From assembly GCA_011033025.1 (NCBI GenBank), contig WFMF01000013.1, forward strand, positions 682,001 through 746,000: 64,000 nucleotides of DNA. The letters run 5' to 3'. How positions within the stretch are numbered: position 1 is the first letter of the stretch; each line of letters begins with the position of its first letter. This DNA comes from Beroe forskalii. Lineage: Eukaryota > Ctenophora > Nuda > Beroida > Beroidae. Both the position numbers and the translations under genes were made by a program. A model generated the notes under the pieces. That model had not been told where the DNA came from. It saw only the letters and a program-made list of their open reading frames with translations, and made no database searches. Positions 1 through 64,000 of this stretch are shown one piece after another.

Positions 1-3000
1 TTGTGTATGTCGTGTAGTAGAGAAAACAAGTTGATAGTTATTGTTTAGCCCAAATAACTCAGGTCACACAATTTACACTCAAGCACTATCATGCATTCAG
101 TAAATACAATAGGGACCTCAATAGTAATTTATTACTTGATCTATTCCTTTGATAATCACTATCAGCAGAATAGCAGATCCTTTAATCGGTGGTGTAATCG
201 ACCTTGTATGTCAGTATATATCTTTATAACGCTGAACATGAAGTATTCTGCTCCATATTGCAGCCAATGCTAAAGAATTGGAGGTGCTACAATGCCTAAT
301 TTGCATTTGGAGCCGTTTAGTCGGGGGATCTGCTGGCTTATAATAGAGGGAGCGGGGTGCAGCCCCCGCCCCCGTACTTACATAAGATGCTTATTACGGC
401 CCTAGTTTCAATGTACAAACTACCTATCCAGCTACAGCGGTAACGAAGGAGACGCGAGACATTGCAGATGCCCGCCCCTCAATCGTCACAATACCGAATT
501 GTTTTTCAACTGTTTTGCAGCACGTCCTTATGCGATGATATTGTTACCAATTTAGTGTCAGAACGAATGGGTACTCGTCATCAGCTCCATTATATTACAT
601 ACATACATTTTATCATTTGTAAGACATGCATTCGTCATACGATCATATAATACTGGCAGCACGTACCTATAATACATAACCTCTTCATGTTGCATTGCTT
701 TTCCAAGTTGTGGAATGTGGAGGGAACACAGGCTAAGTTTACTTCCATATTGCGTTCCTAAGAACTTATATTTCAATGTCCTGATAAATTACTACCTTCA
801 CACTATGAGAACTTTGCAGATGCTGCCGTGACGAAGTGGAGGCGGGAGCAAAGATCTCAAAGTGAGAAGGTATAACTCCAGACTCTGTCATGCTTGTACC
901 ATTGCATCCTGATTTCAACCACCTTCCGCTAATTTGCATTATAGTCAACACTGAATCACAAGGGCAATTAGAACTGCACTTTAGATCGTCTTTTTGTGTG
1001 CACGGTTTAAATTTGCGCGGCGTATAAAAATATGAATGACATGTCTGTACCCCGCGTGAAAATCTAAGCTGCGCACACAAAAGCCGCGCAATCTGCAGTT
1101 CGAACTGTCACCGCAATCAATTTGCGATTTGTATCTCATAACCATAATCATGGATTTCAATGCTGTGTATATTCACTGGTATTTGCATAACAAGGTTCTA
1201 CATGTACTAGGCAATGGGTAGCATCATACATATCTTTTTGTGTAGATATCTGATTTAAAAGGAGTGTATGCATCTAATTTAAGGGAGATCCTACAAAATG
1301 AGTAAGATACCTAGTTTATATTGCTTTGCACAATGTTTCACCTGTAGAATGTTTTTCATGCCGTGAATACCCAGACCTTGGGATAAGAAATTCTGTGTTG
1401 AACACGATTGTTCATTTCTTCATAGTTCTTTGAGAGACTAAAATCAAGGTTATAGAATATAGGAACGGAAAAACATGCCCAACTACATGGCCTCATGAAA
1501 ACGTAACATCTCTAGTCAATCCATTTGGGATGAGATTGAATGAAATATCAGAAATTGGAATTTCGCGATTGGGGGAGATTTGCCCCGAGATCTCGAAATA
1601 TGTTCGACACAATAGTGGTTGCAGTATTCGTACGTTATACGGTTGGTAATAATGGCTCGCCCCTTCGGGACTCGACATTGTCATTATTACTCACCGTATT
1701 ACTACACAAATGGGGTGGGAGTCTTAGCTCATCGTCTCTACAATACCGAAGATACAATGGCAGATTACTGTACGGGACACCGGAATAATTATTATTGTAT
1801 GCCTGATTTTGAGGATTTGTCCATGTCATTGTTAAATTGAGCTGATTTATATCGTGGCTTACAGAAGGATTTAAATCTGCTGAGTAATTAAAAATGCACG
1901 TACAGTTTAGAAGGTCGAGGTTATATGTACATATATCTCAGTCACTCTAAAATCTCTTAGAGCTAATATATGCTAGAGATCTTTGGGGGATTCAGTGCAT
2001 TTTATTAAGTTTAAGAGGTCAAGCAAAATAGAAGCTGTTAGGACGTATATCAGCCTTTCCCAGTCTGATTCATGCTCTACGCCTATATTATTTTGTTATT
2101 CCATTTTAATCTAATAACTTGTGACGGCTGGCGTAGTAATTTTCGAAAACCTTGCTTTTTTATTCCTCAAGTCAATTGATTAATGCACTCTTTTCGAGCT
2201 TTGCCCCAAATAAAATTCAGTGAGAAATGAAGATTTCAATTATGGATATCATTGTAACACCTTCCAAGCGATCTGATGTCAACGAAAGGTCTGAATCTTA
2301 TCCCATGATAATGACGTTATTTTCAACTTTTATCGTGCAACATGGCAGACGACTTGTCTAATGGCTGGGATTTAGTGATTACCAACCATTACTAAAATGA
2401 AAATATGATTCCATGCACATTACTATTTCTTGTGGGCCATCATACTAGTTCTATATTTGTAAATAAGTGAATATGTTTATGCAGTTCACTATGTCACCAA
2501 AGTAGACACGGCCTTTATGTTCATTTGAACTTTACACATGCCAACGTCCTTCGCATCTTTGATATTCGTATTGAACTGTGATTAAAACTTCATTTTGAGC
2601 AATCTTTGAATTTAGATGGAGTTGGATCATATACTATCAAAGGGTGGGGAAGCATTTCAAATGGTTTTCTGGAGGTATTTCAACTTTTTCCATGTAAATC
2701 ACATGACACGTCTGGAGACGAGAGTCAATCCCCACTTTGAGTAGTAACACGCGAGGTGATCATGTTCAATTTAAACGCAGAGATTGATGAAATATTTTTG
2801 GTAACCCTGACACAAAAGAATGAATGTAAGTACATTCTTTCTTTCCATGATGCTGCCGCTGCCATGACACTGGCTCACGAGCTGTTGTTGCTATATCCAA
2901 TCTAAATCTTGGCTGTATAATCACATTCGTCGTTATATCCAAGTTACAGGGACGTGTCGTTAAAAATAATTTATGGACCACATTGATAGATGATAATGTC

Positions 3001-5376
3001 GTCATTATAGATTTACCATAACTATTAAAAAATTCTGATACCGTATTATCAACACTGAATTCCATCACTGCAGATAAAGGCGGACAAAAAAACCAAAAAT
3101 TTCTATTTCAGGCAAATTTCCCAAATTGTCCTGCAGAAAATGCCCGCAAGCCATTCAATAAAGTTATAGTCCAAACGTTTGTTTTTCATCTTGCTACTAG
3201 CTTTTGCTTGTGAACGAGGTTGCGGCGCAATCAAAGTGTGCTGCCGAGTGAGCTACAGTGAAACCAAACTGCAAGAAATTTCTTGGGAACTGCACAAAAA
3301 TATTATCTGCACCTATTTGAATCTCCATCTGATTTCTATGGAAATTTTTTATGGCACCTACGTGATACAAATTTTGTGATGAATATAATCTAATACAGCC
3401 ATATCAACTCTTACATAAACAGTTAACTCATCTATAAACACATTAAATTACAGTTACACAAACAATAAACTAACAATGAGCTTACATCTCCTTACATGAA
3501 CTTAAAGGCTAAAGCCATTGCTTTCCCTATTATTTTCTTTTTGTTTCGTTGTTTTCATGATTGTTCACTACCTTAGATTTTGGTCTTTGGGCAATTCTCG
3601 CCTAAACTTTTTAAGTTTAATTTGTTTTTCCACTCTTTGAAGTTGCTATCGCTTCATTGTCTCCTTGTTGTAAAGTTTAAAAAAACTTTACAACACTACT
3701 TTATACAATTAAATTTGAGGTTGATGACGCAGTATGATTCCGAAAATATTCCCGATGTAAGTTTATTAAATCAGATTTATTTATCAAAATCAGCTTCTTT
3801 AATTTTGTCGCAGAGACTAAAATCATCAGTAATCAGTATCAGTATGTGACTGCCGACTAATAAACAGTGATCCGATCATTCAGTTACAGAAGAAAAATTG
3901 ACTTTGAGATTGAGTGTGTCCCATAACCAAGGACATTGTCTATAACGTCCGGTTAACCAGGTCCTATGGCTAGCGAGGTTCCTCGATAGGCAAAAAATAC
4001 ATCTCCTTCAAACCTTGTTTAATTTTTCGCTTGATTGAAATATATTGAGCTTGTTCTCGCTTTGTTGTTTTTTGAATAAAAAGTGCCATAAGAATGATAC
4101 CTCATTTAGAAAACGTTGTTCTGAAACTCAAATCAAAATATCTCTCCAAGCCGCCTATAATTCTCGCGGGATCTATTACTATAAACCTAGGTTTAATTTG
4201 CCATTGTGTACACGTACCTACGGGCTACGGCCTTTCTCTGCCACTCATTAAAGGGACGGAAACAATGTCCACTTTTTGTCCCAAGGCTGACATTGTCCCC
4301 ATTATCATGTGAGTTGAAACAGAAACTTTACAGAACACGGGAACAAAACAAAGGTTACAGTACACTGGAAGTGGTAATTAGACCGTTTCAGGACCACCTC
4401 GTATCTTTGCAATATGTAAATTCAAGTTACCAAAGTTCTATATACATTGTTGGGGGTGCGAGAACACGTTCTTACGAGCGCAACGCTTACCTACAATCCT
4501 CTATACATGATCGAAGTCCTGCATTTTTTGCATCTCTATTGGTTAATTCTACGATTGATACAACTTTAAATTACTATTGAAACTTTACTCAGTCGTAATC
4601 AAGCAAACTTTTCCGAGATTTACTTAGATTTAAAATAGATTATAAAACAAACCTTCCCGGGATTAATTAGTAGTTAAACAAACCTTAATTTGAGCCTCTC
4701 ACGAAACAGCTGCAGTTGTTTTGTAAGCCATTTAATAATGACTTAATAATGATGCTCATTACCACCCCGCAAACTATTTAGGAGATATTGGATACCAAGT
4801 GGTAGTGGACATTATCACCAATTACAATAGTATGTTTTATGTTACTCTCGGTTAGAATGTACTATGTTAAATTTGATTGTACTTGTAGTTTTTGCATTTC
4901 AGCATTTCAAGTTGTTTAATCGGATTAGAACAGAATGGGCTATTGATGGTGATTCGTTATTTCTTTATTTACAATGTACGTTCAAACTTCACAGTAGCAA
5001 TAATTAACAAAATATTTTAACTCATCATTGAGGCCTTCTGAGACATAAATAAGTCGTCTAGCTGTAGGAAATCACCAGTATCTGTTATTTTCCTTCCTCT
5101 AATTTCCGTAAATTGAGGTTCCACTATCGAAATTGAGGCCTGCCTCGATTGACACATTCTGTAACTACCTTGCCAACTACATCTTGCTTTGTTATCAGTT
5201 ATAGCCTATTTCTCGTTTACAGTGATGAGTGGCAACCGTTAGCATGCAGTGTTTTTACTTTTTAGTTTAGCTTGAACCTTGCAGTTGCTCAATTTGTGAT
5301 CACTGTAGTGCATCCTGCTCTAATTACTAAAACACGTGTAAGTAAACATCATGATACATGGCACTGAAGGTTAATC
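1..5376. other. Gene-poor flank with no recognised gene
   Basis: I read both strands and found only short, low-complexity open frames without recognisable motifs or consistent splice sites. There is a short GC-rich hairpin near 350-375. The missing C-terminal exons of the CPSF2 gene could in principle lie here on the minus strand, but I looked for its conserved I-I-V-H-G-type segment and did not find it. The stretch ends at the hairpin upstream of the Stealth gene. Confidence 0.5.
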
Positions 5377-5448
5377 GAGCGATCCGTCTAGGCCAGTATC
5401 ACGCCAGTACCGCACCAGTACCGTGATACTGGCCTAGACGGATCGCTC
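5377..5448. repeat. Perfect 26-bp inverted repeat (hairpin)
   Basis: Positions 5377-5402 are the exact reverse complement of 5423-5448, with a 20-nt loop that itself repeats CCAGTACC. The hairpin ends 82 bp before the start codon of the Stealth-type gene at 5531, so it lies in that gene's promoter or 5' leader. It could be a small MITE remnant or a structured leader element; the sequence does not decide between these. Confidence 0.8.
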
Positions 5449-5530
5449 AATTTACCGATTGTAGTACCACTTTCACCCTTTTACTGACACAATCTTTCCC
5501 TTTAAATTTATTACGGTATGCCCCTTCAGG

Positions 5531-7483
5531 ATGGGGTTCCGATACGGGAGCAGGAGGTTATATCTCTTAGCAGGGTTCACTATTACCATCCTAGTGCTCC
5601 TAACCAACCACCCGACCATCAGAGATCAGGATAGCCGTGAAACGAAATTTTCGGAGGTTTTTATACCACGATTATAGGTGTTGAATGATGATTGATGGCC
5701 CGACGACTCGACTCTATAAATAAATACTATTATTTATTATTATGCCTGTCACTTAAACCATAAATCTAATAAAATCATCTGCTCAGATTAACCTCGGGAA
5801 CGAAAGTAGTGCCGGTTTTCCTGAAGACTCCTCAAACAAAACCGAACAGTCTCACATCGTGAGCTCACGCGAAGAGCTCGACAGATTGAAATCCGTAGAA
5901 AACCAAACTTCATTTTTTGAGAATATCGTAGCAAAACATAGCTTGAAAAGCATCAGTACTTTGGCTTCCACAAACGGAACTGCCACAAATCAGAATCAAA
6001 ACCTTAACGATGACAATGAAAGACAACATTTGGATGAAGAGGAAAAGAGAAATGGTGGAGGGCCAATAGACGCGGTTTACCTTTGGGTGAATGGGTCAGA
6101 TCCAGTTTTCATTAAGAGGCTTAATCATTACAAAGAAGTCTTTAATGAAGGAGAACCATTAGCAGAAAGTTCCGTCGGTAAAAGTCGTTTTAAAGATAAT
6201 GGAGAGCTTTTCTATTCCCTTAGATCACTCAACATGTATGCCCCATGGATCCGTAATGTCTATATTGTCTCATCAGACGGCCAGGTGCCCTCGTGGATGG
6301 ACATCACTAACCCACGGATCAAAATAATCCCAGATTCCACAATTTTTAGGAACCAAAGCCACACCCCAACATTCAGTTCTCCTGCCATCGAACTAAACAT
6401 GTTTAACATTCCTGGCTTATCAGAGAACTTCATTGAGTTTAACGATGACTGGTTCCTCGGGCAACCCGTTACTCCGCAAGATTTCCTGACGCCGGATGGG
6501 GCGTACAATATCAGGCAAGCATGGCCAAGTCCTCAGCGATGCAGACCGACTCATGATAACTACGCAAAATCGCTGTGCCATGTCAACGAAATTTATAATT
6601 CTCTTTACGGCAGAGCAGTAAGAAAAGTCATAGCACATGCTCCCACGATGTTTAATAGGGAAATTATAAAGAATTTTCGCTCCAGGTAACAACCAGAATT
6701 GAATTTTACGAGATTTCGTACATAAATAGGACGGAATACAAGCTCAATGAACAATTAAATGTCTCTGTCGAAAATAGAAATTGCTAAGATTTAGACGAAA
6801 TTGATTATATGCTATCGCTTACCTTAATTATCAAACTATCCTATAACTTCCACAGTTTCCCACAAGAAGTTGAGTCCACATCTTCCAAGCACTTTCGCAG
6901 CCCTGACGATCTTCAGTTCCAGTTCGCTTATTATTACTTCCTTATTAACGAACCCAGATTTCGTAGTCTGACGGGCGCTTTGTCGGCAATCGATACCAAT
7001 GCAGATAAGATCATCTCATGGGATGAATTAGAACTATTTCTTCATAGTGATTCCGATCACCCAATATCAGATCCCACGGTATGGGAGATGCGAGACGCGT
7101 TTACGAAATGCCAAAAGGACAAAAACGAGAAGTTACTTAGCCCCGATGAAATTATGTCGTGTCGCACCATTTCGAATAGCCTTAACAGTAAGATTGTAAA
7201 AGTGAAGAGGTACAAGCATAAAATAATTCAGCAAGCAGACGTTTTCTTCAGTATGATAACGAACGATTTATCATTTGTCTTAAAAACGTTTAAACAAATT
7301 CGAACTTCCCCGAATAAGTTCGTATCTCTCAATGATGACAGAAATCACGAGAACAAAAACGATGGAGAGATTTCGAGGATATACACGAACTTTTTAGAAG
7401 ACATGTTCCCTATTCCTAGTCCTTTTGAGCTTCCGAAAGGCGAACGAAATCAGTTTAATTATCTTAAAGATTCCAATTTATAG
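5531..7483 (+). CDS. Compact Stealth/GNPTAB-like N-acetylglucosamine-1-phosphotransferase (3 exons)
   Basis: Exons are 5531-5656, 5787-6685 and 6856-7483. Their phases agree and give 550 residues. The first exon starts at ATG 5531 and encodes a basic N-terminus plus a hydrophobic signal anchor (about residues 10-26), so a type II Golgi membrane protein is inferred. Visible blocks are Stealth CR1 (IDAVYLWVNGSDP, about 136-148), CR2 (about 175-280, with FNDD at 260-263), CR3 (about 300-335), CR4 (FRSPDDLQFQFAYYYFL, about 356-372) and an EF-hand loop (DTNADKIISWDE, about 388-399). The C-terminal MFPIPSPFELP segment is the one known from GNPTAB. The family transfers GlcNAc-1-phosphate to glycans; in animals it makes the mannose-6-phosphate tag of lysosomal enzymes. 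Unlike vertebrate GNPTAB, the Notch-like and DMAP modules between CR2 and CR3 are absent, as is the C-terminal membrane helix: the frame stops just after the conserved FELP segment. The first donor (GAG/GTTTTT) is weak and is the least certain junction. The in-frame codon at 5859 is GTG, inside exon 2, and is not a start. Confidence 0.87.
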
Positions 7484-9355
7484 AACTTGCTGTTTCTTAA
7501 CCTATTCCATGTTCATCAGATAACCTCAACTAGAAAACACGCTTTTTCCCCGACATATTTTTCATTTCATTCAGCTGGTATTAATTCTAGATGAACATCT
7601 TATATCTGGTGTATTTTTTCCCTCCCCATTGGCCTTTTTGTGAATACAAAAAGGCAAATGAGAGGGTTAGCAGAGATCGTATTTGAAAAGGTGAGAAATA
7701 GGATATGTGCATAGCAGGTCCAGATTTTCAATACAACTACTGTAATTTCTGGAAAGTGCCCGGAAAGTCCGAGGGAGATATGTCCACAAAATTTGAGGGA
7801 GATGTCCACAAATTTGAGGAGATGTCCACATATTTGAGGGAGATTTCGTCAACAATGGTACCATCAGGTGGAGTCGCGTAGCAACTTCTTTAATTGCGCG
7901 CGCAGTTGCGCGCAATTCACTCCGCAAGATCAGGATGGATGTACATATCGAACAGTTTTGTGCGCGGTTGCGCTGCGGCTCATCATCATGCGTTGCGCGC
8001 TCATGTTAATCGCTTAGTTAGCCTATCAAATTTTAGCGAAAATTCAAGCCGAGTCAACACTTTACCAATGTTTGAAATTTTAGCAATTTTGAACAATTTA
8101 GGAAAAACAAATTACTGTATCATGAAATTGTATATCATGAAATTCGTAGGATGTTACCCTACCCGCGCGCGCGGCGCAACGTTCCACATTTAATGGACGT
8201 CACTTTTGATAGCCATCCAGTCAGAAGAAATAGACGTAGACGGGCAACGTCCGTCGACATGAAATTGAATCATCAATGCTATAGTAATAGTTGCTTGCGT
8301 GAATTAACCATGGCAAACTACGGAGTTTATGAAATAAATAACTTCGTGAAATAATGCTATTCAATACACGTTGTTAAAAAGCTCATCAACGTGGATCGTC
8401 GGATCGAAGCTGCCCATGTCCCACATGCATTTAGAATTGCGCGTTTCTATTAATATTTTCTTCAAGCTCGGGGGAGGGAAATTAAGCGCCCGCAAATGGG
8501 TAACGGGCGCAATTCTTGTTGTGTTTCTAAATTGATGTAATTATTTCAGATTTGGTCATTTTTTGCAATAATCTCTTATTTGGCGTTATAGATGATTAAT
8601 ACAGATGTAAATTATACTTACTATAGCTATGGATTTCTCTTTTTTATTTTTGAATTGTTCAGTTTCGCTGAATAGACAATTTTAATCATTTCTATTCTAA
8701 CAAAAATCGATAATTCTTTATATTTTTTGGTATAAAAATGACTATAAATTGTCTGTGATGAGTGGAAGGACGTTTTGACAGGGTTGCAGGTGAAGGATTG
8801 TTATGTGATTGTTTCATTTCCACAAAATGTGTATTCGACAAAGTTGAGTTAGAATTCGATCTTAATAATCGTATAACTATCAGGTTCAGGTCGACATTCG
8901 CTTAATGTCTCGATGGAAGAATTTGAAGAATAATGGTAAGTGCACATACCGATTAGATGACGTTGACACCAATCAGCATCAAATAGTGCATGACGAACAG
9001 CCGCGTTTGTACATTTCATATACCAGTTTACCACTGAATTGAAGTAACTACGTTCCCTACTTACCCGTATGATCCTGCTATCTAGCGGACAAAGGTCCAC
9101 TAGCGGCTGGATTTGCGGATTAGCAAGAATGGAACGTTTGCCGCGCTATGCATTGCACGAATACAATGCCATTTTTGCAAGGAAACATTCGTGATTTCTA
9201 CAATCGCGCGCGTAGACAGTGCGTGACGATGCTGAAAAAAGTTGCCACATCTCAGATGGAATTGTCTGCCGCGCGCAAACTTACCCTTCAAAATTGTGAC
9301 TGCCCCATTACTTGATTGGCGGTAAATAAGCAGTCTAAGGAGAAAAACCACAAAC
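7484..9355. other. Spacer between Stealth gene and last visible CPSF2 exon
   Basis: This stretch lies 3' of the last CPSF2 exon found (9356-9539, minus) and 3' of the Stealth gene. I looked on the minus strand for the next expected CPSF2 segment and found no exon that fits in sequence and phase. A frame near 9300 flanked by AG and GT reads L-L-I-Y but has the wrong phase. The rest is AT-rich sequence with islands of GCGC-rich repeats. Confidence 0.5.
7771..7846. repeat. Short tandem repeat, about 21 bp, 3.5 copies
   Basis: Units of the type GAGGGAGATGTCCACAAATTT repeat at 7771, 7795, 7816 and 7836, with unit lengths of 24, 21 and 20 bp. The array lies about 290 bp downstream of the stop codon of the Stealth gene. 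No coding role is apparent. Confidence 0.75.
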
Positions 9356-12300
9356 CTAAAATTCTCTTGATAGATTCGCCATCTGAACGGCCCTCGAAGT
9401 CGATGAACTTGACTTTACAGTTGACTTGAGTCTTGATTCGTGACGTGACGCATTTCGTCGGGATTTCCGCCGGTACATCGGGTTTAGGGGCAGGCTTAGG
9501 CTTCTCGACCTCCATTTCCTCTTCTTTGGCAACAGGCTCCTGGGTTAAAGTTGGAAAGTTCGTTACATGCCATCATCAAAACCCCCAAAATAAGACAGAA
9601 CACAATCCAAGGGGCGCGGCCATTTCACGGTGAAATTCCACGGTGAAATTATACTATGTCCCGTTTAAGTTCGTAAATTTTAAGGTTACATTTTCATTCT
9701 TAAAAATTGACTTATGGACAAATTTCACACATCATTTCAGAGCAAAATGATGAACATTTATATGGTAAATTAACTTCTATAACCGTTGTTATCGACACAA
9801 CTTGTCCATCGCCTCTCAACTTAAGGCCTCAAATGGGCAAAATTACCCCTTAGCAGTTTCTTGAATCCCCACATTACTGCTCGTTCAGGAGAGTCATAGT
9901 GGTAAACGGCTATTGTCTTCCATTGAAGATGTTTCTTGTGAGTGTCAGCCATTGCCAGAAATCAACGGGAGTCAAATCTTGGGAGTAGGGGAGGCCATGA
10001 CACGAAGATGTGTTTCCTTACTGCTCTCCTTCGAAAATGCATGTCAATAATGGCTCGATTTTGAGAGCCATTTGAGGTGTTCTACTAACTTGCATGAACC
10101 ATGACGACTTCAGCATGTGTTTCTACATCAGCTGACGCAAACACCACGACAGATAATCATAGTGAATATGCCCGTTAACCTTGTTGTAGGAGCCATTTTC
10201 GTGGAATGATTAAGGAAAATGAAGATTTTGGGGCTAAAGTGCCTCAAACCATGACTTCAATAGGTGTTAACCGACTTCCAAGAGGCTGAACAGTCCCTGT
10301 TAAACCTCCAAAAATATTGATGCCAATTCTGGGATATTCCATGACTGTAGAACCATGATTTGCCGGGAAACAAAACTTAAGGTAATATGCGCTGTTCTCT
10401 AAGCACGCCCCTACAGGCTGCGAACTAGGCCTTCCTCTGCTTGTCTTTCAATCAGACGGAAATTTTGCCTCATGGGATTCCATCAGTATTCTCAGACGAA
10501 CAATCGTAGAAATTTTCAACTCCAATAAATGATGTTTGGTTGATGTTTTTTGAAGTTACGGGAGCTGGGTTATTTGAAACGAGGTTTGCACTTTTACATC
10601 AGCTTCTTTGATCGATGATTCCCGTCGTTTCCGCTGTCATGAGAGGTTCCAGGGTCACAGAATATTTCGTTGATACACTGGAGAGTACCAAGGGTAGGTA
10701 AATTTTGGTGCGGTATCCAGGTTTCCTGGACGACCATTGAATCTTTCGAAGTGATGACCTCAAATGCACGTTTCAATAACATGTATTTTTCACACTTCCA
10801 GTCAACGTGAAGAAATATGGACTCAAACTTCTGAAAACCAAATCAGGCCAAGATATGCCTAAATGTTCATCTATTAACTACAATCTACAGAACCGTTTAG
10901 GGTTATATCTCTATTGCAGTAGATGCAGAGTGTATTTAAAATTTACGAACTTAAACGGGACACACTATACAATGGATTTACACGATATTGCAACGATTTG
11001 TTCACTTAGAACTTATTTTACTATAAGAAAGTCCGATAGTTTGAAGATTAGACACATACCTCTTCAATTCTGAAGTGTTCGTGCTTGATGAACTCTCCAT
11101 AGTCGTCCCACTTCAGCTTTTCTTCATGAAATGGGAACATCGGATACACCTGAAATTAAAAATTTGAGAGGATTCAAACATTATTACTGCAATAACGCAT
11201 AAGGAATAGTGTATATTAGTGTACTCATTTAGAGGCACAAAATCAGAAATTTGGCTCTTAACTATTACATAAATTTTAGAGTGGAATGAAATGTACAAGA
11301 AATTCTCATAAATTCATCCACACCATAATACCTTATGTTGTTTGAAGAAGCTCTTTTTATTCTGACTTTCCTCTGGTATAGGTACATCGTGTTTCTGTAC
11401 CAACATCTGTTCGTTTTCCTGTTCTTCGTCCGATTCTTCACCGTCTTCTACTGTCTCCATTTTAATGGCATCCTGGGAGACATTTCTTAATAAGGATTTG
11501 AGAAACATTGAATGAATGACAAACTACTAACCCATGTACCATAAGATAAAGAGCTATTTGAAAATATCATGTAGCTACCTCACGATTAATACTTGGTCCG
11601 GTTTCCTTAGATATTTCCTATTTTCAATATTTGAATTAGAAGGTATCAGGGGGCTGGCAAGCCCCCCGCGGCGGTTTGCGAGCCCGAGGGCCCGAAGGGC
11701 CCGAGGGCGAGCATTGGACGGCGAACCTAACAGTGCGAGGGCCGAAGGCCCGAGCTGCGAGCCCGAGGACCCGAAGGGTCCGAGGGCGAGCATTGGACGG
11801 CGATTCTAACGAGAGAAAATCTCATGTATTTCCCCACATTTCACGAAGAAATTTGGGCAATTTTCCGTTATTGGATTTCCACCAAAATCGATACGTTGCA
11901 TGTTTGAGGGTCAAAGGTGCAACTGTCAAAATTTCAGATCGATTGGATAAAGATGCCCAAGTTATGACAACTTATTCGCACTGAAATCGCACACGCGATG
12001 CGTACGCATCGCTGCGCTTGCCAGCCCCCAACTATATGTTTTCATGGATTCGCCGAATTTCAAAAATTTTTACGGTACGTTCCCGACGATCAAATCAATT
12101 GAAAATTGAGTTTCCGTGCCTTCGCTGTGCGCGCGCACGGATTTTAAAATTTGAGATCAATTCGTTCAGAAATGGCTGAGTTATAACTACTTGAAATCGC
12201 CAAAATTGAGGGTGTTCTTGTTAAAAAGGGTTACGACGCTGATACATATTGATATACGAGAGATGACGCTTTTAGTGCAAGAAGTATACCCTATTTAAAC

Positions 12301-15300
12301 GGCCATAGCTCGGGAACGGTAAAAGATACAGAGCTCATCGACCCAGCGTTGGAAAGTAGAAGGATAGAACTTGCGAAAAATGCCCTTAAAAACTATTTTA
12401 CGTCACGATAATGACGTCATAATGACGTCACAAAACTAAGAATTTCAAATGTCGATTTTCCCAAAAATAGGCGTTTTTCAGCGCAACTTTTCGGTATGAA
12501 GGACTCGAGATAGGAAAAAATGCTCCTATCGTCTGTTTCGTTTATTATGGCATATTTGAGAGAGCTGTAGCAGGGACATGCTTTTAGTTTTCATGTCGAC
12601 TGATTTCGCCCTGATGGAGCTAATAGATGAACATTTAATGTTCAAAAATCCATTTCATGAATTTCAAAATATTCTGGTAGTTGTGAAGCTTTTAATTTTA
12701 GGTGGGAAAAAAGAGGCTCTCAGTGAGGATATTTAACCACGTTCCCTGATAGCAGTAAGACGACCGTGGCGACACATTTTGTTCTTCCCCTATGGAAACC
12801 TAGACCATATTTTGACTCTTAGGAATATCTTGAACAAATTTGAGGCCCATAGGTTAATTTCAAACCTTTGGAAGGGCAATAAAAGTCTCATTAAGTCAAA
12901 TCATTCGAAGAGCGTGAGAACAGTGCTCCAAAAAAGGCAGCTCACTATTTTGGCGGCAGAATCCAGAAAACTCGCGATTTTCACTTGAATGTTGGAGAAT
13001 ATTTCGGGCTAATCATCACTAAAATCACTACATATGCAACAGTTCTAAAAAATTAACTGAGTACCACGAGCAGGCCAGAGTTGATGCGAGGTCAGCTTCG
13101 CTGAGACACTAGAGAATATTGCATCACTTATGGTTTACAGGTTTTTCATGGGTTGTGTTGGTTGGAAACAGGTAACTGGAGTAAGAATAATTTAATACAA
13201 TGCCTAAGGATGCTGAGTAACCCATTGAAACCTATAACAATGCTGGTTTGGGGTGTTGTTTTTGCCAAAAGCTTAATTTGCCTTAATTATTTCACCATAA
13301 TGGGGCTCAAATGACTCTAAATCAGCACTCAAATTCGAAGTGAGTGAAGTTTTCCAGACAAAACCTCAAATCTAGCTGGAATCCAACCTGATCACAACTC
13401 AGGAGCACTGGAGTGACCCCCATACCTCAATTTTGACCAAAGAATAATTAAAGCGATTTTGATCACAAAGTGGTGAGTAAATACTTTTCAACTCTATGGC
13501 CTCCCTGCTTGCCCAGAGCTATTCCTAGAGGTTCCTGGCTACGGCTAGCATTGAAGACGATGATATTCAACGGGAGAAACCAGCCCTGACCTTTAAGACA
13601 ATCCTTGAAGATACCATTCACCACTTAATTCAACAAGCTTCAACACTGGAATTGGGATAACATCAGTTCAGCAGTTGTTGAGCGCCTGGGACTTAGTCAA
13701 AAAAGGATATGCATCAAACCATGGATTTTTGAAAATGTTCATCTATTTCACGAATTGTGTGCATAATTTCATAGCTCAAATTCTTCCCGTTTTCCTCTGA
13801 TAACAAAATAAAATATGCCATGATAAACGTTACGTAGTATACTAGCGTGGAAAGTAAATTTAATGTACTTTTTAAAAATGTGGTTGAAAAGTTCTAAGCT
13901 CCCCAGCATCTTTGAGATATATGCGATTGTTTAAAACACTTTGACACGAAAAAAATCCCAAAAATGGCAAAACTTGTGAAGCTAGTGGAGAGAGAACGGG
14001 ACAACCCCAGAACTTCATCTTTGGATATGTTGTCGGTCATAGTCCCAATTGTGTTAATGAATGGGTCTCAGATAGCTTATCTAATTTTATGACGTAATTG
14101 TGACGTCATCAGTAATACTAGGTAACGCGAATTTTTACGCGCGATTTGACGCGAAATTTCAATATCTGGGCACAGAAAAGGGTGATATTTTTCCCAAAAC
14201 CAAAAAGATTTGGTTGTGATGGTCCGCGGCTGTTTTAAGGCGTTCTTTACTGTAAAACCCATGATGAGAAAGAACGCGACGGTTAAAACTGCTGCAACGG
14301 CACTTTCTTGATGCATTAAAGTTACGTGAATGCTGTATAATATTGTGACGTTGCAGCAGTTTTAACCGTCGCGTTCTTTCTCATATCATGGGTTTTACAG
14401 TAAAGAACGCCTTAAAACAGCCGCGGACCATCACAACCAAATCCTTTTTGGTTTTGGGAAATTTGTTCACACCTGTTTGTTCTTGGCTATTTTAGCAAAA
14501 TGGTCTTCAAGTTCTTTCCCTTCTAACGGAATTCGTTTCCCTGAAATCAAAGTTATACTTCAAATAAAATATCATAAAATATAGTCGATATTTCTACGAA
14601 AATTGAATCTCCAAACTTCGACGAATGTGATTATTATACGGCCAAGATTTAGATTTCAACGTGGAACTAGCAGTTCTGAATCCGCACAGAGCCGTCTTCA
14701 GATGGCACAAGACAAATGACACACACCAATGGCACATACCAATGGTAATGTCGATAGTGTTGTTGAGGGAGTTACTGAGTAGTTTTGACGCCAAAGTGTC
14801 TGGTTTAGTTCGCTGTGTGATTATAATGCAGTTCTCCGCTTTGTCAGCACTGACAGCCAGTAAATTCCTGGCAAATCGTGTGTTTTATGCACAGAAAAAT
14901 AACAGAATATGTGACAAATCCTAAAGAATCGTCCTAAAGAATGAATCCTAAAGGATGGATCACTGAAATCATGCTCTAAAGTGGAGAGGGGGAAGTAGTC
15001 GTGAACAAGGAAGTAAGGAACTACCTGGCAAAACCGCAGCTGAGATCAGCCATGCTGGTAAGCAGAACATAGGGGGAAGGAATCTTCTCTAATTCCTGTA
15101 GACTGTGACACATGTTGAGGTGCTTGAAGTGGAACGGGTAGCTTCGCTGCTCCTGTTGATAAAGAATTTAGAGGATTTTTCATTTATCATGATTAATGTC
15201 TTGAATATTGTTACAGAAGCTAGATCTGAGAATTAATTAATGTCAAATTTCAACGGTATCAGTGTAAATTAGTTTCAGATTTGAAATTTACTGTTGTGAA

Positions 15301-18300
15301 TTGGTGTCAAAGTATATCAGTGTCGGAGGAGCTGTTATCAGAGTAAACTCGTTTACTGTGTCAACAGTCACACATTCCACGCACCTCGAACTGTTTGGTG
15401 ACCGTATCGCTCATCCACTCCAGCATATTCTTCGCAAAGTCCACCACGTTATACCCCACGTGATTGAGCAGAGCTAGACTGTACGCAGACAGGCCACTGT
15501 CTGCATTCCTCCACAGCTGTTCCAGGAGTTGCATCAGTTCCAGGACTCTACCGGCTGTGTCTACCACGATAATAACGTTACCGTCCCGCCGCACTGTTTC
15601 CAGGATGGTCGATACTGCGGGGATAGAGGGGGAGTCATGGGGTGGTAAGTTACTAGGTATACTTTCCAAAATCTACTCGGAAAAAGAGATTTATGGTGTT
15701 GTGATACATATGGTATAGTATACTTTCTGAACTTTCATTGTTTTGAGCTCACTTTGGCGGGACGGACCCAAATACCGAAAATAGTTGTCACATTATGACA
15801 ACGATCCCACTCTTATGTACCAAGGTAACTCATTTGAGAGTTTTTGAAAATTTGAACTGAGTCTACTATACTTGATGAAGCCCCGTGAAACAACTGATAT
15901 TTTTGGAAACAAAAAGAGTATGCGATTAACAATTTACTAGTAACTACAAAGGTATAATTCACTGTTCATGATATTTCCACCATTTCAATAGCTGGTTGGA
16001 CGTTCATACCGCCATTTTTCCTTGGCTTATTAACGAAAAAAATCTTAAACTTCAGAGCAAGAAACGTTGATTTTACGTTTTTGGTGAGGAAATCATCGTA
16101 TAGAAGTGGATTAATGACCGAATTTACCGAGAGAATAACAATTGATGAGTAAGTGTACAGGAATGTGGCATCAAGAATTCCCAAAGAATGCAAAAAACTG
16201 ATCAATATAACAGGGATCCAGCAGAAGAAATCCGTTATGATAATAAGCGTTATATTCCGCTGTAGCCGCTTGTTTCTCTTATCGTTTGCATTTGGACCTC
16301 GGCCGTCCATAATCTTGGAGAGTTTTCTGTTCAGTTTTTTAGTTCCCGCGTTGATAACGCTGTAGCAGATGGTGATACAGAGGAAACAGAAGGCGTTGAT
16401 GGACAGAATAGTCCACACGAAGTAAAGTTGAGGGTCGGTGATCGTGACGAAGTATTTGAAGAGACAAACACCCTCATTACCGTAGAAGTGAACTTTCTTC
16501 CATTCGAGGTCTCCGTAGTCATTGGAGAACATCAGGCTAATCAACTTGTTGATAGTATCCCAACTTAGGAGTGTTCCCTTAACCTTTCCAAAATAACTGT
16601 TGATAACATCTAGATGGGTTTCCTTGTCTACCATTGAAATGAATAACCTCACATTTTCATCGTAAGTAATACCATTGACGAAGAAATCCTCTAAGTTCTC
16701 AATTAGTGGCATATACGCTATCAGGCACGAACAGAGCACTATAACACCGACACACAGGTAGTTTTTAATAGTCACGTTTTTCACGCTCTCAATAAGACCG
16801 TGACGTATGGAAACCACTCTAAAAAGGCTGAGATAGGTCATGGACAGGATGGATACAGTAGCCCCGAACATGTTGATAACACCAAGGACAGCACATTGAG
16901 GGCTGGTTAGCCATGCCAGCTGTTTGCTGCAATACTCCACTCCAAAAAGCCTGTCCACAGTTGCAATTATCAGGAGATACATCCATGTCAGGAGATCTCC
17001 AACGCAAATCATCAACTTTAGCACCCTGTTTATACGAGCAGACTTGGTACCGGTACCCAATTTCTTTCCTGATTTCCAGAGGAGGATGGTGTTCAGACAG
17101 ACTGCGGTACCTCCCAGAACCCAAGCAAAGACTTTGAGAAGCGTCCCTGCAATGATTTCCCTACCACACTCAGAGTTACATTCGTCCGATGTATCGTGAC
17201 AGTCGATAATCCCGTCACACTTCTTTGATAGGGGGATGTAGTACTTGTAGGTGCGACACTGAAAGCTGTTCTCACAGCCCTCTTCGTCGGAATGGTCACC
17301 ACAATCATTGGCCATGTTGCATACCTTATCATAGCTAACGCAGTTACTGTTATTACACAGGAATGGAGTGGCATATACGCCAGTCGAGTGCTTTAAGACA
17401 GTTGTAAGGTAGTCTTCCTTAGCAAGACTCCATACTGTGTTCGAAGAGCCAAACGAACAGGAGTCATGCTTGACCGAGGAGAGTTTGCAAGTTGCGTCAC
17501 TACAACGATCGAGGCAAGTCAAGAGGACATGGGTTTTTCCAAACAGGTAGCTACAAGACACGGTTGTGTTGGGCACTTTGACATCCACTGAACTGACAGC
17601 ACCATACACAGGGTGATCAGGATGCATGAACGTCTCTTCTACACATGGTTCTGCAAGCCTTTCCAGATCTCCTAAGCCAGGCAGACAGTACAAGAGATGA
17701 TATCTCTCCCTGATAACGAAAGACATCACTGAGATATCGTCTTTAAACTGAGCCGCTCGACACACGGACTTCTCCTCGCCACAGTCCTCCTTACCATAAC
17801 ACAAACCACTCAGCTGTACGAACTGCTGGTCTAATCCTTGATGGCACAGGAACACATTGTTACACGTTTTGTTGTCTCTCACCCCCATGACCCTGCCCAT
17901 TACCTGGCATGTCGGCCACACTGGGTCCTCATCCTCCCCTCCCATGCAGTCCTCAATGCCATCCTGAACCCATGACATGGGGTAGAGCAGTTCCTCCTTA
18001 TGCCGGTACCTCCTATCACACTTACTGTGATACAGATGGTCACAGTCAGCCAGTAGCTCGTCAGCCCCATCCTCGCAATCATCCCTCCCATCGCACAGGG
18101 AGTGTTTATGGAGGAAGCATGTTGGGGAGACCTGGCGGCACTCTGTGTCCAGTCCATCGTCACACATGGTGACGTCTAGGAACTGCTTGCAGACCATGAC
18201 CCACGACACAGTGACGAGGTAGGAGTTCTTCGTGCACCTTAGTAAGCCTCTATCCGGATCCGTACAGTTGTATTGGTCCATGTGATTCATACAGTACGAA

Positions 18301-21300
18301 TTATAAGATCTAAATCCCTGAGAGTTGACGTTCATGGTCAGAGGGCCACAACGCGTGCTATTACGCATAGTAACACGAGCACTGGAGCCGTCTGCCAACA
18401 ATCGGTAGCACATTTTCTCTTCCGAGAGTCGGGAAATAAAGCTTCTTTCACACTGAGCGCTCTCGTCAGATTTGTCCGCACATTCACTTCTTCCGGAATG
18501 GAGCTCACAAATTTTTGAAACCTTGACGTAGCGCGTTTTTCTATCGCAAAACAACCCGTAGGTGTATCCATTGCAGACTGCCTCGTCCTTACAGGCACTA
18601 TCACTTTCACATATCATGTCACACTCCGTATTTACTGCTGATATTGAAGTACTCACGGATACAGTTTCCGATGCCATTTGTTCGCATTGCGTTACGTTGT
18701 TTATACTAAATGGGTAATATATACGCATAAACGAACTATTCATATGTGGTGGAATGACTTTCTCACAGGTTTCGAAACCGAATGTTTCGATATTCCACAA
18801 ATTTCTCTTATTCTCATCGGTGTTGTTAGACCCTGTGAGGGACATTACTTCGTTACAGACAAAGTTTGGAGACCCCTGCATCACCCCATGATCGGGACTA
18901 ACACCACAGGGTTGATAGATTCGGGTATCATTTTCACAAAAGTGGTTTAGGGAGTATACTTCGTTTGATCTTGCAACTGTGGTTGTATCAACAACGTAAT
19001 ACTCTTCGAAATCAAAGTACGGACATTTGAAGACCTTGATGAGGTCCTCGACAACTTGGCATCGTTCCTTCAAAAACCCGCTTTCCTCCACTACAGAGCA
19101 GTCGCTTTTTTTGGGCATACAGACTAAGACGATAACATAACGAAAATAGTATCTGTCACTGCTAAATCTTTTGAATTTGCATTTGTCGATAGATGTAACA
19201 CGACGTGAGCAATGTATGTACATAACATCCATTTGAAAGTAAAAATTATTCTGTAGCCCTAATTCCACGTATAAAAAATGGCCCAATCCATCATTATAGC
19301 CATGACTACTGCAAATGAAATCATATGCAAAATCCCAGTCGGATTTTTTTGTCATGCTTATATCGACAATGAAATTCCCGAGGTTCTTCCTCTGAAGAAC
19401 GGGGATCCCAGCTCCGTTGGTGGTCGGCTTGCCGTGTGTATCCATCAGAGTAATTTTAAAAGGGTCGTAACACATTGTTGTCCCCAGCAGGACCATCAGT
19501 ACTACAATGTTACTTTCAGGAAGTGCCATGGGGTAGAGATCGAGTTTCTTGGATTGAGATGATATAAGTTAGTATACGATTATTTTAAACCTAATCCATA
19601 AAAGATATAATACGTTAGTGAAATAATAACAATCAATAACGTAATAATAAATGGAATAAATGGCGGTTTCTTCAACATCATCAAAAACATGTACAGCTAC
19701 TCTTCTGGGAACATCAAAATCAACAACAGGATCAGCAAAAGTTTTGATATATCCAAAGGGACTGAACAAGGTCACCCTCTTAGCCCTGAACTTTTCAAAG
19801 TCTATTTTCTCAAGCTGTCCAAGCTGCTCAACGAATTGGACGTCAACTGCCCCACTTTATCTGGTCTGAAAATATCCCATCTCGCATGGGCTGATGACCT
19901 TGTCATCCTGGCTCTAGATACCCACTCACTTCAAAAACAACTGAATGTTATTGAGAACTACTGCAATGCCTGGGGTCTCGAAATAAATATCTCTAAAACC
20001 AAGTTCATGGTTATGAATGGACTCTATCCTCCAAGTGCCACCTGGAGACCAATCATTAATGGAGATAAGATCGAGCTGGTTACCTCCTACTGCTACCTGG
20101 GTATCATCATCAGCAACAAGGGGAATTTCAGCCAGGCCGAAGACTCGCTTTACAAGAAAGGCCTCGGGGCACACTTCAGTCTGAGGAATACTGTTGACAG
20201 GAGATACGTGGATCCCAAGAACCTACAGCAACTCTTTGGTTCCCTTGTGACACCCATCCTAACCTATGGGTGCCAAGTCTGGCTTCCTAGTCGACCTGTC
20301 GTGAAACACCTTATCTCCTGCTTTGACCGTGACAGTAATATCAACAATTGTGTCTCGAAAATTGCCAAGATGCGCCTTGAGCAGGTTCATCTACGTCACC
20401 TCAAGTATCTGCTAGGCATAAGGCGCAATGCATCCAACTCTGCTGCCTGGGGTGAAACTGGCAGATTTCCACTTCTTATCGATAGCCTGAAGCTCTGCGT
20501 CAAATACTTCAAAAGACTGGCTGAGATGGAAGATTCAAACCTTGCCAAGGCAGCATTCAACGAACAGGCAAATCTTGGTTTATCATGGTACTCCACCATG
20601 AAATCTATCATCGAAAGTTTTGCAACAGACAGCAATAATCAGTATCAACTGGCAGCCTCTGTTTCAGCCACTCATCTAGCTGAAGCTGCATCTCCTGTGT
20701 TACTGGTCAAGAACCTTCAGAATCACTTCACTGAAGCATGGAGATTCACCTTGGAGCAATCAAGCAGGCTCTCATTCTACAGAGAGGTAAAAGACAAGAT
20801 CACGTGGGAACATTACCTTGACCATGCCCGCAATTTTGAGGACAGGAAATTCACTGCAAGGATTCGCTGTAGTGCTCACAAACTCAATATTGAAACTGGA
20901 AGGCACAAAACATTCCTAAAGCAGAAAGGATCTGTGACTTCTGCTCATCAAAAGGAATCGACACCTCAGCTATTGAAGATGAAGAACACATCCTTGCCAC
21001 CTGTCCACTACCAACATCACATAGGCATAAGATGGCATCACTGATCAACAGTCTCGACATCAACCATGGTGATACTCCTCTTAATGGCATTCAGATAGCC
21101 AGGACATATCCACCAGGTCCTGCTGAATCAAATAATGACTCACTTGTGAGACATATACAAATCATGACCAGGGCAATCAAGATTATGTACAAGAGCACTC
21201 TAAAGTACAAAAAGAACTGTCTCAGCAAGGTGAAAGCTCATCTTAGATTTCCTGTGATTCCACCTTCAATCTCTCTCTTCTCAGCTTTTCACTCTTTCCG

Positions 21301-24300
21301 CTTTCTGCTCTTTGTTTTTCCAGCCTTGTCTGCTCTTTTCATCGTCTGAATCCTCATCACTTAGGGCCTGGATGTTGTCTAAGTGTCCCACTCAGTTTGG
21401 ATCCCAGATGGCTGAGTGGAAAAGAGGGGGTGTTTCCGACTTGCGCTGGTAGTGATCCAGCCACCTGCTACATATGTGGGGAAGCAGGTGCCTCTCCGAT
21501 GCTCACCTGGCTGCGTACCGATTTGGGCTTAACTGTGTCCCATGCGTGGGGCATGCGTAGGCCGGGGGACAACATCAACCCTATCCATTTCTTCTTTTCT
21601 AATTCTCCTTCTCCAGGTCTTCTTGAGTTCTTGTTGCTTTGCTCTTCCTGCACGATTACTCCTGTTACTTCAGCTCTCCTCATCAGTTCTTTTATCTCTT
21701 CGGCATCAGTTCTCTTCTCTCTTCGGCATCTCTCTCTGTTGGCTCTTTGGTCTGTACGTGCCCACATTACGATCCCCAATCTCATCTAGTCACCATTATC
21801 CTTCTATAGTATTCAAAAATTGGCCCCTTTTTTTGTATGCTTTCGTCTGCTCCCTCGAATCAGTACGCTGATGACTTTTCACCAAATCAATTCTAATCAC
21901 CAAAATACATCACCAAATCACACTATCATCCCCGATTAATATAATATTACAGACTTGTGTGCGATTTGAATGACATTGCTTTTGTCACAAATTATATTTT
22001 AAAATTCTTGTAAAAATTCTTGTATTGTAGCTAATTTTCCATAGCACGAAAATACATGCCGAATCGGAGAACATGATTCATTCATGATTTTACAGCCTTA
22101 TAATCTGGACGTGTTCAGTTGCAACACAGACACATCAGTAAGAAATAAGTAACGGTTGCAACGTTGCAACATATCAAAAACGATCGCCTTGAAAATACTC
22201 GTTAACATCAGACCAAATCGTTGGTATGGCATATAAATAAGTCGAAAATGAGCCGCAAAATTCATCAATAAAGTAATAAGAATCAGTTGATGATCAAAAT
22301 TGTATTTTTGTAATTTTGATGAGTCTTTATGATTGCTACTAATCTTAGAATTTGAATGCAGTTAAAGCAGACAATTTCAATTTACAATCAACACAACCAA
22401 TCAGAATTGATCGAAGCTACACCACAATCAGCTGCTTATTTTCTTCAGAGAATGGAGATCATTAACAAACGCCAGAAATCATTTATTTTGATATGATTGA
22501 TGAGTTAATAAATACCCTCGGACAAGCCAATTCATTGAAGAACCAAATCTAAGAGTGATTTATAGTGAGGTAATCGTCGCTAACAAAAACCAAATCTTCG
22601 AAAAAATATAAAAAATAAAATCTTCGCTGGGTAGGTAGAGATGGCATCATTCCTTATTATATAAAACTTATCAGAGAATTTGGAACAAACTGAAATTCGA
22701 AGAAATACCATGTTCCAATGTGCTCAAAAAAAGACTTGGAGTGCATTCCAAAACTTAAAATTGAAGAAAAAATGAAGCCTAGGTTTTGTAATTGAAGCTA
22801 GTTTTTTGGCGTCAGGGTTGATGACGATTCAACCCTGTAGCAAGCAAACTTTTAAAAGAAGATGTTGCAATACAAAATGTTCCAGTCAGAGGAAATATTT
22901 TCCTGAAGGTTGTTATTAAACATATATGATCTACTAAAATTTCAACAAATCACACGGTAACGGAATCTGGGGATTCGCGTCAAGAATAATATAACTTCTT
23001 AAAGCATATTCTCTAAATAAAGAAACGTGTGAGAGCAATCGACCCCGTCTTCATTATATCAAGAAATATGGCGAAATTTCGATTAAAACTGAGAAATATT
23101 CTTAAGATTTCAGCATACTAATTACTCTTGGTCTTCCCTTCGTTTCACGTGATCACGTGACATACCGTGTGGGATCGGATGCAGGTACTATGTGATCGTG
23201 TCACGGTGTTGTGACCCAGCAGAAAACAGCAAAGTTTAGGCATACGCTAAGGGAATTTTGCAGTTATAACTTTATAATATTCACCCGTACCGTTAAAAAT
23301 AAGGTGCATTTGTGTTACTGTACATCGATAATTTACTATCGTAGGGTGAGGGTCTACCCCAATAAAAGAAAACGTCGGAGGTGTCTGTGTCAATAAAATG
23401 AATGGCACGACTTCATTTCTAATTGCTATCATTTTGCAGTCTGCCATCTATATTCTATATTTCAGCAATTCTATTTGGTAGTTTGGTAGTCCATCCACCG
23501 TTCTACAAGTCTACCAATTTCCACTTGGTATAATTCTTCCATCCATTAGCTACATTACGAGATAAACTTACATGGGACAATAATTGCTGGGGATCGAAAT
23601 TTTGGGGGTGCGAAATTGGGGATATTTTGTTGGAATATAACAGATTATGTTAACGCATGGTGATGATGTCATATTGAGATTTTGTGGGGAACGAAAACAG
23701 GTTTGTTTCTATTTCTAAAAATACACAGTTTGGAACCTTATAAATATGTCTCGTAAGGTATACTCACTGAGTTCCTGATCTCTTTTCCGTCGCTTCTTAT
23801 ACTCGAAGGTAGCGTTGTAGGCATCAGTAATCAGGAGACTGGGTCGGATGATGTTGTTGAAAAGCGCACCGTTCAGATGTCTTTCCTTCTTGTGGTTGAA
23901 GTCAATGGCATACACGATATCCTCCTCGTCATCCTGCGGAGGAAATGACCGGTTAACTAAACTGAAATACCGGTTTACCGAAACCGAAATACCGGTTAAC
24001 CGGGCGTTTTGATCCAACCGAAACCAAAACCGTAACCGGATTTATTGAAAAATGGTAACCATTCGTTTGCTAATCCTGCGGAGGAGGTTCAGTAAACAGA
24101 GATAGTAGGACGTTTGAGAAATAATGGTAAGCATACAATGTATCATATATGGTCTACGTCATTGTCACAGGTCAGAGTGGTAAATTGTGCTTGGTTTGAG
24201 CTCAAATTATCACAAATGCTGCTTGAAAGAAATCCGAAAAGTTCTCCAGCCAGGCATGTAGCCCGCCTCCTCTGCGACGGATTTTAGCCAAAAAGCCACA

Positions 24301-26208
24301 TCAATAAATATTTTATGGCCATTCTGCGTCAGTACCTTGAGTATTTTCCACATAGTTCCCCCAATAATATGTCCCGCTGCGTAGGGCGTGATAGCTATCC
24401 CTGGAGAAATAGCAATTGTTATTTGAGCAAAAGTCGACTTTTATTCATCCATAAACAGGTGTATTATAACATTTTATCGATTTATATACGGCAGGGTACC
24501 TACTTAAAACCCAAAGCTCTTTTTTAAACAGAGCTACCCTCAAAACTGTTCCGAAGAAACAATTTGGGCGTCTCAAATAGGCAAATAGTTTAAATTAATC
24601 TACTCATGATTCTGTCTAACTATATAGGTTTGGATTATAATGCACAGCATCATCATGAATAGGGAGTCGGGTTCTTCCAGGCGCCCAGTTCACGTGAACA
24701 CAAAATATACAAATAATTTAACCATTCGAATTAGAGCGTTCCTTAGGATCATGTTCATTGCGTATTATATATATATATGATTGCCATTAAATTGGTCTGA
24801 CAATATATATTCAGCCTTGTCGGGGATCCGATTAATGTGTACGTTGATATTACAGGAGTCTCTCCTTCCAAGACTAAATACGCCTGGACAAATCTCAATG
24901 GTATCCAGACTGCAATATATATCTCGGAGAGAGGATCGTCATACAGTGACGTACATGGCTGCTGGATGCATCTCAGGTATCTCCCAAAGTATATAAATAT
25001 AGAGCGAAGCATTCTACTATTTTATAGCTGCCCGGGAATTATGCTCGAATTTACAAGTTGTTGTGGGTGATTATAATAATACCGTAATATATAACTAAGT
25101 AGGTATATATAATATACTAGCTGTACAGTACTCAGTATAATAACGTCTGTCTGGATGAGACTAACAATATTATATACCGAGATTAACATGGCGGTGCGTT
25201 TTACTAGCCGATGGCTAAACGTGACGTCATTATCATAGCTTAACATGGCGTGTCAATGACATGACACCATCTACAAGTCAAACCCGTGCAGTTTAAAACA
25301 AGATCCCATTCGGTCAGTTCAAAGAGAGAGAGAGGGGAGCTTAAGAGCAGCTCGCTCGCTTTCTATAAAGCTGGAACCTGTAGTCCTTAATCTTCGGATA
25401 TGATTGTGTTTCTTGACGGATTGTTCGCCATCTGGCGCTTTGTGTTAGATAGATTTCACATAGTATTTATGGTAGGACAAAGGCCCAGGATATAGAGTGG
25501 TAATCTATAGATATTATAGATGGTAGCCGACGCGGTATAAATAGACCTGAGTTATTTGTGTTGGATCAAAAATGGCTATATTATAAGTATGATAGAGCCA
25601 ATCACTATCCACAGTGACATGTAAAGTTTTTGCGTGCCTGTGATTTCATTTGTTTTTGCCGTTTGAGAGTTTGAGGTTGACAGTTTGACACATGAAAAAT
25701 TAAGTTCGTATCTCAACTTACTCATCATCTGACATTCACAATTACTTTTATAACTTAGATAATCACACAAACACGAGGATCTATTACCTGGACAAACTGT
25801 GAGGGTCTGACAGTACTTCATCTGCTGGAAATGATCGAACACACTATCCACATGATCAAGCGTAAAGATGTTAAAATCCTCGCTGCTATTCTTCGACTGA
25901 TAGTAATCGTACAGGAACATCTGCCCCATGTTGTACACCGGTACCGTACCGTATATCGGACAATCCAGCCCCAGAGTACCGTACAGGTACGGTAAGGCCC
26001 CCATGTGATCTATATCAGGGAATGACACCAGTACGGCGTTAATATGGTTGATATGCTGCATGATTCGGGCAGTGAATTCGGAGAGTTTGGCGACATCCAG
26101 TCCGCAGTCCAGGAGGAGAGTGTACTGGTCTACTTTGAGGAGGTAGCAGACTGCAGTGCCAGTGTCAAGGGCACCCAGCAGGGGTGTCACTTTGATTATA
26201 CTTGTCAT
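9356..26208 (-). CDS. CPSF2: CPSF2 (CPSF100), cleavage and polyadenylation factor; ten exons, C-terminus not found
   Basis: Exons in transcript order: 26208-25788 (ATG at 26208), 24400-24336, 23933-23768, 15614-15385, 15152-15025, 14867-14740, 14540-14473, 11472-11332, 11149-11060 and 9539-9356. All junctions are GT/AG and all phases agree, giving 540 residues of a protein usually near 780. Recognised blocks include [10 protein letters not shown] at the start, IPVY-like [10 protein letters not shown], the [10 protein letters not shown] turn, [67 protein letters not shown] and [20 protein letters not shown]100 is the metallo-beta-lactamase/beta-CASP partner of CPSF73 in pre-mRNA 3' cleavage. 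As in the family, the zinc motif is degenerate ([13 protein letters not shown]), so it should be catalytically inactive. The fourth intron in genomic order from the start, 15615-23767 (between exons 3 and 4), carries a whole receptor gene and a LINE. The remaining ~240 residues may lie left of the window, which would put the Stealth gene inside a CPSF2 intron on the opposite strand. Confidence 0.9.
9657..10962. mobile_element. Non-autonomous DNA-transposon-like element with 26-bp terminal inverted repeats
   Basis: Positions 9658-9683 (starting GTCCCGTTTAAGTTCG) are the exact reverse complement of 10936-10961, about 1.3 kb apart. One further base on each side extends the match to TGTCCCG/CGGGACA. 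The element lies in the CPSF2 intron between 9540 and 11059. The interior has no coding frame I can identify. No convincing target-site duplication is visible, so the superfamily is unassigned. Confidence 0.6.
11649..12029. mobile_element. Small GC-rich element with 14-bp inverted ends
   Basis: The left end GGGGGCTGGCAAGC (11649-11662) is the exact reverse complement of 12016-12029. Inside, a 46-bp GC-rich segment (CGAGCCCGAGG...) occurs twice, at 11679-11724 and 11758-11803, with three differences. The element is far more GC-rich than the surrounding CPSF2 intron. Its termini resemble those of the foldback elements (GGGGGTGGCAAGTT), so it may be a distant non-autonomous relative. The open frames across it are by-products of its GC content. 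Confidence 0.6.
12030..14189. other. Interior of long CPSF2 intron
   Basis: No gene is recognised. The stretch carries two adjacent TGACGTCA-type palindromes around 12411-12432 and repeat-like text near 12300-12400, probably an old interspersed repeat. It belongs to the intron between the CPSF2 exons at 14473 and 11472. Confidence 0.5.
14190..14461. repeat. Large hairpin, arms about 109 and 112 bp, in a CPSF2 intron
   Basis: 14190-14298 is the near-perfect reverse complement of 14350-14461, with a 51-nt loop. A few single-base gaps occur (for example ATGATGAG against CTCATATCAT). The hairpin starts 12 nt into the intron downstream of the CPSF2 exon 14473-14540, so in the transcript a long stem forms almost directly after that exon's splice donor. 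A recent MITE-like insertion is the simplest origin. The 79-residue open frame across one arm is not a gene. Confidence 0.85.
15966..19529 (-). CDS. Intronless LDLa-repeat class A (rhodopsin-type) GPCR, 1187 residues
   Basis: One uninterrupted frame from ATG 19529 encodes a signal peptide (about residues 1-20), a long cysteine-rich ectodomain to about residue 790, then seven hydrophobic helices and a short basic tail. LDL-receptor class A motifs with the acidic calcium box are seen near 340-360 ([11 protein letters not shown]), 476-490 ([13 protein letters not shown]), 523-538 (diverged), 735-753 ([16 protein letters not shown]) and 768-781 ([14 protein letters not shown]). The 7TM part has NPLLY of TM7 near 1140; at the end of TM3 the usual DRY is replaced by FRV (LFRVVSIRH, about 905). 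The layout resembles LGR/GRL101-like LDLa receptors, but no leucine-rich repeats are seen. The gene lies wholly inside a CPSF2 intron on the same strand, so CPSF2 pre-mRNA would contain it. The absence of introns suggests a retroposed or ancestrally intronless receptor. The ligand is unknown. Confidence 0.93.
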   Translation of the reverse strand: MALPESNIVVLMVLLGTTMCYDPFKITLMDTHGKPTTNGAGIPVLQRKNLGNFIVDISMTKKSDWDFAYDFICSSHGYNDGLGHFLYVELGLQNNFYFQMDVMYIHCSRRVTSIDKCKFKRFSSDRYYFRYVIVLVCMPKKSDCSVVEESGFLKERCQVVEDLIKVFKCPYFDFEEYYVVDTTTVARSNEVYSLNHFCENDTRIYQPCGVSPDHGVMQGSPNFVCNEVMSLTGSNNTDENKRNLWNIETFGFETCEKVIPPHMNSSFMRIYYPFSINNVTQCEQMASETVSVSTSISAVNTECDMICESDSACKDEAVCNGYTYGLFCDRKTRYVKVSKICELHSGRSECADKSDESAQCERSFISRLSEEKMCYRLLADGSSARVTMRNSTRCGPLTMNVNSQGFRSYNSYCMNHMDQYNCTDPDRGLLRCTKNSYLVTVSWVMVCKQFLDVTMCDDGLDTECRQVSPTCFLHKHSLCDGRDDCEDGADELLADCDHLYHSKCDRRYRHKEELLYPMSWVQDGIEDCMGGEDEDPVWPTCQVMGRVMGVRDNKTCNNVFLCHQGLDQQFVQLSGLCYGKEDCGEEKSVCRAAQFKDDISVMSFVIRERYHLLYCLPGLGDLERLAEPCVEETFMHPDHPVYGAVSSVDVKVPNTTVSCSYLFGKTHVLLTCLDRCSDATCKLSSVKHDSCSFGSSNTVWSLAKEDYLTTVLKHSTGVYATPFLCNNSNCVSYDKVCNMANDCGDHSDEEGCENSFQCRTYKYYIPLSKKCDGIIDCHDTSDECNSECGREIIAGTLLKVFAWVLGGTAVCLNTILLWKSGKKLGTGTKSARINRVLKLMICVGDLLTWMYLLIIATVDRLFGVEYCSKQLAWLTSPQCAVLGVINMFGATVSILSMTYLSLFRVVSIRHGLIESVKNVTIKNYLCVGVIVLCSCLIAYMPLIENLEDFFVNGITYDENVRLFISMVDKETHLDVINSYFGKVKGTLLSWDTINKLISLMFSNDYGDLEWKKVHFYGNEGVCLFKYFVTITDPQLYFVWTILSINAFCFLCITICYSVINAGTKKLNRKLSKIMDGRGPNANDKRNKRLQRNITLIIITDFFCWIPVILISFLHSLGILDATFLYTYSSIVILSVNSVINPLLYDDFLTKNVKSTFLALKFKIFFVNKPRKNGGMNVQPAIEMVEIS
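19655..21350 (+). mobile_element. 5'-truncated, frameshifted non-LTR retrotransposon (LINE) with RT remnant
   Basis: The main open frame (about 19657-21044) encodes the C-terminal half of a LINE reverse transcriptase. It has a QG-x-PLSPELF block ([13 protein letters not shown]), the catalytic block written as WADD ([11 protein letters not shown]) in place of the usual FADD/YADD, and [18 protein letters not shown] one-base frameshift near 20905-20915, at a run of A residues, separates it from the C-terminal zinc knuckle (C-x2-C-x14-H-x4-C, 20921-21010), which continues in the next frame to 21349. The N-terminal RT blocks and the endonuclease are missing. It lies in a CPSF2 intron, antisense to that gene. 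The 3' untranslated part may extend to about 21.9 kb. The clade is not assigned. Confidence 0.85.
21351..23767. other. CPSF2 intron remainder, probable LINE 3' region then AT-rich DNA
   Basis: 21351-21900 is probably the 3' untranslated part of the preceding LINE; open frames there lack motifs. 21900-23130 is AT-rich with no gene seen. Two overlapping CACGTG sites occur at 23146-23160. The stretch ends at the CPSF2 exon 23768-23933. Confidence 0.45.
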
Positions 26209-28771
26209 GAGGCTATATGGGGGGAGGAGAGGGGTTTAGTTTTAAATGTGTTACTTTTGTCAGTCAAGAAAACATTCCCATGATATAATTCTAGATTAGA
26301 TATGCAGTTTAGTTGTTAATAAATATCTCTGCAGTAATCCAGTAATTCCCGACTGTATTCATCAGTGTTCATAGATGATAGATTTAGGGGTATTTAACAT
26401 GGTTGTCGAACAATGGTTATCAATCAATGGTTATCGTGTCATTGCATTTTATTGGAACTCATGACACGTCGACAATATACTGTATTCAGAGTCAGGAAAT
26501 GAAATAATTGGTCAGGAAGTAAATGCTTTATGGAGTTCAATTTTTGAGGAAAAATCTAATGAAAATCATTCATCACAATTAACATAAGAAACTAAATGAA
26601 TATGGGTCACGAAAAATTTCTGAAACTTTGCAAAACATAATCAAACTGGTAAGTGGGGGGATTTTCATTCACTCAGTAAGTACCTACCTTGCAAGTTAAA
26701 TAGCTCAGTGCTTACTCAACATGATCTGAACTTGCGCTATTAAAACATGGTGAGTGGTAAAAGGTCAATTATCAGCGCATTTAAACCTGTCTAACCTCCG
26801 GATTCATAATGATACTGCACGCACTCCCTTCTTCCATTTCCCTTTGAACTTTGTCCAGCACGTACATATTATACCGTATCATACGCTCATATATTCCATA
26901 ATACTTCATACATCCATACTTCACCAATCATTATTCACCGTCATCAATTCACCACACACAACCATGATAATGACGTCACTCCCGTATCTCTTTTATTCAT
27001 TCACGACCACTACATGGTACTCCCGCACGTCTGAGCACATATTATTCCTTCTCTCAATCATTAGTTACTCCGGACTTCAAATACCATGCACATTTAAATG
27101 TTCATGTTGTCTGCCAACGTCAGAGCCTCTACTGCCTTTGTTTCGTATCTCCCTGCGTTGTCTGGGTGGATCTGTTGCCATAGAAACAGTCACGTGACTG
27201 CAAAAATCACGTGATCCAGTCACGTGAACATATGTCACGTGATATGTTTGGTGTGAGAATATCACGTGATGAGTTCATCGAACTCGGGGGAAACTGATAA
27301 GGAGTAGGGGGCAGTGCCGAGGTTTGCGACTATTCCTCGGTCTAGGGCCTGCGTCTGGCAGCACAGGATCTCCTGAAATAGCCAAGTGTTACAATAATGA
27401 AGCCCTCAGCAATGTATTGAGCATATCAGAATCCCTGAAAAGCTGAAATAATGAGAAATGGTGATGCCGTTTGCGTCAACTTTAATCTTGGGACATTTCA
27501 TCCTGGCAAATCACAAAATAAGGGTTAGTTTTGGACCGTTGACACTTTGACGGTGTGAAAACCAAAAGCAGTTCTTCAATCTTAGGTGGATTCTTCGACT
27601 TAGAGAACAAGGGGGGTTTTGGAAATCCAGCTCAGAATAAACTTCAAAAAGGGGATAATTGTATAGGTACCCAATCGCATTCAACTATAATAATTGCTAG
27701 CTTGGGGAATCTGTAATCGGACCGTTCATATTTATAAATTTAGTTTGATTTCCTTGGAAATGACAGATTTCGTACAGTTTGAACTATAATCAGAATATTA
27801 ACTTGATTTAAGTTCACCGTGAGGAAATAATACTCCCTCCCATGAGCACATGATGGAGTTGAACACGGGAATAAATCGCCTAAATCTTGCTTCGTGATCT
27901 CATTATATAATATTCGAACAGCTCTATAATATTAAATGCACCATGAACATGATAAATATATGCGGCTCGAGATCGACAATTCACCATTTCAAGTCATGAT
28001 AATGACGTCACTCGGGAAAATAATACTATTTGTATACGACTCAGAGCTGCAGCAACTAGGTGCTGATCCGCGGGTGGTAAATCTATCGTTAATATATATA
28101 CTAAACTGCATTCGTAGACGAAATAAAATGGCTTAATTTTAAATTTAGTTCTTGATTTTGTCTAGGATTCATCGGAATTTGATATAACAGCTGATTTCGT
28201 GAGAAAATTATGATGACTCTTCCCAGGAAGAAGTCAAGAATTTTATGATCGATATTTATGATTATTATCGTGTGCATCTTGACATTTCAAATTTCAATAT
28301 TCAATCATTGCAGCATTTGATGGTAATAATTTATCATTAATACTTGAACTTTCGACTGTTGAAATTACAATTTAATCAATATCATATAGGTAGAGATATA
28401 GGTAATCTTATGATATAATTGTCATCCCACTCTAACAGTTTCATAGCAAAATAATGATCGACTATCAACGCTTTCCACTATCTAAGCGTTCAGACAAATA
28501 TGAACCTATGACATATCTTGATTGATTGATTCTCCGATAGCAATATGGTGGAGAAATGTGAATAAGCTTTGAAATTTATTTCTCCGTTATACATTTTATA
28601 AGAGGTATTTTATTAGAGGTATTGCAAGTCGCCTTTGCATTTTATCGCTCATTTCAAAAGCATTTGATAAATAGACGCTAAAATGGATATTTTATGTGAT
28701 CGGAAGAATTGGAATTTTAGAAGCAACCATTTCCAGCAAGCCTGAATTCTGAATAAATATTCAAAAAAAAC
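26209..28771. other. Region 5' of CPSF2, includes its likely promoter
   Basis: This lies upstream of the CPSF2 start codon (minus strand, ATG at 26208) and downstream of nothing recognised. No coding frame is convincing. The only clear signal is the E-box cluster at 27191-27268. The stretch ends at the left end of the first foldback element. Confidence 0.5.
27191..27268. promoter_or_regulatory. Cluster of five CACGTG E-boxes
   Basis: CACGTG occurs at 27191, 27208, 27221, 27236 and 27263, five times in 78 bp. Most copies have the extended palindrome TCACGTGA, the form bound by bHLH-ZIP factors of the USF/MITF/TFE type. The cluster lies about 1 kb upstream of the CPSF2 start codon. Regulation of CPSF2 by it is an inference; it could equally be part of a repeat. 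Confidence 0.5.
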
Positions 28772-28989
28772 AATGGGGGTGGCAAGTTTGGTATACCGGA
28801 CAATGGGGGAGCCAAAATGCCTCCCCTTAATCTTGGTATACATCATAACAGAGTTAACCATACCCAGGCTCGCCCTACACTTGGGCTAACCTCTAAACAC
28901 GGGCTCCCCTATACACCGCTCCCCTTAATCTTGGGCTTACCCACTTCCCTTGGTCTCACCCCCCTAAACAAGGGATCGCCCATACCAGA

Positions 28990-29340
28990 CTCGCCCTTAT
29001 CCTGGGCTATACCGCATATGGCTCCACCCTACCTTGGGCTTCTGAAATGCCTTGGGCTAACCCCCAAACACGGGATCCACCATACCAGACCAACCCTTAT
29101 CCTGGGCTATACCGCATATGGCTCCACCCAACCTTGGGCTTCTGGAATGCCTTGGGCTAACTCCCAAACACGGGATCCACCATACCAGACCAACCTTTAT
29201 CCTGGGCTATACCGCATATGGCTCCACCCTACCTTGGGCTTCTAGAATGCCTTGGGCTAACCCCCAAACACGGGATCCACCATACCAGACCAACCCGTAT
29301 CCTGGGCTATACCGCATATGGCTCCACCCTACCTTGGGCT
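28990..29340. repeat. ~100-bp higher-order repeat units, outer left arm of element 1
   Basis: A ~100-bp unit (CCTGGGCTATACCGCATATG...CACCATACCAGACC) repeats about 3.5 times, at roughly 28995, 29100, 29200 and 29300, with few differences. The mirror-image set is at about 32470-32830 in the right arm. These longer units lie outside the ~21-bp repeats, so the arm is graded from long units at the tip to short units near the core. Confidence 0.85.
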
Positions 29341-29459
29341 CCCCCTCGCTTTAAATATGGGCTCCCCTCCGTTATATTGGGCCACCCCATTCACTCGCCC
29401 CATGCCCTCTCCCCCCTAGTTTGGCTCCCCCATGATCAAAACCCGGACTACCCCCGTCT

Positions 29460-30416
29460 TATCTCGGGCTCCCTCATTATAACTCGGGCTACCCCCATAC
29501 TAACTCGGGCTACCCCTATACTAACTCGGGCTCCCCCCCCCCAGTATTGACTCGGGCTCCCCCATGATAACTTGGGCTCCCCCTTGATAACTCGGGCTCC
29601 CCCCCATTATTACTCGGGCTCTCCCCCATGTTATCTCGGGCTCCCCCATACCAACTTGGGCTCCCCCACACTAACTTGGGCTCCACCGTACTATCCGGGC
29701 TCCCCCATACCAACCTGGGCTCCCCCACTATCAGGGCTCCCCGGCTAACTTGGGCTCCCTGTACTATCTGGGCTCCCCCACTAACTTGGGCTCCCCGCTA
29801 AATTGGGCTCCCCCGTACTATCTGGGCTCCCCCGTACTATCTGGGCTCCCCCGCACTAACTTGGGCTCCTCCGTACTATCCGGGCTCCCCATACCAACTT
29901 GGGCTCCCCCATTATCAGGGCTCCCCCGTGCTAACTTGGGCTCCCCGTACTATCTGGGCTCCCCGTACTAACTTGCCTAACCCAGGCTCCCCCGTACTAA
30001 CTTGGGCTCCACCGTACTATCCGGGTTCCCCCATACCAACTTGGGCTCCCCCGTACTATCAGGTCCCCCCGTGCTAACTTGGGCTCCCCCGTACTATCTG
30101 GGCTCCCCCATACTAACTTGGGCTCCCCCGTACTAAATTGGGCTCCCCCGTACCAACTTGGGCTCCCCCGTACTATCTGGGCTCCCCCATACTAACTTGG
30201 GCTCCCCCTTACTATCAGGGCTCCCCCATACCAACTTGGGCTCCTGCATTATAATTCGGGCTCTCCCGTATAAACCCAAGCTCCCCCATACTAACTCGGG
30301 CTCCGCAATACTAACTGGCGCTACCCCATAAGCCGCTCGGGCTCCCCCCGTATTAATTCGGGCTTCCCTTGATCATAACTTGGGCTCCCTAATAATATCT
30401 CGGGCTCCCCCATGAT
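29460..30416. repeat. ~20-23-bp GGGCTCCCC tandem array, inner left arm of element 1
   Basis: About forty degenerate units of the form GGGCTCCCC(C)NTACTAACTTG follow one another. Variants inside the unit include CTATCTG, TATCAG and CCAACTTG. The same array in inverse orientation fills about 31280-32450. Unit length varies by one to a few bases, mainly in the C-run. Confidence 0.9.
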
Positions 30417-31279
30417 CAGTGGTCGACCGGGGGCGGGATCTCAGCCGGGGCCGGGGATGGTGATTCAGGCCAGGGGGGAAGACTTGAATTTGAATTTGAC
30501 CTGGTATTTAAGCCATGGATAAAGAAAATTAGGGCCGGAGTACTTTTCAGACAAGAAATGGAATGCAATATATGCGCATGAAAAAACTGACAGGTTAGGT
30601 ACTCAATACACACGCAAAATCACTGAAATTCAATGATATGTAGGGGTTAGGAGGCGGAATATATTTCTCGTATTTTTCAACGAATCTGGCCATAGCTAAA
30701 CAAGTCTGTCCCTGGAATTAAATGATATGCGGGGGTCTGGGGGCGGCAGCCCCCAGATTCCAGACGACCAGAGCAAATAGAATACGTTAACCTCCGAAAA
30801 CACGAAAACATAGTCGGCCTATTTTTTAGTCAAAATTCGGATTTCGACTATAAATTCGGCAAACCATAATTATTACCGACTATAGAAAGAGCAACCTGGT
30901 CTGAAAATGGATTGTTATGACGTCATTCTAACGTTCGATATCATTTTGGGAGAACTAAGATGGTTGTAGGGATGTGCTCAGTCAGCCATACTAATATTTA
31001 TGATTTTCGATAATCAGAAATCAAAGAGATTTAAGAAAAAACGCTTTGAAAATCGAAATTTGAGGCTATAAAAATCGCCAAAAATGCCGACTCAAATTTT
31101 GGCCGACTATATGCCAAGACTATATTTTTACACGACTAAAATATTGGAGGTTAAGGTATTCGCCTCTTTAGTATTTCAACTCAATTTCTTGTATTTTTCA
31201 AACGAATCTGGTCGAAGCAAAATCAAGACCGTCACTGAAATTCAATGATATGCAGGGGTCTGGGGGCGGCAGCCCCCAG
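30417..31279. other. Core of foldback element 1
   Basis: No transposase or other coding sequence is recognised. A module containing GTATTTTTCAACGAATCTGG (30671 and, with one extra A, 31190) and AATGATATGC plus a GGGGGCGGCAGCCCCC hairpin (30721-30756 and 31243-31279) is present twice as direct repeats. A third, partial copy (AATGATATG) is near 30631. The core is thus internally duplicated as well. Confidence 0.6.
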
Positions 31280-33050
31280 AAGCCCAAGTTAGTACGGGGA
31301 GCCCACCAAGGGGGAGCCCAAGTTAGATTAGTACGGGGAGCCCAATTTGACAGTAGTGGGGAGCCCAGTTAGTGCGAGGGAGCCCAAGTTGGTATGGGGG
31401 AGCCCTTATTTTGGGAGCCCAATTTGGTATGGGGGCCCCGCCCAAAGTTGAGTACAGGGGAGCCCAAGTTAGTACGGGGAGCCCAAGTTGGTATGGGGGG
31501 AGCCCTGGTGCATGGGAGGTAGATTGGTATGGGCCAAAGTTAGTACAGGGCCCAGGATTGGTACGGGGAGCCAAGTTAGTGTGGGGAGCCCAGATAGTAC
31601 AGGGAGTAAGTTGGTATGGGGGGCCCAGGATACAGGGGGGGGCCCAAGTTGGTATGGGGAGCCCAGATTGTGGGGGGCCCAAGATTAACAAGGGGGGGGA
31701 GCCCAAGTTAGTACAGGGGAGCCCAGTTGGTGTGGAGCCCAGAGAGGGGGAGCCCAGATAGCCCAAGGGAGAGTACGGGGGGGCCCAGTTAATACGGGGG
31801 GCTGGGTTAGTGCGGGGAGCTCAGATGGTACAGGGGGAGCCCAGATAGTACGGGGAGCCAGTTAGTATGGGGAGCCCTTGTTAGCATGGGGGAGCGCCCC
31901 AGATGGTATGGGGGCCCAAGATAGTTTGGTGAGCCCAAGTTAGTATGGGGGAGCCTGAGTTGGTTTGGGGAGCCCAAGGGGGGGCCCAAGTTGGTATGGG
32001 GGAGCCCAAGTTAGTATGGGGAGCCCGAGCATGGGGGTTTGGGGGGAGCCCCAGATAGGACGGGAGAGCCCAAGTTAATATGGGGGAGCCCAAGTTAATG
32101 GGGGGAGCACAAGTAGTACAGAGCCCAAGTTGGTACATGGGGGGGTGCAAGTGTGGGGAGCCAAAGTTAATACGGGGGAGCCCGAGATAACAGTGGGGGA
32201 GGCAAGTATAATGGGGGGGCCCGAGTTATCAAGGGGAGCCCAAGTTATCATGGGGAGCCGAGTTGATGGGGAGCCCTGGGAGCCTCACTGGGGGGGGAGC
32301 CTGAGTTAATATAGGAGTAGCAGTTAGTATGCGGGTAGCCCGAGTTATCATGAGGGCGAGATAATATGGGGGTGGTCGGGGTTTTGATCATGGGGGAGCC
32401 CAAACTAGGGGAGAGGGCATGGGGTGAGTGAATGGGGTGGCCCAATATAACGGAGGGAGCCCATATTTAAAGCGAGGGGAGCCCAAGGTAGGGTGGAGCC
32501 ATATGCGGTATAGCCCAGGGATAAGGGTTGGTCTGGTATGGTGGATCCCGTGTTTGGGGGGTTAGCCCAAGGCATTCCAGAAGCCCAAGGTAGGGTGGAG
32601 CCATATGCGGTATAGCCCAGGATAAGGGTTGGTCTGGTATGGTGGATCCCTGTGTTTGGGGTTAGCCCAAGGCATTCCAGAAGCCCAGGGTAGGGTGGAG
32701 CCATATGCGGTATAGCCCAGGATAAGGGTTGGTCTGGTATGGTGGATCCCGTGTTTGGGGGTTAGCCAAAGGCATTCCAGAAGCCCAAGGTAGGGTGGAG
32801 CCATATGCGGTATAGCCCAGGATAAAGGGCGAGTCTGGTATGGGCGATCCCTTGTTTAGGTGAGACCAAGGGAAGTGGGTAAGCCCAAGATTAAGGGGAG
32901 CGGTGTATAGGGGAGCCCGTGTTTAGAGGTTAGCCCAAGTGTAGGGCGAGCCCTGGGTATGGTTAACTCTGTTATGATGTATACCAGGTTTAGGAGAAGT
33001 CCGTGTATCCAAAACGGATACAGGGGCTCCCATAACTTGCCACCCCCATT

Positions 33051-36000
33051 AGCGTCAGAACATCGCATCGATTAAGTCAAAACCATCCAAGAATCATTTG
33101 GCATGATCTTCAAGTCCTTTCACAAAAATAATATTTTTCAAGCATCGGTGCCCAAAAATCGTAGCTCTATCTGGAACATGGCCAATTTCTCCACGCAAAA
33201 ACACGCCCACTATCAATATCATTATAACTATTGATACGGGGGGGGTTCAGCAGTAAGTGGGAGGACGGCATCACCCTATCTGGTCGAGAATCCCAACCAC
33301 CCACCCACCCACCAGATAGCGGCATGCCTGTAACTGGTCAAGCTGAACTGAAAATTAGACCCACCCCACAAGCTACAGAAATTGTTTCAGGGGTTACTTT
33401 TTTTTCATATAATCTTAGTTTCTCACTCTTATCAAATATATAAAGTCACTTACTCTTTTACGAAGTGATTCCTTTCTAGGGACACAATCAATTTTAATAC
33501 CCAAAATTGCTACAGATTTTAAAAAAACACAAGAATTTTACCATACAACTGCCTAGATATCTAGATACCTAGAACTATCTAGACTGCACTGGGTAAAATG
33601 GGTAGGTATTGATGTGACCCGCAACATTTTTTACGAACTCAAAACTTTTTACTAACTACTCTTAGTACTAATCAACTTGAAACTTTGAAGTCTTATCTAC
33701 ATAGTATTTTATTTATGTCACGTGAATTCTTCAAAAAAATTGTGCCAAATCATTGGCATATATCATCGATATTAGAAATCAGCTGGTTACGTCATCTTTT
33801 GTAGCATGTAATAGTCCATGATGACGTCACACCAATTTAAGGTTAAGATTCCTGATTCATAATTAAATTTACTTAAGAGCTAGGAGCAGCCGAGAAATCC
33901 AGTTTCAATATCCAAAATTTCTGAAAATGGGCATTTTTGACAAATTTTTCACAAATTTTGTAACAAATTTAGTGGATTTACTGCATTTTACCCTAAAATT
34001 TATACCATTTACCGTCTGCCGCTATCTGGTCGCTAGTTCGAAGTACCTACCCACCCCCCATGCCCTTAAGTGTGATGCCGTCCATACCACTTACCGCTGA
34101 ACCCCCCCCGATTGATATGCTGCTAGACTTTATGTGCGTTTTACTGTTTTAGTAAATTCTTTCGATTTGCATTTTCCTTATAATATTTCCTTAATCTTAC
34201 TGAATATTATTAATAATAACTTCATATTTCGCAGATTCAATTTACACCAATTTTTCTGCTACCTTATTAACCAGTAACCACTCACACTTATCATTGACCA
34301 CTCAAAGTTATTACTATCCACTTACACTCCCAAACTCCCAAAGGAGTTTGCCGATGGCAAGTGCAAGTTGCCGCCCTGATATAATTAACACCACTTCCCC
34401 GGCCGATAAGGGCGGCTTTGTCTCAGGATCCTCCTACGACGCTCGTTTCACATGTGCAACTTAGGACTCCGATATGAAACGTGTTAATTGGCAATTACAA
34501 TGGAAAGTGGCAATTACAAAACTCGGGTAATTATTGGCCGGCGGCGCCTCGTGGTGTCTATTATATGAATTATATATGAGTCGTGGGTGATTATTATGCA
34601 CTTGCGTGGCAAGTCGTTGTCATGGTTTAGAATGGTGTTTAGGTGAGATCTAAACCCAACATATTTTTAGCAAATAGCCTTTAAACACATTTATGAATAT
34701 ATACAGCTCTTGGCGGCAACTCTCTTCAATTCCACGCGCAGACACACCAGAAAGCATCATTTCCTCTCTCTTACACACACAAAGATCCCCTGCCCTCACC
34801 CTTCCTCACACCTCTCCCACCCTCTCTCCAACACATTTATATTCTAACTCATCACACTTTCCAGTTGCGAGTGCTCACACATATATATAATGTTATAATG
34901 CCCTTCATTATGCATGCAGTGGTGGAGCGGTGGAATATAAGGCTGAGAGAGAGTGTGTATTCCTTTACAGCATTCGAGCCTAACGTCGTTTATCTTGCGA
35001 ATCATTCACACCGTGTGAGAGTTTTGTACCGTATTATTATATGCTGATCCAGATTAGTGAGCGGTGTTTTAAAGATTTGCAGTCGGAGCACAGTTGAAAA
35101 TAGTATGGTTGGTTTTGAAATGAAATTTTCTAATTTTACAAGCACTTTATAATAAAGAGATGTTTGTATAAATGCCCGAACCAAATATAGGAAGCTGCTA
35201 AATTAAACAGTAAATGCAATTCTTGCAGCATTGTAACTTATAAGATGTTAATGAGTCAATTGCTATTTGATTCGTTTTTTTTTCGGTCATAATACACAGC
35301 CTTCCGCCGGCCCATATAACTGCGGATTTAAACATACAATATGACCAGCTTGTGCTTTATCAATGGGCTCATTAAAATAACTCGTCTCCCCTAAAAATCA
35401 GCATATAATATTTACCACGCCACTCAGACACCAGATTGCCTGGATTCTGGTGATTTACTGTCTAGGATTAGTTTAATTAATTCTAAAGCTGCTTATAATG
35501 TGCACTGCGCTAAACACTGTTAGTCAAGCGAATTGAGGCTAATTTCATGGCGCCAGCTCCAATCTTCGCGTTATTAGTGATGTGAATGGTTTTCCCTCGT
35601 AGGGGAAAATTTCATTGCACAACTGCATAAGTAGTGCATATAAGCTGCATAATTCACAGTTTTGCAGTTACTGCTCATGATTTCTCATTTCTCTTCATTG
35701 ATGGTTCATTTTGTCATCAAAAGCGCTGCACAATAATCTAAATACCGTTTTATTATTATCGTGGCTCATGCAGATCAAATTTTATTCAAAAGTTCTGGCT
35801 TTCTAATCACGCACATAATATCTCAGCAACGTTTTTGAGCTTTCCTGACTCATTGTACTCATTACTCAAAAGTCTCTGAAGTTGGCAATATTGAAATGTT
35901 ATCAAGTTCCTTACACAGCATCGACAAAATCTATGTCGACACTGTCGTCAATCATCGTAAATTAATTTCATCTTTCTTTTATCAGTTCAGTCCACGCTCG

Positions 36001-39000
36001 CTTTTGAAAAATTGCCCAGGGGAGCTGGCTTTATTCCAATCAGTAAAAGAGTAAAGATCTAACTTTTATAGTTTGTACCTGTTTCAATATATAATACACT
36101 GTTAGCACACTAAGTACCTATATAACTCTCACTCTTTTTTATGATGAGGAATAGCTCTAGTTGTATTTTTCGCGTTGTTTTCAGGCTTCACTATTGATCT
36201 TCCAACTACTTAGATAACATGATGCGTTTCACTTTCATAGCAGAGTGCAGAGTGCAGACATATATCATTTTCTGTCTCCAGGGTTCCATGAAATTTTAGA
36301 TTTGAAGTTATGTTTAATCACATACATAATATGCGGAGCCTCAAAAACTCTGTTTTTGAACTCCTCTAGCTAACGATCAATGAGGCAGAATCATTTTGAT
36401 TGCGAGGACTTTTATATTGCACTGAATTTTAACTGCCAGACACTTGTTTGTTGGAAATCAACATTTCTACCGTCTGTTTATTTGAAATGCGTCTCTTAAA
36501 ATTCTAATGGTTCATTCGACAATTACATAAACTGTAGCCGTTACCAGTAAACGCATAAACGTGGAACGAAACGAGGGCAATCATATATAAAACCATATAA
36601 ACACGTGTCTACTTGCACATTGCACAAGGTACCACATAATATTCCATGCGATATACGATGCAATGCTTAATAAATCACTTTACCAGTCAGGATGGGGGCG
36701 CTCGAGCGTTTCATATGTATGATTTATTGCACACCTCACATGCCCATCACAAACTATCTCCGATTAAAATACATTTCATAACAGATCTCACAGAACCTCA
36801 TATAACATCTTCACAAACATGTTATATTTAGCTACAAATATATCTCAATATCATGAGATGAGGATTGAGGAACAACCACCTAGGTTCATCACAATTTCAC
36901 AGGTGGTTGAGTGATATATTTGTTTACATAATATCATGTATTTTACAAGGCATGAACCCAATGATAAGCGCCCGTACACTTCAACAAACCAACACTTCAA
37001 CCCATGATAGTTTCATCATTCTCAAAGACTCACATTAATAACATGCCATATATATGTGATATTATATATAAACAGCTCCATCTAGAGAGATGTGTGATGA
37101 TCGTCTCACCAGATGAAACATGTGTGATGAGACACAGTATAGGTGTTGATGAGGATTTCTAGCGTACACCTAATGTTGAGTGATTGATCGATATTACATA
37201 TCTGTAGACTGTAGTATTTCGCGTTGGTAACCTAACAGTCTTCGTGCTCACTGTCCATGCTATGATATGCGCTGTGAATTTAATCCCACATTTCGATTTT
37301 GAATTTAATCCCAACATTTTGAGGCATTTACACTGGCATCTCTGAGATTCATCAAACTATCAATATATTATCAAGATTCATCAATCACATAGATCATCAA
37401 ACTTGATTGGTGCAGCAAGTATCTGGTGTATGTACCTATGTCTTACAACCTGTCAAGATAACAAAATCAGAGCGCATCTGTGTGCATCATGGGTCACGGT
37501 CAGGTGTAGGAGTGCGGGGTTAGATGGCACTGTTCAGAGATCATGATGTTTTCCATATGAATCACTTTTGTTAAAATCACTTTTGCACAAAAGTTCATAT
37601 CATGAATGGCAGTCATGATATAACATGCGATAATGGATTATGGACCAAAACTATCCGACCATTGGAATACTCATAAGTCCATAATATAATGTCTGTACGC
37701 TGAACTAGTCAGATTTCGGTACAGCGAATTCAGAAATTTCGCGTCTCTACGATCTTGTAGCAATCCAATTGGGGCCTAGTTAAAATCTTGCCATAGTATT
37801 TAATAAGAGGACACGGATTCACCATTATAACACTCGGAGGACTCTAGTTAGAAACGTTAGTTCCCAGAAATTGCTAAATTGACAACTTTCTGATTACTTT
37901 TGGCAGCAAATCACACGTGTCAAGCGCATCACGTGTTGACACAGGAGATATCACAGTGGAAAGCGCATCTTTTGTAATTTTAATACCTACAGTACAGATC
38001 GGCTGATCTCAATAATATTGGCTAATAATCGTTACATAAGGATCACTTTTGCCGCCAATATACTGTTACTGCCAAGATCTCTTGTATCAAATGATACTGT
38101 TGGTCGCACACAAAAGCAATATTATGCAGTCGCATGCATGTCATAATCACGGTTTTAACTGGTCAAGTGCTGACATATAAACCAGTCGGCAGTCATCTAC
38201 TGTACAGAGTGTGTATAATATCTAGTTAGCCGTGCAACCAAAAGTGCAAGAACGGTAATTATCTCGTAGTTACAGATCATGGTCCCAGGTAATTTGATGT
38301 TTACAAGATAAATCACGAACTCTCATCACGGATAGATAAGTATAAAGGTAACTGTATATGAACTTGACACTTCTCACTAGTTACGTGATAACTTGTCATT
38401 CAATTCATTTGTCAGCCAACCTACTTATATTACTCAACTTGTAACAGGCCGGCGACTATAGTTGAGTTACTTATTTTCTTATTTGTTACTTTGTTAGTTG
38501 TTATTTACCTACTTATCAATATTCTACTGATTTCAAATAAATAATCGACTGACTTTTAAGGCAATTCTTCCTGTTACCGTCTTCCCTGTCGCTGTCAAAA
38601 AGACTTCTGCCTTCAAAACATGAGACTTCTTTTTGTGATCGCATTCTCATTAATTCGAATTATTCCCCACCAACAGAGACGCTCATTATAAATAACATCG
38701 ATAATGATAAATAATATCTTAATAATGAATTTCGGAACATCTTCCTTGAGAATTAACATATCTAATATCTATATCACACAGAACCCATATGTTTGAAACC
38801 CATCACATATCCGCATCCTGTCACAGCGTAGCTCATCTTCTGCTTGGCAGCATTACAAAATACACTTCCAGAGTCATTACCAGGAACCACAATATAATAG
38901 TTTGTAAAAACAAGAAGGAGATGCCTGATGATGACGTCATTATCAGAGTTTAGCGTGGCTCCTTAACGAGGTTTACCTACATACCTTTCCTTTCGTGTTT

Positions 39001-42000
39001 TATTTCCGTCTCTGCTGCATATATTTCACGATACGTAATATGCGCTCAGAATAAGTAGGCGGTTAAGATGGAGCCAAATAGTTGAAAATAACCGCCTATT
39101 TTTCGTGAACAGAGAATAAGGTATGTACTACAAGCTGTCTTTAGAATATATAGACACTATTTACCAGTTTCTATCAAATTCCCGCCTTGCTTCCAGCAGT
39201 TTCAGTCGCAACATACAACATTTGTTAGTTGAAGATGTTGTTTTTCTTGTTTCCTTTTTTGAACTGAGTTTTGAGGACTCACTTGTGATGAACCCAAAAT
39301 CAGGAACAACGGACATGGAAGTTCATGTGAATAAAAAAGGGTAAAAAGTCGCCAATTTTGTGTGGAACAAAAAATGACTATGTGAAAAGCTTTTCTCTTC
39401 CTTACTCAGGGGCTACGCCCCAGACCTCTTCCCACAAGTCACCGTACATTGTGTAACGCGCGAAATGCACATTTCCTCTGGTTAATATTGCCGCATTATT
39501 TACTAAACTTTAAAATGTATAAAACTGTTTGCGTGGCATATTTCTGTTCGAAGAATTTAACATTAGCTTCATCTAACCTTGGAGCCCTTTTATTTGATTA
39601 ATCAATGAAACTTTGAATATAACCTTTAATTAATTACTCGTCAAGCAAAGTTGCTTTTGTTTTCTTAATTAGATCCCACATGAAAGTTTATACCTTTCTA
39701 TTGAAAAGATAATTATCCAATTGTATAATATAGAAACAATGTTGCTAAAACGGAACCCTCTCTTTGATAGAGCAACCCCAGGGAGTTTTGAGGATTTATG
39801 TTATACGTGAGTACATTCTGCTTCAGAAAGTCTGTGGCGTCACATTAGAAGCTTGTCTCTTTATACATTCAGTTTGCAGAAACTCTTTGTTGTCACATTA
39901 GAAGTTTGTATCTTTTATACATTCAGTTTGCAGAAATTCTGAGTTGTCACATTGGAAGTTTGTATCTTTTATACATTCAGTTTGCAGAAATTCGTTGTTG
40001 TCACATTAGAAGTTTGTCCCTTTTATGCATTCAGTTTCCAGAAATTCTGGCTCGTCACATCAGAAAGTTAGAAGTGTGTTTCCTCTCCATAGATTTAGAA
40101 CTTGGAGCGGGTCATAGTTTGTTTGTTGCAACGTACCTCTGCTTTCTCGGCGAATGTTTCCTAGAAAGCTAGAATCTCAGGCCAATGGCTATGAAACAAT
40201 CAAAATCACCGTACACCGAGAACTTTGCTTTGTGATTAAGCATATAGTATAACTTATTTAGTTTTACTGACAGTTATTTAGTTTAGATACTCATTCCGAA
40301 TAACTTAGTTATTTAGATTTTAATGTGCTGCCATGGTCGAGGAAGAACTTCAAAATCAGTAAATTATGTTGAATCTTTTAGAGTTTTAGATAATTGTTAG
40401 TTGACTTTGCAAAGCGCAGCCCGCAGCAACTTGAGGAGGTGGGTAGATTTAATACGCTTAAATTATAAGTATGGGCGTTTCATAGGAAAACTTGATTTAT
40501 AGGTGTTACGATGGAATTTATAGATATAAATAAAGTGTCTGGAGAGTAAGTGCTATTTAGCTACCTATTTATCTTCTCTTCATTCCGGTTCGTGCAAATA
40601 AATGGAAGTTAATTCTGTAACTTTTCGCATTATCCAACCCATTTGTGACATTTTATTTTAATAACATATTTTGCACTTTCACAGATAATCCTAAATATGC
40701 GCAATATTGTGCGCCCGTGACCTGGGGAATATTTGACCATAATATATTATAGTTCCTAATTCATTAGATTGAACATGTGCTGTTTGGCACGTTGTATACA
40801 CCGGGAACGGTGGAGTGCTATGCTCAAGCAGTACCTATGTCCTACTGTTCTATATCCTTACTGATGTTATATCGATCGCATTTTATCACCATCGGTTTGC
40901 TGACTGGTATCACCAGCAGAACAACTGCATTGGTTGAGGAAGTAACGCATTGTAGTTATTGTACATATTTCCTCACATAATTTCGATAGATATGTGGGTA
41001 TGCAAAGTCATATTGAATTGAATTCTTTCCATTACAGAAGGTCACTTATGAATTTAAGAATGACTCTCAAATACTCGCCATATGCAGCTATTTTCAAAAT
41101 ATGAAGTATCAAACATGTCATGCAAAATTCATTATAACTCTGAATAACACAATTTAATTGGTAACAAAGAGCTTGGTGGGAATTCATATAAAAGTGCATG
41201 GTTGACGCAATTATGTGTTTTTGTTATTAGGCGTCTGGGGGGCCTCCACGACGTAAGGAGGGCAACTGAGCGAGAGAGAGATCTCAGATCTGTTATAAAC
41301 TTTTTAATTAATTCTCTTTCTCTACCCAGTAACCAGTTTGACCAAATATGAGGCTGCCCGACTGTAAAGAAATCTAGGTTTTAACTGAGACCAGAAGATT
41401 TATATACTATATAACATTGTGTTGTATTTCAACAATCGACGAGACTCTTGCACTCGTATTATATGTGTGTGTGGGTTGTCGTGTTATAAGAGTAGCGATT
41501 TTCATGCTTAAGTGGCTTTTAAATATTAATCAAGAGGTACAATCCGCAACGATGTTACATTCGGAACATATGTGTTGTGTAGCGTTTTATTAGATAACTC
41601 AGCAAAATATCTTAAAGTATCTTTGAGACATTCTGTGACCGTAGTGTTCAAATCCGAATTTTCTGTCCTGGATTCTCATTGGTCGGTTTCTCGTAAATTT
41701 GATTTTTGCCGACTGTTTTATAACCTGTTGTTCTACTTCATTATTTTACTTCGACGCCCGTCTTTTACCAAAAGTCACTGCTCAAGAGCGAGAACGGTAT
41801 ATTTTCAATAGCATGTTTAATGTTTTATAACACTGCGTTCGTATGGTGACCACTTGAAACTTGTACGAAGGACCTGTATCCTTATTAAAGTAGGTGCGGT
41901 TCTCCATAAACGCCATTACAATAGTTTGAATTGTTAACGTATTACGCAGAGCTACCTTTTCACGAGACATTGCATACTGTCCCAATCATTAAATCAGCAG

Positions 42001-43250
42001 ATTAACGCCGTATTGCAATCTCCGAATCAAGTTCAATATATCAATTGATATATCAAAAGTCCAGTCATCATCGAATCGACACGGGTCGACACAACATGAA
42101 AGCGACATTAGACATACCCGCACAAAGCCTGAATATCCATTAGCAGATATTGCTAGTTCTATACCTATACACGCTACGCGATCTGTACGAAAAATATGAG
42201 TGTTAAGACGTTATCAATTTACCGTTTTAAACCATCAAAATTACGTCACTATGATTTACCACATATTTTGTGACACAGTCGTGAAGAACGTTTTAAATAT
42301 ACAACACGGGTGCAACTGCTGCAATTTACATTTTACATGTCTCATGTCTGACTTTACAACTTCATTAATAAGTGATCTTGCGGCTGTTTGAACTCAATTT
42401 AAGTGCTAATCTATATTTTAGTGCAAATATCTCAGTACGTGATATCTGTTTAAGATGTTTTATAAACGTTTAATAACGGATACGAGCGATTTGTTCATCT
42501 CTATCTGTGTCTCAAGAGTCCAATGCGTTGGGCTCTCAGCCTCTCAACTTATTTATTCCGGTACCCTTTTAATTTGTAATTCGCTTTCTTTTTTAAGCTT
42601 TCATTCATCTCATTCTGGAGACGATTTTTTTATTCTTCGGAGGCCTTTTTTCGATAAAGTATTCGAGTTACAGTATAGACAATTTCGGTTGATGATTTTA
42701 GAGGAAAGTTTTAAATTAGACTGATGAGCAGAAACAATCTCAAGTTACACGTGAGACAATGATAACCTGAGTCCCGTGATATTGTGATAACTTGTGATCT
42801 TTATAATATATAACCTAACTCATTTGGAGGAAACGTTCTGCGCACCTGTTACTGCTCAGAATTTGAAATGTAATCCACGTTTAATAAAGTTTACATCTTT
42901 TAGCTGTTCTGTTTTTCAAATTCGAGTAACGAGTAGGTCGTGTCGACACTGTTTGTTTTTTGAATATCGCAAATCAAAACATGGCAGAATCTTACTTGAA
43001 TTTAAATGTCCGTTGAAAATGTTGGAAACCATTGAATTTCGTCGTCATCAACTCAATTTTATCAACATTTTACTTTATAACACCCCTATGTCCTACTTTA
43101 TACCTGAATTGTCAGAAGTTTGCCATCGATGAATATTGAATCATGAAAGTAAAATCAAAGTTCCCTTTGCTGAATGAAGAAGTATCACCAGCCCCCTCCC
43201 TGGGTTGTTTACTTTTAACATCCATTCATCCCAGGTATGTACATCTCGCC
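33051..43250. other. Ten-kb gene-free stretch
   Basis: I found no frame with a recognisable domain or consistent splice signals. The sequence is AT-rich with scattered simple repeats, including CT-rich text near 34.7-34.9 kb. The only organised feature is the 54-bp minisatellite at 39.84-40.06 kb. A terminal exon of POLR3D could lie here unrecognised. Confidence 0.5.
39841..40062. repeat. 54-bp minisatellite, about four copies
   Basis: A unit beginning CACATTAGAAGTTTGT and containing CATTCAGTTTGCAGAAATTC starts at 39841, 39894, 39948 and 40002, with a partial fifth near 40055. Periods are 53, 54, 54 and 53-54 bp. Because the period is a multiple of three, a frame stays open across it and gives an 18-residue repeat. 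There is no ATG start and no other sign of coding. Confidence 0.85.
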
Positions 43251-43880
43251 ATGCACCAACACACCATCTCGCTTGAGGAAATAGACAACATATCTCCCGA
43301 GAAACTCGCCGAACTGAAGACCTGCTTCAACTCCTTCGACGATGACGGTAGCGGCACGATAACCAAAAACGAGTTCTCATACGCGCTGACCAAACTCAAC
43401 ATTTACATAGACTCGGGCGAGATCCAGGGCCTCTTCAACGAGTTCGATACGGACGGTAATAACACGCTCGAGTTCGAGGAATTCGTGAAACTCGTTGCAC
43501 GACTCGACCCTAAACTCGGTCAGGAGATCGAAATAAACAAGGCTTTCAAACTATTCGACCACAACCAGGACGGGTTTATCACGCGGGGCGAACTAATGGA
43601 GGGCCTCACGCAGTTCGGGGTAAACACGACTGAGGACGACATCGACCTGCTCTTCCTCATGACGGACGACAACAAGGACGGACTGATAAACCACGCGGAG
43701 TTCCGGAACATTCTGTACGACGCGCCGGCGCTCGAGACGCCCTCGCTGCCCTCGCGTCCCGGGAGTGCCAACTCCTCTCCATCGTTTAGGAGACGGGAGA
43801 GTTGCGTGCCCGCCCCTAATGTGGGGCTGACGTCGAGGAGAACCTCGTATAATCCGGTGGTAGGGGAGAGGAAGAAGTAA
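43251..43880 (+). CDS. Calmodulin-like protein with four EF-hands and a Ser/Arg-rich tail
   Basis: From ATG 43251 the frame encodes 209 residues. Four canonical 12-residue calcium loops are visible: DDDGSGTITKNE, DTDGNNTLEFEE, DHNQDGFITRGE and DDNKDGLINHAE, spaced as in calmodulin/troponin C. After the fourth hand comes a basic Ser/Pro/Arg tail (RPGSANSSPSFRRRES and onward) that calmodulin lacks and that could be a phosphorylation site. The frame is open upstream to 43143, but AG at 43233-43234 (ATCCCAG) looks like a splice acceptor just before the ATG, so 43251 is preferred, with a 5' UTR intron. The coding region is much richer in GC than its AT-rich flanks and uses C- or G-ending codons heavily, which suggests high expression or a distinct selective history. 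It could be a calmodulin-like or centrin-like sensor; the target is unknown. Confidence 0.88.
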   Translation: MHQHTISLEEIDNISPEKLAELKTCFNSFDDDGSGTITKNEFSYALTKLNIYIDSGEIQGLFNEFDTDGNNTLEFEEFVKLVARLDPKLGQEIEINKAFKLFDHNQDGFITRGELMEGLTQFGVNTTEDDIDLLFLMTDDNKDGLINHAEFRNILYDAPALETPSLPSRPGSANSSPSFRRRESCVPAPNVGLTSRRTSYNPVVGERKK

Positions 43881-44010
43881 GGGGGATGCCACTCCCTATT
43901 CCCTAAGGGGGAAGGGGGATGCCACTCCCTATTCCCTATTCTAGGGGAAAGGGGGTACATCATTCCCTATTCCCTCTCTCGGGAAAGGGGGCGAATCATG
44001 ATAATTTCCT
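43881..44010. repeat. Tandem CTCCCTATTCCCT repeat after the EF-hand gene
   Basis: Directly after the stop codon, GGGGGATGCCACTCCCTATTCCCTA-type units repeat three to four times (near 43883, 43914, 43950 and 43985), with decay toward the 3' side. The array would form part of the 3' UTR. Confidence 0.75.
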
Positions 44011-44836
44011 TATTCCCTCTTTTGGGGACGTGGTTTTAGAGTTTTACGAAGTTGTAGGTTCGAGTATGAGGGTAGACATTATATGTCTGAGAGAAGTTTT
44101 ACCTATACAAGTTTTACCTATATAAACTGTAAGATTGTAGAATTTGTTACAAATTGCAAACCTGACCCATGACTATTTTCATGATATTTAGATATTTCAT
44201 TGACTTATTATTTTGAAGAATGAACGGTGATATTTTGAAGAATGGGAAATAGAGAATGGGAAGAATTATTGAATACTTTTATAAATTACAACCATATTTA
44301 TCGTTGTTGTTGCTTCTCCTATTATTTTTAACCGAGTAGGAACAATTGTGTGGAACTGGAATAACTATGAATTCATTCCGTGACCACGGTTATCAAATTA
44401 TGTTTTAAATTCTGAAAGTTGAAAGATTGATTGATTGAAAATTTATTGCCGGTTTTAAATTTTATTGATATTGTTGATTGGTTGGACTATTGAATTATAC
44501 TGAAGCAATGAGAATTAACCGATTTTAAATTTTAAATTTTGAATGGCAATTTTAAATAGCATCGAATACCTGATTGTTTATTTTGTTAATAACCAACATC
44601 GATTTCAGTTTTTTCTTTATGCCTAACTGTCTAAGGGTATGCTATAGAAAACTACGCAAAGGAAAGTTTGGATGGAAAGGGTGTAAATATATGCAAGTAT
44701 GTAGGGTACGGTGTAAAGAGCTTATAACGCTGCAAACTTCTCTCAATTTAAAAACTTGCCAGTTATTTATAACAAGTGATACCTCTACTATCGAAAACAG
44801 ATGATAAAGGGTTGTAGAATAGAAACAACACATCAC

Positions 44837-46663
44837 CTGTAGAAAGCCGGCCTTTGAGTTGAGGCTAACATCGAATGGCACTTCTCCAATAACGAGCCGA
44901 GCTTTTCCCGATTTCAGAATCTGAAGTCGGCCGAGGTAGCCTTCAGGAAGAGAATGGATGCTGGGCTGAGCACCGGATTCGGCGGTTTGCTCGGCAGTCG
45001 AGTCGGCGTCATCTTCTGATACTTTCAGCTTCGACATGTCGACTGGCAAGAAGAAATAAGACAGTGAAAACTGCATGAAATATTTTTTTTTTCGATTCTA
45101 GTCGGCAGCTTGGCACCTACCGCAGTACGGCACCATTAAATCAATGAAGATGAAATTGAAATATGAAATAATTCAATCCTAATTCAATCCTCTGACTTAC
45201 CAGGTAGGACATCAGGTAAGTTGAACACGTAAGTACTCTCCGTGTCATCATCAGGAGGTCGGTAAAGCAGCTCCGCCACATTGGTTTCCTGGTTCTCTCC
45301 GGCTGCAGCCGTGTCTTTACCAACCTGGGAAGAGTGAATTACTTGCATTATTGGCAGGATTGAGGGCATCGGTGTATGGGCTGACTTTCAAATAGAATTA
45401 GAATGTTGATAGGTCGGGTTAGGATTTGGCAAACTTAACGAAATTGCAACACGACATTTAGTAACTGTAATCCGTTATGAAAAAGTAAAAAGTATATTAT
45501 TGGCTGCAGCCTTAAATTGTTCATTTTACCAACGAGGAGTTTGCTCTTGCTGTCAATACGGGGGTTGATGGGCAGGGTAACTGGAGTTAGCTCGTTGGTG
45601 CTCTGGTGGAACGGATCAACGTACGTTTCCTCCTCCAGCTCAGCTGCTGTTCTTACTGAGGCAAAATAACCGGTGATAATGGGTGGGAATTTATGTATAA
45701 TAGGTAGAAAAAGGAGAAACAGGGCGGAGTTTGCAAGAGAGACAATAACTTTTAGTTTTAATACTTGATAAAAAGTCAAAACAGTGCTGTATGCCACACT
45801 GCTACTAGGTAGGTATACATTTCCCAGTCTTGAACAGAAATTCTTCATTTTACTCATATTCATATATTCAAACTGAAATACCTGATGAAAAAGGGTCGTC
45901 AGTATCAAGCTTTTGTTCGGATCCACCAAACAAACCAGTAGATGCCCTAACCAACTCTTTCTTTTTCCTTTCAGGCTTCTTTTGATTTCCTGACTTTAAA
46001 TACGGTATCTTGTTTGAATTTCATGCTTTGAGAAGGTACTGGCAAATGGAAGTTGATATAGTGCTATTGTAATCAAGCAGCAGGATACATTAAACAAACT
46101 TACAGCACTAACAGTGTGTGAAATCATAATAAGTATTAATTGAATAGATGTTTAAATACATCTATTCAATTAATACTTATTATACTATATAACAATCCAA
46201 TTTTAACAATCCAATTTAACAATCCAATTTTATGGAATACAACCTTCATGTTACCAGATTTTTCCTCAAATCTGACTTTGAGCTTTCTGCTGAAAATCAG
46301 AGTTATCACTACTCCCAGGTTGTATTTGCTCGCCATCTGCTTTTATCTGGACACCATGCTTTTTCCGACGAATGGGTATTGTTGGCTTGAACTCTTTACG
46401 ACTGAAACAAAATTGAATAGAAACTCAATTATATTATGTTACAGGTATTCTACATTGATTATTCTGTGCACCATCAGAAATCATAATGTTTCGAAAAATT
46501 TCATAAAACATAGAAGAGAGGAAAGGCAGAATTGGTCGAGAATGCAATAAAGTTTAAGATGAATCTTATGATAATAGTTCATCGTGTAGAGTTTATATTC
46601 AGTACTTACCTTAGTCCTTTTATCTCAATGTTTTCACCTTGAAGTCGAGATGCTATACTCACC
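44837..46663 (-). CDS. POLR3D: POLR3D (RPC4), RNA polymerase III subunit; six exons, both termini incomplete
   Basis: Exons in transcript order: 46663-46610, 46401-about 46314, 45989-45882, 45655-45530, 45324-45201 and 45042-44837. Phases agree at most junctions. The N-terminal part reads SIASRLQGENIEIKGL then SRKEFKPTIPIRRKK, the family's short basic block. The middle is acidic and low in complexity. The C-terminal RPC4 domain reads EGYLGRLQILKSGKARLVIG then VPFDVSLNSKAGFLQ, the conserved GxxGKLxIxKSGxVxLxLG pattern. RPC4 pairs with RPC5 as the TFIIF-like heterodimer of Pol III and acts in initiation, termination and re-initiation. The last ~40 residues (the GHVKHK-like strand) are not found between 43.9 and 44.8 kb, and the first exon is not found. 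The 45530/45324 junction is ambiguous: the AG at 45325 gives an out-of-frame join, whereas an AG ten bases further in restores the frame. Confidence 0.82.
46127..46182. repeat. Perfect 25-bp inverted repeat with 6-nt loop in a POLR3D intron
   Basis: 46127-46151 is the exact reverse complement of 46158-46182, with loop TTAAAT. It is AT-rich and sits in the intron between the POLR3D exons ending at 46314 and starting at 45989. Confidence 0.85.
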
Positions 46664-48900
46664 CTGAAAAAAGCTTATGAAATCAAAGATAATTCTTGGA
46701 AAATTCAACATAAAGAGGCAATGGGAAATATTTGGGTTGATTTTTTTAAGAATTCTTATAGGTTCAGGATGAAAAAGAGGGGAGGTTCCTCAGTAAATTA
46801 GTATGGTCAAGAGCGATTTACTTGGGGTATGGTTTTTTTAAGGTAATCTTACTTTTAAAGTCGGAAATCGTATTTGTTGTACATCAGTTGTTGCAGTAAA
46901 AAGTATTGAATCAATTTGAATCGTGGGATTTGAAATTTGTAAATGAGGTGCTGCATAGCAGTGCTGAGTGAGCTGTGTATTTGCAGGCCCAACAGACCTG
47001 CTAGTATAGTAATATAGTGAAAGTTGCAATCCTGCAAATAAAGTTGATACTGCAAATGAACAGTGACCTGTTCAAGAAGGGTGATGCACTAGAAGATTTA
47101 TCCTCATTTATCTTCTTTCTGTCCTTTTTTCTTTCCATTGCCTTTCAAGATATAAAGTTAAACAATGAATAATTGATCAATTGATTTATCTAATATGTAC
47201 AGTGTAAGCCCAATGTTCAATATCTTATGCACAAATAAATTAACAAAATCAAAATTTATCACAAATTGCACCAAAAAAAATCTGTATCTAAATAATCTGG
47301 ATCTAAATTATGCTTTAGATACAGTGTTAGCTTTCAGTGCTAGCTTTCAGTGCACCACAGGCCCGTAATTCCTGGGGGGGGACAGGGGGACTAGTCACCC
47401 TCAGTTTTTGGTAGATTGCTGGAAAAGAGCTCAAAATTTAATAAAAAATCTAAATTTTCTAAAAATTTCGCCTGCAGCGGGCATGTCTGCCACTTTATGG
47501 CTTTACAAAATTTCCACGTCCCCTCCAGTTTTTCTTTTTGATTTACGGCCCTGGTACACCCTATCATTGTTGGTTTCTCATGCTTTATTTGGATCTGCCT
47601 AGCTCTCTGATGAAGGCATTTCTTCATGGATCCCATCAAAGACTACAGCCGGAGTTGTTGGAGAGTTCTGTGGCTTGACTACAAAGATGACTGTATTTGT
47701 TCTACAAAGAAGATAGATACATACAATGTAACTTTTCTACACACTGAATACTATGCAAATAAAGATGAAAAGTTTGACAGCAGAAAAAGGGTTCAATAGA
47801 GTGTAAAACAATGATTAAACCATGACGTAAACTTCAAATTACAGAGCAAGAACTACCATGTGAAAATCAAGTAACGAAATGGCATGAAAAGATGATAGCT
47901 AGATTAATTTATCAATTAAAGTAATATGTTTGATGTGATTGATGCAGTGAAAAAAAACAACTTTCAATAAAGTAATCTAACCCACAAACTATACTCCACC
48001 ATTCTACTGACAGAGATAAATAAATAAAATAAATTAGAACATTTGTTACACGCTTAGACATTGTCAAATAGATATCTAGGAGGGAACTACTCTAGCCATT
48101 TAAGCGTGACTAAAACTAAACTCAAAGGCTCAGATACCAAAAGTGTTTCATGTCAAAAATGTGCCCAAGGAAAATTTCTTCTTCAGGAACTCCATGTAGT
48201 GCAACACAACATTCTGAGATTAAAGTAACTGATTGTGCAACTGACTCTTCTCACTTCTGACAACAGGGTAAAAATTATGGCCCATGTCAATTGGTAACCA
48301 AAGCAGCCAATCCAAAGAAATAACTGGAATGTGCCCTAAAATAAAATAAAATAAAATAAAAAATTTTGATATTACATCAACACTAATTTCATAAACATGT
48401 CAATGATTCATTGGCCAATCTGCTGGATCTTCCAGCCCATATTATTTTATAGACATTAACATTGAAAAATAAATTAAACAATATAAGTTAAACATTATAA
48501 TTTATGGGATAATAAATTAGCGCATAATAATTTAATATTGATAAATTAATAGAAATTAACATACGGCATAGTTCAATTATTCCAGGTCAAGAGAGGAGAG
48601 CCAGGGCATTGTCAGAAGTTGTGCAGACACCCTCGCCTTCAACAGCCAAAGCCTGGCTCACTGCTCTCCCAATAGGATGGGTTATCAATTTGAGTGGAAT
48701 CGAATCAAAATTCAAAAGTTCTAATTTGAAGAAGTCGAATTCCGGATTTTGGGAAATAGAACAGTTATAAAAATATAAAGCACATCTATTTTCAGATTTT
48801 CACATCTATTTTCAGATTGCATTCTAGATATCTGATTTCTTTTTGATATGACATATTGACATGGAATTTCCTCCTGATAATTACGCAAGTTAATTAATGC
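46664..48900. other. Region 5' of POLR3D, no recognised gene
   Basis: The first POLR3D exon should lie here. A minus-strand stretch at about 47640-47700 with TTTGTAGTCAAGCCACAG has open frames but no recognisable homology. A MITE lies at 47358-47553 and an (AAAAT)n microsatellite at about 48338-48360. Confidence 0.4.
47358..47553. mobile_element. hAT-like MITE, 196 bp
   Basis: The ends CAGGCCCGTAA (left) and TTACGGCCCTG (right) are inverted repeats with one mismatch. The 8-bp flanks GTGCACCA (47350-47357) and GTACACCC (47554-47561) match at six of eight positions, as expected of an aged 8-bp target duplication. A G-run follows the left end. The interior frame is not a gene. Confidence 0.5.
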
Positions 48901-49256
48901 CTCGTACGCGGTGCTAATTAACGTTGTCTGACGTCGTCGCGCGAGGGGTTCAGGCAACGCCTGACAAAATTTACGCGGCTTGTTTCCTAAGCTTGCTAAA
49001 CACGTATATCCCTGTGTGGCTCGCGCCGCGCGGCCGGCGCGCTTCCCCAGGGAAGCGTTGTCTGACGTCGTCAGACCCATTATTTAAAATTTTAAATTTA
49101 TTTAAAATAAGTCGCGAGTCGTGGCGCGCGCGCTCCGAGGGGGTCAGGCGAGGGGGTCAGGCAACGCCTGACAAGGGAAGCGCGCGGCTTAGGAATTCCT
49201 AGGAATTCCTAACCCGCATAGGTGTGTGTACGCGCCGCGCGCAATTCTGAAGAAGC
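48901..49256. repeat. GC-rich GCGC/CAGGCAACGCCTGACA repeats
   Basis: The palindromic motif CAGGCAACGCCTGACA occurs near 48950 and 49150, and CGTTGTCTGACGTCGTC near 48923 and 49046. The block is far more GC-rich than its surroundings and leads into the large palindrome, so both are probably parts of one composite MITE-like element. Confidence 0.55.
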
Positions 49257-49458
49257 GCGCGCCGCAAACAGGGGTATACGTGTACTTAGCAAGTGCGAGC
49301 GGCTTGCTTCAGCGGAACTTTTAGCATCAGTCATGAATCAAGTTAAACAAAGGTATGCATACCTTTGTTTAACTTGATTCATGACTGATGCTAAAAGTTC
49401 CGCTGAAGCAAGCCGCTCGCACTTGCTAAGTACACGTATACCCCTGTTTGCGGCGCGC
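49257..49458. repeat. Perfect 202-bp palindrome (101-bp arms, no loop)
   Basis: The two halves meet between 49357 and 49358 in GGTATGCATACC. As read by eye, the arms pair without mismatch or spacer out to 49257 and 49458, where GCGCGC-type sequence ends the symmetry. No open frame of interest is present. Such a perfect, spacer-free palindrome is unstable in replication, so it is either very recent or an assembly product. Confidence 0.88.
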
Positions 49459-49480
49459 TTCTGAAGCTTAAGCTTACGCG

Positions 49481-51060
49481 CACCGCACATGAAAATTAAC
49501 ATTAACAATATTGCATATGCAAGCCTGTTTAAATTAAATCATACCATGCATCGCAGCTTGCCCTAACCAGGACCCTGGTTTCGCGACACCCCTGGTTAGG
49601 GGAAATCGCAGCCAGATCTCATGTTTTACATAACATATACACTTGCGCGGCGTAATTTCTTGCTCGTTTGACATCCCTAATTATAAGAAGGTAATATTTT
49701 TATTATTTATTTATGATGTCATCATCATAGATAATGAAGGCTTTCCGCTTTCATTTATATGTTATATGGGAGACTGACCAAAGTCAGAGCCCGGTTTTGT
49801 ACTATTTATGTAATTCCCCCATTTATGGAATGGAAACCATGAGCTATTTTCAAAAGTTATTTTGTACCTGTTGTATTAATTCCAGACAATTATCCTCAAA
49901 ATTAAAAAGAAATAAAATGTCGAAGTATGAAGTTAGAAATTCCATACCAATACATTTAGTGGAGACGCTTAGGGACATAAAAATCAAAATGTAAAAATTT
50001 CTCTAAAATTGACAAATTTGGTACCAAAAGAAAGCTCTTGTTGAGTAGATTACGAGATCGACTAGACGCAATCGCGATTCCACGTGTAAAGTGTCCGTGC
50101 GCGGCTCAGAAGCGCGAGCGCGCGCGACGGCTGAAATTGGGTTATTACGTACATTTAATCTCATTTTTATGCTCAAAATTTTATGTCATCGTTTTTCCGC
50201 AATTTTTTCACATAAGATACAGTTCAAAACTGGATTTATAATTGGTACTATAAGATTTCAGATTTTTGAGTGCGCCGCGCACAAAAGTTGCGATTTTACT
50301 CGACGCGTAAGTGTTACAATATTTGGGCGCTAGGTAAAAATATATTTGTAGGAAATCTGCATAAAACTGACGTTTATGCCATGTCAATGCTGATAACAGT
50401 GGTTATGTTTTATTTGGGTCTCATTTCATTATCAAATAATAGCAATGGCTGCATTATGAAGTCATTGCTATACTATTTTAAGGGAATAACTCCAATATGA
50501 TCTTGATGATCTAGTTTCAGTTAAATGTTATGAACAATGAAATTACTAAGTTGCCATACTCTTGCTATACTCTTTAGTTGTTAGTAAAATGTGCGATGTA
50601 TTTATGAATACCTACAAATTGAAGACTGTGCTGTCTGTTTTGAGCTTGAAGCCCTTTGATTATGTTAGATTGTAAGAAAGTTATTTCATTGTTATGTGGG
50701 ATTCATTTGATATACATTAAATACTTACAGTAATGCTGAATGATATCCTCCCTCAGTCCCTCATGTTCTCAGTAACTTTTTGAATTGAATGGAATGTCAT
50801 TTTACCAGTATCCTTGTTTACCAGTCACTCTAATAGCATGAACTCAAAACCTACTACAGATGGATGCAGTCTATAAATGCAGGAGTCTTCATTGTTCTAC
50901 ACCCTAATTCTGATGCCATGAGGTAATGAATTAGTGCTATTTTTCCTCAGCATTTCCATTTTCATTTATTACATTTAAGCATGTGAAGGAAGGGTTATAA
51001 CAAATTCATACATTTTAACATTTCAAGCATTGAAGAGTTGAAGCAGTGCTTATAGTGTTG
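49481..51060. other. No recognised gene
   Basis: Open frames near 49734-49994 and 50038-50500 (+) have no known motif. 50040-50340 has GCGCGC-rich islands in AT-rich DNA, like the repeats at 49 kb and 8 kb, so it is probably repeat-derived. Confidence 0.4.
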
Positions 51061-51089
51061 AGAAGTTGAGACAGTTGCACTGCTCAAAA

Positions 51090-51600
51090 ACGGTCATTAG
51101 GAAATATGGCAGGCGGAGAAGCAGTGGAAGGTATAGTAACTTAGTAAGGTTGAAAGGAACTCTGAAAGGCTGGAAAGCTGCACAAAGGTATAGTAAGGTT
51201 TGGGAAATCTGGCAGGCTGAGAATACCAGACAGAAAGAAGCAAGTTTAGGAAACCTTGCAGGCTGAGGAAGCAACAGTAAGGTTTTCTAAGATTAGTAGA
51301 GACACTGGCAGGCTGAGATGGTAGGAGAAGGTAGAGTATGGTTGGTAAGAAATCTTACAGGCTGACAAACAGACAGCTCAGCAGAAGGTAGAGTACCTAA
51401 TGGTTAGTAGGAAAGGACTGTAGGTCCAAGCTGACAAGTGGGCAGAAGGTGAATAGGTTGATAGAAATCTTACAGGCTGACAAAGCAGCAAGGTAGGAGT
51501 AAGGTTGGTGAAATCTGGCAGGATGAGAAGCAGCACAAAGTAAAGCTTGGTTAGGAGGAAATCTGTCAGGCTGAGAAGCAGCAACAGAAGCAGGTCTAAT
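51090..51600. repeat. Imperfect minisatellite with GGCAGGCTGAGAAGCAGCA core
   Basis: A unit of roughly 50-70 bp containing (G)AAATCTGGCAGGCTGAGAAG, GCAG-rich text and GGTAGAGTATGGTTGGTA repeats about eight times with many differences and variable spacing. Frames open on both strands are repeat by-products. Confidence 0.7.
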
Positions 51601-52357
51601 CCTGACTATGGGATTGATTCCCATGATTCCGAGCGAGCGATTTCTTGGTCCGCTTTGTCCGACTTTATCAGACCCAGGAGTCTGGCAGCAGCATAATGTC
51701 CCTTCAAGTTCACACTGATACTTCCATACTCATGATAAAAAAGAACAAAACAATAAAACGGATTTTTAGTGTTTCACATTTCACAGATCTCGGGATCGGA
51801 ATAAGCTTCAAGACTGCCGAAAGATGAAATAGAATTAGGTAGAGGGCCTACTCGTTAAAATATAACAAACTAGGTCACTGTTAACTGGATTTCTTCATGG
51901 TCAAAGAGATACTGCTTGCTTCCTCCTCTATCAGTCACGAGAACCTCGTTCTGCTCAGTCATTGGTTGAGGGAGAGTGTCCTCTGCTTTGTCATGTGATC
52001 TGACTGGGGACACTCAGCAGTCACATGCACACTCCTGATTGGGATGTACAATTTTAACCCTGTATAGTACTAATGTACTTCAGCTCTCAATTCTCAATGT
52101 ATAAACTTAAGCTTCCATTTTCCAAGTAATCGCAATTATCAGCTTGAATTGCAATGTCAAAACTTGATTCTTAAATTATTTGCGTTCTGCGTCTATCATA
52201 GATTGGTTCACAAATTCGATTATTCAATAAAGATAAGTCTTGCCAATGCCATAGATAGCACAGAATTGACACGGACAATACAACTCAGATCCATGAACGT
52301 ATAGAATTACAATTGCGCGCGGAATCCTGAGCGCGCACATAAAAGTACTAGCAGGCG

Positions 52358-52392
52358 GATCACGTGACAGGTCACGTGATGTGACGTCACGA
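52358..52392. promoter_or_regulatory. Two TCACGTGA E-boxes next to a TGACGTCA (CRE) site
   Basis: GATCACGTGACAGGTCACGT is followed at once by GATGTGACGTCACG, putting two bHLH-ZIP sites and one CREB/ATF palindrome within 35 bp. The sites lie downstream of the broken GPCR (minus strand) and have no clear target gene. Confidence 0.4.
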
Positions 52393-52499
52393 AACAGAAA
52401 AACGCCCAGAGGCAAGGAAGACATTGTCCAATTTCAAAAAACTTGATATCCTCGGGATCAGCTCACTGAGATCTATAATCGAGTCAAAGTGCCTAAAAA

Positions 52500-52680
52500 A
52501 CTTTGAAAAAAGGGCGCACCCTAATATACATTGTACACTGTAAAGTACATCAAAATGTATGTACAAAAATATTATACAAAATATTGTACAAAAATGCAAA
52601 TTAAAATGTATATATTGTAAAAAGTGCAAATCAAAATGTACATTTTACGAATGTACACATACAATGTACACTGTACAAGA
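52500..52680. repeat. TGTACA-rich simple repeat
   Basis: TGTACA, TGTATA and GTACATT words recur about a dozen times with A-runs between them, giving many short palindromes. It lies just 3' of the second GPCR pseudo-exon. Confidence 0.6.
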
Positions 52681-52696
52681 TAAAGGTGTGATGTAC

Positions 52697-53515
52697 CTGT
52701 ATCTAAAAAGGGGTAGTGTATGATGAAGCAAGCGTCGAGTGCAATAAGGGTCAGGGAGAGTGTAAGCCACCATGTTGGTCAGGACAGATAAGTAGCTGTG
52801 TGGCACACCATTCATCTCCCCCCTGGCCAGTGACCAATCACAACACTGAAACAGATTAATTAAGTGGTAGCTAATATTGGTAGCGGGGCAGGGGAGACTC
52901 CTGGGAGTCCTTCGGTAGTCCTATTTTTTTAGTAAATGAGCAAAACCTCGTTAGAATTCCACAATAATTCAAAAGTGCTGAGCTGATCTTAGTTTCATTT
53001 ATGAAGGATCACAATCAAAATTTTACATTTCTCAATGTTTCAAACATCAATGAAACTCCAAAGTCCAATAATAGAACATTAGAACAATGATGCGCCTGAT
53101 GAACATTTCAGGCTTCTGTTGAATTTTTGATGCACAAAACATGAAATCGTAAGAGGGATACTTTTAATTATCTTTAAGTCATTAAGTCATTATTATCAAA
53201 GATTGCCTGGCTTAGGTGTGCAGCAAATCGACTTCTAAATTGGAATCTCTGAAAGATCGAGCTGAAAGATTGATAACTTATTCCGAATCATGATGATAAG
53301 TATTAAGTAGGCAGGCCAGGTAGGTACCTGATGAGGTTGCTGATAACGATGGGTCCCCCTATGATGAGGTCCACCAGGGCCAGGTGACCGATGAGGCAGT
53401 TGCTGACTGTTCTCAGGTACTTCCTGAGGAAGAGGATGCAGATAGTCAGGAGGTTGCCCACCACACTCAGGACACTGCACGTGCTGAAGTACAGGATCCA
53501 CCAGTGACTCGACAT
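52697..53515 (-). pseudogene. Broken class A GPCR fragment (TM1 to TM3)
   Basis: Exon 1 (53515-53328) starts at an ATG and encodes TM1 and TM2: GNLLTICILFLRKYL, then NCLIGHLALVDLIIG. It is followed by a GTACCT donor. A second exon at about 52845-52697 encodes CDWSLARGEMNGV and YLSVLTNMVAYTL in one frame, then SLTLIALDACFIIHYPFL (end of TM3) in another. One insertion or deletion near 52765 is thus needed. The expected splice phase also does not fit, and the DRY position reads DAC. TM4-TM7 were not found. This is most likely a pseudogene, though a sequencing error in exon 2 is possible. Confidence 0.55.
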
Positions 53516-53617
53516 GATGCCTAATGCTGGAGATAATAAGATAATAGAGGGGTGTTAGATCATTGGATGAGATATATCACATGAACATGAGCAATGTGTA
53601 TAATCTAGTATTATAGA

Positions 53618-53787
53618 CTATATAACCACGCGACTAGAGAGAGACTTTTGCAATTCGCCACGCGCAGCGTGGTGAATTACAATTAGGCGCGAACGCAGTG
53701 AGTGTCTAATTGCTCATATAGTACGAACGCCAGTGAGTGCTATATGTGAAGATCAAAAGTCTCTCTCTTGGCGCGTGGTTATATAGT
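53618..53787. mobile_element. MITE of about 170 bp with ~30-bp inverted ends
   Basis: The left end ACTATATAACCACGCG followed by AGAGAGAGACTTTT (53618-53648) pairs with the right end AAAAGTCTCTCTCT then CGCGTGGTTATATAGT (53756-53787), with small gaps. Inside are two further short palindromes (CACGCGCAGCGTG). A related end, AGAGAGAGACTTTCGCGCG followed by TGTTTATATAAC, recurs at 55469-55500. Confidence 0.65.
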
Positions 53788-53790
53788 ATA

Positions 53791-54589
53791 TACCTTATTA
53801 CAGGAAATTAAGTTTACATATAATTAAGCCCTAAGGTCTCAAAAAGGGCTTAATTTCATGCACCTTAATGACATGTATTCTTAATTTCATGAGGACTAAT
53901 TTTTCAAGCAAATTTGAACATAATAAGTTCGAAAACATTGATTTTTTCAATTATTTATTATTCAGTATTGATTAAGCTTTTGAATTGATGCCGGATGGAA
54001 AGCCACTAGTATTGCCAAGACTATCAATAATGCAATAGACACATCTTGGAGCTCACTTCTTGACACTCCATCATACTTTCAAACCTTCATACCTGAATTT
54101 ACATAGCGTCCAATGTTTTCAAGAATCAAGGCCATTATGATAATCAGCTATTATGTGGTGTTTTGTGGAAACATATTCGATCATTAATTTGATGTAACTG
54201 ATAAGATTCTCATGATGCTGTGATAATCTATTCTATAGGTTATTTTGTCATTGTAATCATCGTCTCTGAAAATTCCCCAATTGTAATTAATTGTGTTAAG
54301 TGGTAATTGGAGAGTAAATCAAACTATCAAAGTGTCAAATAAAGCTAAAAATTCCTAATTCGTAACATGTAAAGTCTCAATTATTTGCATACAAGCTTAC
54401 AAGGCTGAAATTTATATCTCATAAAATTTATATCTCCACAATGATAATTTGGCTGCATGTATTTAAGAATGCATCAAATTAGGCCTACATGTAATTAAGC
54501 CCTAGGGCCTCAAAAAAGGGCTTAATTTCATGTAGCTTAATGACATGTAGGCTCATTTTTCTGTAGGCGATATTTCCTGTAATAAGGTA
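53791..54589. mobile_element. About 800-bp inverted-repeat element abutting the MITE
   Basis: TACCTTATTACAGGAAAT (53791-53808) is the exact reverse complement of 54572-54589. Just inside each end is a hairpin of the type ATTAAGCCCT...AGGGCTTAAT (53818-53855 and 54495-54530), followed by CATG...CTTAATGACATGTA. No coding frame is present. The left end starts three bases after the 170-bp MITE. Confidence 0.65.
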
Positions 54590-57538
54590 CACGGCCGATT
54601 CGAAGTAAGTTTAATTTGGACAGATTTACACCCTAGCAGGACACCTTATGAATTATTTATATTAGTCATCACATTTGTGAATTGACTTAAGTATTTTGAA
54701 GCTTTTTGAGGAGGCAGCAATCAGCATAAGAACATAGATTCCATCAAAACGTTCATTTCCATAAACTTTTGCAAAATCAATGGTACAAACAAATCGAAAA
54801 GATACAATCACGAAGTGAATATTAAAGACACTCACATTCTCAAAAATCCATTCACATTTGAATGATAATTAGATAATTGTACAAGTACAACATAATTGGT
54901 AATGTGTAAATCATCAGCAACATACCAATACATCGGAATGTGAACACTGAAGGACCGACCAAAGTGTACAATATCAAAATGAGAACGAAAGAACTAGGTA
55001 CCACTCATGGTGTACATCGACATTTGCAATTGCAATTACTCTCAAGATTGTATTGCAGCCACATTCCATTCTATACCTGTGTTACGAGCAGACGTCACGT
55101 GACATACTTGTCTAACATATAACGGTTTGCAAATGTACACAGTAATTACAATGTGTTGTGTTGATTGGTATTTTGTGTTCGTTTTTGTGCATGTGTTCAT
55201 TTGCTTAATACAGTAAACGGGTCAGGTAAAACAGGGTAAATAAAGGTAAATAAACACTAAACAGGGTAAATAAACAGGGTAAATAAACAGGGTAAATAAA
55301 CAGGGTAAATAAACAGGGTAAATAAACAGGGTAAATAAACAGTGTAATCATGTTTAATTAAGTCTTGTAAAATTCGGTAACTCAGCGTGTCAGAATCCGA
55401 ATATAAATCTAGAGATGGACTTTCGAAATCTACTGATGGAGTTTTGAAATCTACTGATTGAGTTTCTAGAGAGAGACTTTCGCGCGTGTTTATATAACTC
55501 CATCTCTGGTTTCGTAACTCCATCAGTGATGGTTATACGTATGCAGCACGCGCGAAAACAACACGGCCGTGTATATAATCTACAAACTACAGTACAGAAG
55601 TGCTGTAGTTTGGACCGTGCATATCTCAGGGTTAGGAAAGGGCAACGTAATAAGAACCAATATACGTGCATTCATATACAACGTAAATATGCAAGATCAT
55701 TTCATTATATGTATTATGTAAAAAACATTCCAGTAAACTTGCTTAAAGGATTATATGATTTTTAATAATAATTTAAGGCCTGAAAGTGAAAGGTAGTGCT
55801 CAAGGGCTAACATGGGTCATCAGTTGGGCAAGGGTGATTGTGCAGCACAAAGTGCCTGAGGAGAAGGCCAGATGTAACAGTATCTCAGCACTTCGTGACT
55901 TCGTGGCACCATATTATCTTGTATTGCATCAAGACCACTTTGTAAAATTATACAAATAAAATAATACAATATCATTAGTTCACTAATATCGATGGGCATC
56001 AGTAAGTTAGCACGCTTGACGCTCGTGCAAATTATGAATAGAAGGTGCTAACTTACACGGGGGTGGTACAATAAATATAATAACAAAATCAAAGAAACTT
56101 TCTCTTGACACAAAACCGTATTCTGTTGAATACGGATGCTGACTGTTTCTTTGATATCAGACATATTATATTTTAATGGATAGGAAATGATTCAAACGTG
56201 GTAGCGTTACTGCGTTACCGTGGCTTTGCTCTCTGATATTTCATGAACCGACCAAAAATTCAAAACATTGAGTGGTTAATAAGACGTTTAGAATATCAAC
56301 AGTTTAATATTGTGACAACTTGATCGATACTGAAGGACAAGATCGAAGTCATAAAAAGCACCAGACTGAATAATACTCATGCACGTCGCATAACCTAGTT
56401 GATACGATATAGTAACGACAATTCGGCGATAACAGCTGAAAATCATCTCAAACACAAGAAATATGATAACAAGTATTATGACAAATAAGTATCTTATCAC
56501 TTTGAAAGCGAAACTAATAGTAATTATCACCGAGACGACGTCGAGACGATTTGCACAGTAATTTCTCTATTTAATAGCAGTGCTAGATCAAAAAAACAGT
56601 AGTTTTGAAATGCTACTTTATTTCCGCGATGCCGTGGTCATATAAAGCAAATTATGAAGGCACAAGGCCAATCTTTCCTAGCCAAATATGATTAGATTGG
56701 AAAACCTGTCTAACATTTACCGTGGTATAGCTGGTAAAGCGGAAATAGCTAAATAGGCATTAGGCAAACTTTAATAATGTCAACCAAAATATTAGAGTTC
56801 TTGGTTTTGATATAGTGTTAAGATTACAATATAAATCCAGAGAAGATTACAATAGATCCGTTGGCCAGTTTAGCAGTTTACCGGCTATCCAATATCCTAG
56901 AGCAATTCTTAGAAAACCAATTGGGATAATGATAATGTCATGTTTTTGAGTTATATATTTGAAGATCTATTTAAGCATTAAAGACGAAATCGGTCGTTTC
57001 CAAGAAAAAACAAGTAACTATAACTGTAAGCATGGGCTAATCCTGTCAGTGAATATAAACTGCCATGATACTTTGTGCAGTCGCTCGAGAGCTAAGGGTC
57101 TTTTGATATAGAGGACATTCCTAAAAAGTGTGTCAAATTCTCTTGAGGGTACCTTTAAAGCGAAAGTTATGTAAATTATCTGAATCAATTTTTCCGTGAT
57201 TAATTAGTTATATCGAATATTCCGTTTCACGAATTTCTGGATTCTCATGATCTTAGAATCTTGTAAATAGCTGGTATTTATGATTTGTACCACGTTGTAC
57301 CAGGAATAAAAGTTATATCCCGCAACCTAAATGGAAATCGAGCCACATTTACTCATTTAGGTACATATAGTACGTATCACTGAAAAGTAAATTAGTTTTG
57401 CTCACTTTATTATTAAGTCAAAACAAGAAAAAATGTGCGATTCAGGAAAATACTTTCCAGTTAAAATTCAAGGTTGTCTTTGGATTTGCTCATACAAGAA
57501 AATCAAAACGCATTCATCGCAGTGTGTATGCTTGTATG
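54590..57538. other. No recognised gene; MITE end and 13-bp minisatellite
   Basis: Besides the minisatellite at 55262-55345 and a MITE-end-like segment at 55390-55545, I see only AT-rich sequence with short open frames lacking motifs. Confidence 0.45.
55262..55345. repeat. 13-bp minisatellite CAGGGTAAATAAA
   Basis: Six perfect units start at 55262, 55275, 55288, 55301, 55314 and 55327. A changed unit follows at 55340 and degenerate ones precede from 55232. Confidence 0.92.
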
Positions 57539-58126
57539 TAATCGTGTCATAAAACAGTGACAACTTTCCCTTTCTATTGCCCCCATCTTCATCCCATAAT
57601 GCCTGGAATAAAATTCATAGCAAATCAATGAGAATGCGGTGCAGTTCCGTGCAGTAAGAGGGATACTGATATCTGACCCTGTGATCACCCTGGACTTCCT
57701 CCGCCGAACTTGGGCTTCACCTTCGTAGCTTGTAATGAACACAATTTTAATCAAATTACAACTTTATTACGAGATTTATAACTTTATAACGACAATGATT
57801 TATAACTTTATAACGACAAATGACTGGTTATTGTTAGATGTTAGACGATTGAACGCAATGTCACATGTGAGATGTCCAGTTCTTTAAAAGTTAAACTAGT
57901 GATTTTAAACTTGTGATTTTATCAGTCACGCTTTCTGTCAATGCCCAATCATGCAAAAACTCAAATAAACTGAAGTAAGATGTCGATATTTAGCATTTAA
58001 AAATTCTCAAATAACTTAAATGAGCGCTTGTATTGGGAAATGGGAGCTGTCACATACGTATTACGTCTTCAATTGGGAAGAGGAAATTTGTGGGTAATGC
58101 TGATGATGACAGAGGGAAGGAGGGGT
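57539..58126. repeat. 588-bp direct repeat, copy 1
   Basis: This segment is repeated at 58986-59573 with, as far as I can read, no difference; both copies are exactly 588 bp. Identity starts at TAATCGTGTCATAAAAC and ends at GGAAGGAGGGGT. The two copies abut the 3' and the truncated 5' end of the LINE fragment between them. Confidence 0.9.
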
Positions 58127-58985
58127 CATCATCAAAAGAGAGGCCGGACCCGAGGGTCCGCAAGAGGATAGTCCCGGAGTGGGACTGTGCCTACCTCTAG
58201 TCGCCGAGGCGACGGGGGGTGAGGGTGAAAGGTGATGGAGGTGGTGGAGGGTGAAATGAGGGTGTGGCTAGCGAGGGGAGGATACCTTTACCAATACAAT
58301 ACCAGATACTTCAGAGCTATCGGAGAGATGAGTAGATGCTATGTCACCCCTGTATTGTCCGCCTCCTCCTCTGTTCGCTGTAGTCTTTTGGTTTGGAGTG
58401 TGTAATTGATCAGTGTCCATACTGTTGTTGTCCATGATGTCGTTAATGGAGTCATAGTATGTCCCGAGTGTGTTGCCTCTGATTCTCATAAAAGCAGGGC
58501 ATTGTCCAATGAAGTGTGCCACTGTCTCCTCAGTGTCAGTGCAGTAAGGGCAGTTTGGTGTGTCAGCGCGTGTTATTCTGTGCAAGTGTTTGTTCAGTCC
58601 TATGTGTCCTGTAATAATGGAGATAGCAGTTCGGTACCGGATACGGTTGCCAGTGTTGTTGTTATGTGCGAAAAACCTTCTTCTGATGGTTACCTATGAT
58701 CATGTCAGTGTGAGCATGTTTGTTGGTGATCCACCTGTCGTGGCTGAGGTTGGTTACCTTGGTATTGATTAAGTGTTTGATGAATGAAATGGGGACAAGG
58801 CTGGTGACGGGGTTACCATCTTTGGTGCCAGCCTTGGCAAGCTGGTCTGCTTTCTCGTTTCCCCAGTGTCCGATGTGGGCTTTTATCCATCTGACTTGGA
58901 CTGTGTTGTCATGAGCTAGGGAGGTGAGTGACTTGTGACAGTCTGCAACTGATTTGTTCCTGTGGATTCTGTTGGAAAGAGCTTG
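58127..58985 (-). mobile_element. 3' fragment of a non-LTR retrotransposon with RNase H domain and zinc knuckle
   Basis: On the minus strand, starting at 58985, the frame encodes the second half of an RNase H domain (LQALSNRIHRNKSV, then VRWIKAHIGHWGNEKADQLA; the HxGxxGNExAD signature is clear). After a frameshift near 58685 it continues as RIRYRTAISIITGHIGLNKH and a C-x2-C-x8-H-x4-C zinc knuckle (CPYCTDTEETVAHFIGQC). A GC-rich 3' untranslated part follows, ending in TGATGATG. RT, endonuclease and the first half of RNase H are missing, as in a 5'-truncated LINE insertion. The RNase H domain places it among I/R1/LOA/Jockey-type elements, unlike the other LINE in this window. Confidence 0.85.
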
Positions 58986-59573
58986 TAATCGTGTCATAAA
59001 ACAGTGACAACTTTCCCTTTCTATTGCCCCCATCTTCATCCCATAATGCCTGGAATAAAATTCATAGCAAATCAATGAGAATGCGGTGCAGTTCCGTGCA
59101 GTAAGAGGGATACTGATATCTGACCCTGTGATCACCCTGGACTTCCTCCGCCGAACTTGGGCTTCACCTTCGTAGCTTGTAATGAACACAATTTTAATCA
59201 AATTACAACTTTATTACGAGATTTATAACTTTATAACGACAATGATTTATAACTTTATAACGACAAATGACTGGTTATTGTTAGATGTTAGACGATTGAA
59301 CGCAATGTCACATGTGAGATGTCCAGTTCTTTAAAAGTTAAACTAGTGATTTTAAACTTGTGATTTTATCAGTCACGCTTTCTGTCAATGCCCAATCATG
59401 CAAAAACTCAAATAAACTGAAGTAAGATGTCGATATTTAGCATTTAAAAATTCTCAAATAACTTAAATGAGCGCTTGTATTGGGAAATGGGAGCTGTCAC
59501 ATACGTATTACGTCTTCAATTGGGAAGAGGAAATTTGTGGGTAATGCTGATGATGACAGAGGGAAGGAGGGGT
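58986..59573. repeat. 588-bp direct repeat, copy 2
   Basis: This is the second copy of 57539-58126, lying at the truncated 5' side of the LINE fragment. The LINE frame appears to run on into it on the minus strand, but the RNase H homology begins only at the junction, so the upstream residues are unrelated flanking DNA. Confidence 0.9.
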
Positions 59574-60099
59574 ATTAAAGTATAAAGGGAGAAAATTATC
59601 TAAAATGAGCAAAACGTTATGCCAACGTATTAATTTGGTACTCTTAGACTTAAAACTAAAAATATGCCCGTGATCATGATAACAATAATAATCCAAACTA
59701 TCAAGTAAAGTACTATTCAAGGTGAGAAGTACGTATTGTAAGTACCTCAAACCGGGTACCATACCTACTTCTCTAATCTCATGAAAGGGCATAAACCAGG
59801 TATATTATGGAAGTTGATGAAAAATTCCTTTCAAAGAAGACTATGAATGGGGTTGGCAAGTATGGGAGCCCGGAATGGGAAGGCATTGTCTCCCCTATTC
59901 CCGGGATCACAAATACAGAGTTCACCGTACGGAGGCTTCCCTAAACCTGGGATCACCTCTTATCACGGACTCCCTGTACACTGCTCCCCTTAATCTAGGG
60001 TCTCGCCCATACCAGACTCACCCTACCTTGGGCTTCACCATACCAGGCTCCACCGGACCTCGGGCTTCACCAATGCCTTGGGACAACCCCGATACAGGG

Positions 60100-60580
60100 G
60101 CTCACCCGTACCAGGCTCACCCTTACCTTGGGCTTCGCCATACCAGGCTCACCCGATCCTCGGGCTTCACGGATGTTCTGGGATAACCCCGATACAGGGG
60201 CTCACCCGTACCAGACTCACCCTTATCTTGGGCTTCACCATACCAGGCTCCACCGAACCTCGGGCTTCACTGATGTTCTGGGCTCACCCTCAAACATGGC
60301 ATCACCCATACCAGGCTCACCCTTACATTGGGCTTCACCGTACCTGGCTCCACCTTATCCTGGGCTACACTGATGTTCTGGGCTATCCCTGAAACATGGG
60401 ATCACCCATACCAGGCTCACCCTTACCTTGGGCTTCACCGTACTTGGCTCCACCTAATCCTAGGCTCCACCATAACCTGGGCTCACCCTGAAACATGGGA
60501 TCGCCCATACGAGGCTCACCCTTACCTTGGGCTTCACCGTATTTGGCTCCACCTTATCCTGGGCTTCGCCATAGCTTGGG
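60100..60580. repeat. ~100-120-bp higher-order units, outer left arm of element 2
   Basis: Units of the type CTCACCCTTACCTTGGGCTTC followed by ACC-rich text and GATGTTCTGGG repeat about six times between roughly 59995 and 60580. The inverted set is at 63380-63960. They differ from the ~100-bp units of element 1 in sequence but share CTTGGGCTTC and ACCATACCAG. Confidence 0.85.
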
Positions 60581-60899
60581 CTCCCCCACACTTATTTGGG
60601 CTCCCCTACCAACTCGGGCTCCCCTATGATAACTCGGGCTCCCCCATACTAACTTGGGATCCACCTATCAACTCGGGCTCCCCTATACTAACTCGGGCTC
60701 CCCCACACCAACTTGGGCTCCTATACCAATTTGGGCTCCCCATACCAATTTGGGCTCCCCATACTCCCATACTAACTAGGGCTCCCCATACTTACTCGGG
60801 GCTCCCCTACCAACTCAGGCTCCCCCATACCAACTCAGGCTCCCCCATACCAACTCAGGCTCCCCATACTACCTCGGGCTCCCCATACTAACTCAGGCT

Positions 60900-61480
60900 C
60901 CCCCATATTAACTCGGGCTCCCCGTGCAGTACGGGCTCCCCATACCAACTTGGGCTCCCCGTGCATCGGGCTCCCCCATACCAACTTGGGCTCCCCGTGC
61001 TGTTCGGGCTCCCCCATACCAACTTGGGCTCCTCCCTGTTCGGGCTCCCCATACCAACTTGGGCTCCCCGGCTGTTCGCTCCCCACCAACTTGGGCTCCC
61101 CGTGCTGTTCGGGCTCCCCATACCAACTTGGGCTCCCCGTGCTGTTCGGGCTCCCCATACCAACTTGGGCTCCCCGTGCTGTTCGGGCTCCCCATACCAA
61201 CTTGGGCTCCCCCGCAACTTGGGCTCCTGTTCGGGCTCCCCATACCAACTTGGGCTCCCCGTGCTGTTCGGGCTCCCCATACCAACTTGGGCTCCCCGTG
61301 CTGTTCGGGCTCCCCATACCAACTTGGGCTCCCCATATTCGGGCTCCCCATACCAACTTGGGCTCCCAAGTTCGGGCTCCCCATACCAACTTGGGCTCCC
61401 CGTGCAACTCGGGCTCCCCATACCAACTTGGGCTCCCCGTGCTGTTCGGGCTCCCATACTAATTTGGGCTCCCCATACTA
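60900..61480. repeat. Homogenised ~40-bp dimer array, inner left arm of element 2
   Basis: The pair CATACCAACTTGGGCTCCCC + GTGCTGTTCGGGCTCCC repeats about a dozen times with very few changes. It is a dimer of two ~20-bp units, much more uniform than the arrays in element 1. The inverted counterpart, with GGGAGCCCGAACAGCAC, is at 62710-63010. Confidence 0.9.
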
Positions 61481-61974
61481 ACTCAGGCTCCCCCCATACA
61501 ACTCGGGCTCCCCCATACCAACTCGGGCTCCCCATACCTCGGGCTCCCCCATACCAACTCAGACTCCAACACACTGTTAGTGCTGCCGCGTACAATCTTG
61601 GGCATCCATGCACTATTTATACTCCCCATGCCTATTTTGGACTTTGGGATCCCCCTTCCTTTCAGTATAAGGGCTCTCTATTTGACTCAGGCTCTCCATC
61701 TACGTACGTCGGCTCTCCACACAGTTTTAAATGAAAAACATTATGAATAGTACTAAATCAATGGATTCAATTAAATTAAAAAATTAGAATCAGGAATCCC
61801 AATGAATTAATTCTAAACAGTATTAGGAAATTTGAATAACATGATTATTGACTATTAAGAGAACTTTGGATAATTGATAAAATCTTTGTAAGCGTCACTT
61901 CGTGCTTAGGAAAAGCCCGCCTCTGACACCCCAGAAAACCAGTAGATTAGGAAAGGGGCACGAGGGCGAGCCCT

Positions 61975-62233
61975 CGTTATTCAAATTTTCCAGCTCGCAA
62001 TACCCTGAAAGCTCTAATTGGGACTGCTCCATGCGGGGCAATATCCTACGTATCAGAGGCCTTTCCGGGTTCACTGTCTGATAGAGAAGTTGTGTTATCC
62101 AGCAAAGTCTTGGACCAGATGGTTCCAGGGGATCTAATTCTGGCCGATAAGGGCTTCTCGGTGCAAGACATTTGTCCTGATGGTAATTATACGTTAATTA
62201 AGGCGTACCCTTTTTCTATTTTTTCATTCACCT
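61975..62233 (+). pseudogene. DDE_Tnp_4-type transposase fragment in the core of foldback element 2
   Basis: An open frame from about 61975 to the stop at 62231-62233 reads YSNFPARNTLKALIGTAPCG, then AISYVSEAFPGSLSDREVV, then SSKVLDQMVPGDLILADKGF and SVQDICPDGNY. The blocks N-T-x-K-x-L-I-G, S-D-R-E and G-D-x-x-x-A-D-K-G-F are those of DDE_Tnp_4 (Harbinger/ISL2EU/Kolobok-related) transposases, and the D of ADKGF is the expected second catalytic Asp. The family match runs out near GAT-G/GTAATT, a possible splice donor. The first Asp, the last catalytic residue and the DNA-binding part are absent. It is read as the remnant of the element's own transposase, or of one captured by it. Confidence 0.8.
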
Positions 62234-64000
62234 AGTTTGGAACGATTTTTGTCTTCAAAAGCATCAATTTGAGTCCGACCCAAACAGGCCCGAAGCCAGG
62301 ATTTTTTCCGGAGGTACGGGGCCGAGCCCCTGCAAAGGGTTTAGGGGGAGCCCCGAAAAATTTTAGGAAATAAGGATGCTGCAGGATGATTTTTACAATA
62401 AAGAAATGTACAGGAAATGTACAGGACGATATTTGTCAAAATTAGAGCATCGAAAGTTGGTATGGGGGAGCCAATCAAATATAAATGTTGGTATAAAACT
62501 ATAACAGTCAGAATAAGATTAAACTAGTACGGGGAGCCTATTTTACCATGGGGGAGCCCAAAGTATATGATTATGATTATGGGGAGTCAAAAAAAAGTTT
62601 TATTCTAACTACAGAACGGGAAATGGTAACTTTTCTTCCGAGGGGGCTGCAGCCCCTAGCCCCCCTCTGTCTGCGGGCCTGGGGGAGCCCAAACTATTAC
62701 TTGAATTTATACGGGGAGCCCAAGTTGGTATGGGGAGCCCGAACAGCACGGGGGAGCCCAAGTTGGTATGGGGAGCCTTATGGGGAGCCCAAGTTGGTAT
62801 GGGGAGCCCGAACAGCACGGGGGAGCCCAAGTTGGTATGGGGAGCCCGAACAGCACGGGGGAGCCCAAGTTGGTATGGGGGAGCCCGAACAGAACGGGGG
62901 AGCCCAAGTTGGTATGGGGGAGCCCGAACAGAACGGGGAGCCCAAGTTGGTATGGGGGAGCCCGAACAGCACGGGGAGCCCAAGTTGGTATGGGGGAGCC
63001 CGATTAGAACGGGGGAGCCCAAGTTGGTATGGGGGAGCCCGGGTTAGTATGGGGGAGCCTGAGTTAGTATGGGGGAGCCCGAGGTAGTATGGGGGAGCCC
63101 GAGTTTAGATATGGGGAGCCCGAGTTAGTATGGGGAGCCCGAGTTAGTATGGGGAGCCCGAGTTAGTATGGGGAGCCCGAGTTAGTATGGGAGTATGGGG
63201 AGCCCAAATTGGTATGGGGAGCCCAAATTGGTATATGGGAGCCCAAGTTGGTGTGGGGAGCCCGAGTTAGTATAGGGGAGCCCGAGTTGATAGGTGGATC
63301 CCAAGTTAGTATGGGGAGCCCGAGTTATCATAGGGGAGCCCGAGTTGGTAGGGGAGCCCAAATAAGTGTGGGGAGCCCAAGCTATGGCGAAGCCCAGGAT
63401 AAGGTGGAGCCAAGTACGGTGAAGCCCAAGGTAAGGGTGAGCCTCGTATGGGCGATCCCATGTTTCAGGGTGAGCCCAAGTTATGGTGGAGCCTAGGATT
63501 AGGTGGAGCCAAGTACGGTGAAGCCCAAGGTAAGGGTGAGCCTGGTATGGGTGATCCCATGTTTCAGGGATAGCCCAGAACATCAGTGTAGCCCAGGATA
63601 AGGTGGAGCCAGGTACGGTGAAGCCCAATGTAAGGGTGAGCCTGGTATGGGTGATGCCATGTTTGAGGGTGAGCCCAGAACATCAGTGAAGCCCGAGGTT
63701 CGGTGGAGCCTGGTATGGTGAAGCCCAAGATAAGGGTGAGTCTGGTACGGGTGAGCCCCTGTGTCGGGGTTATCCCAGGGCATCCGTGAAGCCCGAGGAT
63801 CGGGTGAGCCTGGTATGGCGAAGCCCAAGGTAAGGGTGAGCCTGGTACGGGTGAGCCCCTGTATCGGGGTTATCCCAAGGCATTGGTGAAGCCCGAGGTC
63901 CGGTGGAGCCTGGTATGGCGAAGCCCAAGGTAAGGGTGAGTCTGTTATGGGCGAGACCGGGTATAGAGGTGAGCCCCGGACAATCGGGGGATCCCTAGAT

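Follow-up and report, generated by a model that had tools for sequence, protein, structure and literature searches.

Foldback elements, whose long DNA arms can pair into a hairpin, are able to rearrange chromosomes and are frequently found without their enzyme, as in the account of Tetris from Drosophila virilis (PMC4079207); the same source places most foldbacks in the Mutator superfamily. Galileo, an element of the P superfamily in Drosophila, is described as having generated chromosomal inversions, and its arms are reported, on experimental grounds, to contain secondary THAP binding sites (PMC3688188). The ISL2EU group of transposons sits in the PHIS superfamily, with PIF/Harbinger as relatives (Han et al. 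2015, PMC4482050). Its members are found in animals only, duplicate AT within the context A-AT-T and have ends starting with GG. One ORF carries DDE, HTH and THAP domains, and a second, with a YqaJ exonuclease domain, is present in most, but not all, autonomous candidates (PMC4482050). Below, we describe an element from the ctenophore Beroe forskalii that very probably derives from a cut-and-paste transposon of the ISL2EU group, as a non-autonomous foldback with repeat-expanded arms. In the searchable literature, no description was found of a link between ISL2EU and foldbacks, or of such an ISL2EU architecture.

Structure of the element

The window is the whole 64,000-nucleotide stretch that was analysed (contig WFMF01000013.1, positions 682,001 to 746,000), and all coordinates refer to it. 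The element, the FB-1 copy, spans 59849 to about 64120, the matched sequence running 120 bp past the window. The earlier note had placed its start at 59846; the element begins three bases later, with GGGG directly after the left target-site dinucleotide AT (59847–59848). This dinucleotide is preceded by A in the sequence, a pattern also seen across the family. Two inverted arms of tandem repeats, of about 1.7 and 1.4 kb, flank a core with a DDE_Tnp_4 fragment. On the plus strand, the left arm consists of a terminal block with an A-type end (GGGGTTGGCAAGTATGGGAGCCC...; 59849–60005), common to other copies, an outer array of about 5.6 units of 100 bp (60006–60567) and an inner array of 19/38-bp units (GGGCTCCCCATACCAACTY; 60598–61567). 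The right arm, on the minus strand, mirrors this with an inner array of 19/38-bp units (62713–63378), an outer array of about 5.6 units of 100 bp (63389–63955, with tandem units to 63951) and a terminal block (63956–64000) that continues about 120 bp beyond the window. Comparison with other copies indicates that this B-type right end is without its last 33 bp, including the terminal GGGGTTGGC, and the window copy is therefore not intact. The core (61568–62712, plus strand) is common to other copies; the array ends leave about 1.1 kb free of repeats, rather than the 725 bp given earlier.

The foldback arrangement, with a core between long inverted arms built of tandem repeats, is evident from the complementarity of 60021–60586 to 63370–63935 (566 nt, 99%); of the 211 inverted pairs in 59000–64000, none is longer. 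GGRCTYC is a motif with 57 occurrences in the left half and one in the right half; for its counterpart the numbers are one and 46. The tandem repeats are GC-rich. No match was found within the window in Rfam at the gathering threshold, and NCBIfam likewise gave no match.

A second foldback, FB-2, of a related family, lies at 28775–33047, with ends GGGGGTGGCAAGTT and AT on both sides. Its arms, of about 1.46 kb, are 83% complementary. The FB-2 core (30420–31275) was examined by sequence comparison and by a DDE_Tnp_4 profile search; it yielded neither a DDE_Tnp_4 match nor any other recognisable transposase sequence, and is unrelated to the core of the first element apart from arm repeats.

Termini, target sites and variation among copies

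The family is multicopy in the 216-Mb genome, and complete copies terminate in GGGGTTGGCAAGT. The terminus GGGGTTGGCAAGTANGG has 160 genome matches at no more than one mismatch, compared with none for a reversed control, which excludes chance. The proposal in the earlier note of a foldback family is supported. At the mismatch levels used, FB-1 and FB-2 each have considerably more than a hundred ends, and in both the ends begin with GG (GGGGTTGGC in FB-1, GGGGGTGGC in FB-2). The 2-bp flanks are identical at both ends in all 18 paired copies compared, being AT in 17 and AC in one; this comparison omits L027 as a duplicate of L026, and L027 likewise has AT on both sides. Position −3 is A in 42 of 53 terminus matches, at least four of the 53 not being element ends.

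An empty site at C170:125278-125537 corresponds to the joined flanks of the copy at C170:618328-624981 in 259 of 260 bases, with AT present once. The copy on C215 has entered a repeat, and all four unoccupied copies of that repeat that were fetched read CA-AT-TTTTGG. As AT occurs once in the empty sites, a target duplication of 2 bp is confirmed. Longer flanks of the C170:618328-624981 insertion are 99.2% identical to the empty site over 1.3 kb on the left and 97.2% over 178 bp on the right; from this identity, at least one insertion appears young.

Paired elements range from 181 bp to 8.8 kb. Most cores share one left edge and differ in their right break points, in keeping with deletion derivatives. 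The core is reversed relative to the ends in two of 20 elements (L022 and L025), an outcome expected of recombination between arms. The arms gave no clear indication of homogenisation within a copy: the left arm that shares the largest number of 31-mers with a right arm is that of its own element in just two of 15 elements, and mean left–right arm identity is 0.906 within and 0.896 between elements, from alignments that are rough owing to the tandem arrays. When the arm unit was compared with the terminus, 37 to 71 of 1000 shuffles scored equally high, a resemblance that faintly suggests that the arm unit may derive from the terminus. Nested insertions are present in the cores of L023 and L024. 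Contig C170 holds 13 of 100 termini among the matches listed.

The transposase exon and its relatives

The earlier note had read a DDE_Tnp_4 segment in the core, and this is borne out by a 94-aa open frame (61951–62232) that matches the Pfam profile PF13359 with E 5.2e-16 and 59.1 bits (cut-off 24.8); the core otherwise matches DDE_Tnp_1, below threshold only. The segment is a single exon (61994–62182, plus strand) carrying the aspartate of ADKGF, with splice-like TTTTCCAG and GTAATT at its borders. Its nearest relatives are the HTH_Tnp_4/DDE_Tnp_4 genes on C389 and C547, which are 54% identical and have the same exon borders when compared by eye. A search of the assembly with the exon gave 14 rows: two are these paralogues, and 12 lie inside foldbacks, in 10 elements that all belong to the family of the window element (L017 is cut by the end of its contig and L014 has a degenerate right arm). 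A transposase last exon is present inside the 8.8-kb element on C358, oriented opposite to the remaining core. Variants of the foldback exon comprise 12 nonsynonymous changes and one synonymous change, with no sign of selection, and the fragment has the appearance of a passenger rather than of a functional gene.

The earlier note had named as support further copies with the same termini around a full-length DDE_Tnp_4 gene. No such gene was found between GGGGTTGGCAAGT ends in searches of the assembly with PF13359, the foldback exon, the last exon and upstream exons of the C547 gene; the PF13359 search gave 35 matches, part of which were fetched, and termini were examined among 100 of 160 matches listed. 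The two upstream C547 exons gave four rows, in C547 and C389 only. Since neither a sign of selection on the exon nor a full-length source gene came to light, the copies are non-autonomous. On C957, an end and a DDE_Tnp_4 gene 4 kb apart turned out to represent a foldback arm with an unrelated element nearby. The nested inserts were rejected as candidates for the missing transposase: that in the L024 core is an element in its own right, with a probable TTAA duplication and an ORF weakly resembling P2RX7_C, and that in the L023 core is not common to other cores.

HTH_Tnp_4 was found in the C389 and C547 paralogues only, and no THAP domain was seen in the exons scanned. A genome search for YqaJ (PF09588) at E ≤ 0.001 gave no match, absence of this ORF being expected of a deletion derivative. 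A YqaJ-like exon near the C389 gene scores E 0.015 and 16.0 bits, below the Pfam cut-off of 22. Element ends of the C389 and C547 genes were looked for and not found. The earlier suggestion that the fragment is the original coding part is favoured by its confinement to foldbacks in the assembly, but not by its passenger-like appearance or by the search for a full-length gene. The earlier note had also held that the idea would fail if the core fragment were widespread outside foldback arms and other copies had unrelated cores; the exon was not found in such places, but the related FB-2 foldback does have an unrelated core.

Assignment and proposed history

The 2-bp AT duplication, GG ends and animal host are all ISL2EU traits; as to the host, COX1 is 96% identical to a cluster named Beroe forskalii. 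Of the ISL2EU ORF domains, the observations comprise one DDE exon in the element, the last exon in the C358 copy and HTH_Tnp_4 in the C389 and C547 paralogues only. PIF/Harbinger would give a 3-bp TWA duplication; Spy gives none and inserts within AAATTT, whereas AT is duplicated here relative to empty sites; and a Mutator-type foldback would have an 8–10-bp duplication and a MULE transposase, in contrast to 2 bp and a DDE_Tnp_4 core. The 2-bp duplication is the published ISL2EU footprint and argues against all three. Points that run against an ISL2EU derivation are that no full-length transposase was found with these ends, that the FB-2 core is without recognisable transposase sequence, that the last exon on C358 is oriented against its core, that THAP was not seen in the exons scanned and YqaJ not found in the genome search, that the ends of C389 and C547 were not found, and that arm unit and terminus resemble each other weakly.

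In the history that we propose, an intron-containing DDE_Tnp_4 transposase gene would originally have lain between the ends of the element. The ends would have become kilobase arms as units of GGGAGCCC type, 100 bp and 19 bp long, were amplified, perhaps by slippage, unequal exchange or recombination, and internal deletions would have removed most of the gene, leaving one exon in the window copy, or the last exon in one rearranged copy, as a probable relic of the original transposase. Copies may owe their mobility to an ISL2EU transposase that acts in trans and recognises the GGGGTTGGCAAGT ends, with the arm units possibly serving it as additional binding sites. We lean, with some reserve, towards the broader view that ctenophore ISL2EU elements evolved foldbacks independently, in at least two families, with arms that are arrays of extra transposase-recognition sites.

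A variant compatible with an ISL2EU-derived foldback, and concerning the mover alone, is that the transposase of another ISL2EU element, perhaps of the C389/C547 type, moves these copies and that their own exon is irrelevant to movement. We regard this as a possibility of some weight, if the less likely one: the exon is without sign of selection, although one insertion or more would seem to be recent; against this, the C389/C547 exon is just 54% identical and the termini of those genes were not found. It is unlikely that the exon was a chance acquisition, out of some resident transposon, by a foldback of another superfamily such as Mutator. The related FB-2 core without the exon, and the nested insertions in L023 and L024, would suit such a capture, but ends starting with GG and a duplication of AT alone fit a DDE_Tnp_4 group and not the 8–10-bp duplications of Tetris or the 9-bp duplications of Tm1.

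Less probable still is an origin elsewhere in PHIS or among its neighbours (PIF/Harbinger, Spy, Pangu, Nuwa or Kolobok), even though DDE-type transposases are alike across PHIS groups (PMC4482050). The C957 gene, which lies near a foldback arm, is Harbinger-like in that a Myb/SANT-like ORF, recognised by eye, stands beside it; however, the duplications expected of these groups are TWA, none, ANT, CWG or TNA, and those observed are of 2 bp, mostly AT. Kolobok elements duplicate TTAA, which again differs from what is observed. Of the Harbinger/ISL2EU/Kolobok-like origin suggested earlier, the ISL2EU part fits the AT duplication and GG ends. GC-rich repeats and the clustering of termini on C170 might recall a palindromic satellite or an assembly artefact, but this can practically be set aside, given that the copies are spread over many contigs, have defined ends and 2-bp duplications, and are matched by empty sites.

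Comparison with known systems

The footprint connects a foldback lineage with an enzyme group, ISL2EU, and supports the idea, as put forward in PMC4079207 and PMC3169594, that transposons of unrelated kinds have acquired foldback arms more than once. If the assignment is correct, no foldback lineage before this one would have been tied to PHIS, and it would be the second case, after Galileo, whose arm repeats lend themselves to a test as binding sites; the repeat units, ends and empty sites described here are material for testing that idea.

Like ISL2EU elements (Han et al. 2015, PMC4482050), the family has an AT duplication with flanking A and T, GG ends, DDE_Tnp_4-type transposase sequence and an animal host. 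It differs in its arms of roughly 1.3–3.4 kb, compared with terminal repeats of 6–259 bp in 25 ISL2EU families (PMC4482050), and in that no intact two-ORF copy was found. Tetris is also a non-autonomous foldback, with internal tandem repeats possibly derived from a terminal domain, but has 8–10-bp duplications, is assigned to Mutator by its authors, and is described as having no conserved ORFs in complete copies (PMC4079207). Tm1, a Mutator/Phantom foldback of root-knot nematodes, is similar in that its arms are composite and vary in length, that MITE-like forms and deletion derivatives occur, and that remnants of the transposase gene are present; it differs, as reported in PMC3169594, in its Mutator-type enzyme, 9-bp duplications and one copy encoding a putative transposase. 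Galileo shares the long foldback-like arms, internal tandem repeats and an identifiable cut-and-paste transposon, but belongs to another superfamily and has arms given as 0.5–1.2 kb (PMC3688188). On our best reading, these elements would represent an ISL2EU-derived foldback lineage comparable to Galileo in the P superfamily and Tm1 in Mutator.

Structure of the window copy and of its family

The foldback element described in the earlier note is real: inverted arms of repeats around a core were confirmed in the window copy, which starts at 59849. The longest inverted pair within 59000–64000 joins 60021–60586 to 63370–63935 (566 nt, 99%). Both arms are two-tiered, with 100-bp units in the outer array and 19/38-bp units in the inner one, the strand of the repeat motif switching between the left and right halves of the element. 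The core, bounded by the array ends, occupies 61568–62712. Beyond the window, likeness to other copies ends at the equivalent of position 64120, and the 33 bp present at the right end of other copies are absent; the window copy thus has a single good end. To its left, a direct repeat of 300 bp (57537–57836 and 58984–59283, 100% identical, spaced 1447 bp) adjoins an ORF at 58662–59201 that, by eye, resembles a retrotransposon RNase H.

With 40 of 124 candidates scored, the 216-Mb genome has at least 47 places that match the core, and 20 regions containing core matches were taken for comparison. The last 88 bp of the core query also match places elsewhere that are about 85% identical (14 rows), and so represent a repeat with a wider distribution. 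The ends of this family, FB-1, share the start GGGGTTGGCAAGT and then diverge, being in most copies either A-type, ATGGGAGCCCGGGAATAGG, or B-type, AGGGGGAGCCCATGTATCC. The terminus pattern GGGGTTGGCAAGTANGG gave 160 genome matches at up to one mismatch, and none for the reversed control. Among the 100 listed of these 160 termini, 19 pairs of opposite ends less than 10 kb apart were matched by eye, with lengths between 181 bp (contig C215) and 7.9 kb (C170); of the paired elements read, the one on C358 is the longest, at 8.8 kb. There is a strong FB-1 cluster at about 485–742 kb of C170, with 13 of the 100 listed termini; this contig, of 1.17 Mb, is 0.5% of the assembly.

The insertion footprint

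The dinucleotides immediately outside the element were identical on left and right in all 18 elements compared that had both ends read (17 AT, one AC); L027, omitted as a duplicate of L026, is likewise flanked by AT on both sides. Because the L018 copy has AC, the dinucleotide suggests host sequence duplicated at insertion rather than element sequence. One base further out, A predominates on the left and T on the right.

Three kinds of empty site are consistent with a 2-bp duplication. The site at C170:125278–125537 matches the joined flanks of the insertion at C170:618328–624981 in 259 of 260 positions and has a single AT; the likeness extends outward, with 99.2% identity along 1.3 kb of left flank and 97.2% along 178 bp of right flank. 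A copy on C215 lies in a high-copy host repeat (1984 genome candidates at first look), unoccupied copies of which read GTAATCA-AT-TTTTGG in four of four examined. Finally, the flanks of a copy on C390 form a short tandem repeat; by eye, its empty units have the sequence TTA-AT-TGAAAA or TTA-AT-TGTAAAA. The two C170 regions (C170:123000–128500 and L023) lie 0.49 Mb apart on the same contig and are 99% identical over 1.3 kb, differing by the 6.7-kb foldback insertion; either this region is duplicated or the assembly has placed two haplotypes on one contig. The host repeat around the C215 insertion is palindromic, with ends GGGATCGTTCACATATTACGTAATCA.

The FB-1 footprint is that published for ISL2EU, a group of PHIS-superfamily DNA transposons for which PMC4482050 gives an AT duplication preceded by A and followed by T, and ends usually starting with GG. 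The paper reports ISL2EU from animals only; for PIF/Harbinger, Spy, Pangu and Nuwa it lists different duplications or no duplication. In the present genome, COX1 (contig C1134, read with code 5) matches a cluster named Beroe forskalii, a ctenophore, with 96% identity across the full length of the query.

The transposase exon and its relatives

A DDE_Tnp_4 segment had also been noticed in the core, and a profile search bears this out, placing the open frame at positions 19–93 of DDE_Tnp_4. As read, it is a single exon at 61994–62182, bordered by TTTTCCAG and GTAATT. Genome-wide it gave 14 rows, 12 of them in ten elements (L009–L017 and L023), all of the FB-1 family; L017 is truncated where its contig stops, and L014 has a degenerate right arm. 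The remaining two rows are genes on C389 and C547 (54% identity), both with HTH_Tnp_4 above the cut-off, a coiled-coil-like start and, by eye, the same two exon borders. A YqaJ-like exon adjoins the C389 gene on the same strand (E 0.015, below the cut-off), a weak match that fits ISL2EU; a YqaJ profile search of the genome gave no match at E 0.001. This ISL2EU-like locus (L029 2214–6339, L031 931–1221) also has, between gene and YqaJ-like exon, an apparent decayed foldback end (about 5197–6190, by eye).

The foldback's own gene appears to have left its last exon, stop codon included, in the C358 element, where this exon meets the arm only a few bases from the start expected for it and is oriented opposite to the remainder of the core. 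A decayed piece on C527 has no arm repeats within the 6 kb examined. A composite query assembled from three loci matched 30 database proteins, 31–50% identical, with DDE_Tnp_4 in all 30 and HTH_Tnp_4 in 20; the seven matches with named species come from ticks (four), a spider (two) and a fish (one).

From its sequence the exon appears to be a passenger, not under maintenance. Nine copies have 12 nonsynonymous variant codons and one synonymous, where a ratio of 2.9 to 1 would be expected without constraint (the decayed L014 contributes five of the 12). The aspartate of ADKGF, presumably the second catalytic residue as in other DDE transposases, is lost in L015 and L017. Indels that are not a multiple of three occur in three of the nine (L010, L014 and L016); two (L011 and L013) have an extra codon and four are free of indels. 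It is the variant ratio, the lost aspartates and the frame-breaking indels that lead us to regard the exon as unmaintained.

A second foldback family in the window

FB-2, at 28775–33047, has ends GGGGGTGGCAAGTT and is flanked by AT on each side; its arms, about 1.46 kb long and 83% complementary, have a two-tier layout like that of FB-1. Its terminus pattern has 246 matches at up to two mismatches, some of them FB-1 ends (control, none). The core recurs at 86–92% in three places on C132, between FB-2-type ends; part of this core belongs to a widespread repeat. The core gave no match to the DDE_Tnp_4 profile and shares nothing with the FB-1 core except arm repeats. The arm system is therefore older than, or separable from, the exon, which weighs most heavily against treating the exon as sufficient proof on its own. 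The insertion footprint is independent of the exon.

Rearrangement of cores and arms

The left core edge is common to most copies and the right break points differ, which is the pattern of internal deletion. The core is inverted relative to the ends in two of 20 elements (L022 and L025), and L026–L028 have one core piece in both orientations; such cores would be expected from recombination between the arms, or from repair that one arm primes on the other. These last three (C536 and C662) have near-identical flanks at separate places and were apparently duplicated together with their surroundings. Arm comparisons across elements gave no general sign of homogenisation within a copy; the window copy's arms are unusually alike over 566 bp. 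L024 contains a nested 1.5-kb element (3819–5324) with ends GGCCCCACAAGCTCTAG and a probable TTAA duplication, the ORF of which has weak similarity to P2RX7_C (14.8 bits; cut-off 23.5).

Proposed mechanism and comparison with known foldbacks

Most likely, an ISL2EU transposase would cut at the GGGG ends, and insertion would occur at an AT flanked by A/T, with duplication of the AT. Deletion of the gene would give non-autonomous elements moved in trans. The arm repeats may be extra binding sites, by analogy with the arms of Galileo, for which such sites have been shown (PMC3688188), and of Tetris, for which they are suggested (PMC4079207). The similarity between the 19-bp unit and the termini is no more than suggestive: for the four ends, 37, 46, 59 and 71 of 1000 shuffles score as high.

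In the literature searched, with Repbase and subscription papers outside its scope, we found no report of ISL2EU combined with foldback, of foldbacks in ctenophores or of 'foldback element' combined with PIF. Foldback elements based on Mutator and on P-type transposons are already known (PMC3169594 and PMC4079207), the latter paper citing further exceptions.
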